Source: Onthophagus taurus | Lineage: Eukaryota > Arthropoda > Insecta > Coleoptera > Scarabaeidae | Assembly (NCBI RefSeq): GCF_036711975.1 | Contig: NC_091966.1 | Span: forward strand, 16,375,501-16,439,500 | Length of the DNA stretch: 64,000 nt | Direction: 5' to 3' | Part shown: positions 1 through 64,000 of the stretch, piece after piece | How positions within the stretch are numbered: the first letter of the stretch is position 1 | How the letters are laid out: every line of letters begins with the position of its first letter | Notes under the pieces: generated by a model | The model's input: only the letters and a program-made list of their open reading frames with translations | Databases searched by the model: none | Told to the model about the DNA's origin: nothing | Made by a program: the position numbers and the translations under genes

Positions 1-711
1 ACGTTGAAATAACCTTCTTGGGAGCCAGAAAACATTACGTTTTCAGCCCCCAATTTGTTTGCAATGTCCAAAGCTCGTTTTGTTTGATATCCGGCGTAAG
101 TTACCACGGTGGCTTCTGGGTTGGTTACTGCTCCATTACGAAATCTATTAAAAAAGAAATAAGAAAGAATTGGGAAAAATGGTTTTACACAAATTACTTG
201 TAAGTATTTTTAAAATCAATTCCAATCCATAAAGGACGAATTCCACTTTTTTGCTGGTACTCTTGAATTAATTCGACAATTTGCTCGTAATTGTATTGCG
301 TTTCTTCGGATGTTTCTCCTTCCGGTGCCAAATCTCTATCATAAGCAGACCAATACTTCAATCCTTAAAATTACAAAAATGTTTTTTTCTCTCTCTAAGA
401 AAACGAATTTTGATAATTTTATTAATCTCACCCATTTTCATACACAATTCAAACATAGCCCGAACTCCTCTTTTATAATTTTCCAAACTATGAGTATTTT
501 GAACATTGTATAATCCAGTTGGGTTTTCACTCCATGGTCTTGGGGCACATCCAGGATAAGGAGTAAAAGCTTTTCCAAGAAAAATGCTGGGTCTCAACCA
601 ATCCTCCATGGTCCTCCCATGTAAGCGTTCGTTTGAATTATAATAACGAAAATAGAAGTTGTCTTCATGATGAGTGTAAGAAGCGTCCGGTTTGTAATCG
701 ATTCGTCCCAT
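1..711 (-). CDS. Xylose isomerase-like protein, 5' part (three exons visible, 3' end outside window)
   Basis: Exons read on the minus strand: 711-432, 363-198 and 144-1 (open at the edge). The junctions have GT..AG borders and keep frame. The product starts MGRIDYKPD and follows the bacterial/plant xylose isomerase fold in order: an FRYYNSNERL block (residues about 21-30), a GRTMEDWLRPS block (about 32-42), YDRDLAPEGE (101-110), then a block matching the family's HGAATNP region (FRNGAVTNPEA). The known reaction is D-xylose to D-xylulose with two divalent metal ions. Two conserved positions are changed. The catalytic His of the F-H-D-x-D motif (E. coli His101) is Tyr101 here, while Asp104 is kept. 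The Trp before the GGREGY-type motif is Ser. The metal-binding E-P-K-P region is not in the window. An in-frame start at 882 would add 57 residues without family similarity, so I chose 711. Family assignment is good; activity is doubtful. Confidence 0.82.
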
Positions 712-1375
712 AACTGATGTTGAATATGAATACGTAAATTTGGAATAGAATTCTTCCGTTAGAAACGACGTGCACGACGCTGATTCCACTTTATTTAGCG
801 TATAACTTACCTGGGAAATTGTCGTTGTCCAAACTCCTTGTTTGCTCGCGAGTCTTTTGGCGTTTGATGTTACCTGTCGCAAACATTTTAGCTCCTCTTC
901 GATTACGCTGACGGAGACGGTCTGTGCCCGAGATGTCGCAATTCGCGTCTTTTATACCGGGGTAGTCTTTAAAAATTTGTTCGTGCGGTCCAGGGTCATT
1001 TCGGGATTCATGTATCCAAACTCTCTTTTGTTCTTATCAAGCAGCGTGAAAATGAGGATAAAAGGGAGTTATTGAAATTTATATGCTTCGTAACCTTGAG
1101 GACGTTCGAAGAAAAAATAATGTAAACGATCCTCAAATATATAATTTTATTAAATAATTTCATTGTGTTATTAAATACTTAATATTGTTTTATTACATTA
1201 TTTTGTTATATATTGATTTATTTTAAATAGAGCTTTAAATCTAGATAACTCAATAATCCAATAAAGCTAATAGGATTTTTTTTAATTATATGTTTTGTTA
1301 CAAACGATTTCATCCACTGCGTACAGGATTCATGATTTCAATTAAGGAAAATAAATAAAAATTCAATAATTTTTA
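712..1375. other. Intergenic between xylose isomerase-like gene and CDKAL1 3' end
   Basis: About 660 bp. The part up to about 1075 is of mixed composition and probably holds the promoter or 5' UTR of the xylose isomerase-like gene. The rest is AT-rich. No RNA gene or element recognised. Confidence 0.5.
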
Positions 1376-4300
1376 TTATAACATATATTTTGATATAGAA
1401 ATCCAGATCAATCGGCAAATAATAGCAAAAAATAGCGCTGTTAAAGCATACCAAAGCTTACTTCCTTCTCTTAAAACCGTTCGTATTCCAGAAACTTCAC
1501 CCTGCTTTAAAGGTTTAGTTAAACCAGGAGCGACAACATTTCCATCATAAACAACCCCCATCATAGAGAATTTTGTGGCACTTTCAATTTTAACGGTAAC
1601 AAGTTTTCCCATTAACTCATCTTTTTTTGGTATTAAAACTTGTTCGTAAAATTTATTATGCCCCACGAAATGTTCGTTATCATGGGAAATTTCTGTTACA
1701 AGAATATCCTGGACTTCACCGACTTTATGGCCGTATGGTTCATAAGAATAAAACAGCTCTGTTAATTTTTTTGTGCGTTGTTTAACTTCTTGCGCTGGAA
1801 TTCTTTGCATTTTTGCGGCGGGAGTACCTGGTCTAGGAAAGAATTGGTTGATAAAAAGACTAGGAAATTTATGTTTTTCGCATAAAACAAGTGTGTCGTT
1901 AAAGTCTAATTCAGTTTCTGTTGGAAATCCGCAAATTATATCGGTTGCTATTGTCATTCCTGGAACTCTAAATAACAATAAAATAATCAATTTATTATTT
2001 TTTTTGTTGTAATTAATTTAATAAACTTACTTTGATTGTAAGAAATCAACAACATATTCGAATTCTTTACATGTATATTCTCTTTTCATATCAGCTAAAA
2101 CTTGATCACTTCCTGATTGAACAGGAACATGAAGGAAACTATAAACTCTTGGATGTTTCATTATTTTTGCGATTTCTTCCAAATGTTCAAGAATGTAAGG
2201 TGGATTTGTCATACCTAATCTTAATCGGCAACCTTCTGGAATTACCTCTACTAATTTCCATAATAATTCTGGTAAAGAGGAACCAATATCTCTACCATAC
2301 GTGCCTGGAATAAAAAATGAGTTATAACTAGAATGGCCACAATAATTTAATTATAAAAATAAAGTACTTATATTAACAAATTTCTAATAAAACTTTACGT
2401 TGTATTTGAGAAAACATGATTTTAGGAGAAGAGAAAAATTCGATTAATCCTGCTAACTTCCTTGTTCTTCCCCCTTAACATTGTCTAACTATCATAATAA
2501 ATAAACTCATTTCCAATATAACTAGTTAGGTTATATAAACTTACTGTGTAATCAGATATTCTAAACATATATTAAAAGTTGAAATCTACAGGAACTTGAT
2601 CCGTTAGAAGATTTGGATGAGATGATGAGGAAGAATGATCTCTCCACGAAGAAATTCAAGAACAACCGATGGAACCGTGTCCCCTTAACATCGAGAAAAG
2701 CCAGAACGAATTCTTTGTGAACGGTGACCCATACATTTAACATAACAAATCCAAACATTTAACATCTTCAACTAAGCTTATTTACCACAATTTTCGCAGC
2801 ATGCGACATTTGCTGAATGAAAATTACAGATACCTAATCTTCAGTCCAATTTCGTCCAAAGAAGCGAAACATAGAAAAGTCCCCGAAGAAATTATGTGAT
2901 TCAGACAGAGCCCTAATGCTGACAAAATTGCTGAGCTTATCAACATGCGATGTTCCACCTGCTTTAAATCCATGTCACATGAAAAATGTTCCAACGTCAC
3001 TGTTTTACAATGATTTTCCAGGTTAATCATCCGCTCCACAACAAGTGTTAAATTTATTTTTATTCTTATTTATTCATATTGTTCGCAAAAATGAAATTTT
3101 CCAAATGTTTCAAAACATAAGAATGTTTTACACCATGCACATGTTATGACCCCTATATCCCCACAGATAACACACGTTGGCTTCCAAAAACTTCCTTCTT
3201 ACTCGAAAAGTAAACCTCCACGGGATTTTCAAAATGATCTGGTCCCTCCTCTACATATCCACTTGCAAACCATGCGTATTTAAAAACATTTATGTAAACC
3301 ACATAATTGTTCTATAGGATCTGGGAGAATCTGGAGATCTATGGGACCTGCACAACCTGCACTAACTTGAAATAACCGACTCCCGTCAACGCTGCGCCAG
3401 CCAGTCGCCAATACCTTACAAGATTAAACACGTTTTTCTGACCGCAACTATCAAAACTTCAAAAATACAAATTGCAAATTATTTTGCATAATTTAAATTT
3501 TTAATTAGTAAAGAGATGGGATGGGAATTAGGAATGAATCGAACACTATGTAGTGAATGGTTAATGATAAAGTATAAACTATCACTGCTAAATATATAAC
3601 TAATATACGTATGATGATAAATGTTAGGTATAAAAAAACTTTAAAAGATTATTATTTTACTTACTATTGAAAGTACTGGAAGTAGATAAACTACTTGAAG
3701 TAAACAAATAGTTCCTCAAGTATTTCTTATGACAAACAAGTAGCCAGTACATTTTAAGCTAAATACTGAAAGTACAAGTACTAAGTACCTACAAGTTGAA
3801 AGTAAACTACTTAAAGTAAAAAAGTACTGAATACTTTACTTGGAGTATATTTTTACAGCAAGTAGCTCAACTCTGTTTTCTGCTTACTAACTGATGTGCT
3901 TTTTTAAAACATTGCGGTCATCTTCTTTTAATTTCTGGCTTATATAGCCCATTTGCATATATCTATATAATGTAGTGGCAATTTGTTATCTATATAATGA
4001 TATCTATTAGCTACCCTCGCTTGATTAATTACAGATTCTGTAATTACTACTAATTTTTCTCTATATATCCCTATTTCTTCTATATATTTAGCCCATATCT
4101 ACAATTGTAGTTTTGATTGACTTATCGATATTTGTTTTTTATGGATTCTAGTTTTAAATAACCTTTCTTCCTACTTATCCAGTAATTGACCATCTCTAAT
4201 TTCTAGTTGTAGTCGATGTAGTCATCCTTCAATGGACAATAAGCTCAGTATCTTCTACAAAACTTTCACTTGTATCCTGGTCTTCAATAATTTGCTGACC

Positions 4301-7300
4301 GTCATTGATGCTATTTGATGAGTCGTAAACTAACATAGTTTCGTCTTCAATTTGCTTATTATAATCTTCCATACTTTCCATTAAAATATGCTGTATTCTT
4401 AGTAATAAAATACCTTATTTATCTAGAAGTTTTATATTGACTATTGAAAGAAAACCCTACCTCATTAAACAGCGACAGAAAGATTTTTAAAAAACAATAC
4501 TAATTAACATTTAACATATTATGATGGCAGTTTTCATTTTCGAGACATAAACAAAAATATTCTCTAATTTCTAGCCCTTATAAGTACTTCAAAAAAATTT
4601 TTTACTTCACATATAAAACGAAGACCGTGTCAAATTTTGCCAAAATCGACAACGCCTGGGAGAGAATTAACATTTAAGAAGGTATTTAACCCCAACCACC
4701 TCTAAATGTTCTATAGGTATGCCTTATTTTAAAGATTTACATCAAACATTTTACTGTGCGACTAGAAAGAAAAATAATTCAATTAAATACCGACAGTAAG
4801 CTCATTACATTCGCGTACATAATGCAAATTCTCAATTATTACGTTGATGAGGCGGTGATAGCAACAATGATCCGGCTGCGAGCGGCTAACGATAAATGGC
4901 TTTATAAATGTGGAAAATTGACAAGCCAGCTATGGGAGGAGGCATGTAGCAAACAGCCGCTCCTGAGTGGCAGAACAATCCATGCCTGACGAAACTGTCC
5001 TCCAATTATGGGTGGACGGATCTCGTAGGGAAACTGGCTCTGGTGCTTCGATTTATTCCGTCGAATCAACAATAAAAGTTTCTAAACCGCTGGGAATTTG
5101 GCCCACTGCGCACGGAGCTGGTGGCCATTTCTGTGGCGGCTAAGAAAATTTCCAAGAAAATTAGTAACAAAAAAAATTATAATATATTCTGATTGCAGAC
5201 AAGCTCTCCTCTCGCTTGGGCGGTATCGCTGATCATCCTCGTTGCTTGAGGACTGGCATAACAATCTTAGTGAGGCAGCCGTTAGCAATGAGATTACGAT
5301 CTGCTGAACAAAGGGTCATTCGGGAAATAAGCTTCATGACATAGTGGACAAACTCGCAAGGAAAGCTGCAGACGAATCTCCGGGATCGCCAGAACCATTC
5401 ATTGCCCCAACAATAAGGCCTTTCATAGAGCTTAAAAAAGAGGAAACACGTAAGAAGTTTTTAACTTACTGGGACAGGACACCAGGATGTCGCCAAGCCA
5501 AGGAGGCTCTGATGTACCCTGACCCTAAACGAACAGATTTATTTATGAGGCTGTCCAGGATGAACCTACGTTCGGTCATAGGTCTAATCACTGGACACTG
5601 GCATCTACAAAAGCACTTACTGAACATGATGGGAATAAGTGACACCGACATCTGCAGAGGATGCGGTGAGGAGGAGGAATCGGCGGAACACATTCTATGC
5701 GACTGCGTGGCCCTCCAAACATTAAGGTTAGCCATTTTTGGAGATATCCAGATTCCCATGAGTAGAATCAGGGCAGTACAACCAGGACAAATTCTAGCCT
5801 TTGCCTACAAGGTAATATAGCTGAAAGGACCCTAATGCTGACCAAAAGAGGGAAGTGAGGCGGTGCAGCCTGCCTTCCCGCGAATCCAGAATAATGCAAA
5901 TAATAATATAATGGTAATAAAACGTATAATTTTAGACATTTTCGTGTATAGATCTTTATACTTATATTGTGCAGAGAATTTTTAAGATGCCGCATTTTGG
6001 TTATTGTTCTTATGCATCTCCTTTCTGCTTTATCAATGACATCCTTAGTCTTACATACCGAGATAATTGTTAGTGGGTATGTGTCCATAGTCGAAAACCG
6101 GTCTACATATGTCCATTTCCATTTATGTAACCATTTTAATACTTGGTAGTAGAGATTTTGTAAATTTGCTGTAGCTTTGTCTAATGTGTTGCTATGTGTG
6201 TGCAACTAATTTACGGTTTTCTTTAAAGTAGTTTTAAAATACCTAACAATTTTATCACATCATTCTTAAGGAATGTGGTTACGTCTTAACCTCCATAACT
6301 TTCCTGAAGTTGATCTAGATAGAGCCAATGGGAAAAAACATAAATAACTAATATTTTTGAACATACTAGTACATTTAACGCCACCAAAATTGATAAGGCG
6401 ATTTTTATATAATTCTGAAAAAAATAAGGATATCTCCCACCTTTTCACCCTATATGTGAGGTATATGTATGACACATCAAAATAAAACTTTTAAAAAATG
6501 AATATTAGTTTGAATTTCCAAAAAGTTTAAAACACTTTTCGTTTTCAAAATATAAGCGAAAACGTAATTTTTTCCCTTACTTTGAACTCTTATTCAACCT
6601 TATTTTGGTCCATTCTATGTACGAAATTTCTTCGAAATTGGTGAGACACAATTCGGTAAGACAATATTCTTATTAACATTCCTCTGTGTTAATGATATTT
6701 TAAGCATTTTTTGGATTAAAACCTTGTAATGGTAAATAACATGCTGATAAGTGAAAATATAAATATTTTGAGTCAAGTTTTGCCTTTTATGCTACTAATT
6801 TATCATACAATCTACTTATAGCAAGGAAATAGTAATATTCAAACTTGTTAGTAATATTTCTGAAAATCCCAAGCTTAAAAATCAAAATTAATAACGAAAA
6901 ACCAAAATTCAACTTTTAGTTAAATAGTACTTATAGGAGGAGTAATACAATGAAGCTTCTGAAACTTGCTAAAAGTACTGTCATGTCTAAGAAAGAAGAT
7001 TAGATACTGTAAAGCAGTGGTTCTTAACTTGTGGGTAATTACCCCTTGGGGAGTAAAATGTCAGTATGGGATGGGTGACCGAGCCACATTGATTTCTACA
7101 TTGTTTTGGTAAACTGGCTCGTAAACTACAAGAATTACTACTATTAATTTTGATGCAACTAATGTGATAAAAAAACAACAAAAGAAAAATTATAACAGAG
7201 TGAAACAAAAGGCGACGCACATCTTATTCTTTTTGTTAAGTTGTAATGTAATCAATCGCGTTAACTTGATTGTTTAAGTGATCTTATAAAACCTTGCATA

Positions 7301-10300
7301 GTAGATGCAGTAAAGTTTGTTATGGGCGAGCAAAATGTTGCTAAAATTAATGAAATATCTCTCTTCCCCAGCACAATTCAAAATCGTATTGAAAAAATGA
7401 GTAACGATATTTTAGCCACAGTCATATCGGAACTAAAAGAATGCCCTATGTTTGTACTGCAGTTGGACGAGTCAACTGACGTGTCTGCTTGTTCACAATT
7501 ACTCGCTTTTGTTGGCTATTTAAACGTTGATCGTGTTAAAGAAGAATATTTGTTTTCTAAATCGCTACTCACCAGTATGCGCGGTGGAGATGTTATTCTC
7601 ACTCTAAAACAATTTACTGAAGAAAATGATCTGAAGTGGTCGTACATCGATATGCCTCGACTGTTAAAATGCTACCTGCTAATTGTCTGAGGGTGTTTAA
7701 TGCAATAGTGAAAATTTGCAACCATATTCGGATCAGGGCCACAAATTCGAGAATTTTTACTATTTGTCGTATTTGACTGACATTTTCAGTGAAATTAATA
7801 TTTACATTTATTTACATTACTCATTACAAGGAAATATAAGCAATATTCTGATAACGCAAGATAGGATTGCTAGTTTTTTGCGAAAACAAGAACTTTACAA
7901 ACGTAGAGTTCAAGTTGGTGACATATCGATGTTCACGCACTTGTCCGAAATATTAAGCACATACAATGAAGAAATATTTCACTAATTCTACAGTTTAGCA
8001 CCTATCTTCTTTGATAAATTCGTTGAACCAATATTTCTCGGACATAGAGAACCGTCAAACTTTATCCTAGATACTGAGACCATTTTCTACAGATGAAGAA
8101 ATCTTCAAAGAGGAAGATGTTTCAGTTTCTCAAACTACGCGAAGAGTACATCACAAATGGAATTCCAAAATTGTGACTTAGCTTTGTTTTGGACAAAAAA
8201 TCAGAGCGAGTATTTTATTTTAGCTGAAAGGGCTTAAGAATTCTAGTCCCATTTTGGAATACATATAGATGTGAGAGCGCCTTTTCAACTTTTGTTTCTA
8301 TCAAAACAAAATCTAGGAATCGACCCAGTGTAGAGCATGACTTGCGATGTCTTGAAAAAATCTTGTAAAGAAGAAGCTAAATCTACCATCCCATTAATTA
8401 TTATTCAAAATTTATGTGTAATATATTTAATAATAATAACATTATTATAGTACTGTATGGTATTTTTTATGAAGGGGTAAATCTCCCGTCCCGGACAGGT
8501 AATATGAGTAATGATGGTGAAAAGGTTAAGAAACACTGCTGTAAAGCAAGCAACCTTTTTTTCGTGAAACCTCCCCGGATTATAAATAATAATATTTTCA
8601 TTAATTTTTTCTTTTGATTCAAGAAATAATCTCGGCCTACTTCAAAATCGTCAGCCGCCTCAAGTATCACAAATAACACTTATGGCGGCCGACGTCTTCG
8701 AAGCTGAGAAATAAGGAAATGTATTTCGCCCCCTTGAATTCTTTCTACGCCCCCCTGACTAGGAAATCCTGCTGTAAAGGAATGTTATGTGTCTTACTAT
8801 TAAGCGTCAATGATGATTTATTAAAATTAACAAGAAAATTAATGTTACCACCAAATCACCTAATTGTTGATCATAAACTATAAAATATATTTTTAACATT
8901 AAATCCAAAGGTGGAACTAGAAATCTCATAATGTATTTTTTTGCCCAATCGAAGAGTGTATACAGATATGATTCACACCCACCTCACTGAAGGTATGAGT
9001 ATGCTTTTTTCTTTAAAGTATATTCTAGAGTGTTTAGAATGGGAATCCATTGACAGAAAAAAATTTGTGGATCGTTTTTCTGTCTAAAAGTTCATTTTTG
9101 TAATGCTCTTGGTGCAGACTCCTGATGTTCCTATCAACTTTAATCCTCTTTTTCTGAAAACTAATTTCTCTAATCTGTGCACATAATTCCAACATTTTTC
9201 AGCGGATTTTCAAAATTTCATTTTATCATTTTACTCTAGGAAAGTACGTAACCATTTTTCGATATATGTAAAGTTGTCTACTTTACAACCATTTTTATGT
9301 ATGTTTTTTATCAATAAATAGGACATTTCTTGTAAAATCAGCACAATTTCGTCAAAAATATATATTTAAAAAAAAAATCCTAGGCAGGTCCCTAGTTTAT
9401 GAGTTTAGAAAAATAATCATAGTCAAAATTTGATTATTGGACTTTTGGTTTAGGAGAGGATTTCTCCTAAACCAGAATTAGCACACTAATTGACCCTGCA
9501 TGGTTTGCAAGCCTAATATTGCAGACATCTAGCAGGTGAAATTTTAATAACTGTTAATAAATAAAATACGTTTGTAAAACGAAAAAAGCTGCTTATTAAA
9601 ACCCTCCAACCCGTTTTTAGAAAACTTTTTTTCCCCACATTGTAAAAAAATCTTAAAGTTATCTTTATTTTTAGGTCTTTTTTTGGTGGTTCTTAATTCG
9701 TAGAAACAAAAATAAGAAAAATAATGAACATTACCTGGAAATGAGTAAACACATTTATATATATATTTTTTTTAATTTTATAGTTTTATATTTAAAATTT
9801 TAGGAAAAATTTAAGAATAGACATCAGGCTTAAAAAGCGTCGATTTTTTTTTTAACCGACGGAAAAATGCCTAAAAAACACGTTAAAAATAAAAAGAAAG
9901 TGCGGAAAAGTGAAAAAATGACCGAAAAATGAGTTTGAAATTTCGACGTGACGTCACAAAATGTGACGTCACGAAGCTTACTTACGACGTATTTAACACA
10001 ATTGTATGGATAACCCAGGTCCGAGAAAATTATTTTTCCAGATCCACGCACACAACACGAATAAAGAAGTAAAAATTAAAACATTTTCTCAAATTTAATG
10101 AAAGAATTAACAACTTTTAGTATTATAACGCATATTTTGGGGTGATATACCCATGTTATTTTGGTTCTTGACCCATAATGACTAAACGTCTTTATTTACC
10201 ATCTACCTGCTCGTGTAGATCTGTGTTTTTACCCCTGCTTCGAACCCGACCCGACATTTCGGGATTACGCACTAGTTTAAATGTTAATTAACCTAACTCA

Positions 10301-12447
10301 AAATCTAATTTCTACACAAAATTCGCAAAATAATCAGTATACAGCGTGTCCCGTATCTTCCGCATCAGAGCATTATACGGTTGTAGAATACATTATTCTG
10401 AAGCGATCTTTCTAATAAAATTTTTTCGAAATGTTTATAATAACCGCACGGGAACTGTTTAACGACGACCAATAACGGACAACTTTGATTCATCGAAAAA
10501 GTTTATTTCTCTTTCCATGACGAAATTATTGGTGAGTACACGTGGGAAACGAGTTATCATCGGCGTAGCGGACCGGCCGAGGGTGGCACCGATTACCTGA
10601 GTCTGATTTGCGATCTGCTGATTGGACGAAAAACAGTTCCTTTAAACAGTTCCCGTGCGGTTATTATAAACATTTCGAAAAAATTTTATTAGAAAGATCG
10701 CTTCAGAATAATGTATCCTACAACCGTATAATGCTCTGATGCGGAAGATACGGGACACGCTGTATTAGGTGGATCCAAATGTAACGTTTTTTTTCAACAA
10801 GACCATACCAATATTTGACCCACCCGCTGCTAAAAAATCAAATCTATCATAAAATTAATACTGATATAAATTAGTAAATTATGTGGATCCGAATGTAACG
10901 TTTATTTTCAACAAGACCATACCAATATTTGACCCACCCTCTGCTAAAAAACCAAATTTATCAATAAAATTAATACTGATATAAATTAGTAAATTATGTG
11001 GATCCGAATGTAACGTTTTTTTTCAACAAGACCATACCAATATTTGACCCACCCTCTGCTAAAAAACCAAATTTATCAATAAAATTAATACTGATATAAA
11101 TTAGTAAATTATGTGGATCCGAATGTAACGTTTTTTTTCAACAAGACCATACCAATATTTGACCCACCCTCTGCTAAAAAATCAAATTTATCAATAAAAT
11201 TAATACTGATATAAAGTAGTAAATTATGTGGATCCGAATGTAACGTAAAAAGGGGATTGGAGAACGGGGTTTCAGGTAGAACGTAAGAAAAGACATTTCA
11301 ATCGTTGTGTCGTATACCTAAGATACAAGATTATTTAACTCGAAATGCGTTTTAAGAAACTGTTAATTCTTTATTTTTTGTTTAAATTATTAAATTTCCA
11401 ATTTTATGGAATAAATGTAATGTGATTGGTTGTGAAAAACAAAGAAACGATCGGAATTAGCAGTGGTGCTGCGTAAATATACGAGTAGAGCATGGTTGAT
11501 GACGTCAGAAAACGTGACGTCACATCGAAATTTCAAACTCATTTTTCGGTCCGTTTTTCAATTTTCCGCACTTTTTTTTTATTTCTAACGGCTTATTTGA
11601 GCGATTTCACACGGGTAAAAAAAAAATTGGCTATTTTTAAGCTTGATGTCTATTCTTAAATTATACCAAATTTTATACCTGTATCTTCTGATGTTAACCA
11701 AATTTCAACAACACCCTCTTGAAAAGCTTGTTGGGCCCTCTCAACAATTTCTTCAGGTGGATAACTCCCCAATTCACCCCTAGCATGTTTAGTTTTACAA
11801 TAAGTACACTGATTCAAGCAGCCAGTGTTGATGGCAATAATTTCAATAAGAGGATTCTTTCGTACTTTAGGTAATAACAGCGAAGCGCCTCCAATTTTTT
11901 TGCCATTTTGTTTTTTAGTCCCATACAGTTTTACAATATGTCCTTTAAGAGTTTCTTCAACTACTTCAACCACACGATCAATTTGTTGTACTCCAACAAC
12001 ACTTAATCCTTGTAAATAACCGGACTTTGGAGCGCCTTGTGGAACACATCCAGCTAAAACAACATGTTTACCTAGCTTTTTGCCTGATTCTATAGCGTTC
12101 CGAAAATGATCCTCAGCGGGGTTTTTTACAGTGCAACTATTTAATAACCATAAATCGGCTTGTTCTTTATCATCAGTAAGTTTATAACCATATGCAGCTA
12201 ATTGACCAGCCATGTATTCTGAATCTGAGTTATTATGGGCGCAACCCCATGTTTTAACATAAATCGTTTGAGTTCCTGGGATGTTATCTCCAATTGCTTG
12301 GGGCTCAACATCTTCAACCGTTTTCTTTTTAGCTCTAATTTTAATGGATTTTCTTGTACTGTAACGCTGCTTTGGTGTTATGTCTTGAGATGAAATCAAA
12401 TCTTCAATATCATCGATTATTTCACTACAAACACCAGATCCTTCCAT
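1376..12447 (-). CDS. Cdkal1: Threonylcarbamoyladenosine tRNA methylthiotransferase (CDKAL1 orthologue)
   Basis: Three exons, 12447-11679, 2304-2031 and 1967-1376, join in frame to 544 residues (human CDKAL1 is 579). The enzyme converts t6A37 to ms2t6A37 in tRNA-Lys(UUU). Domains in order: an N-terminal methylthiotransferase domain (about 60-170) with cluster cysteines Cys69, Cys105 and Cys134; a radical-SAM domain with the C-x3-C-x2-C motif Cys210/Cys214/Cys217; a TRAM-like region; and a C-terminal hydrophobic segment ([13 protein letters not shown]) near the end, as expected for the ER tail anchor of this family. Start at 12447 ([17 protein letters not shown]) aligns with the human N-terminus; an in-frame ATG at 12483 would add 12 residues. 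Intron 1 is 9.4 kb and filled with transposons, intron 2 is 63 nt. Transcribed divergently from the snoRNA host gene. Coding sequence is intact. Confidence 0.95.
2305..4755. other. CDKAL1 intron 1, distal part, without recognised gene
   Basis: AT-rich intronic sequence. At 3655-3880 it is dense in the words AAGTA/TACTT and ends in ctcaactctg. This is the composition and end seen in many non-autonomous hAT elements (ends CAGAGTTG), but I could not find the partner end. No coding potential beyond short chance frames. Confidence 0.4.
4756..5905 (+). mobile_element. Non-LTR retrotransposon (RNase H-bearing LINE), decayed 3' part
   Basis: Plus-strand fragments in shifting frames. There is an RNase H-like start ([19 protein letters not shown], about 5006-5063), then a 158-codon open stretch at 5344-5820. 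The latter contains the [13 protein letters not shown] motif and a C-x2-C...H...C zinc motif ([15 protein letters not shown]), the standard C-terminus of R1/I/LOA-type LINE polymerase proteins. The 3' end carries a short AAT-rich tail (about 5889-5912). Several stops and frame breaks; not functional. Lies in CDKAL1 intron 1. Confidence 0.85.
5906..6205 (-). mobile_element. Jockey-like LINE reverse-transcriptase fragment
   Basis: The minus strand reads [19 protein letters not shown] and then [17 protein letters not shown] with a deletion between. These are typical end-of-RT words of Jockey/CR1-type LINEs. It lies opposite to the neighbouring plus-strand LINE, so two insertions met here. Partial and decayed. 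Confidence 0.55.
6206..7006. other. AT-rich intronic sequence
   Basis: Nothing recognised on either strand. Confidence 0.5.
7015..8538 (+). mobile_element. hAT element, ZBED5-like transposase, decayed
   Basis: Bounded by terminal repeats CAGTGGTTCTTAAC (7015) and GTTAAGAAACACTG (ending 8538). It is flanked by an exact 8-bp target duplication CTGTAAAG (7007-7014 and 8539-8546), the hallmark of hAT elements. The plus-strand frame 7322-7690 reads [20 protein letters not shown], matching ZBED5/FAM200-type hAT transposases. Further pieces ([20 protein letters not shown], about 7870-7930) lie in another frame after stops. The N-terminal zinc finger is missing. Inside CDKAL1 intron 1. Confidence 0.9.
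8547..8771. mobile_element. Short hAT-type non-autonomous element beside the larger hAT
   Basis: A 225-bp segment between two further copies of the same 8-mer CTGTAAAG (8539-8546 and 8772-8779). Its ends are weakly similar to each other (caagcaacctttttt versus the complement of actaggaaatcctg), and it carries the C-rich/G-rich sub-terminal runs common in hAT elements. No coding capacity. Confidence 0.6.
8780..9807. other. AT-rich intronic sequence
   Basis: No gene or element recognised. Confidence 0.5.
10340..10764. mobile_element. MITE with 122-bp terminal inverted repeats
   Basis: Begins TACAGCGTGTCCCGTATC and ends with its complement GATACGGGACACGCTGTA. The arms 10340-10461 and 10642-10764 are nearly perfect inverse copies. 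The outer TA fits a Tc1/mariner-type TA target. No ORF. Nested in the 9808-11662 element. Confidence 0.9.
10768..11245. repeat. Tandem repeat, 115-bp period, four units
   Basis: The word ggatcc(a/g)aatgtaacg recurs at 10771, 10885, 11000, 11115 and 11230, so periods are 114, 115, 115 and 115. Units differ by only a few substitutions. The array starts within a few bases of the right end of the MITE. Confidence 0.95.
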
Positions 12448-12838
12448 TATTATATTTGATATAAAATGAATTAAATGTAACAATTATTTTGAGTTGAGGT
12501 TAAGTTAAATGTAATAATTAGTTACTTTATTTATTTTAATGTTTGCTATGAACACGCTATTTATATGTTGGTAGTATTGGAAAAATTAACTTCCGTTAAA
12601 TCTCTTGTATAGAGCAACCAATTTTATGCGATTCTACAATTTTAGAATAATTTTAAATATTCGTGGGGATTTGGTAATTTGTTGTTAATGTTTAAGTTAA
12701 TTATTGATGAAATAATAACAAATATTTTAAAATGATTTGGATTGTACCGATTTGTTGAGATGTATTTCGTCATGTTAATATGGATGGGTGATATAGTAAG
12801 CGTCGGGTATAAATACCGGCCATCTCTCTAAAAGCCGT
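12448..12838. promoter_or_regulatory. Divergent promoter region of CDKAL1 (-) and the snoRNA host gene (+), with TATA box at 12808-12815
   Basis: There are 391 bp between the CDKAL1 start codon and the presumed start of the snoRNA host gene. TATAAATA lies at 12808-12815. About 31 nt after its first base is C followed by six T (12839-12845), a 5'-TOP-like start as expected for snoRNA host and ribosomal protein genes. Confidence 0.6.
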
Positions 12839-12925
12839 CTTTTTTGACAAAGATGTCTTCTCGTAAGGTTCGTTGTTGCTTATTGTTGAAAGGTAAGTTT
12901 ATTTTGATCATTTTATAATTGTTTT

Positions 12926-12995
12926 ATGGTAAATGATGAGATTTGTCTCGTTCGTATGAATTTGTTGATTAGAACTATTCACTAACTGATTTGTT
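12926..12995 (+). ncRNA. C/D-box snoRNA, U30 (SNORD30)-like, intron 1
   Basis: C box ATGATGA at 12933-12939, C'-like TGTTGAT at 12963-12969, D box CTGA at 12986-12989. Between them GTCTCGTTCGT (12945-12955) is complementary to the conserved 18S rRNA stretch ACGAACGAGAC and is followed directly by a D'-like ATGA. The fifth base upstream of D' pairs with the adenosine that human U30 methylates (18S A1383). Located in intron 1 of the host gene. Confidence 0.85.
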
Positions 12996-13152
12996 ACGTT
13001 AAAATTATTATTATAACCTCAAAGTTTTAGAACCACGTGTTTCATATCAAACTTTTATTTACAGATTATTTCCTAAAGCGACGCTTTTTGGGGTGTTATT
13101 ATAACACTTGGTAAGAATTTTTACATACTATATTTATTGATTGGTTTAATTT

Positions 13153-13231
13153 TTCTTATTGAATGATGATTTAATTTTTGACAAGCATATGACAGAATTA
13201 TTATTGTTGATACTTTGTTCTGATTTAAGAA
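13153..13231 (+). ncRNA. C/D-box snoRNA, U27 (SNORD27)-like, intron 2
   Basis: Closed by a perfect terminal stem TTCTTA/TAAGAA (13153-13158, 13226-13231). C box ATGATGA 13163-13169, D' CAGA 13193-13196, C'-like TGTTGAT 13205-13211, D box CTGA 13220-13223. The guide GACAAGCATATGAC (13180-13193) is complementary to 14 nt near the 5' end of 18S rRNA, the U27 target. The fifth base upstream of D' points to the adenosine equivalent to human A27. Confidence 0.9.
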
Positions 13232-13453
13232 AAAAGATTGTTTAATAATATTTTTGTGATTATTGTTACTTGAATTGTAATATATTTTCTACGTTATATA
13301 GAAATCTTTCTGCAAGAATCCTTGGATTTTGGTTTTGGAAGAAGAGGAGGGCCTTTGTGGACTGATTTAAGAGAATGAAAATTGAATTAAATCTGGGAAC
13401 TGAGATTATGTAGGTAAAATTGATGTAATATGATGTATTTGTAATTAAAATTA

Positions 13454-13539
13454 TTTTATTATGATGTTAACTGTTACCGTTTGAACAATCTTTGATTAAA
13501 TTATAAGGCTGCTATTTTTATAGTTCTGAATCAATAAAA
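13454..13539 (+). ncRNA. C/D-box snoRNA, 28S rRNA guide, intron 3
   Basis: Terminal stem TTTTATT/AATAAAA (13454-13460, 13533-13539). C box ATGATGT (13461-13467, one base off consensus), D box CTGA (13526-13529). GTTACCGTTTGA (13473-13484) is complementary to 12 nt of a highly conserved 28S rRNA stretch (TCAAACGGTAAC). The D' box is unclear, so the exact methylated base is not assigned. I do not match it to a named human snoRNA. Confidence 0.75.
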
Positions 13540-13682
13540 ATATAAGAAATCTTTTTGATATTCTTAAATGATTGTATTTTAATATATTCTTTTTTATTAC
13601 AGGCTTTATGCAGTAAAAGGTGCCTCACCATCAATATTATAACATAAAAGGTAAGCTTTAATTCATAAAAAAAAATTATTAA

Positions 13683-13757
13683 CATCTAAAATGATGAACA
13701 TTTAGTTATCCCTGTCTTACATAGAATTTGTGGGGAAAATTTCATTACTGATTCAAT
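13683..13757 (+). ncRNA. C/D-box snoRNA, 28S rRNA guide, intron 4
   Basis: C box ATGATGA (13691-13697), D box CTGA (13748-13751). AGTTATCCCTGT (13704-13715) is complementary to the conserved 28S rRNA sequence ACAGGGATAACT, just before a possible D' CTTA (13716-13719). The terminal stem is weak. Position, spacing and guide match the other three introns. Confidence 0.75.
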
Positions 13758-13990
13758 TCTTAATTTTTTTTTAATAAAATTTGGTTCTAATCAGAAACAT
13801 GATTCTAAGAGTTTATTATTTTGTTACAGGAATAGTTCTTGGGGGACCATCTATAAAGATTAGTAAGTTAAATATTGGTTCATATGGAGTAGAAACTAAA
13901 TTCTATGTTGAGCATATCAATGATTTTCAAGCCACTGAAAATAGCATCTATTAGGAATAAAACTTTTTTTTTTGAATGTTATTTTGTTAA

Positions 13991-15405
13991 CCCTTCAGTG
14001 GTGACATCTTCATTTTTAACAAATGATAATGGCAATTTTATAGACCAAACAATTTCTTAATACATTTAAGCTAGGCACACATAGTCGACCTACATTAAAC
14101 TTAAGATATTTATGTCCATCAACTAAACTATTGGTCGACTGAAAATTGGGTTCAAAATCCAATTTTGAAATTTTTCTTAGAAAAATACACACCAAAAAGT
14201 ATATACAAAGTTATATACTAAAGTGGTGGAACCTATAATAAATACCTTATCAAAACTACATTTGGATAAGTACTGATGAAACTACTGATATTCTTGGTAA
14301 ATACGTCGTTAATGTATTAGCAGGGGTTATGCATCCTACTCAGATGTCTCAACTTTCCTTAATTAAATTATCAAAAAATGAATGTTGGTGAATAAGTTAC
14401 TAATATCCAATTGAAATTGTTTGGTAGTTACATTTCATTGATTATATTTGGTAACTGGTTACTGTTATTAATTATATAGTTAGGTTTGAAATTAATATTA
14501 AATTTAATAAACTTTTGTAATGTTTTTGATAATTTATATGTGCTGGACTCAGTGGAACTGATTATTGGCCTAACCGGTATATTACTGTTACAAATCTTTG
14601 GCAGGGCATACAGTTTAGTATCTGTGGCTTCATAAGTGTTAAGTTACAGTACCTAAAAGTTCTTTTATTATTTCTGTTTTCTTTAACTATTTGTTTTGTC
14701 TTCTTATGAAAATTAATTGTTGTGTCCTTATTTATGTTTTTGAAATTATTTTCATTCAGGAAATCTTCATATATGTTCTTGGTTCTTTTCTTCTTTTATG
14801 AGAATTTGTTGAATTTCCTTGTTAATTAAATTTTGTCGTTGTCCTTTAGTTGCTGCTTGGATTTTCCCTTTTTTAGCATTTCTTCTTCTTTCTTGCTAAA
14901 TAAAAAAAAGTAGTATTTGTTACCTATGGATGAAACTTATGTATTTCTTTCTGTTTCTTTATCTGGTCCATTCTTTTTTGCCCTTCTTATCTCAACTTGT
15001 TCAACTTTTATAATAGTATTATCGATTCTCTGCGCAATTGCATGTCCATTGCGGTTCTTTCGCACATAAAACATCCAAAGTTAACAAAATTTTCTACAGC
15101 AAACGCCCAATAGTGGTAATTCTCGCTGTCTAGTAACTTTGGCACGCTCGAAATGTAATTTCCAGCCATACTTGCACTACTCGACGCGTTTTTGTCCATT
15201 ACTTTACTTAATAACGTGCTTTTAGGTCTAGTGTTAGTTCCAGTGCTACTGTTAGCTCTAGTTTTTGTTGTTCTGCAAATATCTGAGCTTATGATGGAAA
15301 TGGGTTAAGTAACGCCATCTTTTGCCCGACGATTACGGTACTGGAAGATTAAAAATCTGTTGAGCCTTTAAAATTTAATTGATGGTGTGCATCACCACTG
15401 AAGGG
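13991..15405. mobile_element. Composite non-autonomous piggyBac-like element
   Basis: Flanked by TTAA (13987-13990 and 15406-15409) with perfect 14-bp terminal repeats CCCTTCAGTGGTGA / TCACCACTGAAGGG, as in piggyBac elements. Inside is a plus-strand hAT-type fragment (about 14253-14380, reading WISTDETTDILGKYVVNVLA). There is also a minus-strand Copia gag-like fragment (15008-15199) and a short CTAG-family repeat (about 15222-15275). No piggyBac transposase recognised. It sits a few bases after the poly(A) site of the snoRNA host gene. Confidence 0.8.
15008..15199 (-). pseudogene. Copia-type gag fragment
   Basis: The minus frame contains ISSVPKLLDSENYHYWAFAV, resembling the start of Copia gag proteins (KL-x-G-x-NY-x2-W-x-FA). 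About 60 codons, no protease or polymerase nearby. A related piece lies at 21333-21656. Confidence 0.6.
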
Positions 15406-15409
15406 TTAA

Positions 15410-15967
15410 GGTTGATCAAATTGTTTGAAGAAAAAAATTATTTCATAAATGAAATTGTATCGTTTTAATGATGATAAATTTAATATACAATTATGAATAC
15501 GCAAATCATGATTTCTACTTGCCCTCACTGAATAATTTAATCAAATCTAAAAAATGTGTGTGAAAAATATTTGTTATTAAATAATTAATTCATTTTATAG
15601 ATAACCCATGAAGAATTATTGAATAGAAGATTAATTCAAAGTGTATGAGGTGAGTTACACCTGTAAATAAATATCTTAAATTCAATAAAATTTTGTAATT
15701 CCCTTAAATGATGGTTTTAATTAATATACGCTATGAATAACTTTTGATTATCAAACTATGACTGAAACAAATCAATACATTTATTACTTTTAGTTCTGAT
15801 TTTGACCAAAAATATACATTTATTTTGTTTTTTATTTTAATTTTAGAACTAAACCACATGAAGTTCAATCCACATCCAATTCAAACTGTATCTGATTAAT
15901 TAAAAAAAAAAATGTGTAACATCAAAAATGTACGAATAAACGATTTTAAAAGAAAGAAGAAAATAAA
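15410..15967. other. 3' flank of SmydA copy A
   Basis: AT-rich, shared with the flank of copy B. A TTTATT (minus-strand AATAAA) at 15780-15785 could be the SmydA poly(A) signal. Confidence 0.5.
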
Positions 15968-17842
15968 TTAGATGTTATCAATTAAATCCTCCAAATTTGT
16001 TGAAAGTTGAATATAAGCTTGATTAGCCATCTTCCCAATCATTCCTTCCTGACTATTTTCAGGTTCTAATGTTAATATTTCAGAGGATTCTTTCAGTAAT
16101 TTTATGGCTTCTTGAAGTTTACTTCTCAATTCGTCTTTGTTAATTACATCAACGTTGTAAAGGTTCCTTGCTAACATTATAATAGGGGCATGAAGTTCAT
16201 AAAGAATCGTACCTAAAAATAACACGATCAATTGAAATTCTATAATTATTTTCTCATTACCTCTTAATCTTGTGTATCCAGGTTCAAGAACGTTAATATT
16301 CTCCATAATATTTTGACAAAGTTCAATTTTTCTTTCATATAAAATATTTGGTAGAATATCCATTGTGTATCCTTCAACTTTTCCATACATTTGTGCCAAA
16401 GAAATACGTAAAATTGTAAAATAGGCATGTCTTGGGTGAAGTATTGATCTGTATTTTCGATAAAGTGATTCTTTTGTTTCTATCGCTGAAGCATCTTGTT
16501 CCATGGCTTCAGCTTGATCAATTTCTTCTTGAATTGTTTTAAAAACTTTTTGGACCGTAGTTCCCTTTAAAGAATGCTGGCAATGGGTACATTTCCATTC
16601 TGATTCAGGATCTAAAAGTGGCGCTGTTGATAAAATTACCCCGTTATCGCACTTCATACACTTCAACGTGCTCATGTGAGTTCCTAATTCGGTTGGGTCA
16701 CTACATCTTTGGCAGTTACAATCGAAATATTTACTTTCTTTCAAAAATGCTCTCCTTGCCATTGTTGGCCACATGGAGTATGTGTAACTTGTACAAAGTT
16801 CTTCGCCTTTATTGATTGAAACAGACGCTTTTAATGTTACTTTAAAATCTTCTTCGTTTCCCTCCCCATTACTTTCTATGGAGTGAGTTACGTTTGAGAC
16901 GCAATTATGTGAAAAAGTTGATAATTTTGGATATAAACATCTTATAGCGTTTCCAGATATAGTTCTTGCTTCGAAAGCATTTACGTCCAAAAGACCACAA
17001 ACTTGATGAATAAGATCTTCACTAAATCGATCGCATTTACAAGTTCCTCGAAGATAACCAACTATATTTATGGTGTTAAATTTCCAAATTTCTTTTTCTT
17101 TGCGGTCGTTTAAGTGTGCTTCCATGCAATTAACATGTTTATCCCAAATATCCGGGTGTTTTTCTTTAGCTAAAAGTACTCGAAGTGGAGTTATGCATTC
17201 GTATTGAAGACATGGTGCGTAAGGATCTTGAACATTCATAAATTTCGCCATAGCGTTTGCAAAAACTTCGCATTCTGCGTTTTTATGGGCCGGAATATTT
17301 TCACATGTTTCGTTACAAACTGGCCATGAACATTTTGAACATAAATATGTGCAGTCTATGTAAGCATAGCAACCTAAGCATACCGGTGGACTATCTACAA
17401 AAAATGAAAATTAATTAAGGAGAAATGGACAAAATGTTTCTAAAAACGCAGTTTCTACTTTACCGTTTTTGGGTCCATAAGCAAATGGCTTTTCGCTAAA
17501 AATTAATTCGCCAGCTTTTAAATCTCTATTGCTAACTGCGTACCGGCCAACTATGTCATTCCTACGCTCTTCAAAATCAGCCTAAAATAAATTTTCCAGT
17601 TGGCCAGACGATAATTTTAAGTGTATTCTGTAGGTTAGCACCAAGGTCCGTTGCGTGAACATACTGTGTAATTAATACGCAATGGACCTTGGGTTAGCAC
17701 AGCAAATCGAGAGAGGAAGCAATATTTCAAAGCTCATTCTCGGCTGTGGTAAAACAAGCGGCAATAGTTAATTGAGCGACAATAAATGGTAAATAAATAA
17801 ATACGAGTTCCAATTAATACTTACTTGTTCCGGTGTAGCCAT
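15968..17842 (-). CDS. SmydA-like SET and MYND domain protein, copy A
   Basis: Exons 17842-17825 (MATPEQ), 17581-17464, 17394-16261 and 16212-15968 give 504 residues. It belongs to the arthropod-specific SmydA group of SET-domain proteins, presumed lysine methyltransferases whose substrates are mostly unknown. Visible domains: split SET start (about 8-45); MYND zinc finger with Cys51, Cys54, Cys64, Cys67, Cys72, Cys76, His82 and Cys87; SET core with the S-x2-NH-like block FSHNCVSNVTHS and GEELCTSYT; and a post-SET cysteine cluster (FDCNCQRCSDP, then CMKC). The C-terminal region is helical. The last intron is 48 nt, lacks a stop and is a multiple of three, so its retention would give 520 residues. 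Coding sequence intact. Tandem paralogue at 22635-24436. Confidence 0.92.
17642..17691. mobile_element. 50-bp inverted-repeat insertion in SmydA-A intron 1
   Basis: CAAGGTCCGTTGCGT...ACGCAATGGACCTTG forms a 15-bp stem with one mismatch. It is flanked by a 9-bp direct repeat GGTTAGCAC (17633-17641, 17692-17700). The paralogue has no insertion at the same place (24285-24300, reading ttctgttagcacagc), so it serves as an empty site. Confidence 0.8.
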
Positions 17843-19985
17843 CGTAAAATCGGTGCTCTAACTTTTGCAACCTGCCGCGATTTGGAGATTTAGTTATTTA
17901 TGCCTAAATTTAAAGGGAGGCAAAAATAGAATTTCCACCTCCACCTCAATTTACTATTTTGGATCAGTTCACGTACTAATTAGTTGTTGGATTGAATGAG
18001 AGAATATATTAATATACTAGTAACTATTAGAGAAAAAATTTTGTTTTTTGATTTGATTCAATATTTGATGTTTAAATTGTTGTATTAAATGAAAATTGAC
18101 ATTATTGGGTTGCCTATAAATATAGTTCTCATAAAAATAATATAAGTATTTAATCTTTAATATTATTTCTTTATAAGTTAAATCGTTTCACTTCTCTGAT
18201 ATAACTTTATGGAAAATTTGATAGTTATTGTCTTTGATAGGTTTCCCGAGGAATGGTGTCAATGATAGCTGAGTAAATTGAATTGCCTATATCGTATAAT
18301 ATCGTCAATCATTGATAATATATTATCAAATTTCTTTAGATATCCTTTGAATTGTAGTAATTTTTTAGATTCCTAGGTGTCCTTGACACATCTTTATGAC
18401 TACAATGGCAAGTCCTCTAAAAATATTTAGAAATTGTGAAAAATTCTTGGATATATTGGAAAACTTTTGGAACTGACTGAAAATTTAACTTAAAAATGTC
18501 AATGTCAAATTTACCACATTTGACATTGCCTAAAACTTATGGAAGCTTTCTAGGTATTTGACACCTGTTAACGTCTCTGGATATTCTAGAGATTCGTTAG
18601 AAACGTCTAAAAATTGTTGAAATTGAAACTTCTTTCTGAATAAAATTAAATAGTTGCAGTTACAATTTTTATATCATATAAAAGTAGCAAATTCTTAAAG
18701 ATCACACTAGATGGCATACAAGTTATGAGAAGAATTATGAAGAAAATGAGAAGGCTCCTCAAAGCGCTTATTCGATCATACATTGTCGTCTGCAAGGTAC
18801 AGTCACACGAAGCTCGTTTAGCCAGCGGCATGTCGGATCTCACAACAGCGCTTGACCTTGAGTGTGCATTTCCCGTGAACATGACTGTACAGGTTTAAGG
18901 TTAGTGACATGCATCTTGGTTGGTAGAATTTTACGTTTGTCTCTAGTTTGTGGTTGGCCCGGCATCTTCGATTATGGTATATGGTTCGATCCATCGATAA
19001 CCAAACAAAGCCAGCCACCCATGTGATTAATCTCTTTTCCAGGTGTAAAATTCGCGTCTCCTGCAGATTATTGACAATGACGATACTCATTTAGGCTTGT
19101 CTATTTCGCTCTCCTATGTTTTCTGGTTGTTAGGAATGTTCTCGATGCAGATTTCCTCCCCATTGCGTTGCAATGCATACTGTAATAGAAGGTGCAGTCG
19201 TATATATTGTTTTTTTCTTCTATTCTTATTTCGATGAGATTTGCTTGAGATCCCACTTACGAATGGCGTTATAGAATAAATAGAAATCCATACTTTGAAA
19301 AGGTTTCTTCCGTTGTTGCAAGGCTTAGCGAAGACGGTGATGACGAGGGCATATCGATTGTTGCTGAATTAGATATATGTTTCCATCAAATCGACTGGCA
19401 GATAGTACTAAGAAGCAGCAGGATCGTGCAGCACATAACAGGCCCTGTCTTGAAAGTAACATAGGTCCAATATTTTCGATCCCAAAAATATTACTGATGG
19501 ATGTGTCGATGTAAGTTAGTAGACATGTAATATTGTCTCACCAGAAGCGGTTGGTGCTACCAATCCTCTTCCGTTGGACATATTGCTCCATTTTCTTGGT
19601 GTACGTTCCCAATCCTGATTAGGTTTTCATATATTCAACGAAGTCTAGGAATTCAATAGGACGAACTAAAGGATCCAATTATTAATATCCTCTCGTTATC
19701 TAGTGAGTCCATTCAGTAATTTTTCGCGGATATTGGTTTGTGACAAGTAGTCCGGAAATTCATTATCTTGTTCTAGAATATGTTTGATGTTAAATTTAAA
19801 CTCCTGTAATAACAGTAAGGTATATGGTATTGGTATGGATCGGTTATGTTTACTAAGGTTAATGACCTTCAGGGAAGAATGTTGGATAAAGTTAGTAATG
19901 TGGCGTAATCCCAGGTAGGTTGGGGAAGGTTAGTTATGTTCAGGGTTAATGATCGCCAGGTAAGAAATATTGAGTAAGATTAGTA
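17843..19985. other. SmydA-A upstream flank and unrecognised decayed sequence
   Basis: Up to about 18520 this is the duplicated upstream flank. 18640-19650 is less AT-rich and has short minus-strand frames (18646-18882, 18818-19090) broken by stops. It looks like an old element, but I recognise no family. 19740-19985 has nothing clear. Confidence 0.4.
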
Positions 19986-19987
19986 AC

Positions 19988-20365
19988 TAAAAACGCGGAA
20001 AGAAGAATTCTTAGAGGGCTACACGGACCAGTCAAAGACTATATCACACAGCAGTATAGAATGTGGACTAATAGAGAACTAGAAGAACTATATGTATAAC
20101 CAGCAGATATAGTAAAAGTAATAAAAAAGGAAGATAGATTGGCCGGTCATCTGAAGAGACAAGACAAGTCGTTAAGTTTGTATGGAGAGTGTTCCGAGAT
20201 GGCAAGCGGCTGCTAGGAAGACCGAGGATGAAGTGGAGAGATAATACTGTAGTTGATCTACGGACCCTAAATATCGAACTACCAGAAGAACTAATATTGG
20301 ACCGCAGCAAACTGAGGCAAACTGCACAGTCAGCGAAGACCCACCCCGGGTTGTAATACTACGCA
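19988..20365 (+). mobile_element. LINE fragment, C-terminal end of polymerase ORF
   Basis: The plus strand reads ERRILRGLHGPVKDY, then REDRLAGHLKRQDKS-like and GRPRMKW-like words across frameshifts, ending near the A-W-x-DR..WR-type tail. This is the usual C-terminus of RTE/CR1-type LINE proteins. About 375 bp, decayed. Confidence 0.6.
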
Positions 20366-20680
20366 GAGAGAGATAGTGACAGATATGAGCAATGAGATTT
20401 TTAAAATAGCTCTTCCTTCTGTTATAACTACTACAGATAGTCGACCAATTTGTTGTGCAATCTGGACATGCATGCTACTGGTTATTTCAGAAATAATGAC
20501 ACAGCAGACAGCATCTGGGTAACGATCAATTATCATTTATATCAATTATCCTCCAGTTGACGGACTGAATCTGTAAGACCTGCCAAATTCATTCTTTTAT
20601 TGTATCTTTCCAAAAATTTTTCGCCTTCTTATTTTTACTAAATTTTTTAAAAAGATATTTTTAAAAGCTCCGAGTGTCAA

Positions 20681-21067
20681 TACAGGGTGTTCAGAAATAG
20701 GCGGATAATCTACACGTAGCGACATTCTTCGTTCGATTTTAAAGCGAAAATCTTAATTGTAAAATGTTGTACCATGCTTCATACGTCTTCATGAGGTTTT
20801 CAAAGCTCGGATAATTTGTCCATAAATAATAATCATTAATATTCAATATCAACAGATATTGAAATAAGCTGTAATTTAGAATAAAAATAATTATGAAAAC
20901 TAGTTAGTTATTTTCTTTACTTTAAAGTTCGTTTTTAACATTTTTTCATTATCAAAAACGCATTTGGCAAGATAGTAGAACAACATTTTAACATTAAGAT
21001 TTTCGATTCAGAGTCGGCGTAGAATGTCGCTACGTGTAGATTATCCGCCAATTTCTGAACACCTGTA
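20681..21067. mobile_element. MITE, TACAGGGTGTTC family
   Basis: Starts TACAGGGTGTTCAGAAAT and ends ATTTCTGAACACCTGTA. Arms of about 50 bp also share gcggataatctacacgtagc and its complement. Likely TA target. No ORF, 387 bp. Confidence 0.9.
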
Positions 21068-21332
21068 TATAGAGAATTATGTAAAAACTACCTCTTTACT
21101 ACCTCTTCCTCCTTCACCAGTTATCACGCGATGGGGAACATGGATTGAAGCTTGTATATTTTAGGTATACAATTTTGAAAACATTAAAAACTGCATTTTA
21201 CATTTAAAGAATGATTTGATACTTACATGGAATTATCCATACATCGGTCGTGCAACTTATCCACTCGCATTGTTCGATTAAGTCCATTACTTTTGCCTTC
21301 ACTTTGTCATATGTTTGGGGCATTAGTGACGA

Positions 21333-21656
21333 CTAGAAATATTTTTCAGATTTAAAACTGTATTTAGTATTGACGTTTGGATCTGCTAAACCAAAACTTC
21401 TAAAAACAGTACTTGCCACTATAGAGTATGGCGGCATGTCAACAATTATAAAGTCCATTGGCTTTATCGATTCTCTGAGCAATGTCCATTGCGGTACTTT
21501 CCCACTTAAACCTTCCAAAACTAAAAAAAAATTTGCAGTGAACGCCCAATAGTCGTAATTCTCGCGGCCTAGTAACTTTAGCACACTTGAAATGTAATTT
21601 GCAGCCCATACTTGCACTAGTCGACGCGTTTTGTTCATTACTTCACTTAATAACAT
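21333..21656 (-). pseudogene. Copia-type gag fragment, second copy
   Basis: The minus frame of 107 codons includes ISSVLKLLGRENYDYWAFTA, which is gag-like and homologous to 15008-15199. The frame extends into unrelated sequence. Short CTAG-family repeats follow at about 21760-21915. Confidence 0.6.
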
Positions 21657-24600
21657 GGTTTTCTTCTAGGCCCATAACCTGTTGAACTGGAGGATACAAA
21701 ACATCCGCGTGGTACGAATGAGGGTGCTAATGGACCAACATTTTTTTAAGATAATCTCAACAAGGTCTAGTGTTAGTTCTAGTTACACCTGTTATTCATA
21801 GTGAATTATAAAACTAGAACTAATACAATACTAGAAGTAGAAATAAAACTGAGGACACTTGAGGTCTAGTGTTAATTCCAGTGCTACTGTTAGCTCTAGT
21901 TTTAGTTGTTCTGCAAATTTCTGAGCTTATGATGCAAATGAGTTAAGTAACGCCATCTTCTGTCCGACGATTGCGGTCACATAGTCAGCCGCATGAGACT
22001 GTAAGCCCGTGTACTGGAAGATTAAAAATCTGTTGAACATATAAAATTTCTTTGGTGTATTAGACCGTGCGTAACCACTGAAGGGTTAAGATTGATAAAG
22101 TTGTTTGAAGAAAAAAATTATTTTATAAATAATATTGTATCGTTTTAATGATGATAAATTTAATATACAATTATGAATACGCAAATCATGATTTCTATTT
22201 GCCCTCACTGAATAATTTAATCAAATATAAAAAATGTGTGTGAAAAATATTTGTTATTAAATAATTAATTTATCTTATAGATGACCCATGAAGAATTATT
22301 GAATAGAAGGTTAAATAAATATTTTATATTTAATAAAATTTTGTAATTCCCTTAAATGATGGTTTTAATTAATATACGCTATGAATAACGTTTGATTATT
22401 AAACTGTATGCAGTCATACAGTTTCAACTTCAAATCAATTCATTTATTACTTTCACTTTAGATTTTGGCCAAAAATATTCATTTAATTTGTTTTTTATTT
22501 TAATTTTAGAACTAAACCACATGAAGTTCAAACCACATCCAATTCACAATGTATCTGATTAATTAAAAAAAAAGATTTTGTGTAACATTAAAAAATGTAC
22601 GAATAAACGGCTTTAAAAGAAAGAAGAAGATAAATTAAATGTTATCAATTAAATCCTCCAAATTACTTGAAAGTTGAATATAAGCTTGATTAGCCATCCT
22701 CCCGATCATTCCTTCCTGACTATTTTCAGGTTCTAATGTTAATATTTCAGAGGATTCTTTCAGTAATTTTATGGCTTCTTGAAGTTTACTTCTCAATTCG
22801 TCTTTGTCAATTACATCAACGTTGTAAAGGTTCCTCGCTAACATTATAATCGGGGCATGAAGTTCATAAAGAATCATACCTAAAAATAACAGAATCAATT
22901 TTAATTCTAACATTATTTTCTGATTACCTCTTAATCTTGTGTATCCAGGTTCAAGAACATTAATATTCTCCATAATATTTTGACAAAGTTCAATTTTTCT
23001 TTCATATAAAATATTTGGTAGAATATCCATTGTGTATCCTTCAACTTTTCCGTACATTTGTGCCAAAGAAATACGTAAAATTGTAAAATAGGCATGTCTT
23101 GGGTGAAGTATTGATCTGTATTTTCGATAAAGTGATTCTCTCGTTTCTATCGCTGAAGCATCCTGTTCCATGGCTTCAGCTTGATCAATTTCTTCTTGGA
23201 TTGTTTTAAAAACTTTTTGGACCGTAGTTCCCTTTAAAGAATGCGGGCAATGAGTACATTTCCATTCTGATTCAGGATCTAAAAGGGGCGCTGTTGATAA
23301 AATTACCCCGTTGTCGCACTTCATACACTTCAAAGTGCTCATGTGAGTCCCTAATTCGGTTGGGTCACTACATCTTTGGCAGTTACAATCGAAATATTTA
23401 CTTTCTTTCAAAAATGCTCTCCTTGCCATTGTTGGCCACATGGTGTAGGTGTAACTTGTAAAAAGTTCTTCGCCTTTATTGATTGAAACAGACGCTTTTA
23501 ATGTTACTTTAAAATCTTCTTCGTTTCCCTCCCCATTACTTTCTATGGAGTGAGTTACGTTTGAGACGCAATTATGTGAAAAAGTTGATAATTTTGGGTA
23601 TAAACATCTTATAGCGTTTCCAGATATAGTTCTTGCTTCGAAAACATTTACGTCCAAAAGACCACAAACTTGATGAATGAGGTCTTCACTAAATCGATCG
23701 CATTTACAAGGTCCTCGAAGATAACCAACTATGTTTATGGTGTTAAAATTCCAAATTTCTTTTTCTTTCCGGTCCTTTGCATGTGTTTCCATGCAATTAA
23801 CATGTTTATCCCAAATATCCGGGTGTTTTTCTTTAGCTAAAAGAACTCGAAGTGGAGTTATGCATTCGTATTGAAGACATGGTGCGTAAGGATCTTGAAC
23901 ATTCATAAATTTCGCCTTAGCGTTTGCAAAAACTTCGCATTCTGCGTTTTTATGGGCCGGAATGTTTTCACATGTTTCGTTACAAACTGGCCATGAACAT
24001 TTTGAACATAAATATGTGCAGTCTATGTAAGCATAACAACCTAAGCATACCGGTGGACTATCTACAAAAAATTAATTACGGAAAATTGGACAAAATTGTT
24101 TCTAAAAATGCAGTTCTACTTTACCGATTTTGGGTCCATAAGCAAATGGTTTTTCGCTAAATATTAATTCGCCAGCTTTCAAATCTCTATTGCTAACTGC
24201 GTACCGGCCAACTACGTCATTCCTACGCTCTTCAAAATCAGCCTAAAATAAATTTTCCAGTTGGCCAGACGATAATCTTAAGTGTGTTCTGTTAGCACAG
24301 CAAAGCGAGAGAGAAAGCAATATTTCAAAGTTCATTTTCGGCTGTGGTAAAACAAGCGGCAATAGTTAATTGAGCGACAATAAATGGTAAATAAATACGA
24401 ATTCCCATTAATACTTACTTGTTCCGGTGTAGCCATCGTAAAATCGGTGCTTTAACTTTTGCAACCTGCTGCGATTTGGAGATTTAGTTATTTATGCCGG
24501 TTTAACTAAATTTAAAGGGAGGTAAAAATAGAATTCCCACCTCCACCTACAATTTACATTTTTGGAACAGTTTACGTGCTAATTAGTTGTTGATTTGAAT

Positions 24601-25010
24601 GAGAGAATATATTAATATACTAATAACTATTAGAGAAAAAATATTCTTTTTTGATTTGGTTCAATATTTGATGTTTAAATTGTTGTATTAAATGAATGTT
24701 GGCATTATTAGGTTGCCTATAAATAGAGTCATAAAAATAATATATAAGTATTTAATCTTTAATGTTATTTATTTATAAATGAAATCGTTTCACTTGTCTG
24801 ATACTACTTTGTGGAAAATTCAAGTTTCTTTAGACATCCTTTGAATTTTGGTAATTTTTTAGATTCCTAGGTGTCCTTGACACATCTTTATAAATACAAT
24901 GGCAATCCTTGCAAGTCCTCTAAAAATATCCAGAAATTGTTAAATATTTCTGGATATACTGGAAAAGTTATACAACTGACTGAAAATTCAAGTTAAAAAT
25001 GTCAATGTCG
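21469..25010. repeat. Segmental duplication, copy B
   Basis: Partner of 15020-18520. It has an extra stretch at 21660-21860 relative to copy A and lacks the 50-bp intronic insertion. The piggyBac-type right end (ccactgaagggttaa, near 22074-22089) is present without its left partner, so duplication followed that insertion. Confidence 0.9.
22635..24436 (-). CDS. SmydA-like SET and MYND domain protein, copy B
   Basis: Exons 24436-24419, 24242-24125, 24061-22928 and 22879-22635 give 504 residues with the same splice layout as copy A, including the 48-nt stop-free last intron (22880-22927). All MYND cysteines/histidine and the post-SET cysteines are kept. Differences from copy A are few and mostly conservative; one is in the SET end motif, GEELFTSYT here versus GEELCTSYT. 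Methionine 95 of copy A (AMAKF) is Lys here (AKAKF). Role as for copy A: arthropod SmydA-type putative methyltransferase. Both copies keep open frames, so both are probably functional or the duplication is recent. Confidence 0.92.
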
Positions 25011-25790
25011 AACGTGGTAAAGCCTTTAAAACTTTGGAGTTCCAAAACTAAAATGCTCCAAACAACTGTTTGGAGCATTCAAATCCACTGCGCAGAGAAT
25101 TTTGTTGAAGATGTTTGACCATCTACATTTTGTGCATGGACTGTATACAGGGTGATTCTCAACCTATACGCAAAAACTTGGGGATTTACTTCTCACGAAA
25201 ATAAAATAACATCACAGCAAGTATTCGAAATTATTTTCTATCAATTGGGCTCCTCGAATCCACAATCTCCCGCTAGCGCGGTCTAAACCAGAGTGTTGGC
25301 GAATTGTCTGGACAGCAGCATGTATCTGATTTTGCAATATTTGCTGAGTATTAATAAATACAACTAGAACTAACACGAATAAATAAGACGGACTATCAGT
25401 AGAATGCAATACATTTAATATTTTATTGTGTTATTGTAGGAGGAATAAGCATCAAATTTTGGGTCTGAGAGACCGAGCCCGTCCAACAGTGTGATTTATA
25501 AACCACCCATGAACTGGTGTGTTAAACCATCTTCAATTATGACTTGTTTTACATGCTTGAATTTCAGTATATATGATGGATATCTGACATCTAATATAAT
25601 TTCGTATACAGGATTTGACATCTAATATAATTTCGTATACAGGATTTCCCATAACTCCCGGGACGGAGCTATAAGTTTTGAACGAGTGAAGAAAATTATT
25701 TGAAAATTTGGGGATCACTAAAGTGTCATAAAAACGACATTTAATATAATTTCGTATACACGGTCTGACATCTAATATAATTTCGGATAC
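25011..25790. repeat. Short tandem words around the left arm of the mariner complex
   Basis: A single transposon-like start tacagggtgattctcaacc lies at about 25144. At 25586-25800 the word catctaatataatttcgtat recurs four times with slight changes. Each block is followed by variants of the cccgggacggagctataag segment. Nothing else recognised. Confidence 0.6.
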
Positions 25791-26121
25791 AGGGTTTCCC
25801 AAAACTCCCGGGATGGAGCTATAAGTTTTGAACGAGTGAAAAAAAATATTTGAAAATTTGGGAATCACTAAAGTCATAAAAAGTACATTCTTGGATAGTT
25901 TAGAATTTCCGTGCAATGTGCAGTTTTTTTAGGGGATGACCACATCTACATTTTTAAATAGCAACCCCTATCGAGTTTTACCTTATTTTAAAGGTAATGA
26001 AAAAAAAACAACCTCATAAACCAAAATCCTATATCTTAATTCTTTCATGAATTATGAGGGGTTGACTACTAAATGGGAAAATAAAGTGTTTTCATGTGTA
26101 TTCGCACGTTTATTACGATTT

Positions 26122-26442
26122 TTATAACAAATGTTCAAATTGTCGACCTTCTTCGGTCTCGCAATGACCCAAACGCTCATAAACCATCACGAGCACATCC
26201 CTAGTGATATTGGTGGTTTCTTCAAATATGAGATTTTCCAAATCATTTATTGATCCTGGTTTTGTTGCATAAACTCTACATTTCAGAAACCCCCAACAGA
26301 AAAAATGCAGTGGTGTTAGATCAGGAGATCGTGGTGGCCACTCAATTTCACCTGTTCTACCAACGGTTTGGAAACGTGCGACTAAAATGTGGAGGAGCAC
26401 CATCTTGTTAGAACCACTTATTGTCAATACCATTACGGGCAT
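26122..26442 (-). pseudogene. Mariner-superfamily transposase, C-terminal part
   Basis: Reads EIEWPPRSPDLTPLHFFCWG followed by FEETTNITRDVL and ending FEHLL. This is the end of the large insect Tc1/mariner-like family with the W-P-P-R-S-P-D-L-T-P motif. The middle part of a related transposase (HTQRSQKINIWAGIMGENV, GPFLINENLDGD) is on the same strand at about 28490-28690, so the gene was broken by later insertions. Confidence 0.85.
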
Positions 26443-26837
26443 ACGGCACGTACAGCTCTGTTCAGATTTAGTGCGAATCGTCCGCTGTTAGCTCCGACAT
26501 GATGCTGGTACTGGAAGAACACGGAGACATCTCTTCCCAGTTTGAAGTGGGCCGAAGAATGGATCACCCTTTTTTTAAATGTGTTAATTTTATATTATTT
26601 TAAATCTTTTTTGATATTTTTAAGAACAACAAATACATAATTTTTTATATGTTCCTCTAATAAATGATTTTAGAGTATTTCTATAAATAAAACGTCAGAT
26701 AAAAATCTCAGTAATATAATTAATATAATATAAAACTTATAAATAAAGCTTTATGAAACTCTCTTTCAAATTTTAAATAGAATTATTCACTGCCAAAATT
26801 ACGTGCATTCAAATTTGTCCGTTTTCTTAAATACAAC

Positions 26838-27545
26838 ATGCCTCTTGTTCCTGGTCAACGAGAGTCAGGTTTGATTACGAGGCGAGCAATTATTGCACTT
26901 CATCAAGAAGGAATAGATAAACGGGAAATTGCCGAATGTGTAGGCTTATCAGTAAGATTTGAAGAAAACAGGAAAGTTGGTCTTACAACATCTAGATCAG
27001 GCTGAAGGCTTATTCTTAATAATGCTCAACGAAGGGGAATTGCTGAATACGTCACCGCCAATCCATTTACAACGTCCACAATTATAAAATATTTAATTGG
27101 ATTGAATACATTCGACTGCTGGAGGATGTTTTGATACCATCAGTAAGAACCTTGTATCCAGAAGGGATTGTCCAAGACAATTCACCCGTGCATTCTTCAA
27201 GAATTGTTCATGATTGGTTTGACGATCATAATGAGGTTAAACGAATACCCTGGCCAGCGCGGTCACCTGATCTTAACCCAATCGAAAATCTATGGGCTTT
27301 GGTGGAAAAACAGTTCAATAAAAATGCCAACTTTTCGATTCGCAACGTGGATAATCTGCGCCGCAACATTTCAGTTGTGTGGGAATTGTTTCACGGCAAG
27401 GATATGTGCAAAAGAGTAGTAAATTCGATGTCCACCAGATTGCAATGTTGCATAGAGAATAATGGGTTGGTATTATACAAAATACTGATAATATTTGATG
27501 GTATAATGGACCTTATAAAATTCTCCCCAATTAGATTATTATAAT
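26838..27545 (+). pseudogene. Tc1-like transposase, internally deleted
   Basis: From ATG at 26838 it reads MPLVPGQRESGLITRRAI, with an N-terminal helix-turn-helix (ALHQEGIDKREIAECVGLS). After a stop and a large deletion it resumes at about 27131-27544 with VQDNSPVHSSRIVHDWF and WPARSPDLNPIENLWALVEK. These carry the second Asp and third acidic residue of the DDE triad. The region with the first Asp is missing. Confidence 0.85.
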
Positions 27546-27588
27546 ATTTATTATATTTTATATTATGTATTAATTATTTATATTACAA

Positions 27589-27648
27589 GTGGGCTAGAAA
27601 CATAATTACAGTACGAGTGTTTTATGCTGTAATTATGCTCTAGCCCAC
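27589..27648. repeat. Near-perfect 60-nt hairpin
   Basis: GTGGGCTAGA..CATAATTACAG pairs with CTGTAATTATG..CTCTAGCCCAC around a loop of about 13 nt. It is probably a mini foldback element, and a small-RNA precursor is possible. Confidence 0.7.
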
Positions 27649-27660
27649 GTGTGATATACA

Positions 27661-28045
27661 GCATTTTATCTACGACTGCTAAAAATTACTAAAAAATCAA
27701 TTTCTTTAAAAAAGTCTATTTGACATTTATAAAAATATTCTGAAATGATTGTTGACAATTTTGAATTGTCAGTTTCAACAACATGTTTACTTATCTGGAA
27801 TAAGTGTTTTGAAATGTAAAAACATAATAATTAATGTTTATAATAAATAGTATTGTTTATGTAAGTAGATAGCACGTTTTCTTTTGTATTGTTGCTCGTT
27901 TCAATAAATTAAGTCTGTTCTGATTAGGCTAAAAATGCGTTACGTAATGAAACCAGTGCGGTAATGAACTTCATTACGTAACTCAAATTACCTCAAATGA
28001 GTGCGGTAATGATGGCTTATCCAAGCAGTCGTAGATAAAATAATA
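27661..28045. mobile_element. MITE with ends TTTTATCTACGACTGCT / AGCAGTCGTAGATAAAA
   Basis: Inverted ends at about 27664-27683 and 28024-28042. The interior has inverted words around ttacgtaa. No ORF. Confidence 0.7.
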
Positions 28046-29129
28046 TATTATATTTTTTGTTATATAGGAGTAGTATATTTTATTATACTGATTTTTGATT
28101 TTATTATATTAAAATTGTTTGCGATATATTTCAATATATAGTTTATATATAACTTACTATCAATATATAATTTTCATTTCTTATGAGGTTCGACTTATCG
28201 TTCCACTGTATTACCAAAGTAATACAGTAATTATTAGTAATTATTTTCATTTACTACAGGAATTGTGTAAAGTAAATGGATTGCTTATACTTATTTATTT
28301 TCTTAATTTTTCTTTGTGATTCAGTCATCTTGGCCATAAATCACATCACCCCGCATGCATGTTCGGAACTTTTACAACACTACAGAGCAGATAAAACTTG
28401 GATTGAATGCCTCGTGAACGTAGGTCGTTTCTAGTACAATTTTATGCCTCTACGAGCGGCTCTTTTCGCATTATATCTGAACAGAACTGTACACTTGGAA
28501 CCACTTGATTTTCTAACAGTTGCAGATATCAGTCTCCGTCCAAATTTTCATTAATTAAAAATGGACCAATTACATTCTCTCCCATAATACCAGCCCATAT
28601 ATTAATTTTTTGTGATCTCTGAGTATGATCTTCTCTTATTAAACATGGATTTTCGTCACTCCATTCACTAGGAAACCACCACTATCATTAGGGATATGCT
28701 CCTGATGGTTCAAAATTCCATTTATGAGCGTTTGGGTCATTGCGAGACCGAAGAAGGTCGACAATTTGAACATTTGTTATAAAAATCGTAACAAACGTGC
28801 AAAAAAACATGAAAACATTTTATTTTCCCATTTGGTAGTCAACCCCTCATAATTCTTGAAAGAATTAAGATATCGGGTTTTGGTTTATGGGGTTGTGTTT
28901 CTTTTTTAATTACCTTTAAAATAAGGTAAAACTCGACAGGGGTTGCTATTTAAAAATGTAGAGGTGGTCATCCCCTAAAAAAACTCCACATTGCATGGAA
29001 GTTCTAAACTATCTAAGAATATAGTTTTTATGACTCTTTAGTAATCCCCAAATTTTCAAATTTTTTTCTCACTCGTTCAAAACTTATAGCTCCGTCCCGG
29101 GACTTTTGGGAAACCCTGTATTTATATTT

Positions 29130-30284
29130 GGTTTTTCAGGCAACATTTCAGATGACAGTGAAGGCTAAATATTGATGTGAATCCTGCATTACTTTCTTGT
29201 TTAATAACATAGCTTGTTTCAACAAATACTTCATTTTTATATATTCAGTTTTTAATAAATGTTTCATTTAACGTTATGATTGAGTACCAACGAAACCGTT
29301 GTTGGTTCGTTTAAAAATTACAATTAATAAACGTATTCTTTAATGTTATTTGTAAATAAGTTTTAAATCGATATTATAAGTTTTAAAAAAGTATTTATGG
29401 AACGTATTTATAAATAAACGTTTAAAATTATGAAGAATACGTTGACCGAATTGAGTTCAAAATAACGTCGTTAATTGGGTTGCCTATATTTTATGAGTAA
29501 CACATTAAAATTAATTTTTATAAAAATTGTACTTTATTACTAAATAATAATTATTTATATATAAAAGTTATGTATAAGAAATACTTTGTAGTTGTTTTAT
29601 CTCTTAAAAATATAATACATAACACCAAAAATAAAAAAAAATTATTCTTAAAAAAATTAAGGTTTTTTCATTGTTATCTTACACCAAAACTGTTTTCCGT
29701 ATATTTAAGATAAACTAAGAATTTTAAGAACTTTTATCATATGTTACGTTTATCGATGACTATTTTGCCCAAATAAGGATAAAACCGCCATGACCTCTTT
29801 TTACACAAAAACTTTCTCAAAAAAATCACCACATGGTAAAGATATTAAACTATTTTCGAATAATTTTAAAGAACATTACATATCTTAACTAATACTTAAT
29901 TACAACCGATCAAATTCTAAAAGAAACTTTTAAAATTTCTCTTTTTCGAGATAGCAATTTAAATTTCCCGCTAAAACTTCAAAAAATCTTTGTGTTTTGA
30001 TTGGTTGGTAACCTAGGTGTGGTGTGAGCAAACTGAATCACTGACCAGTTTTATTTACCCGAAGAAATTCCTCTTCAGTTAATCTACGTTGTTCTTTTGG
30101 ATATAAACGCTTTTTACCTTTGCTTAAACTAACCGTAAGTAATTAAGATTTAATTAAAACCGTTTGTTTTCATATATTCATTCCTCATTTTAACCTTGCT
30201 TATTAACGTCTAGATTTTCCTTAATATTTTACCATATCCTTTTGTTATCATTTTCTGACGTATACAATTTTATTTTAGAACACC
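29130..30284 (+). other. Intergenic, then sqh promoter and 5' UTR
   Basis: 29130-30040 is AT-rich with nothing recognised. About 30050-30134 is the likely sqh 5' UTR exon, ending AACC|GTAAGT. A 144-nt intron (30135-30278, ending TATTTTAG) joins it to the coding exon six bases before the ATG. Confidence 0.6.
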
Positions 30285-30809
30285 ATGTCTTCCCGTAAAA
30301 CCGTAAGCCGTCGTGGAACAACGAAAAAACGTGCTCAAAGAGCCACCTCCAACGTTTTTGCCATGTTCGATCAGGCTCAAATTGCTGAATTCAAAGAAGC
30401 ATTTAACATGATTGACCAAAATCACGATGGGTTTGTTGACAAAGAAGATCTCCACGACATGTTGGCTTCTTTAGGTAAAAACCCCAGTGATGATTACTTG
30501 GATGGAATGATGAATGAAGCGCCAGGCCCTATTAATTTCACCATGTTCTTAACACTTTTTGGTGAACGCCTTCAAGGTACTGATCCAGAAGATGTTATTA
30601 AGAATGCTTTTGGGTGTTTTGATGAAGAAAATACAGGCGTAATCAATGAAGAACGTCTAAGGGAATTATTAACAACCATGGGAGATAGATTTACTGATGA
30701 TGAGGTTGATGAGATGTTTAGGGAGGCTCCAATTAAGGGGGGAGTTTTCGATTATGTTGAATTTACTCGTATTTTGAAACATGGAGCTAAGGAAAAGGAT
30801 GAACAATAA
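30285..30809 (+). CDS. sqh: Non-muscle myosin II regulatory light chain (spaghetti squash)
   Basis: Single coding exon of 174 residues, the same length as Drosophila Sqh and nearly identical to it. It binds the non-muscle myosin II heavy chain neck and switches motor activity in cytokinesis, apical constriction and cell migration. The phosphorylation site is the adjacent Thr21-Ser22 pair (Thr20/Ser21 without Met) in the basic stretch [12 protein letters not shown]. The first EF-hand loop is [12 protein letters not shown] (44-55), the one that keeps metal-binding residues; the later EF hands are degenerate, as usual in the family. The start is set by conservation of MSSRKT. A non-coding 5' exon lies upstream. 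A poly(A) signal AATAAA is at 31108-31113. Intact. Confidence 0.98.
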
Positions 30810-31339
30810 GTTTTGGGTATATTTGATTCGAGTAAAAAAGTAAAATGAGAAAGTTATTTAAATGAAGAAATGGTTTTTTTAATTTATAGATGTAAAAGAA
30901 TTATAATTTAAGAGAAAATGAAAATTGGGATGTGACTGAAAGGGGTTTTATATTTCTTTTTAGATTTGGAATTTCTATTATTATGTAATAATACAATTTT
31001 TTTATACTATATAAAAATTTAGCCATATTAAAAAATTTTTACTTAGGTGCTTTAATGTTAGAATTATTTTTCATTCTTGGATTAATATTTGCAAGGTTTT
31101 ATAACACAATAAATTGTAACATTATTATAAATTGTTTTTGATTTTGTTATATGCATAATCTTGGTCTTCTCTACTAGAAATTTCATATCTCACAATAACC
31201 AAAGATATGGAACTACTATGCACTTGTACTGTCTGACATAAAATGCAACATAGCTTAATAGTACAGGCAAAACTACACAATAATTTTCCAAGGAAAAGTT
31301 TTGCTTGGAGAAGGTGACGTCCTTATGATAACTCTGAGT

Positions 31340-31532
31340 TTTCGTCTTAAGAGACGCACTGCTAAACCCGAATGTTTCTGGTTCTAGGTCTAAAGCTGAA
31401 TAACAATTAAAACTAGACATAGAAACATTTGGACGTCTCTCAATACAGCTAAACTGCAATGATTCTAGTTCTAGGTCTTGTGTTAGTTCTAGTGCTAGTA
31501 TAAAACTAGATCTAACACTAGACATTCTGCAC
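31340..31532. repeat. CTAG-rich palindromic repeat family, copy
   Basis: Contains cttaagagacgcactgctaaacccgaatgtttct, split here as ctaaacccgaatgtttct plus flanking agagacg, followed by inverted ctagttctagg/cctagaac-type words. Directly precedes the mariner element at 31535. Confidence 0.8.
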
Positions 31533-31534
31533 TA

Positions 31535-33220
31535 CCTTTTCAAGTTCAAATTGGCACTAATCAAATTCGAAATGGCATTAAATAAAACCAATTTGGCAAC
31601 TATCAACATCAAATTGGTATTAATCAAGATCAAATTAGCATTCAATAATTTAACAAAACAATCTTTAATTCATACTTAACATTTTAAATACATAATTTTA
31701 TACTTGGTAACAAACAATATTGTTAACTTAAAAGGTAACATCCTTCATGTTTAAAATAGAGGCGATGTTCTTTTCAATTCCAGCTATAAACCTGTTACAG
31801 TTAGTAATTTTTGGAATATTGTTCCTAATTATATTTTCTAATTTTCGAATTCTGTACTCTGTTTGAGACAAATTTTCTCGGTCATTTGAATCTCCAAAAT
31901 ATTTGTAATTGCATTTACCAAGGCCGTATTTCAAAATTGACCAAGCGTGTTCAATTGGGTTTAGCATTAGCCTATAAGGACTTAGCCTTACATGTTTATG
32001 ATTAAGAAATTCTTGTTCTTCAAACACATGTTCAACACTACAATGGCAAGGAGCATTATCAATGACTAAAGCCACTGAACTTTAGCTATAACGAGCTCTC
32101 CTTAAGCATTGTGTAACAAATCTTCTTCATTTATGATAAATCAATCCCAAGCTACTGATATATTCGATAAGATGCACATTTGCTACCGGCAGCAATGAAA
32201 GTACAACGACTTTATTTTTTTTGAACGGCTTGGATTTCGTTTAAATAATTTTGAGCGTTTTTTCACTTTGAATTTCAAGCAAATTTCTTATGTATTGAGA
32301 TGTTTTTGTTTTAATGTGAACATGAGGCCATCAAGGTGTTGCCGAATACACTCCTTACTTACATTAAGCTGAACCTCATTTCGTAATGTTTCTTGCAACT
32401 GCTTAAGTGTGATTTTAGGATTTTCTTCAACTTTAAGTTCAAAGAAACGAATGAACATTACTCAACCTGTAATTTTTATTTTACGTTCCCTTCTCCTGGT
32501 TTTTCTGTTTCTTTTGATTTTCTACCCATCTGAACTGTTCTTTTCAGAACACCAAAAATTTCAGCTAAATTGCGGCGTCTGGCGCAATTGCGTATTGTAA
32601 ACGGCACAAATTTGGTGTTTTAGGTTTGTTGCTTCCTTTTCTTTAATATAAGGCATTTTGTAGACAGTTCCTTAACAGTGACAATTTGTAATTGATTAAT
32701 AATGAGTTTAGACATGCATGGATTTAGTGGCGCCAATAAAAACTAGCGCGTCAGTAAAATTAAATTGCATGTGTAAACATGAACTGTCATGTAAGTTGAA
32801 ATCATGCATGCATGGATCGGAAAAGTCTGCACCCTTCTGAAACTGGCATAGATGAGTATCCACAAAAACACATAATTTTTTAATGTCGAATTTAGGTTAT
32901 ATTTCATTGCATTCAAATTAAATCCCAATTACGTCAACACATTTAACGATAACGTTTAATTATCCACATTAAACCTAGAATATATCTATTTTCGTTTCCG
33001 TTGAGGTCCTAATTTGTGTATATAGTTATAGTTTATATAGTTTATTATGACTAAACAAAGTGGTCCGCAGAACTGGCGTGTCACTTATTTTTCTTTTCGC
33101 ACATGTAGTGTAAACCTTTACTGGCGTGCAAATTGAACTGGCGCCACCAAATCCATGCATGTCTAAACCCACCTTAATGTCATTTTAAGTTTGATTAGTG
33201 CCAATTTGAACTTGAAATGG
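31535..33220 (-). mobile_element. Tc1/mariner-superfamily element with transposase relic
   Basis: Ends CCTTTTCAAGTTCAAATTGG and its near complement (to 33220), flanked by TA (31533-31534, 33221-33222). The minus-strand transposase is decayed over about 32660-31728. The last open part reads ALVIDNAPCHCSVEHVFE and YRLMLNPIEHAWSILKYGL, carrying the second Asp and third acidic residue of a DDE_3-type domain. The N-terminal part (NPKITLKQLQETLRNEVQL) is in other frames. A 463-bp MITE lies inside it (32706-33168). Confidence 0.85.
32706..33168. mobile_element. MITE nested in the mariner element
   Basis: Begins GTTTAGACATGCATGGATTT and ends with the inverse AAATCCATGCATGTCTAAAC. The arms also share GTGGCGCCA. 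No ORF. Confidence 0.85.
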
Positions 33221-33224
33221 TATA

Positions 33225-33440
33225 TAATATAGATCATTCGAGTTTAGCCGTCTAGAGAGATGTGCGGCTAAACCCGAATGATTGTAGTTCTAGGTCTTGT
33301 GTTAGTTCTAGTGATAGTGCTAGTGTAAAACTAGAACTAACACTAGACCTAAAACTAGAAACATTCGGATTTAGCCGCACGTCTCTCAAGACGGCTAAAC
33401 CCGAATGATTCTACTTCTAGGCCTTGTGTTAGTTCTAGTG
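33225..33440. repeat. CTAG-rich palindromic repeat family, copy
   Basis: Two palindromic units: cggctaaacccgaatgatt with ctagttctaggtcttgtg, its inverse to attcggatttagccg, then a second forward unit. This is the most complete palindrome in the first half of the window. Confidence 0.9.
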
Positions 33441-34891
33441 ATTACATTACATTACATAGACTACGTATCGGGTAGGCGGATCAATCAACCTTGCACCGCG
33501 ACCGTAAGAATCTATTGTGCCCCGATAGATATCATTATCAAATTTCACCGTGCAGTCCAATGCTCTTAACGAACATTGGCAGTGGCATAAAACATGCTCA
33601 ACCCAACGTCTCTGCTTCCTCCACACATAATCGGCATTCAACATCGTCGGCTAAACTCAACACATTGAGGTGTGCTTTTAATAGGCAGTGCCCAGTAAAG
33701 ACACCCATTAGAACTTTTGTGCTGCTACGAGCAAGTCTTACAATATTCCCGGGTTTGACAGTAGCGATTTTAATAAAGACCTTAGCATGTCTCATTCCAG
33801 GAGAACTGGTTCACAGTAGGCGAAGTCTCTCTTCAACCCACAGTCCAATCCTATATTTGGTCATCGCAAATCATACACCAACTGCTGGTTCCGGTCCCAC
33901 AAACGCTTTAGTGCTGCCCTCTCGTCCTTGCTCATCTGCCGATTCACCCAACCCAACCCAACTCAGATCACAGAAACTCTGTTATCACAACTCAGTGTGT
34001 TTAATGTTCTGTTGTAATCATTAACCAGAGCCGACACCGTTTTCACGGCTTGCAGCGCCTGGAGAGCGGCTCGATTGTCTGAGAAAAGTCGTACTGTCAT
34101 GTTCTTCACCCCTCTTTCAAGAAGCATTTTAGCACTCATGTCAATTTGTTTGATCCAGGACTGCCGTTCAGGCAGTACAATCTGGTATCGAGCATTAATC
34201 ACTGATAGTGAACCCGCCAAATCTGACGGCATTGATAGCGCAGTATCAGCACTTACAATGTCTTCCGCAGCCCATTGTTAGGACATGTCGGAACAGTTTT
34301 GAGCATATTGCTTAAATCTGTAAATGGTTGTTCTAGCCACTTTCTCTATATGCAAATACAGAGGAGATAGGCCAAGCAGAACTTCCATTGCTAGAGTTGG
34401 CGTTGAGCTTATCGCACCAGAGATTGTCAATCCAGCTACCCGTTGAATTTGTGCAAGTTTAGTAATAACTGAAGTCTGTCGGACTTTCCTATACCAGGCT
34501 GCTGCTCTACATACGAGGATCATAGGTCTAACCACAGTCACATAGAGCTAGTATAGTTTTTCAGGGATAAGACCCCAATTTTTTCTACAAAGACTGCGAC
34601 AAGTCCACAAGGATATTTGTGCAAAACACCTTGCAAATGTCCATTCCATGACAGGGTTTTGTCTAGGATTACTCCTAGATAGTTGACTTCCTCTGCGAAA
34701 GGAATTTCTTCATCTTGGATAGTTGTACGGATTAGTCACGGGTTTGTCGAGAGGTTCTCTCCCTTACACCAAGCGCAAATGGTATCTAGGGTCACCTGAA
34801 GGACTTTAGATATCCTTGACAAACAGGTTCCTTTGACCATAACGACAATGTCATCAGCATAAGCTTGTATTTCTACACCAACGGCTTCAAA
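33441..34891 (-). mobile_element. RNase H-bearing LINE (R1/LOA-like), 5'-truncated, decayed
   Basis: The minus strand contains, in order, the RT active site AYADDIVVMVKG (about 34870-34835), the thumb region (EVNYLGVILDKTLSWNGHL), an RNase H stretch (VRLFSDNRAALQALQAVKTV, about 34100) and the C-terminal GVFTGHCLLKAHLNVL plus C-x2-C..H..C zinc motif (about 33690-33600). The 3' end is the pentamer-type tail attacattacattacat (33441). It lies between two CTAG-family units. Confidence 0.9.
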
Positions 34892-35045
34892 ACGGCTAAA
34901 CCCGAATGATTCTAGTTCTAGGTCTTGTGCTAGCTCTAGTTTTAGTTCAATAAAAATATGCAACATAGTGATATTTTATGCTAACTAAAGCTCCTGCTAG
35001 TGTTAGTCTAGTTTTAGTTGTTATTCAGCGCTAGATTGTTGTATA
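34892..35045. repeat. CTAG-rich repeat family, copy
   Basis: Starts acggctaaacccgaatgatt (34892), continues ctagttctaggtcttgtg and ends with gttattcagcgctagattg, a sub-unit also seen at 44525 and 63865. Confidence 0.85.
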
Positions 35046-35122
35046 TTTTTATTGAGCTATAACGGACTCTGCGTTCCTAGTATTGATCCGTTATATCGAA
35101 GTTTTACTGTAATGTCAAATTA

Positions 35123-36749
35123 CAGTTAGTCACAAAAGTCTATATACAGCACCTAAAATAGCAATAATATCTATATAAATATAGATATCGCAATAAAGAC
35201 TATTAAACTCATCTTTGTGTTACATTTAAAACTACTTGTGTTTATTGACGAGCATACCACATAAAATAGTACTAAATCAAGTGCTCCATAGACGGAGCAA
35301 AATATTGACTACTGACAGATAAACCTCACAAAAGTCAACATACAGTTACGCATTTGATACAAAAGAGCTTACACAGACATTTCTAGTTAATATTTATGTT
35401 ATTTTATGTTTAAAAAGTTCACAGTAATAATTGTGAGATGTTCACAGTGATAATTTCAGTGTCAGTAATATTCACTAGTTAACTTACTAGTGAATATTAT
35501 ATAATTTAAAATAATATGGAAAGAAACGAAATATCAGTTGAAGTTGAAAACAAAAAAGACGCGCGAGATCATGTTCTATGTAAAATTTTGTAGAAATAGT
35601 ATTTTATTTGCGGGGTATATCAAACTCCACCTAGTATGTACATGTGAGATTAATTCACCTAGTATGCGGAAGGTTAAGAAATGGGGGAAAATCATATGGT
35701 GAAATAGCTAAAACTGTTGACAAAAGTCGAGCAACAATCCAAACAATTATAAAAAATTATAATTTAAATGGAAGTGTATTAAATAAATCACACATTGGTT
35801 GTCCAACAGTTTTAAATCAACGTGATCTCCAGACAATTTTAAAACAGGTGTAAGAAAATCTTAGAACAAGTGCTCCTTAACTGGCAGAAGAAATTCAACA
35901 AGCTACCCATAAAGTCGTCCATCCAGAAACTGTACGTAGAGTGTTAAGATTTAATGGATGAGTTCCATGAAGAAAATCTTTGATTTCTCAACAAAACAGG
36001 CAGAAAAGGATTGAATTTGCTAAAAGATATCTTGCAAGTGACTTTAAATTCTGGAAAACAGTTCTGTTTACTGACGAAAGTAAGTATAATATTTTCGGAT
36101 TGGATGGTAGACGAAAAATTTGGCGGGAGGCAAACCAACAAATGGAAGCAAAAAATTTGCTCCCAACCGTTAAACATGGTGGAGGGTCGGTAATGGCGCT
36201 CGATGGCGGCTTGTGGGCTAGGAAATTTGATTTTTATTGATGGTATCATGGACCATAGACGGCATTTGGAAATATTGCAAGGCAATATGAAAACATCAGC
36301 AAAGCGCTTAGGGCTTGGAAATCGGTGGATCTTTCAACAAAACAACGACCTAAGCATTCGCTACCCCAATCGCCCGATCTCAGCTTTATTGAGCACATTT
36401 GGGATGAGGTAAAACGAAGGGTCCGTAAATACAATGTTAAAAATAAGCTTTAAAAGATGCGCTAGACAAAGCTTGGACTGAAATACCAGTCAGTGTAACA
36501 GAGAATCTCCAGATAGTTCTCTCAGTCAATAATTTCAAGTTTTATACATGTGTTTGTAGACTTTTGTGAGCTGTTAATTTTAGTTTAATTTTTTTCCTAA
36601 GATTGTATTATTGTAAAATAGTTATGATGTTTCAAAATTGTCTACATTCAGATAGTAACAAATATTTTTAAAACGAAATGTTCAATAATATGACGTATTA
36701 TTTAACTGGAGCGATTTACTTAGTGTATGTAGACTTTTGTGACTATCTG
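35123..36749 (+). mobile_element. Tc1-like (Bari-type) element, decayed
   Basis: Outer ends CAGTTAGTCACAAAAGTC (35123) and GACTTTTGTGACTATCTG (to 36749). Internal second copies of cacaaaagtc lie near 35327 and of its complement near 36560, the inner/outer repeat plan of Bari-like elements. Transposase words appear on the plus strand: a paired-like HTH (KSYGEIAKTVDKSRATIQTI, from about 35690), VLFTDESKYNIFGLDGRR with the first Asp (about 36058-36114), and FIEHIWDEVKRRVRK with the third acidic residue. Many stops and frameshifts. Confidence 0.9.
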
Positions 36750-36839
36750 CATATTGACATGTTGCATTTTATGTAGGACAAAGTAAGTAGGTACGCCCTG
36801 GTTTCTTGGAAATACATTTTTGACAATTTTGTATATTGA

Positions 36840-37262
36840 CAATTCTGTTTCATATGCATGAAATAAAGGGGAAAAGGATAAAAACATAAATATAATAATA
36901 AGTGGGGAAAGACTGGAAATTGTGGATAAATTTGAATAATTGGGCACCATTATTACTGAGAATGCAACAATAGACAGACAAATCCAAATAGAATGCAAAA
37001 AGCAAGTAATGTATATATCCAAATCAATAACACAATTGTGGGCAAGAAGGAAGTCAGAACAAATACAAAATTAAGAGTTTATAAAATTATATATACACCG
37101 ACCCTTACATATGGAGCTAAAACATGTCCGATGAGAGATAAACAAACCAAAAAATTTCAAGAAGAGTAATGGAAATGGGAATAGTTGGAAAACGAAGGAG
37201 AGGCATTCCAAGAATGGAATCGAGGAGATAGTGCGCAAGAGAGAACGAAGTGAATAGTATGG
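36840..37262 (+). mobile_element. LINE reverse-transcriptase fragment (RTE/CR1-like)
   Basis: The plus strand reads GERLEIVDKFE, LGTIITENATIDRQIQIECK, then across a frameshift TKLRVYKIIYTPTLTYGAKT. This is the thumb-region motif of RTE/CR1-type LINEs. About 420 bp, broken. Confidence 0.75.
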
Positions 37263-37419
37263 CAAGGACCTGACTTATGATTAACCCAAAATAAAGGAAT
37301 GACATCAAAACAAAGTTTCATATAGGCAACCAAATTTACATGAAACCTTTACGGATGATATTTAATAATACCATAATTTATTAAATATTCTTAATGATAT
37401 GAGTTAATACTTTTTATAT

Positions 37420-37950
37420 TACTTCGTTGTTTGATAACAACAAAATAATAGAAATAATGAATAAAGATATATTATCATTAAAAAAGGTTTCTGTAATCGC
37501 CGTCGCCTATAGTTCAAAAATTCTCCACCGCCGTCGGTTTAGAAATTCCACATTCGGCTCATTCAAACTGTCAAACAACACGTGCTCGCACTTTGAAACT
37601 GTAAACAACGACCGCGGGCAGCCATCTAACCTCTTCGTAGGTGGAAAATGATCAATTTTAAGGTAGGACTTGCATCGGGGATTGAGGCGTCGATTTGAAC
37701 AGGTTCAGGGACCGGCTGGCGCCGCGACGATAGCGCCGCTACTTTCGACGTTCGCCGCCGCCACGACGCGTCTCTCCTCCACCTGTTTGCATGCATTCCT
37801 ATACGGCGACAGCCTTTGGTCGTCGTCTCCGAAACACACTTGTTTTAACGCGATTTTAACAGTTTTTCACGTTTTGTGTTCAGTTTTTGATTAGAACGTT
37901 TGGTGCATGTCCGTTTTGTGCTTGCCTTGAGTTTGCTAGGTGAGATTTTT
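37420..37950 (+). promoter_or_regulatory. GC-rich block, possible promoter and 5' exon of a gene extending rightwards
   Basis: Abruptly richer in G+C and CpG than its surroundings, with no transposon similarity. Near its end gctag|gtgagattttt (about 37940) would be a good splice donor for a 5' UTR exon. No protein similarity recognised. Strand is inferred only from that donor. Confidence 0.35.
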
Positions 37951-40309
37951 CGCTTTTTATTTTGCTTTTACTTCGGTGTGCCCACTTTTGTTTATGACGT
38001 AAACATAGTAGGGGTCACAAGACGCCTGGCGTCTTCGTGTCCCGCTCGTCGTTTTTGACCATTCCCGTGCCGCTTATTTTTACGTTAACGTTATTTTATG
38101 CGATTTCGTTGCCGTTTATTATTTTATTTTAACACAGCTAATGTTTTTGTTTATATTCTTCGATGTGAAAAGTGGAGGCGTGAGTTATAGGTTAGGTACT
38201 AAATCAACAAGTGGTTTTTTAGTACCCTACTATTACAACTTACATTTGATGTTGTTAGTTTTTATTCAAAACTTGATTAAGATCTTAATTTAACATAAAC
38301 ATTTAAAGACTTTAAATTAACAATAATTTTAGTTAAAAAAATTTACTTTTTTATCAAATTTCGTGTTTGAATATATTGAACTCTTTAAATATGTATGTTA
38401 AAATTAAGATAAACATATTTAATAAAAAAAAACGTTTGCTCTTATCTGTAAGATACAATTTTAAATATTTAAATAAGTTTTTTTATTGTGATATAAAACA
38501 GATATAGTTATCTATAAATTCCTTTCAAGCTTTCACTTTAATCTTGGAATACTCTCTATGAGATGGCGCCACTCACCTTACTTTGAGCTTTGTGGATATA
38601 TGCTGAGGTTTTGTTTAAAATAGTTTATTAAGATTCAGATTTCACGTTTTGAATACTATTTTATAAACATTTTTTAAGAAATTTCATCCTAAATGATATC
38701 TTTATTTAAGTTGATCAGATTTTTTTTGCCAATACGGGACGAACTCAAGTTAAACGAATGTCAAATAAATTGGATTAATGATAGTCTTGTTAGGAATGCT
38801 TTTGTTTAAATTTTTGGAATGGTGTTTTTTATTTTTAATAAATCTAAATTGATTTGCGATTAATTTTGTGTAAAAATTAAGGCACTTGTGATTTTAATCA
38901 TAATTTGTATTAACTGCCAACAAAGTGTGACAGATATGTCATATTTGAGAAGAAAGCAAGTTCAGCTAAATAACATACTTGCCATTTATTGGCTTTTATG
39001 ACAAAACAATCTATAGTGTTTGCAATACTAGATTTAATGTACACCAAAGTGAAATGCTACAGAAATCACCATACCATATACGCCCTTTAACGAGATATAC
39101 TTAACAACACATTGTTGTACTACAAGTTTTAGATAGATCTTGGACATTAATAAAGTATTGATTAAAGCAAAAATCTGTTTTGAACAGTCAGCGATTCCAA
39201 TAATAGCAAGCAGTTATCGATGCAAAATTTATTGTAATTTCCTATTACCTAATGCAAATTGAAGCAAGCAAATTGAAATATTTTGTTTAAGGGGTAATAT
39301 TAGAAGAGAACGTGCTATATTATTACTCGGTATTGGTTAGTAATTCTTCTCTTGAGTGCAGCAACAACCATTAAAATGCATAACGGAAGGGTGTGTAACT
39401 TACCTCTTGCGTTGTTATTTTACGCAATGGTGAAGAACGGAAGTCGTGTTTTGAAAGAGCCAGCACTTTCTGCCTTTTTAACTACCTACCAGATGTATGC
39501 TATCTATTTGCGATCTCTAAGGGATACTGAAAAGAACAATATTGGTAAGAGTTCGGTTGGTAGTCCAAAAACCAAGTTGTTAAAGCAAATAAATTTGGAA
39601 ATTAACTTGGGACTAAAGAAGCATACTTTATTTAAAATTATTGCTGGTTAATTATTGCTGTTGATGTTTGAGCGATAAAATTATGCCTCTTTTTGTGTTT
39701 AGGTATCTAGTTTTGGCTGCGCAAATTCTTCTTATTGGATCATAGAAAAGCAGTTTTATCTGCTTTATAACTATGCAGTTATAAATTGCTAAACAGGATG
39801 CCACGTCTATGTTGCTACAAAATGACATACCAGACATAGTTGTCTTTTATAACTACAGGACTAGAGAACAACATAAATTCAGGGTAACAATGTTAATAGA
39901 ATATGTAAATTAAATCAAGATATCTTCTCAGATGAAGATTTTTTGATAATTTGTGTATCAGTTTGACCACGTCAGGATATTGCATCGTTTGGTTTCTTTC
40001 GAAACAGAATGTTGAATACGGTCAAGCGAAGGAATAGATATGTAGCCGTTTAAATAAGATTGAATAGACTATTCAAAATCGCACTGGAATAGGAGCAGTT
40101 AACATAGCATTTCAACACCAGATAAAAGTACAATATCCTATCCTATTCTGCTATGCTATCCTAATACTAAGAACAAAAGTTTTCTCTTAATATATTTGGC
40201 CATAAACATGTTTCTAAGCGAATCGCTCAATGTTTTTATTTGAAGATTGCAATTCAAATATAAAGTAACCCAAGTAAATTGGTTAAATGCCAAAGGTATG
40301 CAATCCTAA
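37951..40309. other. AT-rich sequence, no gene recognised
   Basis: A 99-codon open stretch at 39352-39651 lacks an ATG at its start and has no recognisable domain. Nothing else supported. Confidence 0.45.
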
Positions 40310-42010
40310 AACAACACATTTGCAGACTAACCGCTTCTTGAAACAATACTACCAAACTTCAAAGCCACTTAAGCACAGTAATTTAACTCTAAAGCTTACG
40401 AGACAAACCTCAAAACAGCTCCACTCTAAACAAACTCAGTAATCTTCAAAGCCAGCTAATCCGACTCCAGAGCAACATAAGCCAACTCCAAAGGTTGATC
40501 ATCCAATTGATCTTGAAAACAATTCAACACTAACGCAACACAACTAGAAAGTAACCTATTCTCAAAGCAACTTAATCCACACTTGAAGTAACTCATGCAC
40601 AGAATAACTCAACGCCATGGCCAGTTTATCCAACTGGAAAGCAGCAACGTTATCTTAAACTTTAAATAATAATTGGTACAGTTGGCTTGAATCTATTGTA
40701 ATAATAATTTAACACGTGATTGGATTAGTTTAGAAACTCAGTTCTATTAAAGAGCAAACCAGCTAACTTCAAACCATCTCAACTTTAAAGCAACTTTTTT
40801 TTTGTGCAGAGGAGGGGAAAATGCTATAATGGAGTACATAATGGCTTACTGTTGACGGCTAAAGATGTTGGGTGAAAACCATCATACTTCAGCCGGCCGT
40901 GTGAGAATCATATGCGTTACCCACTAAACCAATTCCATCGAGGTATTTCCATTTTACATGGTGACTCTTTTTCCTGACAGCTTGCGATCTATATTCTCCT
41001 CGTAAGTTGCAAAACAAACTTCTTTCCTACTTCTTCCATCTTCCGTTTCACTTCATGCAAAAAATCAATAAATAATAATCAATATATTATACTGCTACAA
41101 ACCTGACTTGCCATATTTTTCATTTGCTTCCTTCGTCTTTATGATCTTATTATCGCTTGCGAATCTTTCGATGTTCCTCCACTTGTCTTCGCTCTCAATC
41201 ATAGCAACTATGCAATTTTCCGGTATTAGTGTTCTTTACAATTTTTGGTTTATCTCCGCTCTTACCTTCCTGCACTGCTGACATTCAAGGTATCTGCTAC
41301 ACCATCGACTTTGTCAACGCAGTACTTTCCTTGTATTGATAGAGGTGTGTTTTAAAACAGCCATATTCACTTATGAATTGGCTCAGAGAATAGTTTATTT
41401 CTCCACATTGCTGTGTTATCTACGGTGTTAATTTTGGCATTATACTCTTCGTCCTTCAGCCTTGCCTGTGCCTCTAAAGCAACGCTATCCAACCCTAAAG
41501 TAATCTAAAGCAACGTAACCAAAATATAAGCCAATCCCAAAGCAACTCGGTTACAATGTGATTCCAATCCAAACCAAGTCGACCCAAGTTCAAAGAATTT
41601 GAAATTTGAAACAAACCCCAAATCAACTCAATCTTAAAGTAACATAATTACAACATAGCCATCTCTAAAGCTAACTAATCCAACCACCAAAGCAACCCAA
41701 TCCCATAGCACCACAACTCCAAACCAATGCATTCAAACTCCAAAGTAACTCAAACGTCTAAGCAAGCCAATCTAATCCCAAAGTAACTTATTCACAGAAT
41801 ACCAACTCTAAGATCAATCAAAAACCCCCACTGTAATTTAAACTTGACGTGTGATTAGGTTAGGTTGCTTTCGGAATCCATGCCCGTCACAAAGCAAGCT
41901 AAGTCATCTTCAAGCCAACCCAACCCTAGCCATAAAAAGTTCCCGAAGCAACTCTCCTACAAAGTAATCGCGTCGAAAGCAAGTTGACCCATTTTCAAGG
42001 AATTGGAATT
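40310..42010. repeat. Degenerate minisatellite, CAAAGCAACT-type units
   Basis: Imperfect repeats of about 18-22 bp built around aaagcaact(c/t)aatcc(a)a, on both sides of a LINE insertion (about 40795-41470). Too degenerate for a fixed period. Confidence 0.7.
40795..41475 (-). mobile_element. R1-type LINE, 3' fragment with poly(A) tail
   Basis: The minus strand reads RTLIPENCIVAMIESEDKW followed by a KEAxEK stretch, resembling the C-terminal tail of R1/LOA RT proteins. The ten-base T run at about 40796-40805 would be its poly(A) tail. Flanking aaagcaac on both sides may be a target duplication, but the host repeat has this word everywhere. Confidence 0.55.
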
Positions 42011-44485
42011 TCATGAAAATCTTCAAAATTCACTACAAATCGCGCATTAAAATATTTTTAATCCCTTCGGAAATAGTTTTCAATAAACTGATTTGTTGGA
42101 CAAAGTAAAGTAGGAATGTTTTACTTTGTCCATGAATGTTTGTAATCGCCACAATTTATGTGTGAAACGTTTGAAATGTGTCACTATTTTCGAATGACTT
42201 TTAATCCCTTGTATATATAACAGTTTCCGGATTAAGCTTGTTTGGTTCCTTTTTTGTGATTATGAACTAGGAGTTATTTTTTGCACACATCTGATTAAAT
42301 GTTCTCATCACTTTCCTCCTTAATACTATCACCAGAAGAGACAGGATTTCATACATTTCTTTCGTATTCTACTTCTTCATTGTCTGCTTCATTTATTTCT
42401 ATTACTTCTACATTTATCATCATCATTCTTACTTTCTTCGGTTATAAACTCAGGTTTGTATATCATTCAATCACTTTTCCGGTCTCACATTCGGATTCAA
42501 CAAGTTTGTGTATTACATAAAACACTACATTGAGTACTACTACTGCATTTATAGGGGGTATTTGGGTTAATTTTATATTTTTTCTTACTTTATCAGTTTC
42601 AACTGGCTTATAAATGTAATAGTGATGACTTCGAATTTGGAAATATAATTTGACCGACCTGATGATAACTGGTAATTATAAATATTGGAGGGCAATCGAT
42701 GTAAGCGATTTGTTTGTTGCATAGCTTAATAAGTTGAAGAAAATATCCGATATATTTAAAATTGACTTGGTTTAGTATCGGAATTTCCTAAATAATGGTT
42801 AACTGAGAGAAAGAGTCAGCTAATAAAAAATATAGGTTATGAATGTTTTTGACACAGTCCGTTCATTTTCTCTTGAAAAAAATGTTCGAGTTTCAATTAG
42901 AAAGAAACCAAAGCTTTTTCAATCCGGTTATAAATTTCATCTGAATTCCCAAATCAAATACGATTCCGGACCGTATTCTAGGTCACATGAAAAATAGACA
43001 TTATCCTCCGGGTAGTGCTGTTATATCATCGAACATTTATTCGGGGCGAAGCCCCATGGGGGCTCGCGCGCGTACAAACGCTGGTATTGTAAAAATACGG
43101 TCGCCGTCGGTAATTTCCACACTCGGCACATATGAGACTAACGTAAAACTCTACACAGTTGTAAATTATTGATCTCTACGACTCCCCTTTTATTTATTTT
43201 GGTCTCCCTAATTTATATTCGGCCGGACGGAACCCATCGCCCGATGGCTTTTATTGTTTTAAACGCCGAACGACCCCCGCACCGATGCCACAGAAAAAAA
43301 ATAGAACGGTCAACGTTATAAGCCCCACGATGAACGTTCCGTTTGTCTCATCCTCTCTATATTCCCCACTTTTCAAATATCGACAAAGTTTTTACTTCTG
43401 GGGGAAAAACCTCTATAAAATTTCAAGAACTTTACAGTACACCAGATTCATTTTTTATTGGAAATCATAATCTTTTTTTATTATTTAAAATATTCATCAA
43501 TAATAAACTTTACTAATTACATCAAATATTCATTGAATTCCATTCAAGGCTACATCCATATTAGCGTTATCGTGATGGTTGCCATTGTCATCGGAACACC
43601 TACATAGAACATAAATTATATCTCAAGTATGTGATGATTGCGCCTAGTAATCGAGGGGACATTAAGCGGCGTCGGTGTTCGCTTGCGCGCCTTCCTCCAC
43701 GCGACTTCTTTGTCGAGGTCCCGTTTGGCTTCGGGTTAAATTGCATTCCAATCATAAATAAATAACGGCAGACGATTTTTCCACGAAACATCTCGACCGA
43801 GCCTCCGGGACACGATTACAAGACGTCAAAACGTCCGCGAGTTAGTAGAAATAGAGAGAGAACGAAGAAAGGGATTGGTGGAGCGATCTGAAGGAAGGAA
43901 TGGGCCACGTTGTTATTTATCGGCATAATTACATCATTAATTTTTAATTGTCCCGCGAATAATCGGCGCGATTGTTAACATAAAATTACCTGTCAAATCG
44001 CATTACTCCCCGAATCAATCATGGTGCTCATAAGAAAATAGCATAAAAGAAGAAGAGAGAGACTAAAAAGAGATGGTGAAGAATGGTGAGATGAGGGGAG
44101 ATCTATTAATATTGCGGATTTACTAGATTCTGCATCGTAAGGATATTGGGAATAGAGAAAAAATTTTAATGATGATGATACTTGATGGGTTATTGGACCA
44201 GCATGATACCAACATATATCGATCGTGTTAATATAGACTAATTTCCATACTATTTATGTAAATTGCTGTGTTTTAATTATTAATTTTCATGATGAGTCAA
44301 ATTTGTATTATTACATCCTTTGTAATCAAATCGATAAAAACAGCATTATAATGATGTGAATTAAAAAAATCATACCAACGTTTAGAAATGAATATGAAAC
44401 ATTTTTAATTTTCACTTTAAACTGTTTGAATGAATAAATTTAATGCACACACATTCGAATAGCTATCCACATTGTTGCGTTCTGT
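42011..44485. other. Non-coding sequence with two GC-richer blocks
   Basis: 42990-43330 and 43560-44040 are unique, GC- and CpG-richer blocks without long open frames, consistent with conserved regulatory DNA. The rest is AT-rich. Confidence 0.4.
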
Positions 44486-44734
44486 ATTAGTCTAATTTTA
44501 GTTCAATGAAAAATATACAACAATCTAGCACTGAATAACAACTAAAACTAACACTATACCTAGAACTAGAAACGTTCTGTCTTAAGAGACGTGCGGCTAA
44601 CCCAAATGTTTCTAGTTCAAGGTCTAGTGTTAGTTCTAGTTTTAGTTGAATGAAAAATATACAACAATCTACAGCGAGCTAACACTAAAATTAGAACTAA
44701 CACTAGACATAAAACTAGAAACATTCGGGTTTAA
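44486..44734. repeat. CTAG-rich palindromic repeat family, copy split by piggyBac
   Basis: Forward and inverse units (cacta..gacctagaac / ctagttcaaggtctagtg) ending acattcgggtTTAA at 44734. The palindrome continues at 46191 as TTAAccgtcttaagagacg. Confidence 0.85.
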
Positions 44735-46190
44735 CACGTTCGGCATGGCGTGGTATAGCATTAGTGCCTCACTGGCTGCTCTACCTTAGCCGGTGTGGCA
44801 TCAATGAGTGCCTCAGTTCATAAATTCAAAAAGACGGCATGATTTTTCTATTTGCCTCACTACAATGTTATATAAATAGACATTCAAAAGTACCACTTGC
44901 TTCTAGTTGCTTTATTTTGAGCTACATTTCTACCGAATGGATTTAACTAAAACTAGAACTAAAGTAGCACTATCACTAGAACCAACATTAGACCTAGAAC
45001 GGCGTTTCGGATGCCATGTTGCAACCTTCTTCAGAAACAAGTTTGTAGTGATTCTGTATTGTTGGCGTAGCAAACCACACATCGATTTCTCTTGTGTTCT
45101 TCCAATTTATGTAAGTTATTTGTTTCTTGAGGCTTCACCAGCAAGTTACTTGTAGATAAGAGTGTTTCGGCAATCTTACTCAAACCTTACTAAGTGTAAT
45201 TTCTTTGAATAATAAAACTACATTGACCTATGCAGAACCTAAAATTAGTTCAATAACTAATTTTCGATACCATTTAGTACCTCGTCTCAGGCAATGCGCA
45301 TATGCTTCTAGCTGGTCAGATAAGTCAATATAAGCTTTCGACTTTTTGTAGTCAAAAATAGCTAAAGGTTTTTCTATTTCCTTTCCACGTTGTTGAACTC
45401 GAATGATTTCGTCGGTATGTTTTGTTGTGAGTTTTAGCATAAGTGCTTTCTTGGGCAATCATTTCATGTATTTTCAGTTTTTAATATAAAACTTTTTTTG
45501 AATTTAATTTTGTTTGCCCTTACGGTTCTTACAAGATGTGTACGCCTTTTAAGCAGTCTTCTAGCTAAATAAACTCTGGTGTAATAGTTATCGGTATAGA
45601 CTGTTCTTCCGGAATCTAGAAGGTTCTTTAGTAACGATAAAACAACATTTGAAGAAACATTGCCATCTCCTTGGTCATCTTTTCCACAGTACACCTGGAA
45701 ATCATATGTGGTATACCTTTACTTGTACTTGTATACCTTTATGCTAAATTTATATTTCTTGTTTTTATGTACTGTTTGAACCTTAGACGCTCATGGAATG
45801 GCACTAACGTTTCGTCAATGCATATACAGCAGTCGGACGTAAAAACTTCTTGAAATCTTTCTGCTATTTTTTTCATCAAAGGTGTCAACATTCGGAGTAT
45901 ATCATTAGAAAAACTTGCATCTTCATTATTGTTGAAATGCCACATCCGCAATAGCTGTTCAAATCGATTTTTTGACATCACATTTTTCACTTTATTGGAA
46001 TATACAATATCGATACTCCAATAAGCCTTTAGACGTGGCAATTGCATTAGTCCCATCCACAAAAACTATAAAATGTTTGAAACTATGTAAAACATTTATT
46101 ATAACTTTTTTCCAGATAAATCCCCTACTGTCAAAATCGTTTGCTGTCCTTACTGAAAGAAAAATTTACTCTCCACCCATGCTTAAAGTG
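44735..46190 (-). mobile_element. piggyBac element with broken transposase
   Basis: TTAA duplications at 44731-44734 and 46191-46194. Inner ends CACGTTCGGCATGG and (complement) CACTTTAAGCATGG are matching terminal repeats. The minus-strand transposase runs in pieces: 46062-45739 (MGLMQLPRLKAYWSIDIVYS, CICIDETLVPFHERLRFKQY), 45694-45464 (RTVYTDNYYTRVYLARRLLK) and 45458-45228 (DYKKSKAYIDLSDQLEAY, RRGTKWYRKLVIELI). All three DDD-site aspartates are recognisable, but stops and frameshifts separate the pieces and the N-terminus is missing. A CTAG-family fragment and a hammerhead-like motif lie inside (44943-45041). Confidence 0.9.
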
Positions 46191-46194
46191 TTAA

Positions 46195-46263
46195 CCGTCT
46201 TAAGAGACGTACGCCTAATCCCGAATTTGTATAGTTCTAGTTCTAGTGTTAGTTCTACTTTTA
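46195..46263. repeat. CTAG-rich repeat family, continuation, interrupted by a LINE
   Basis: Continues the palindrome cut by piggyBac (ccgtcttaagagacg), then ctagttctagtgttagttct. It resumes after the LINE at 47158. Confidence 0.8.
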
Positions 46264-47157
46264 CTAGCCGTATAAGGTCATATTTAGAAGCGGGGATGAT
46301 TGGACGAAGGGTGGGCAGAGACTGAGGCAAGGACTCCTCAACTAAAAAGAGGAGTCCTTACCTGGTACACGCATGCTTCAAAGACAGTTGGATCTGGAGT
46401 AGGCATTGGCATTAGTGCACCAAATAGTTGCATTAAATTGTTCCTCAGCTCGGACATAACCTAGTTCTTGCTATAAACTTCTGCACCGCTTTGAACCTAC
46501 AAAAGGAGCAGAAAGGTGAACCCATAAACATTTTCAAAGACAGTTGTGCCGCCCTAAAGGCAATTCAGGCCTACACGTGTGACTCCGCACTGATCAGAGA
46601 GTGTACCAATAACCTGTGAGAAATCGCTAGGGGCAATGATGTTACTCTATGGTGGGTTCCAGGTTACAGAGACATTGAGGGCAATGAGAAGGCGGACATG
46701 CTGGCCAAAGAGGCAGCGAAAACGCCCTTCATTAGACCGCAACCCGGTTGTGGACTACAAAAAAGCCATCTAAAACAAGTAATCAACAGTTCGGAGGCCT
46801 CAAAAGTAGCCTTATGCTGGAAAGAACTTCCAGGTGACAAACTGCGAAGAGTATGATAACTCCGTCGCAAAACTAAACCAAAGAGGCTGAGGCCTAGCAA
46901 AAGGGATCTAAGGACGCTTTCAGGTTTCTTAAGTTGCAACTTTCTCTGCGTTATCAGAGGCCGCCTAAGACACAAAATTTTCGGTAAAGCTCTTTTGACT
47001 TCTACCGACCTAAAGGAACATGACCTTGGAGCAATACTAAGGTTCATTAAGAACCTACATTTGCCCTAAACTTATGGAGGGCTAAACTTACAATAGATCT
47101 TATAGGTCGTGGTGATGAGAGGGGCGCCCCTCAGCCCGGAAACAATAATAATAATAA
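46264..47157 (+). mobile_element. 5'-truncated RNase H-bearing LINE with exact target duplication
   Basis: Flanked by a 14-bp duplication TAGTTCTACTTTTA (46250-46263 and 47158-47171). The plus strand reads SCAALKAIQAYTCDSALI and DVTLWWVPGYRDIEGNEKAD (RNase H end), and AKEAAKTPFIRPQPGCGLQK. The 3' tail is (AAT)n at 47142-47157. Stops and frameshifts present. Confidence 0.9.
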
Positions 47158-47195
47158 TAGTTCTACTTTTAGTTCTAACGTTTACTTAATATTTG

Positions 47196-49654
47196 GGTTT
47201 ATCCTCACTTGGGCGTTTATCTTTATATTATATCTTTACAAAATTGTTATAGAAGTCATTTTATGATTTTATTCTATAAACGTTTACATAATATAATAAT
47301 AAATCAGTTTTACAGTCGGAAATAAAACTGTCATCTGTGCAACTTTAATATAACAAATCAGATTTTGAAGCGTTGAATATATAAACAATAAAATTATTTT
47401 ATAACTCCAAATTTATAACAAAAGTCGTAATAGATCTTTTTAATTGCCAATAACTCATTGTGATAACACAATGAGGATTCTTCTATATTATAAATTTAAG
47501 TGTTAATTACCTTTCTTTCCGAAATGAATATACAAGCCATTGTTTAATAAAATTATTAACCTGCATTTAATAAAAAGTTATCATAAATGATAACCCCGGT
47601 TATTAATTGCTTTGATCGTCATTTACATAATCGAAAATAATTAAGCATAATTAATGTAAAATGGATGGATTTATGTTTCACATCCTATATTTTGCGATGA
47701 AAAGGAAAGTAATTGCAAACAAATTTTTACCATCTTAAAATTAATCACTAGCTATTAATATAAATAACCTCACAATACTTTCATACTATTTACTTGTTAC
47801 AATTTGCCGTTTAATTAGTTTATAATGGAAACGTTTTCCTTAGAAATATAATAATAGAGTTGGGTTCCTCTCAAATGGCTTTTACTTACGATTAATTTCA
47901 TAACAAAAAAGATGAAATAATGCATCTTATAAACATCCTTATTGTTTTCTGGTGGTAATATGAACATTTATACTAGACGCGTTAAAGTAGGTTCTTAAAC
48001 TACATATATGAGACACCGACGCCGACTACGAAGTAATACACTTTTCGAAGGATAAAATTAAAACGTAGTCGTAACTTTTACGAGTGTTACTACCGTCGCG
48101 CCAAGTTTTAGAAAAGACTTTCGCCTTGGGAGTTTCGACCCGAAATGCTTCCTAAACAGTTAAAATGCAATATCCGATAATAAGCAACTTTTATATAAGG
48201 ACAATATAGGCGAAGCCGCTTCTCTTATTTATAAAGTGGATGGCGCTCGACTGTAAATATGTACGACGACTGGCACGCTATTAAATGTAAAGAAGTATAC
48301 TACGGGTAGAGGAGGCACTTTGGCGCGGGACGGCGAACTTTATTCGCGGCCAAGCGCCATTTTTAGTGTGTATAAAACTGAAAATTGAAAACTCGACGCT
48401 CCCGACCGAGGAATTATTGGACTGCATATGGGTTTCAAGTATGAATTACGTAGATGGGATGTAGCCTTACTCTCTTTCTCTCTATGTGCCTTAAGTAATA
48501 TAGTTTTTGCATTTTTTCGTATTCGATGATCGTTGTAGGGAAACCGGTTAGTGGCTGAAAAGGACCTGCATTAGTCCTTTTTCCCTCTTCAAGTGCGTAA
48601 GTTCTTAACAATTGTTGTGGACTTGATGTAGTAACCTATTGTTAACTAATGTACCTACTCTTACTTATGTAAGTACAGAAATATCCAAAAAAATCCAACT
48701 CGAGTTATTCCCCAAGTTTTTCTATTCCATGTTCATAGATAATCTCGGGGTATTTCCCTATATATCTAGTAATATCATAATATCTATGAAGTCTGTACGA
48801 TGTATAAATCAAGGACGGTAGTTCTAATTTTAATTGTTATTCAATGGCAGATTATATTTTTATTGAACTAATGACCATGACCTAAATTCAACTCAGACAC
48901 TAGCAGTTAGAATGCACTTGATTGCTTTTCCACAGTTTCACAAATTTGAAGATGAAGGTGTTCATTAACGCCACAGTCATTATCACCAAATATTTAAATT
49001 CAACATAATTATTCAAAATTGCAAACGTGTTACCATGAGAGATACAGTTTCACTTAAGTTGTGTAATATATTTTCCAGGAATTTTTGTAAATGAGTTTTA
49101 CTTAAAATTTTATATAGTCGGAAGGTTTTTACTGTGCAACAACAAAAAATAAACAGTGTAACCTAACCCTAAAAGCGCAGGCATATGAAGGACCGAATGT
49201 TTTCATATCAATAGAAGTTGCAGAAATTAAACCCTGTTTCTGAGACAAATCAGCAGACTGTACAGGATTTCTCTAAAGGCAATCTTTGCCTCATACGCTT
49301 ACCTAAAAGTATTCATATTTTCCTACAATGTATCTTCGTTACATGTTTTTATCATTGTAATGATTATAGATAATGCATGAATTTTAAACACAGAAATTGA
49401 TGACATTGTATATGACAAACAATTTGTCGGTGATATTTCGGGTTTCTTTTCATTACCATTTGCGCGTCCGCTGTCCCATTGCGTTGTGGAAATAACTATT
49501 GCCTTTCTAAGTGTGTTTGAATTAAGTTATAAATAACGCTGCTGTTTGGGTAAATCCCAGAAATTGTTCTATGCTATTAATTAACATAACATAACAAACA
49601 GTTAACAAACACTGCGACTTATCTGGGTTCAAACAATTTCATACATTAAACTTT
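47196..49654. other. AT-rich sequence with a GC-richer block and a CTAG-family copy
   Basis: 47990-48480 is a unique GC/CpG-richer block without ORFs (candidate regulatory DNA). 48690-48870 is a repeat copy with the leader aactcgagttattcccc, also seen at 63751. 48900-49654: nothing recognised. Confidence 0.45.
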
Positions 49655-50155
49655 GTCATTGTCAAAGCTTTTGACACTATTGGATATGCTTTGCGATAGT
49701 TAAAAATAGACTGCGGATGTTTATTCGACGTTGAGATCTATCAATCTTAGGCCATGAAATTGCCACTTGCCTGTTTAAATCTAGACAGATTAATCGTGCT
49801 ACAGGGTAGTATATTATTATTTTCTTGTGAAACAAGTAAAATGTCATATGATGATTTACCACTACACGCATCTTTTGAGTACCAGAATTATGAGGATGCT
49901 TTCAGCAAGTTGCGAGAAATCTTAAATATTAATGATTTTGAGTTGAAGAATAACATAGCCTTAATCCTTGCAAATCAGCTGTAATCCTGTTTGGATGTGA
50001 TAGACCATGTAAGACTGGAGGTTGGAGGGGTTCGGTACCTACAAAGCCTCCAAGGTGGCAAAAACCACATGTTTTGGATAAAATGATAGAGGCATTTAGA
50101 CAGTTTTGTGTGTTCTCTATAAAAGACAACTAAAAAAGCTGGAGGCAGGGTTTGT
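49655..50155 (+). repeat. Tandem duplication of about 0.5 kb, unit 1
   Basis: Unit 1 (49655-50155) is repeated directly as unit 2 (50157-50621, continuing at 51145-51185 after a MITE). Each unit holds an open frame of 76 codons from ATG (49754-49984, 50270-50500), starting MKLPLACLNLDRLIVLQGS. By eye the two frames differ by about 5 synonymous and 7 amino-acid changes, which does not argue for strong constraint. Product not recognised. Confidence 0.8.
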
Positions 50156-50156
50156 A

Positions 50157-51185
50157 TCACTGTCAAAGCTTTTGACACTGTTGGATATGCTGCGTTGTGT
50201 TTAGCTTTGCGATAGTTAAAAATAGACTGCGGATGTTCATTTGACGTTGAGATCTATCAATCTTAGGCCATGAAATTGCCACTTGCCTGTTTAAATCTAG
50301 ATAGATTAATAGTGCTACAGGGTAGTATCTTATTATTTTCTTATGAGACAAGCAAAATGTCATATGATGATTTACCACTACAAGCATCTTTTGAGTACGA
50401 GAATTATGAGGATGCTTCCAGCAAGTTGCAAGAAACCTTAAATATTAATGATTTTGAGTTGAAGAATAACATAGCCTTAATCCTTGCAAATCGGCTGTAA
50501 TGCTGTTTGGATGTGACCATATACGACTGGAGATTCGTAACCTACAAAGCCTCAAAGGTGGCAGAAAACCACACGTTTTGGATGAAACGATAGAGGAGTT
50601 TAGAGAATTTTGTGTTCTCTACAGGGTGATTCAAAAAACCGCTGACAGACTTCTAGAGTAGATAAATTAAGATGAATAGTCTTAATATACATGGGGTCGC
50701 AAATGCCTCGTTGGCGAGATATAGTGGATCAAAGTTTCTTTAAAATTAAACATTATCTGCAATAAAAAGCACTTTTTTAAAAATATTGTCTACGCCATTG
50801 CTTTTTACTCGTGTAAAGTGATCAATTATCTATCAATTGGTCTCTTACAAAACTTTGATCAAAGCAAGAGTTTTTAAGAAAAACACGTTTGTAGAAAATT
50901 TGTTAATTCAATCAAAAACTGTTCCTTTAATCAAAGTTTTGTAAGAGACCAATTGATAGATAATTGATCACTTTACACGAAAATACTGCGTTTGACAAAA
51001 TTAGCAGTGGAGTTGAAAATATTTTTAAAAAAGGGCTTTTTATTGCAGGCATTTGCGACCCCATGTATATTAAGACTTTTCATCTTAATTTTTGATGTAT
51101 TTCCTGCCCTAGAAGTTTGTCAGCGATTTTTTTGAATCACCCTGTATAAAAGTCAACTAAAAAGCTAGAGATGGGGTTTGTATCC
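50157..51185 (+). repeat. Tandem duplication of about 0.5 kb, unit 2, interrupted by a MITE
   Basis: Second unit of the 49655-50155 duplication, with MITE 50622-51144 inserted at ttctcTAtaaaag. The same site is uninterrupted in unit 1 (about 50112-50124). Confidence 0.85.
50622..51144. mobile_element. Palindromic MITE, CAGGGTGATTCAAAAAA family
   Basis: Ends CAGGGTGATTCAAAAAA and TTTTTTGAATCACCCTG, TA duplicated on both sides (50620-50621, 51145-51146). Further inverted words inside (gtaaagtgatcaattatc and its complement) make almost the whole element a foldback. No ORF. Confidence 0.95.
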
Positions 51186-53152
51186 ACAACAAACGTTGTT
51201 ACAAATTTTATGACACATGGTGCAAGGTTTACTACCGAACGAATTTTTGTATCAATATGTAGGAGTCGACGAAGGAAGAAGAATTTGTTAGAATCTAAAC
51301 GAAAATATCCCTAATGATTGAATTGGATGATATAATCAATTCGATATGGTACAGTTTTCCTGCTGTTCCAGTTCATCCAATTTTTCTGTATGCAATGCGA
51401 TTTCTTTTAAGATCAAGGATGTTTTACGAACCACTAACACCAAGAACTTCACATGAACTTCGATAACTTATTACTATAGCGTGTATTACAACATCCATCG
51501 AGATAAACTGCTTCGTGTATAGGTGAAGAGTTCACATCGAGTGTTTATTGTAATGATCTGTTCAAAAATTTGAACACTTACATTTTTAGTGTAACGTCAT
51601 TTAATATACCTAACTACAATACTTCTTGAATTATAAAAAGTCTGAAATGAAGTAATGCTATCTTTTAAGTAATTAATGGTAATATTAGAGTAGCTATTTA
51701 TTTTTATTCTTCCTCAAGTGGAATCCCGTCGATTGAAACAGATAAATCGAATGCCCGCCTGAGGTACTTCTCGTTCCGTTTTGTATAACCTCCCGCCTCG
51801 ACTACTCGCGGCGTTAAATAATATAATCCTGGATATCTCAGCGGGATTTTATGGCTTCGCACGTTCTCCTCGTAGCAAGTTCAATCTGGACGCGGTACGA
51901 TGACAGATGCGGCCCGATATTAATATCGATTGAACGAGAAAGAAGCTAATTGTTTCGCGAGGGAATTGTTTTGCCTCAGGAATAATTTTGAGTTAGTTAC
52001 AACATTACCAATGCGATTGTAAATTAGAAAATATAGCAATTTATTAAGATTTTCGAAATGGCAATTAAATTTATTATGAGTGTATAAAGTATTCGTTTCT
52101 TTGTTTTAGGAATCGTACCTGTCAGCCATTATTCTTTGGAATAACGTAAGGGGAAAGAGGCCGTAAATACGAGGTAAAGCAAACATTACAGTTTAAACAT
52201 TAAGAGCTTTGGTTGTACGCGGCGCGGTTCTCACCGCATTTATTTTCGAGTTGTAAAAGATTTCCCACTTTGCATATTATAGCGCTGAGCAAATATAGTA
52301 AACGCGTTAATCTTCCATTCTGTTGTACGTACGTACGGACCATTTTATGTTTCCGCGCCCGCGGAATTTATGGCAGCCTACTGTTGCGCATATCAAATTC
52401 GATCGGCACGTTTTAAAACAAACGGAGAAAGAGAAACCTTTGTGCGTTTTTTAAACCGACTTCCGACTACCGTTAAAACTTACTATACTTACCGTATCAA
52501 TTAACACTTTGTTCTTTTAAACAAATTGATTTAGAAATTTAGGTTTTTTTTGTTTAAATTTTTCTAATGAGATTAGTAGGTAATTGTGTAATAAGTGAAG
52601 AAAGTGAACAGTTGGGTAGGAATCGCAAAATCATTGTGAAATCAGTGTAAGGACACTTTCGGTGAACCGACGTCGGGTTGAGTCGAGGGGCAGGAGTGGG
52701 TCGACGGGGGGTTGCGCCTGTTGCGAGGATTTCGTTCTCGGGCCGACGCTGCTGCCGCCGGGGGCGTCCGCCTGTTCGCCCGTAAACCGCACATTTACAC
52801 AGTTCTTGACTCGCAATTTTATTGTTAACATTTTGCGGGCTCACTCGTCCCTTTTCGCTTTTCCTATCTAGCTCGTTCGTCCACAATAATACCATTAAAA
52901 GCTTGGTCACCTCGTTCTTTACTGTAATCATAACGGGGTGGTTTCGACGCCTCACTTATACATAAATTTAATTACCCACTCGTCAAATTAACAATTCGGA
53001 ATATTAAACTAATACAATACTATAACATTAAAACAAATTAACTCATGAACTATTATACTCTATTTTTTTAATTCGGAGGAGTGTTTTCAAATTTAAGCGC
53101 CAAAAGATGGGTTGCTATTGGTCAGTTTTAAGCAAAAATTACACTAGGAAAA
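51186..53152. other. Non-coding sequence with two GC-rich blocks
   Basis: 51720-52450 and 52600-52920 are GC/CpG-rich and unique. The second contains short open frames on both strands and might be an alternative first exon, but no domain is seen. Confidence 0.4.
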
Positions 53153-53840
53153 TTAAACTAAAACTAGAACTAACACTAGACCTAGAACTAGAAACTTTCG
53201 GGTTAAGCTGTGCGTTTGTCTTCGAACTTGCTTGACTTCGAACTTGTTTCTGAAGAAGGTTGCAACATGGCATCCGAAACGTCTAAAACTTTCTAGTTAT
53301 AGGTCTAGTGCTAGTTCTAGTTTTAGTTCAATAAAAATATAGAACATAATAGAACTAACTAATAGAACACTAGAACTAACACTAGACCGAGAACTAGAAA
53401 CATTCGGGTTTAGCCGCACATCTCTCAAGACGGCTAAACCCGAATGATTCTAGTTCTAGGTCTTGTGTTAGTTCTAGTTTTAGTTCAATAAAAATATACA
53501 ACATAGTAATATCTTATGTTAAAATATTATAATACCTAGAACTAACACAAGACCTACAACTAGAATCATTCAGGTTTAGCCGTCTTAAGAGGGTTTAGTG
53601 TGGCTAAACCCGAATGATTCTAGTTCTAGGTCTTGTGTTAGTTCTAGTGATTACATTACATTACATAGTCTACATATCGGGTAGGCGGATCAATCAATCT
53701 TGCACCGCGACCCTAAGAATCTATTGTACCTTATTGTACCCTATTGGTCTTGTGTTAGTTCTAGTGGTAGGTAGTGCTAGTTAGCATAAGATATTGCTAT
53801 GTTGAATATGTTTATTGAACAAAAATTAGAACTAATTATT
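53153..53840. repeat. CTAG-rich palindromic repeat family, largest cluster
   Basis: Several units in both orientations (53153-53215, 53284-53649, 53746-53840), including a full palindrome attcgggtttagccgcacat / aagacggctaaacccgaat at 53400-53445. The leader 53241-53283 carries the hammerhead-like motif. Interrupted by a short LINE tail at 53650-53745. Confidence 0.9.
53650..53745 (-). mobile_element. 96-bp LINE 3' end with 21-bp target duplication
   Basis: Same family as 33441-34891: attacattacattacatag tail and the cgggtaggcggatcaatcaa stretch. Flanked by an exact 21-bp direct repeat at 53629-53649 and 53746-53766. Confidence 0.85.
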
Positions 53841-53843
53841 ACA

Positions 53844-55195
53844 TACAGGATGAGTCGGCAGGAACTGACTAAACTTTAGGAGTGTATTGTTGTTATCCGA
53901 TAACTACAATTAAACATAATCTTATACATTAACATTCAATATTGATCATCAGCGTTATTTTAACAATTGTTCGAAAATATCGCCATTAACTTCTAAACAT
54001 TTCCAGCTTCGTATACTAAGAGCTCTTGTTGCTTTCCTAATTGCTACATGATTTTCTTTAATATTAACTGCAACATTTAGAATGCGCCTAAGAAGTACAT
54101 CCCTAGTGTCCACTTTGACTTTGTATACTTCATTTTTGAACCAGCCCCACAAACAATAATCAAGTGCTGTGAGGTCTGGAGATCTTGAAGGCCAACTAAT
54201 AGAACTACCACGACCAATCTAACGCCCTGGAAACCGTTGGTCCAAATGTTGCTTGACCTGACGAAATGCGCCGGATCTCCATCGTGTTGAAAGCACATTT
54301 GCCTTCTAATCTTTAGAGGAACATCCTGCAGTAAATCATTTAATTCATTTTGTAAAAACTCTAGGTAGTGGTTTCTTGTGAGGTGATTCTCCAAAATGAA
54401 AGGGCTAATTAAATAACCGTTGATCATACTACACCACACATTTACCGAAAACTTGTGTTGAAAGTTGTTTTCGATTGTTGCATGGGGATTTTCATCGGAC
54501 CATACGTGACTATTACGAGTATTATGTAGGCCGTCACGGGTAAATGTTGCTTCATCCGTGAAAAGAATATGCGATACAACACGATGATCATTATTTATCC
54601 ACCGACAAAATTCGACTCGTTCAACATAATCTTCCGACAGTAGATGTTGTACCTTACCTAAATGGTATGGACATAAGCATTGCTCGTGGAGTGTGTTTAT
54701 TACTAGTCTTTTGTGGAATGTCTAATTGAACAGCAATTCTTCGTGAGCTAGTCGTTGCATCTTTATCTACTAGATCCAAAATATTTTCTACTTCATTTAA
54801 ACATTGACGCGTAACTCCTTCAGATGTTATTTTAACGCTGAGAAGTGTACCGGTTTCACGCAGTTTATTGAAACCCCTAATAAAAACGTTTTTATGAGGA
54901 TGTCTGCGATTTGGAAACCGTTGACGATATTCATCTGCAGCAGCTGTAGCACTCTCGTCACAAAAACCATATACAATTAACATATCTGTATATTCTAAAT
55001 GTGAATAAGTACCTGGCATCTTGTACCACTTAATACAAATCAAAATGTCAAATCTACGTTAAATGTTTAACAGTAGTTATGCAATCAATTGAAAACAAAT
55101 GAAAATCGGATAACAACATATGGGTTTTTTTACATTATTTTCAAGCGTACAATACACTCCTACAGTTTGGTCCGTTCCTCTCGACTCACCCTGTA
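53844..55195 (-). mobile_element. Tc1/mariner-superfamily element, decayed
   Basis: Ends TACAGGATGAGTCGGCAGG (53844) and ACTCACCCTGTA (to 55195), arms of about 45 bp. The minus-strand transposase in pieces: HTH region from 55043 (EYTDMLIVYGFCDESATAAA, RQRFPNRRHPHKNVFIRGF), the first-Asp region (about 54560), MCFQHDGDPAHFV with the second Asp (about 54310), and SRSPDLTALDYCLWGWFKN with the third acidic site (about 54185-54130). Stops and frameshifts between pieces. Confidence 0.9.
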
Positions 55196-55214
55196 TATAT
55201 AATATATATAATAA

Positions 55215-56640
55215 TAGAACATCCTGTATATTTTGTCATATTATGAATAGAATTAAATTTGTTTATACAACCGTATATGTTACTATTTTATAGCATTCAT
55301 AGTTCCTGAGATATGCAATTATTTTTCCAAAATGTGTCCATTGCAGGATCTTTTTAAAAACAATGTAAAAACGACATTTTTTTAAATTTTTCCTTGAAAC
55401 TATGTCAGATAATAGTCAAAGCCAGTAGGTAAATGATAGTATCCAAAGATATTAGATACGCTATATAGCGTGTTCATAAAGCTTAGTTACTTTTGATGTT
55501 TTTCAAATGGCTTTTTCATGTTTTTTAAATGGAACACGCCGTATATTGTGTGCAGGTTGAATTGCCCATCAAGTTACCTTTAATTAATGATAAGTGTGTC
55601 ATATATCTAACTTTAATAGATTTCCTCATATTTAGAATTTAAAGAATAATGTGTAATAGAATATGCGTTATTGTACTTAATATTACATTCTGTCTATGTT
55701 TATCAGTTTTTTTTGTTCTTCCTTTTATTATTTGATTAATATTTTATAATGTAAAATAATTTTGCTGCCATATACCAGATTTTAATGCGACTTGGTACTT
55801 TATAAAATTTTAAAAAGATGTAAGTAATAAAATATGCAATTGTTCTGCCATATAATTTACAACTTTAGAGAAAATAAGATGCACATGTTAAGAGATACCT
55901 AAAGATCTTTTATACAGCACATTAATGCTTGTAGATGAGAAAATGGGCAGCAATTTGAACAACTTCTAAATATTAATTAAATTAATACCTACTTAATAAT
56001 TTAGTAATTAAAAAAGGGATTTATTCTTCTGCCATTTAATTGTATTTTTACTGTATTTTTTTTAAATTTTATTTTAATATAATATTACCGATTTAAAAAT
56101 GACAGACATACAAAAAAGAAAAAAAAAGTGACAATAAGGACATATCAAAAGGAATATCTGTCACTTTTTAAGTACAATAATGACATTTTATTATACGTTT
56201 TTCTTTAAATTCTAAATATCAGGAAAACTATTAAAGTTAGATATATGACATACTTATCATTAATTAAAGGGAACTTGATGAGCAATTCAACTAGTACACA
56301 ATATACAGGGTGATCCATTTAAAAAACTTAAGAAAAGGCCATTTGAAAAACATCAAAAGTAACTAAGCTTTATAAACCTGTATAGTGTATGGAACATCTT
56401 TGAATAGTAGCTTTCATCTACCTACTAGCTTTGACTATTGTCTGACGTAGTTTCAAGGAACAATCGGAAAAAATGTCGATTTTACATCGTTTTTAAAAAG
56501 ATCCTATAATGGGCACATTTTGGAAGAACAGTTGAATATCTCAGGAACTATGAACGCTATGAAATAGTAACATATACGGTTGTATAAACAAATTTAGTTG
56601 TATTCATAATATGATAAAATATGCAGGATGTTCCATTTAT
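55215..56640. mobile_element. Foldback element with about 440-bp inverted arms
   Basis: The left arm starts aacatcctgtatattttgt (about 55217), the right arm ends aaaatatgcaggatgttcc (about 56635). The arms (to about 55650 and from about 56195) stay similar along their length, with indels. The loop is AT-rich and non-coding. Confidence 0.85.
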
Positions 56641-56950
56641 ACAAATTTACGTACTCTCCGCTACGCTTAAATGGAGCACCCTGTATAAGTGAAAATAATT
56701 TTATGTAATAGAAAGTGATGAGTCAAACAACTTTTATATAAAATATATTTCTGTTTTTCAAACGGTTTAGTAACTATCGAGCGCCGGGATACGAATAACT
56801 CATCCTGTATAATACATTAAATTCGTAACTACAGTTTATTTAAAATCCTCTCTGGTTTTAAATTCCCGCCAAAAATATAGCTTTAAAAAATTACACTGTG
56901 TAAACGTGACTTTTCATTTTAATCCTCCAAATTAAAAAATAGAGTACATA

Positions 56951-57103
56951 TACAGTGTGTTAATTAATTATCGCACCCGACCGACGACATCATTGCAGGT
57001 ATGCAACCAATATCACAGTATTGGTATTGCTATATGCGATTTGCGTATTTGGTTGCATACTTGCAATGATGCGTCAGGTACGATAATTAATTAACACAGT
57101 GTA
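56951..57103. mobile_element. 153-bp palindromic MITE
   Basis: TACAGTGTGTTAATTAATTA at the left and TAATTAATTAACACAGTGTA-like at the right. Arms of about 50 bp also share catgcaa-type words (ggttgcatac). No ORF. Confidence 0.9.
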
Positions 57104-57249
57104 GAAGGTGCAATTTTAGCACCGTTTTTGAATACGTTACGAAAAAGTTATGAAATTTATTTGATATGATAATTTTTACGACACTGCTAACATCTTAATT
57201 TGTTTTTCAAATGACTTGTCCTTTGAGTTTAACAATGAATTTTAAAAAT

Positions 57250-58720
57250 AAATATAACGCAAACTGAAAGTACCTTTTTATCTTCACGCTGGTCGTTCGG
57301 GCGTTGGATCGTTCGTGATGTAAAGCCACCGAAAGAGCACTCGACGTTCGCATATGGCTCCATAAAAAAGATCGAAACGCTAATTGATCGAAAAACAGCA
57401 TGGCACCTCGACGTTAACTTAGTAATCTCGTGCCGCGGGCGACCAAAGAGCATCGGCGGCCGATTCCTGCGGCGAATCTCGCTGACGTCGAGGGAAGCCT
57501 GGGGACCAATAAAGCAGGGCCCCAGCGCACGCCAGACCTCCGTGGGTGGGCCCCAATCGCCTCCTCTTGATGCCGGCGCATCCACAAATTGATATTCCAT
57601 CGACGTTGATTGACGCTCCAACCTGTTCCTCCATCCCGGTTTCTATCTATACTCGTTCCCCCGTTTTGTGGGGATGGATTTTTGGACGCGATCGCGATCG
57701 CGATCTAGGGAGAGGATTCTCCCCGACACCACCCCGGGACATTTTCCGGAAAGGTAGAAATGGAAAGGAGTCGAGGGGAAGTCAGGAAATAGGGGGGCGA
57801 AGGGCTTGGTTTTCGACGGGGCCGCGAGTGTCTGGCGGCGCTCCATTAAGCCCCACGGTCGTCGTCGTCTCCCCTTGCAAATATTTTGATCTAATAAACG
57901 GAACGTTAGATTACAACGCGGCGGTGCGATGATTTGTCGGAGGAGGTGGCTCGGGGGATCGTCGAGGGTTGGTCTTGTGGCTGGGGGAATAAATCGTAAT
58001 TTCATTCTGGGAATGTCTGGATTCTACTTGGGGTTAATAACATTTAAAATTATCTTTTTACTTAAACTTTCGATATTCAACTATTAAAATTAAACGTTTG
58101 AGTCAACGACCTTCTCCTTCCCTTCACTATTCCCAGTCAGCATGTCGTGAAAACAAAGACTGGGGCAACAATCAAATCATCGTGAACGATAGACTATGCA
58201 ACAAATTAGATTGTAGCTTATTAGAGCAGAATTGTGTTTGGAAGCGAACAATGTTGACGGTAACGCAGCGGATGTAAAGGCCATTCTTGCAAGTTCCCTC
58301 AGGTCCCAAACCGACCGATGGAGTGCGCCAATTTCGATCATTCAATAATTCAAGATGGACAACAACGTGTATATGTGATCCAATACACGGTTGGTCGACG
58401 TACGATGGCGGAATTCTATGGGGTTGTTGTTGGAATTATACGCGCGCTGCCCCACTCGTAGATGGCGCTGCGAGACGCGGCGGCGGTCCCATGGCCCGTC
58501 GCGACGAACCTAATAACAGAGTGCCTCGGCCATAATCTCCACGGGGTTGCCGCTACAATTATAGATATTACAATATATTGTCTGTCCGGTCAAATTACCT
58601 CCAATCACGGGCATTACCGGTCGTACCGGCTAATTGTTGATAACATTCCCGGACAGATGATGAATTATCTTCGATCTCCATTCTTAATTTTGTATGAGGG
58701 AAAATAATTGAGGGTACGAT
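57250..58720. promoter_or_regulatory. Large GC-rich unique block, candidate regulatory DNA
   Basis: The most GC- and CpG-rich part of the window, with no transposon similarity. Open frames occur on both strands with no domain, as expected from composition. Contains gcgatcgcgatcgcgatc at 57689-57706. It may be a promoter, CpG-rich enhancer cluster or non-coding exon. Confidence 0.35.
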
Positions 58721-60395
58721 ATACTATAATATTGTTACAAAATATAGGTGTCCTGTTTATGAGGTTTTTGAGATATTATCATTTGTGATTTATCCTTTTT
58801 ATTTTTTTTTCTTTGGTTATTAAGTATTAATAAAACTTTCGTTTTTGTTTCGAGAGGTCGATGTGTGTGCTTTACAGCGGTCGCTGGGGCACCTCAGACA
58901 TTCGATATTTCGCAATTACGATTAAGAATAAATTTAGCCTGAAAATTTACAACAGCAGTAAAACTAACGTTTTATGGCCGTTATTCATATAATAACATCC
59001 ATGTTAAGCGATCCCTCCCGTTCGTTACGTGCCGTTCAGATGTGGTAATAACGTTGAAAATAATCCTCGAATTTATGGGTGAAAAACACTCGCGAGACTT
59101 ATCACAACGGAATTAAACACGGTTGCCCGCGCGTGGGTTTTTATGCGCCTTGGTATGCGTTGTTTACGATAAGCTCGTCTCAGGTGTACGCACCGATGGC
59201 GATTAAGGGTTTAAAGTTTATATTTATTTCTTAAAAATATTGAATTACGGCGGGTAAAGTAAGGAGTTCGTCTTAAAACGAATGCATCGGTATAACAAAA
59301 CCGACATAAATTTTAAACACAACAAGAATATGAATCGGGATTATAAATATGGAAATGTATTACTTTTTTATAAATGTAAAAGTTACATTGTATATTTATC
59401 ATACATTTACTATTTATTAAGTTACAAAGTTACAAATAAAGATGCTACTGTAACTGTAGAATCTCTACCTATATATTATCCTTAAAAGTTGCTGTTAAAT
59501 TAAGATATAATAAGTTACCATCTCTCGTTGTTCTTTTCAAAATTATTTTTCAAAGTAAGTGAGGGCTACTTTTCTCGATGATCTTGAAAATTTAATCTTG
59601 TAGTCGACTACAATGATTGATGACGTCGTCAACCATGAAGGTTACAGATTTTCATATAAATGGTTTATATGACGATGCGATCCCAGATCAAATCAGATGA
59701 TAAATCATAATCAATTTAAATAAAGAGGTAAAAGTTCAAAGTCTAAAAGAGACAACGCCAAGTGCAGAGAGAAAAGTATGTCGCCCCTGGTTTTAAATCT
59801 GGAAACATTCCAAAACTCTTTTAACAAAATGCGAAAACAAGTCATAGGAAACGATTAGGAAAATCCTATCCGATTAAAATTTTCAAAACAATAGGATTAT
59901 TCTAAAAAATAGATGTGGTTTAATGTATAAAGAATAAGAATTTAAATAAAACTAAGTTAACTTAAAAACCAAAATAAGCCCTTTCCTAGAAATAAGACTT
60001 ACTACAATCTTCCTCACATTAATTTCGTAAACATTATAACAATATTGTAAAGTTGTAAAACTTGCTAAGGTTACATCTAAGCCATACACTTATGTCTAAG
60101 TATGCAATTAACTGTAAATTCTCATAATGATTGTCTAAAACATCCGATTCGGTTCCAACCACTTAGCTAGTACTTGGTAGTCCTTATTAAGGAAATCAAA
60201 ATAACACAAAGGACATAATAACAAGAATGAAGGAGAATATCATGCATCCTACTCGAAGGCATAGTAAGCAAATCAGAGTACTTCGTGAATTACTGAAATT
60301 GTGACTATCAACATCAAAAAGCCTAATCAACATGATTATTATTAAATATTATATCTACGTGTGCCTATATGTAATATATTGAGTGAGTTTCATAA
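58721..60395. other. AT-rich sequence
   Basis: 58850-59200 is moderately GC-richer. Otherwise nothing recognised. Confidence 0.4.
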
Positions 60396-60399
60396 CTCA

Positions 60400-60900
60400 C
60401 TCAAAAAAGTAATCTTTTTCTCTTTAATTTAGGATTTCTTCTGTTATTGAACAAATGATGATGCCAAGATTGGTCCCATCTCTTTGGTCGTCTTCCTGCT
60501 GTCTTCTTCTCCCCTGTTCGATTGCGTTTACATGTTTTAGCTATTTGGTCTTCAGCCATTCTGTCCACATATTCTTTTCATTGTCAATGTAATGTATGTC
60601 GTATCTCTTTCTTATCGCCTTGTTTGTTTGCCGGTTATGTAAAGAAAGTCGTTGAATTGGTCTGCGGGACTCCATCTGTAGCATTCTTACTTTCTGCTTT
60701 ATTCTCTATGTTTCTCTTCTGGTCTCTGTTCCGTAGGTTAGGACTGGTTGACCTATCGTCTTGCATATTGGGTCGCTACGATTTCTTAGGTTTTGCGCCT
60801 CCTTGTATAGATGCGATCGCTTAAAATTTCGACTCCCAAATAGTTGAAGATCATCACTTGTTCTATCACTTTGCCTACCAGCTCCAACTTGCATCTACAA
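60400..60900 (-). mobile_element. LINE fragment (RTE/CR1-like), C-terminal region
   Basis: The minus strand reads RSDPICKTIGQPVLTYGTET (about 60790-60720) and further on a W-x2-H/W..R-M/L-A..GR-R/K-P-x-RW-like end (about 60560-60480). This matches the YG-x-E-T..GRRP-KRW tail of RTE/CR1 LINEs. Decayed. Confidence 0.65.
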
Positions 60901-63745
60901 AGCTCCTTAGATGAGTTTTTTTTTGTAGAAATCCTGATATTGTAGTATTACTGTTCATCCCAGAAAAATTAACATCCCAACAATCATACCCTCTATAGCT
61001 AATAGGGCCCATTTTTTATTATTGAACTTAATAACATATGTGGTGGTGTTAACAGAGAAATAGGTCATATTGAAGATTAACAAACCAGAAGCATTGAACT
61101 GGAGAATAATTGGGTTTCGGTGGCGTATAATGAGTGTTCTGCTAACATTTTAATCTTAACGTCTTGAGCTCTTGTATCATATAAATGAATTGAATACCTT
61201 TCAATCAGCAGATTTTATAATGAAAGAGAAAGGACTGCAAGATAATCTGCTTTGCAATCGAACAATAAGAATTATGCATGATGATCGTTAATTACACCCA
61301 CACAAAATTCATAAGAGCCATTTGGAGTACAGGAATTATGCTGATTGAGAAAACTTTTTGAGGAAGTACTACAACTGAGTTATTCATTTGAACTGTCGAG
61401 CGGTTTCCGAAGCCTTGTTTCCGGAATTACTCCTGTTGCAGACCACACACTCTGATTCATACAGTTGGGTCATTGCTGTGTTATCCATTCTGCCAGAGTA
61501 GCTGAGGCAATACAAATGCTGATGGTGTGAAGACCTATCAGCGCTTGTACTAGATCATAATGAAACAATCTCGGATGGCTAAAGTCGTATTATATCCGAA
61601 GAACACGGGACGTGGTCTTGAATTGGGGGAAGTATCTGGGGAAGACGTAGCTCTAAGGCTGTGTTACCAACCAAACATCTACGAATGTGTTGGACCGATA
61701 TACAGAACTAGCCTCAGCGGAGGAGGTTATAGGTATTGCCTAGGTACTTTATTGATAGTGACGATACGAGGAAACCCAAGTTCGTGCGGTAATGTATTAG
61801 TATTCAGCTGCGGCAATGCCAATTATTTTGCAGTGCCCTGTAACATTTTGCTCTCGAAAGGAAAATGGTCCTTTGAATCTTGGGGAGTCATGAACCGGAA
61901 ATATACATTGTCCCTGTCTACTTACTCAGTAACGAAAAATATTGCTTCATTATTTAAAACCAGTTTGTCAAAAATACTATCCTTATCCATACACTATTCT
62001 ATTTGTACACAAAACATAACTCGATTCATTTTGTCAGTAGGCACAAGGGTTTGTAACAATTGGAAGAGATTAGACTTCTGTGTCAACCAGTTGACTTCAC
62101 ATTACACAGACGTTCTGTAGCTTTAAATTGCTAATATCATCATCGAATAGAATTGGCATACGGCGCAACTTTTTGGAACTTCTTTTCTGTAGTGGCGTAT
62201 ACTGTTATTAAGCAGATTTGAATGAAATTAAAGCATACCATACGGTTTCTGCTGGTCTGTTATCAACATTGCTAACTGCTACTCTCCTTCAAATCTTGAT
62301 AAATTGCTTTATCAAAATCATAATTAAATTTTAACACCATCTCATTAGTTAACCATTTCTTGTAATATTTTAGTTTTGCTTACATTTTGTTTTTCATACA
62401 ATATATTTTTTCCATTCAATTCTCCTTCTCTCTGTGAAATAATTTTTATTGGAACATTATGGTTGGTTATAAATTTTTTGTTGGGCCAATCTATGAATTG
62501 TTATAACAAAATAATTTCGACTATTGGTAACGAGTACGGCCAATGGACGTGTTGCGGAAAAGCGCGGCGCATGTTTTGCACAAAAAAGGAGGTACAAAAA
62601 TAAAAGGGTCAAATAGCAAATATTTAAATAAAAGAGGGCAGCGTACCGACGCTCCGGTAGGTGGCGGTAGGAGAGTGGCACAGCGCACATTCGTTCGTAC
62701 CTCCGCGAGAGAGCCAGAATAATAAACGATATGGGTGGTCGGCCGTTCAAATAACTCCGCCTTTATTTGTATTGAACCCACCCAAATGTCCATTCAATAC
62801 TTCCAATTAATATATCAAATATTTATGTAGGTATGCGCGCTCGCGTCCAGTTCCATTCTCTTGTTGTTTTTCATCAGAGCTTTCTAGAATTTTTTATAAA
62901 TATATTTCAGTAGCCTCAATTTTTTTAATTTAAAATAACTATAAGATGAAGATTACTCAAGGACATTGAACATTATTAGCATGTATATCGTTTGAAATCT
63001 AAGGTCGGGTTATTAACGAACGTATACACATCCGATAAGGATCAAGTCTTGAGGCTATTTAAATGCACTATCATGATATCACCTAAGAAATAGAGCATTA
63101 AAGTTATTTTTACAACGAGTCATGCACGGTAATTGCCAGTTAAGTAAAATTAAAAAAATGATCTAAATGAAGATGTCGACTAAAATGCAAATGGGTTGAT
63201 AAAAAAAACAGTATAACTTGTTGACCTTTGTGAGGTAATTAAAAGTTAATATAAGCATTAAAATTTATGCGACTTAGTATCGTCCTATCTAAAACATGGT
63301 CGCCAGTTCTTAATTTATGGCTAACTTCTAAATAATTGCGATTAATTAAGAAGTTCTTCGAATTCGCCCCCCAGTACTAATTATTACATATAAATCTGAG
63401 CTCGATCTCTTCTCGGATATTTCGCGACTGCAGAGGCGAACTCTTTAATTATATATCATAAAAGTTGGCGGCCAACTTTAATTATATAATTATTTATTTT
63501 TAGCCCTCCGGTTATTGCGTCAAAAACTTCGTCCCTCTCTGATTATATTCAGCGACTGAGAAAAAATGCCTAATTACTTTTTAATAAGTTCTGTCACCGA
63601 GTACCGGCTTATTACGATTCTTTTTTACTCATTTTATAATTTCTTTTTTTTTTTTCATCGTATAGAACCCAATACAGTAAAACAGACAAAATATTTATAA
63701 GTCAGTACATCAGTGTATTTCAATATTAATATTAACACTCATAGG
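60901..63745. other. Mixed non-coding sequence with two GC-richer blocks
   Basis: 62520-62880 and 63340-63640 are unique, GC-richer blocks without domains. An open frame of 186 codons is listed separately. Remaining sequence is AT-rich. Confidence 0.4.
61560..62120 (+). CDS. Orphan open frame, 186 codons, function unknown
   Basis: ATG at 61560, stop at 62118-62120. The frame starts MKQSRMAKVVLYPKNTG and is rich in Ser and Leu. No signal peptide, membrane segment, zinc motif or transposase motif stands out, and no splice or poly(A) context fixes it as a gene. The opposite strand has several stops. It may be a chance frame or the relic of an unknown element. Confidence 0.2.
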   Translation: MKQSRMAKVVLYPKNTGRGLELGEVSGEDVALRLCYQPNIYECVGPIYRTSLSGGGYRYCLGTLLIVTIRGNPSSCGNVLVFSCGNANYFAVPCNILLSKGKWSFESWGVMNRKYTLSLSTYSVTKNIASLFKTSLSKILSLSIHYSICTQNITRFILSVGTRVCNNWKRLDFCVNQLTSHYTDVL

Positions 63746-63747
63746 TA

Positions 63748-64000
63748 GAATCCAATTCGGGTTATTCCCCAAAATGCCCTATTCCATGTTCATAGATAAA
63801 CTCAGGCTATTCCCCGAGTTGCCTATTCGATGTATAAAGCAAGACGATTTTAATTATTACTTAGTGCCAGATTGTTGTATATTTTTATTCAATAATAAAA
63901 AGTAGAACTAACACTAGACCTGGAATTAGAAACATACGGGTTTAGCCGTACCTCTGTTAAGGCGGCTAAACCCGAATGTTTCTAGTTCTTGGTCTAGTAT
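63748..64000. repeat. CTAG-rich palindromic repeat family with its leader, running off the window
   Basis: The leader aattcgggttattcccc (63753) and ttatt..agtgccagattgttg lead into cactagacc..ctaggaacta-type words. The palindrome cgggtttagccg / cggctaaacccg sits at 63938-63977. This copy shows the leader and palindrome as one unit. Confidence 0.9.

What the first reader, a model, noticed from the sequence alone, without database searches (positions are those of the whole stretch)
12839..13976. An unannotatable-by-ORF gene: insect UHG-like host with four C/D snoRNAs
Four successive short introns each contain a C box, a D box and a stretch complementary to conserved rRNA, while the exons lack a usable reading frame. 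Two guides match U30 (18S) and U27 (18S), which share one host gene (SNHG1/UHG) in vertebrates. This suggests the cluster is ancient and kept in this insect. ORF-based annotation would miss the gene.
Basis: partly seen in the sequence, partly recalled or inferred. Interest (0 to 1): 0.75.

Follow-up and report, generated by a model that had tools for sequence, protein, structure and literature searches.

The report
Beetle non-coding snoRNA host gene
A dung beetle carries a small gene with no evident protein product whose introns appear to release short RNAs that mark ribosomal RNA for chemical modification; this is an ordinary kind of gene in animals, here in a beetle.

Summary
The observation largely holds. 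At 12839-13975 (+) lies a compact predicted five-exon gene. A TATA box at 12808 precedes a pyrimidine (TCT/TOP-like) start at 12839. Four short introns (172-191 nt) each hold a box C/D pair, with D 73-78 nt from the 3' splice site. The longest spliced ORF is 28 aa, the same as shuffled sequence. The genome is an Onthophagus dung beetle, best match O. taurus.

Guide by guide. Intron 2 is U27: 14 perfect pairs to the beetle's own 18S, D' pointing at A28, and the top SNORD27 score among the 65 candidates scored in the 291 Mb assembly, though not significant there (E 0.8). Intron 4 is snR38: 14 guide bases identical to Rfam snoR38. Intron 1 has the 11-nt U30-type 18S guide, but SNORD30 is not among its listed Rfam matches. 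Intron 3 has no credible target and a weak C box, so four rRNA guides are not shown.

It is a UHG-class host gene, a known kind. Descent of the U27-U30 pair from a UHG shared with vertebrates is possible but weakly supported (chance about 2-4%). No transcript or methylation data were available. Interest is modest.

The parts
12808..12815 (+). TATA box (TATAAATA), 31 bp upstream of the predicted start
   Evidence: pattern position; function inferred
12838..12846 (+). TCT/5'TOP-like initiator TCTTTTTTG, predicted C+1 at 12839
   Evidence: sequence; TOP/TCT starts are described for snoRNA host genes in PMC6954239 (passages)
12839..12892 (+). exon 1 (holds the ATG of a 28-aa ORF)
   Evidence: GT donor gtaagt; predicted
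12893..13064 (+). intron 1
   Evidence: GTAAGT...TTACAG; predicted
12933..12989 (+). box C/D RNA 1, U30-type by guide: C ATGATGA 12933, guide GTCTCGTTCGT 12945-12955, D' ATGA 12956-12959, D CTGA 12986-12989
   Evidence: the complement ACGAACGAGAC occurs in a printed 18S sequence (PMC6245355); SNORD30 not listed by Rfam scan
13065..13110 (+). exon 2
   Evidence: predicted
13111..13301 (+). intron 2
   Evidence: GTAAGA...TATATAG; predicted
13163..13223 (+). box C/D RNA 2, U27: C ATGATGA 13163, guide GACAAGCATATGAC 13180-13193, D' CAGA 13193-13196, D CTGA 13220-13223
   Evidence: 14 bp with own 18S; SNORD27 29.2 bits, top of 65 scored candidates in the assembly, E 0.8
13302..13413 (+). exon 3
   Evidence: predicted
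13414..13602 (+). intron 3
   Evidence: GTAAAA...TTACAG; predicted
13461..13529 (+). box C/D-like RNA 3, unassigned: C ATGATGT 13461, possible D' TTGA 13481-13484, D CTGA 13526-13529
   Evidence: best Rfam match SNORD96, 25.1 bits against a cut-off of 43
13603..13650 (+). exon 4
   Evidence: predicted
13651..13829 (+). intron 4
   Evidence: GTAAGC...TTACAG; predicted
13691..13751 (+). box C/D RNA 4, snR38: C ATGATGA 13691, guide AGTTATCCCTGTCT 13704-13717, degenerate D' CTTA 13716-13719, D CTGA 13748-13751
   Evidence: Rfam snoR38, 43.0 bits (cut-off 45), E 4.5e-5
13830..13975 (+). exon 5, with AATAAA poly(A) signal at 13956
   Evidence: the 3' end is predicted

Best explanation
A polymerase II, TOP/TCT-type, non-protein-coding snoRNA host gene of the UHG class in an Onthophagus beetle. 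The primary transcript is spliced. Each debranched intron is trimmed back to a box C/D RNA protected by the core snoRNP proteins. The RNAs in introns 1, 2 and 4 guide fibrillarin to the 18S A1383-equivalent (U30 site, human numbering), 18S A28 (U27 site) and the 28S G4362-equivalent (snR38 site, human numbering). The exons carry a 28-aa ORF whose stop codon spans the exon 2-3 junction, with two more exon junctions downstream; they have no evident product and are probably cleared, by nonsense-mediated decay or otherwise. Shown here from sequence: gene anatomy, boxes, guide of RNA 2 against own 18S, guide of RNA 4 against Rfam. Inferred: transcription, splicing, processing, methylation, decay, the U30 assignment beyond its guide, and any function of RNA 3.
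For: Four introns with a C/D pair each; D box 73-78 nt from the 3' splice site in four of four (p about 3e-4). U27: 14 perfect pairs to own 18S with the fifth base upstream of D' opposite A28 (18S start set by its 5' motif), the Am27/Am28 site of human, plant and yeast U27/snR74 and a site that Drosophila CD5b/c are predicted to guide. Of the three SNORD27 matches in the assembly at E up to 10, this one scores highest and the other two lack the guide. snR38: E 4.5e-5. ORF no longer than shuffled. TATA plus TCT start. Flank pairing around the C/D bodies better than shuffled as a set (p 0.009).
Against: No match reaches an Rfam gathering score. SNORD27 at E 0.8 in the assembly is not significant, and at that looseness the model also matches 10 of 14 prokaryote control genomes, none over the cut-off. 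Flank pairing taken singly is below 0.05 in one of four. Intron 3 has a weak C box and no target. No expression, small-RNA or methylation data. The 18S A1383 and 28S target stretches could not be read in this beetle's rDNA in the loci held. A table gives U30 a second site, 28S A3804 (the only U30 site in the passages); I did not test whether RNA 1 can guide it.
Confidence: 0.9

Rival explanations
1. The locus is the direct descendant of a bilaterian UHG gene: U27 and U30 (and perhaps others since lost) have stayed in one host since before insects and vertebrates split.
For: U27 and U30 are both listed under SNHG1 in human and the two guides lie in neighbouring introns here. Chance of two or more of four from the vertebrate set is about 2-4%.
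Against: Member 4 is not in the vertebrate set as recalled, member 3 is unassigned. SNORD30 is not among the listed Rfam matches of intron 1. snoRNA locations are unstable over deep time (PMC3511168, passages). No intermediate lineages could be searched.
Confidence: 0.2
2. The gene encodes a conserved micropeptide (MSSRKV..., 28 aa), and the snoRNAs are passengers in a coding gene.
For: The ATG lies 14 nt from the predicted start; a Drosophila Uhg2 ORF has a row in a Poly-Ribo-Seq table (PMC4359375, one passage).
Against: Length equals the shuffle mean. No related locus could be compared. The Uhg2 row reads 'None' where other rows name, for example, 'Mitochondrial' (column headings not seen).
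Confidence: 0.05
3. Intron 3 holds no snoRNA: it is an ordinary intron with chance C- and D-like boxes, so the gene hosts three RNAs.
For: Degenerate C box, only 9-10 nt matches to visible rDNA, flank pairing p 0.40.
Against: D-to-splice-site distance of 73 nt fits the other three; a weak SNORD96-like match, 25.1 bits, E 0.12 in the 3 kb scan. Part of the rDNA was not visible.
Confidence: 0.3
4. The whole pattern is a chance arrangement in AT-rich DNA.
For: C- and D-like boxes are easy to find: 30 loose C/D pairs on both strands of the window.
Against: Only intron 2 has 12 or more perfect guide bases at a box in visible rDNA; snoR38 E 4.5e-5; regular splice-site spacing.
Confidence: 0.02

Closest known systems
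Drosophila Uhg1-Uhg8 (non-coding snoRNA host genes)
   Same: Spliced hosts dedicated to snoRNAs; Uhg1 holds 16 snoRNAs, and its loss slows growth and delays development with otherwise mild effects (PMC4430873, passages); Drosophila CD5b/c are predicted to guide the same 18S Am28 (PMC13228274, section read).
   Different: Fewer RNAs (three or four) than Uhg1. The U30-type site (human 18S 1383) is the first position of a region that the Drosophila map names as human-specific in methylation (1383-1668), so the fly may lack it. Which fly host carries which RNA was not checked.
Vertebrate UHG / SNHG1
   Same: One C/D RNA per intron and a TOP start (recalled for UHG); U27 and U30 on board (human table passage in PMC6466398).
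   Different: SNHG1 encodes eight snoRNAs. snR38 is not among the vertebrate UHG members that I recall, and in chicken it lies in ENSGALG00000001886. The intron 3 RNA has no counterpart found.
Neurospora crassa UHG-like snoRNA host genes
   Same: Intron-bearing hosts with only short ORFs; snoRNA to 3' splice-site distances said to resemble D. melanogaster; homologues of U27 (NcCD21, Am28) and snR38 (NcCD23) are listed as intronic (PMC2780460, passages).
   Different: Fungal. U27 and snR38 carry different roman numerals in the table (VI and V, which I take to be linkage groups), so they do not appear to share a host; I did not see their hosts named.
Rfam families SNORD27 (RF00086), snoR38 (RF00213), SNORD30 (RF00088)
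   Same: Guides of introns 2 and 4 match the first two.
   Different: Both below gathering cut-offs; SNORD30 not listed for intron 1.

Membership tests
box C/D snoRNA | C box RUGAUGA and D box CUGA, here 57-69 nt from C start to D end | tested here: met
   Introns 1, 2 and 4 exact; intron 3 has ATGATGT.
box C/D snoRNA | terminal stem joining the flanks of C and D | tested here: inconclusive
   Duplex of flanks against 1000 shuffles each: p 0.092, 0.126, 0.402, 0.008; Fisher 0.009.
box C/D snoRNA | 10 or more nt of rRNA complementarity just upstream of D or D', fifth base opposite the methylated residue: intron 2 | tested here: met
   14 bp with own 18S, A28.
box C/D snoRNA | the same: introns 1 and 4 | tested here: inconclusive
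   Agreement with a printed 18S sequence and with the Rfam snoR38 guide; the beetle's own target stretches were not visible.
box C/D snoRNA | the same: intron 3 | tested here: not met
   Only 9-10 nt matches in visible rDNA; part of the rDNA not visible.
box C/D snoRNA | expression as a stable RNA bound by fibrillarin | not testable with these tools
   No reads held.
SNORD27 (U27) | Rfam RF00086 gathering score of 52 bits | tested here: not met
   29.2 bits; top of 65 scored candidates in the assembly but E 0.8. It is called U27 by guide, site and box spacing, not by the curated score.
snoR38 (snR38) | Rfam RF00213 gathering score of 45 bits | tested here: not met
   43.0 bits, E 4.5e-5; 14 identical guide bases.
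SNORD30 (U30) | match to Rfam RF00088 | tested here: not met
   Not among 16 matches at E up to 10 for intron 1. So 'works like U30' rests on the guide and box position alone.
non-coding snoRNA host gene (UHG class) | one snoRNA per intron, near 70-80 nt from the 3' splice site | tested here: met
   73-78 nt in four of four; intron 3 counted although unassigned.
non-coding snoRNA host gene (UHG class) | exons without coding potential | tested here: met
   28 aa against shuffle mean 28.1. Conservation was not testable.
non-coding snoRNA host gene (UHG class) | 5' terminal oligopyrimidine start | tested here: inconclusive
   TCTTTTTT 31 bp after a TATA box; start not mapped.
vertebrate UHG/SNHG1 (orthology) | same set of snoRNAs | tested here: not met
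   At most two of four RNAs shared.
vertebrate UHG/SNHG1 (orthology) | conserved neighbouring genes | not tested
   Neighbours here are CDKAL1-like and SmydA-8-like; the human locus was not looked at.

The most novel reading that the evidence does not exclude
The U27-U30 pair marks a surviving fragment of a UHG gene that already existed in the common ancestor of insects and vertebrates, with the U30 guide and its 18S methylation kept in beetles but lost in flies.
Probability: 0.17. Interest if true: 0.5.

Novelty: new member of a known kind. Interest (0 to 1): 0.3.

Why it matters
It is a worked example of a gene that ORF-based annotation would pass over but that appears to supply rRNA modification guides. 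If the U27-U30 linkage proves old, it would be a rare case of a snoRNA host arrangement surviving since the insect-vertebrate split, against the view that hosts turn over freely. The predicted methylation at the 18S A1383-equivalent in a beetle is directly testable.

Tried and rejected
Coding gene: rejected, ORF length equals shuffled. Further snoRNAs in the window: a strict scan (RTGATGA, CTGA, donor and acceptor in range) left four candidates on + and none on -; three are introns 1, 2 and 4 (intron 3 fails the strict C box). The fourth, 667-717, was not pursued; a longer pairing from the same C box, 667-783, has an 11-nt 18S match, a length that I judge to be chance. In one search's ten best, two groups of minus-strand candidates convert to places inside the two SmydA-8-like ORFs and were set aside. 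Copies of the host elsewhere in the genome: one match, itself (that search skips simple repeats and very common words).

Intron 3 targets tried: SNORD96, snoR18 and snoR77Y alignments, visible rDNA. From recall, a 12-nt match GTTACCGTTTGA to a human 28S domain V stretch, and a weak 18S fit of the snR77 kind. The first runs into the supposed D' box and the second has only about six or seven Watson-Crick pairs; neither was accepted. A recalled yeast stretch was used for a rough count of whether the U31/snR67 site is the one matched; it is not.

Myc E-box CACGTG at 13034: the window holds 6 with 5.6 expected; not pressed. One search is a bacterial promoter scan and says nothing here.

Literature: no paper on a beetle snoRNA host gene showed in the listings (15 and 12 titles seen of 2,371 and 13,673 partial matches; none of those listed holds 'snoRNA host' or 'snoRNA host gene'). 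That is not proof of absence. A DOI that I recall for the Drosophila rRNA methylation atlas is not held.

Limits of the data: the rDNA comparison used only letters visible in L008 (7,500 of 10,000 bases; 4,725 of the 7,225 used). Whole-assembly searches for SNORD30, SNORD31 and snoR38 did not complete, so uniqueness was looked at for U27 only, and there only the best 65 of 91,999 first-look candidates were scored.

Full report
Where it is. The window is G000:C1:16375501-16439500 of a 291 Mb assembly in 33 contigs. A SmydA-8-like ORF of 427 aa in the window is 96% identical to a 504-aa protein of Onthophagus taurus held on a contig of 44,244,632 bases; C1 is listed with 44,240,000. The host is therefore a dung beetle of or near that species.

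Gene anatomy. TATAAATA at 12808 lies 31 bp upstream of the C of TCTTTTTTG, the layout of a TATA box and a TCT/TOP initiator. Such starts are described for snoRNA host genes (PMC6954239, passages). Five exons (12839-12892, 13065-13110, 13302-13413, 13603-13650, 13830-13975) are set by GT...AG introns of 172, 191, 189 and 179 nt. AATAAA at 13956 gives a poly(A) signal. The 406-nt spliced product has a longest ATG ORF of 28 aa; 500 shuffles average 28.1, 95th percentile 53. All of this is prediction from sequence.

The four introns. Each has a C box and a D box. From the end of D to the end of the intron are 75, 78, 73 and 78 nt; from the 5' splice site to C, 40-52 nt. Placing four bodies at random in these introns would put all in one fixed 70-80 nt band with p about 3e-4. 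A Neurospora paper states that this distance matters for processing and that its values resemble Drosophila's (PMC2780460, passages); the 70-80 nt figure itself is recalled.

Intron 2 is U27. SNORD27 scores 29.2 bits, E 0.034 in the 3 kb scan, under the curated 52. In the whole assembly three matches came at E up to 10 (65 of 91,999 first-look candidates scored): 29.2 bits here, then 28.5 and 27.2, and the other two lack the guide. That ranking is not significant in itself (E 0.8), and the same loose search matched 10 of 14 prokaryote control genomes, none over the cut-off. The stronger evidence is the guide: 13180-13193 forms 14 perfect pairs with the beetle's own 18S (L008 998-1011). Counting five bases up from D' (13193-13196) reaches A28 if the 18S begins at about L008 976 (by its conserved 5' motif). 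A27/A28 is the U27/snR74 site (PMC3511168 table passage). Among 30 loose C/D pairs on both strands of the window, the next best has 11 perfect box-adjacent pairs with the visible rDNA, this one 13.

Intron 4 is snR38: Rfam snoR38 43.0 bits, E 4.5e-5 in the 3 kb scan, cut-off 45. Fourteen guide bases agree with the family consensus; D' is CTTA instead of CTGA. The family's site is 28S Gm4362 in human. The corresponding 28S stretch was not visible in the loci held; the conserved piece ACAGGGATAAC stands in a yeast 25S oligonucleotide in PMC4510066 (passage).

Intron 1 is U30-type by guide only. GTCTCGTTCGT (12945-12955) is the exact complement of ACGAACGAGAC. 153 papers hold both that string and '18S' (8 titles seen); I saw it in an 18S sequence of Chlamydomonas (PMC6245355, passage) and in an 18S blocking oligonucleotide for Rhizaria (PMC6247509, passage). 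D' ATGA follows at once, and its fifth base points at the second A of GAA, human A1383 by recalled numbering; a table gives U30 the 18S position 1383 (there printed as C) and 28S A3804. Against: RF00088 is not among the 16 matches for this intron at E up to 10; the stretch was not visible in the beetle's 18S; the 28S site of U30 was not tested; and matches of 11-12 nt with one G-U allowed occur elsewhere in these introns by chance, so the box position carries much of the weight.

Intron 3 is unassigned. C is ATGATGT; the best Rfam match, SNORD96, has 25.1 bits against 43; visible rDNA gives 9-10 nt matches, no longer than noise. It may guide an rRNA site that I could not see, be an orphan, or be no snoRNA.

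Flanks. Pairing of the 25 nt before C with the 30 nt after D beats shuffles with p 0.092, 0.126, 0.402 and 0.008, 0.009 combined: some support for terminal stems, carried mostly by intron 4.

How it probably works. As in Drosophila Uhg genes and vertebrate UHG: transcription by polymerase II from a TOP-type promoter, splicing, debranching, trimming to the protected C/D body, guiding of fibrillarin. The stop of the 28-aa ORF spans the exon 2-3 junction and two junctions follow, a setting for decay. These steps are inferred from the class. Drosophila Uhg1 loss slows growth and delays development with otherwise comparatively mild effects (PMC4430873, passages), so a mild growth role is a fair expectation.

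Is it ancient? Human U27 and U30 are both listed under SNHG1. With 90-130 C/D families assumed and eight in the vertebrate gene, two or more of four by chance has p 0.019-0.038 (framed after seeing the data, and counting RNA 1 as U30). A survey of 44 eukaryote genomes concludes that snoRNA locations are not stable over deep time (PMC3511168, passages). A Drosophila map lists human 18S 1383-1668 as a region of human-specific methylation (PMC13228274, section), so the U30 site may be unmethylated in flies; a beetle U30 would then be a retained trait or a separate gain. I put common descent at about one in five.

Verdict. A real and ordinary member of the UHG class in a beetle, with three credible guides (one firm against own rRNA, one firm against Rfam, one by guide only) and one uncertain.

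Noticed in passing
11656-12483 (-), 1376-1990 (-): Pieces of a probable CDKAL1-like tRNA methylthiotransferase (UPF0004 and Radical SAM; TRAM; the name is recalled) read away from the snoRNA host gene, so the two may share a short divergent promoter region.
   Followed up: partly
15968-17251 (-) and 22635-23906 (-): Two ORFs, very similar by eye; the first is SmydA-8-like, 96% identical to an O. taurus protein. They look like tandem copies.
   Followed up: partly
13603-13950 (+): Spliced exons 4-5 leave an open frame of about 50 codons without an ATG; its origin was not searched.
   Followed up: no
13034-13039: Myc-type E-box CACGTG in intron 1, about 195 bp after the start; 6 in the window with 5.6 expected. 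Drosophila snoRNA and Uhg genes are reported as Myc targets.
   Followed up: partly
667-783 (+): A C/D-like pair with 11 perfect bases to 18S beside a TTGA box; probably chance.
   Followed up: partly
5344-5820 (+): ORF with a weak zf-RVT match (E 8e-4, 20.4 bits), below its cut-off of 27.5; perhaps a retroelement remnant.
   Followed up: no
G000 contigs C19, C22, C26, C28, C30, C31: Nine 5.8S matches over the Rfam cut-off lie on six contigs (a lower bound), so rDNA is spread over several contigs of the assembly.
   Followed up: no
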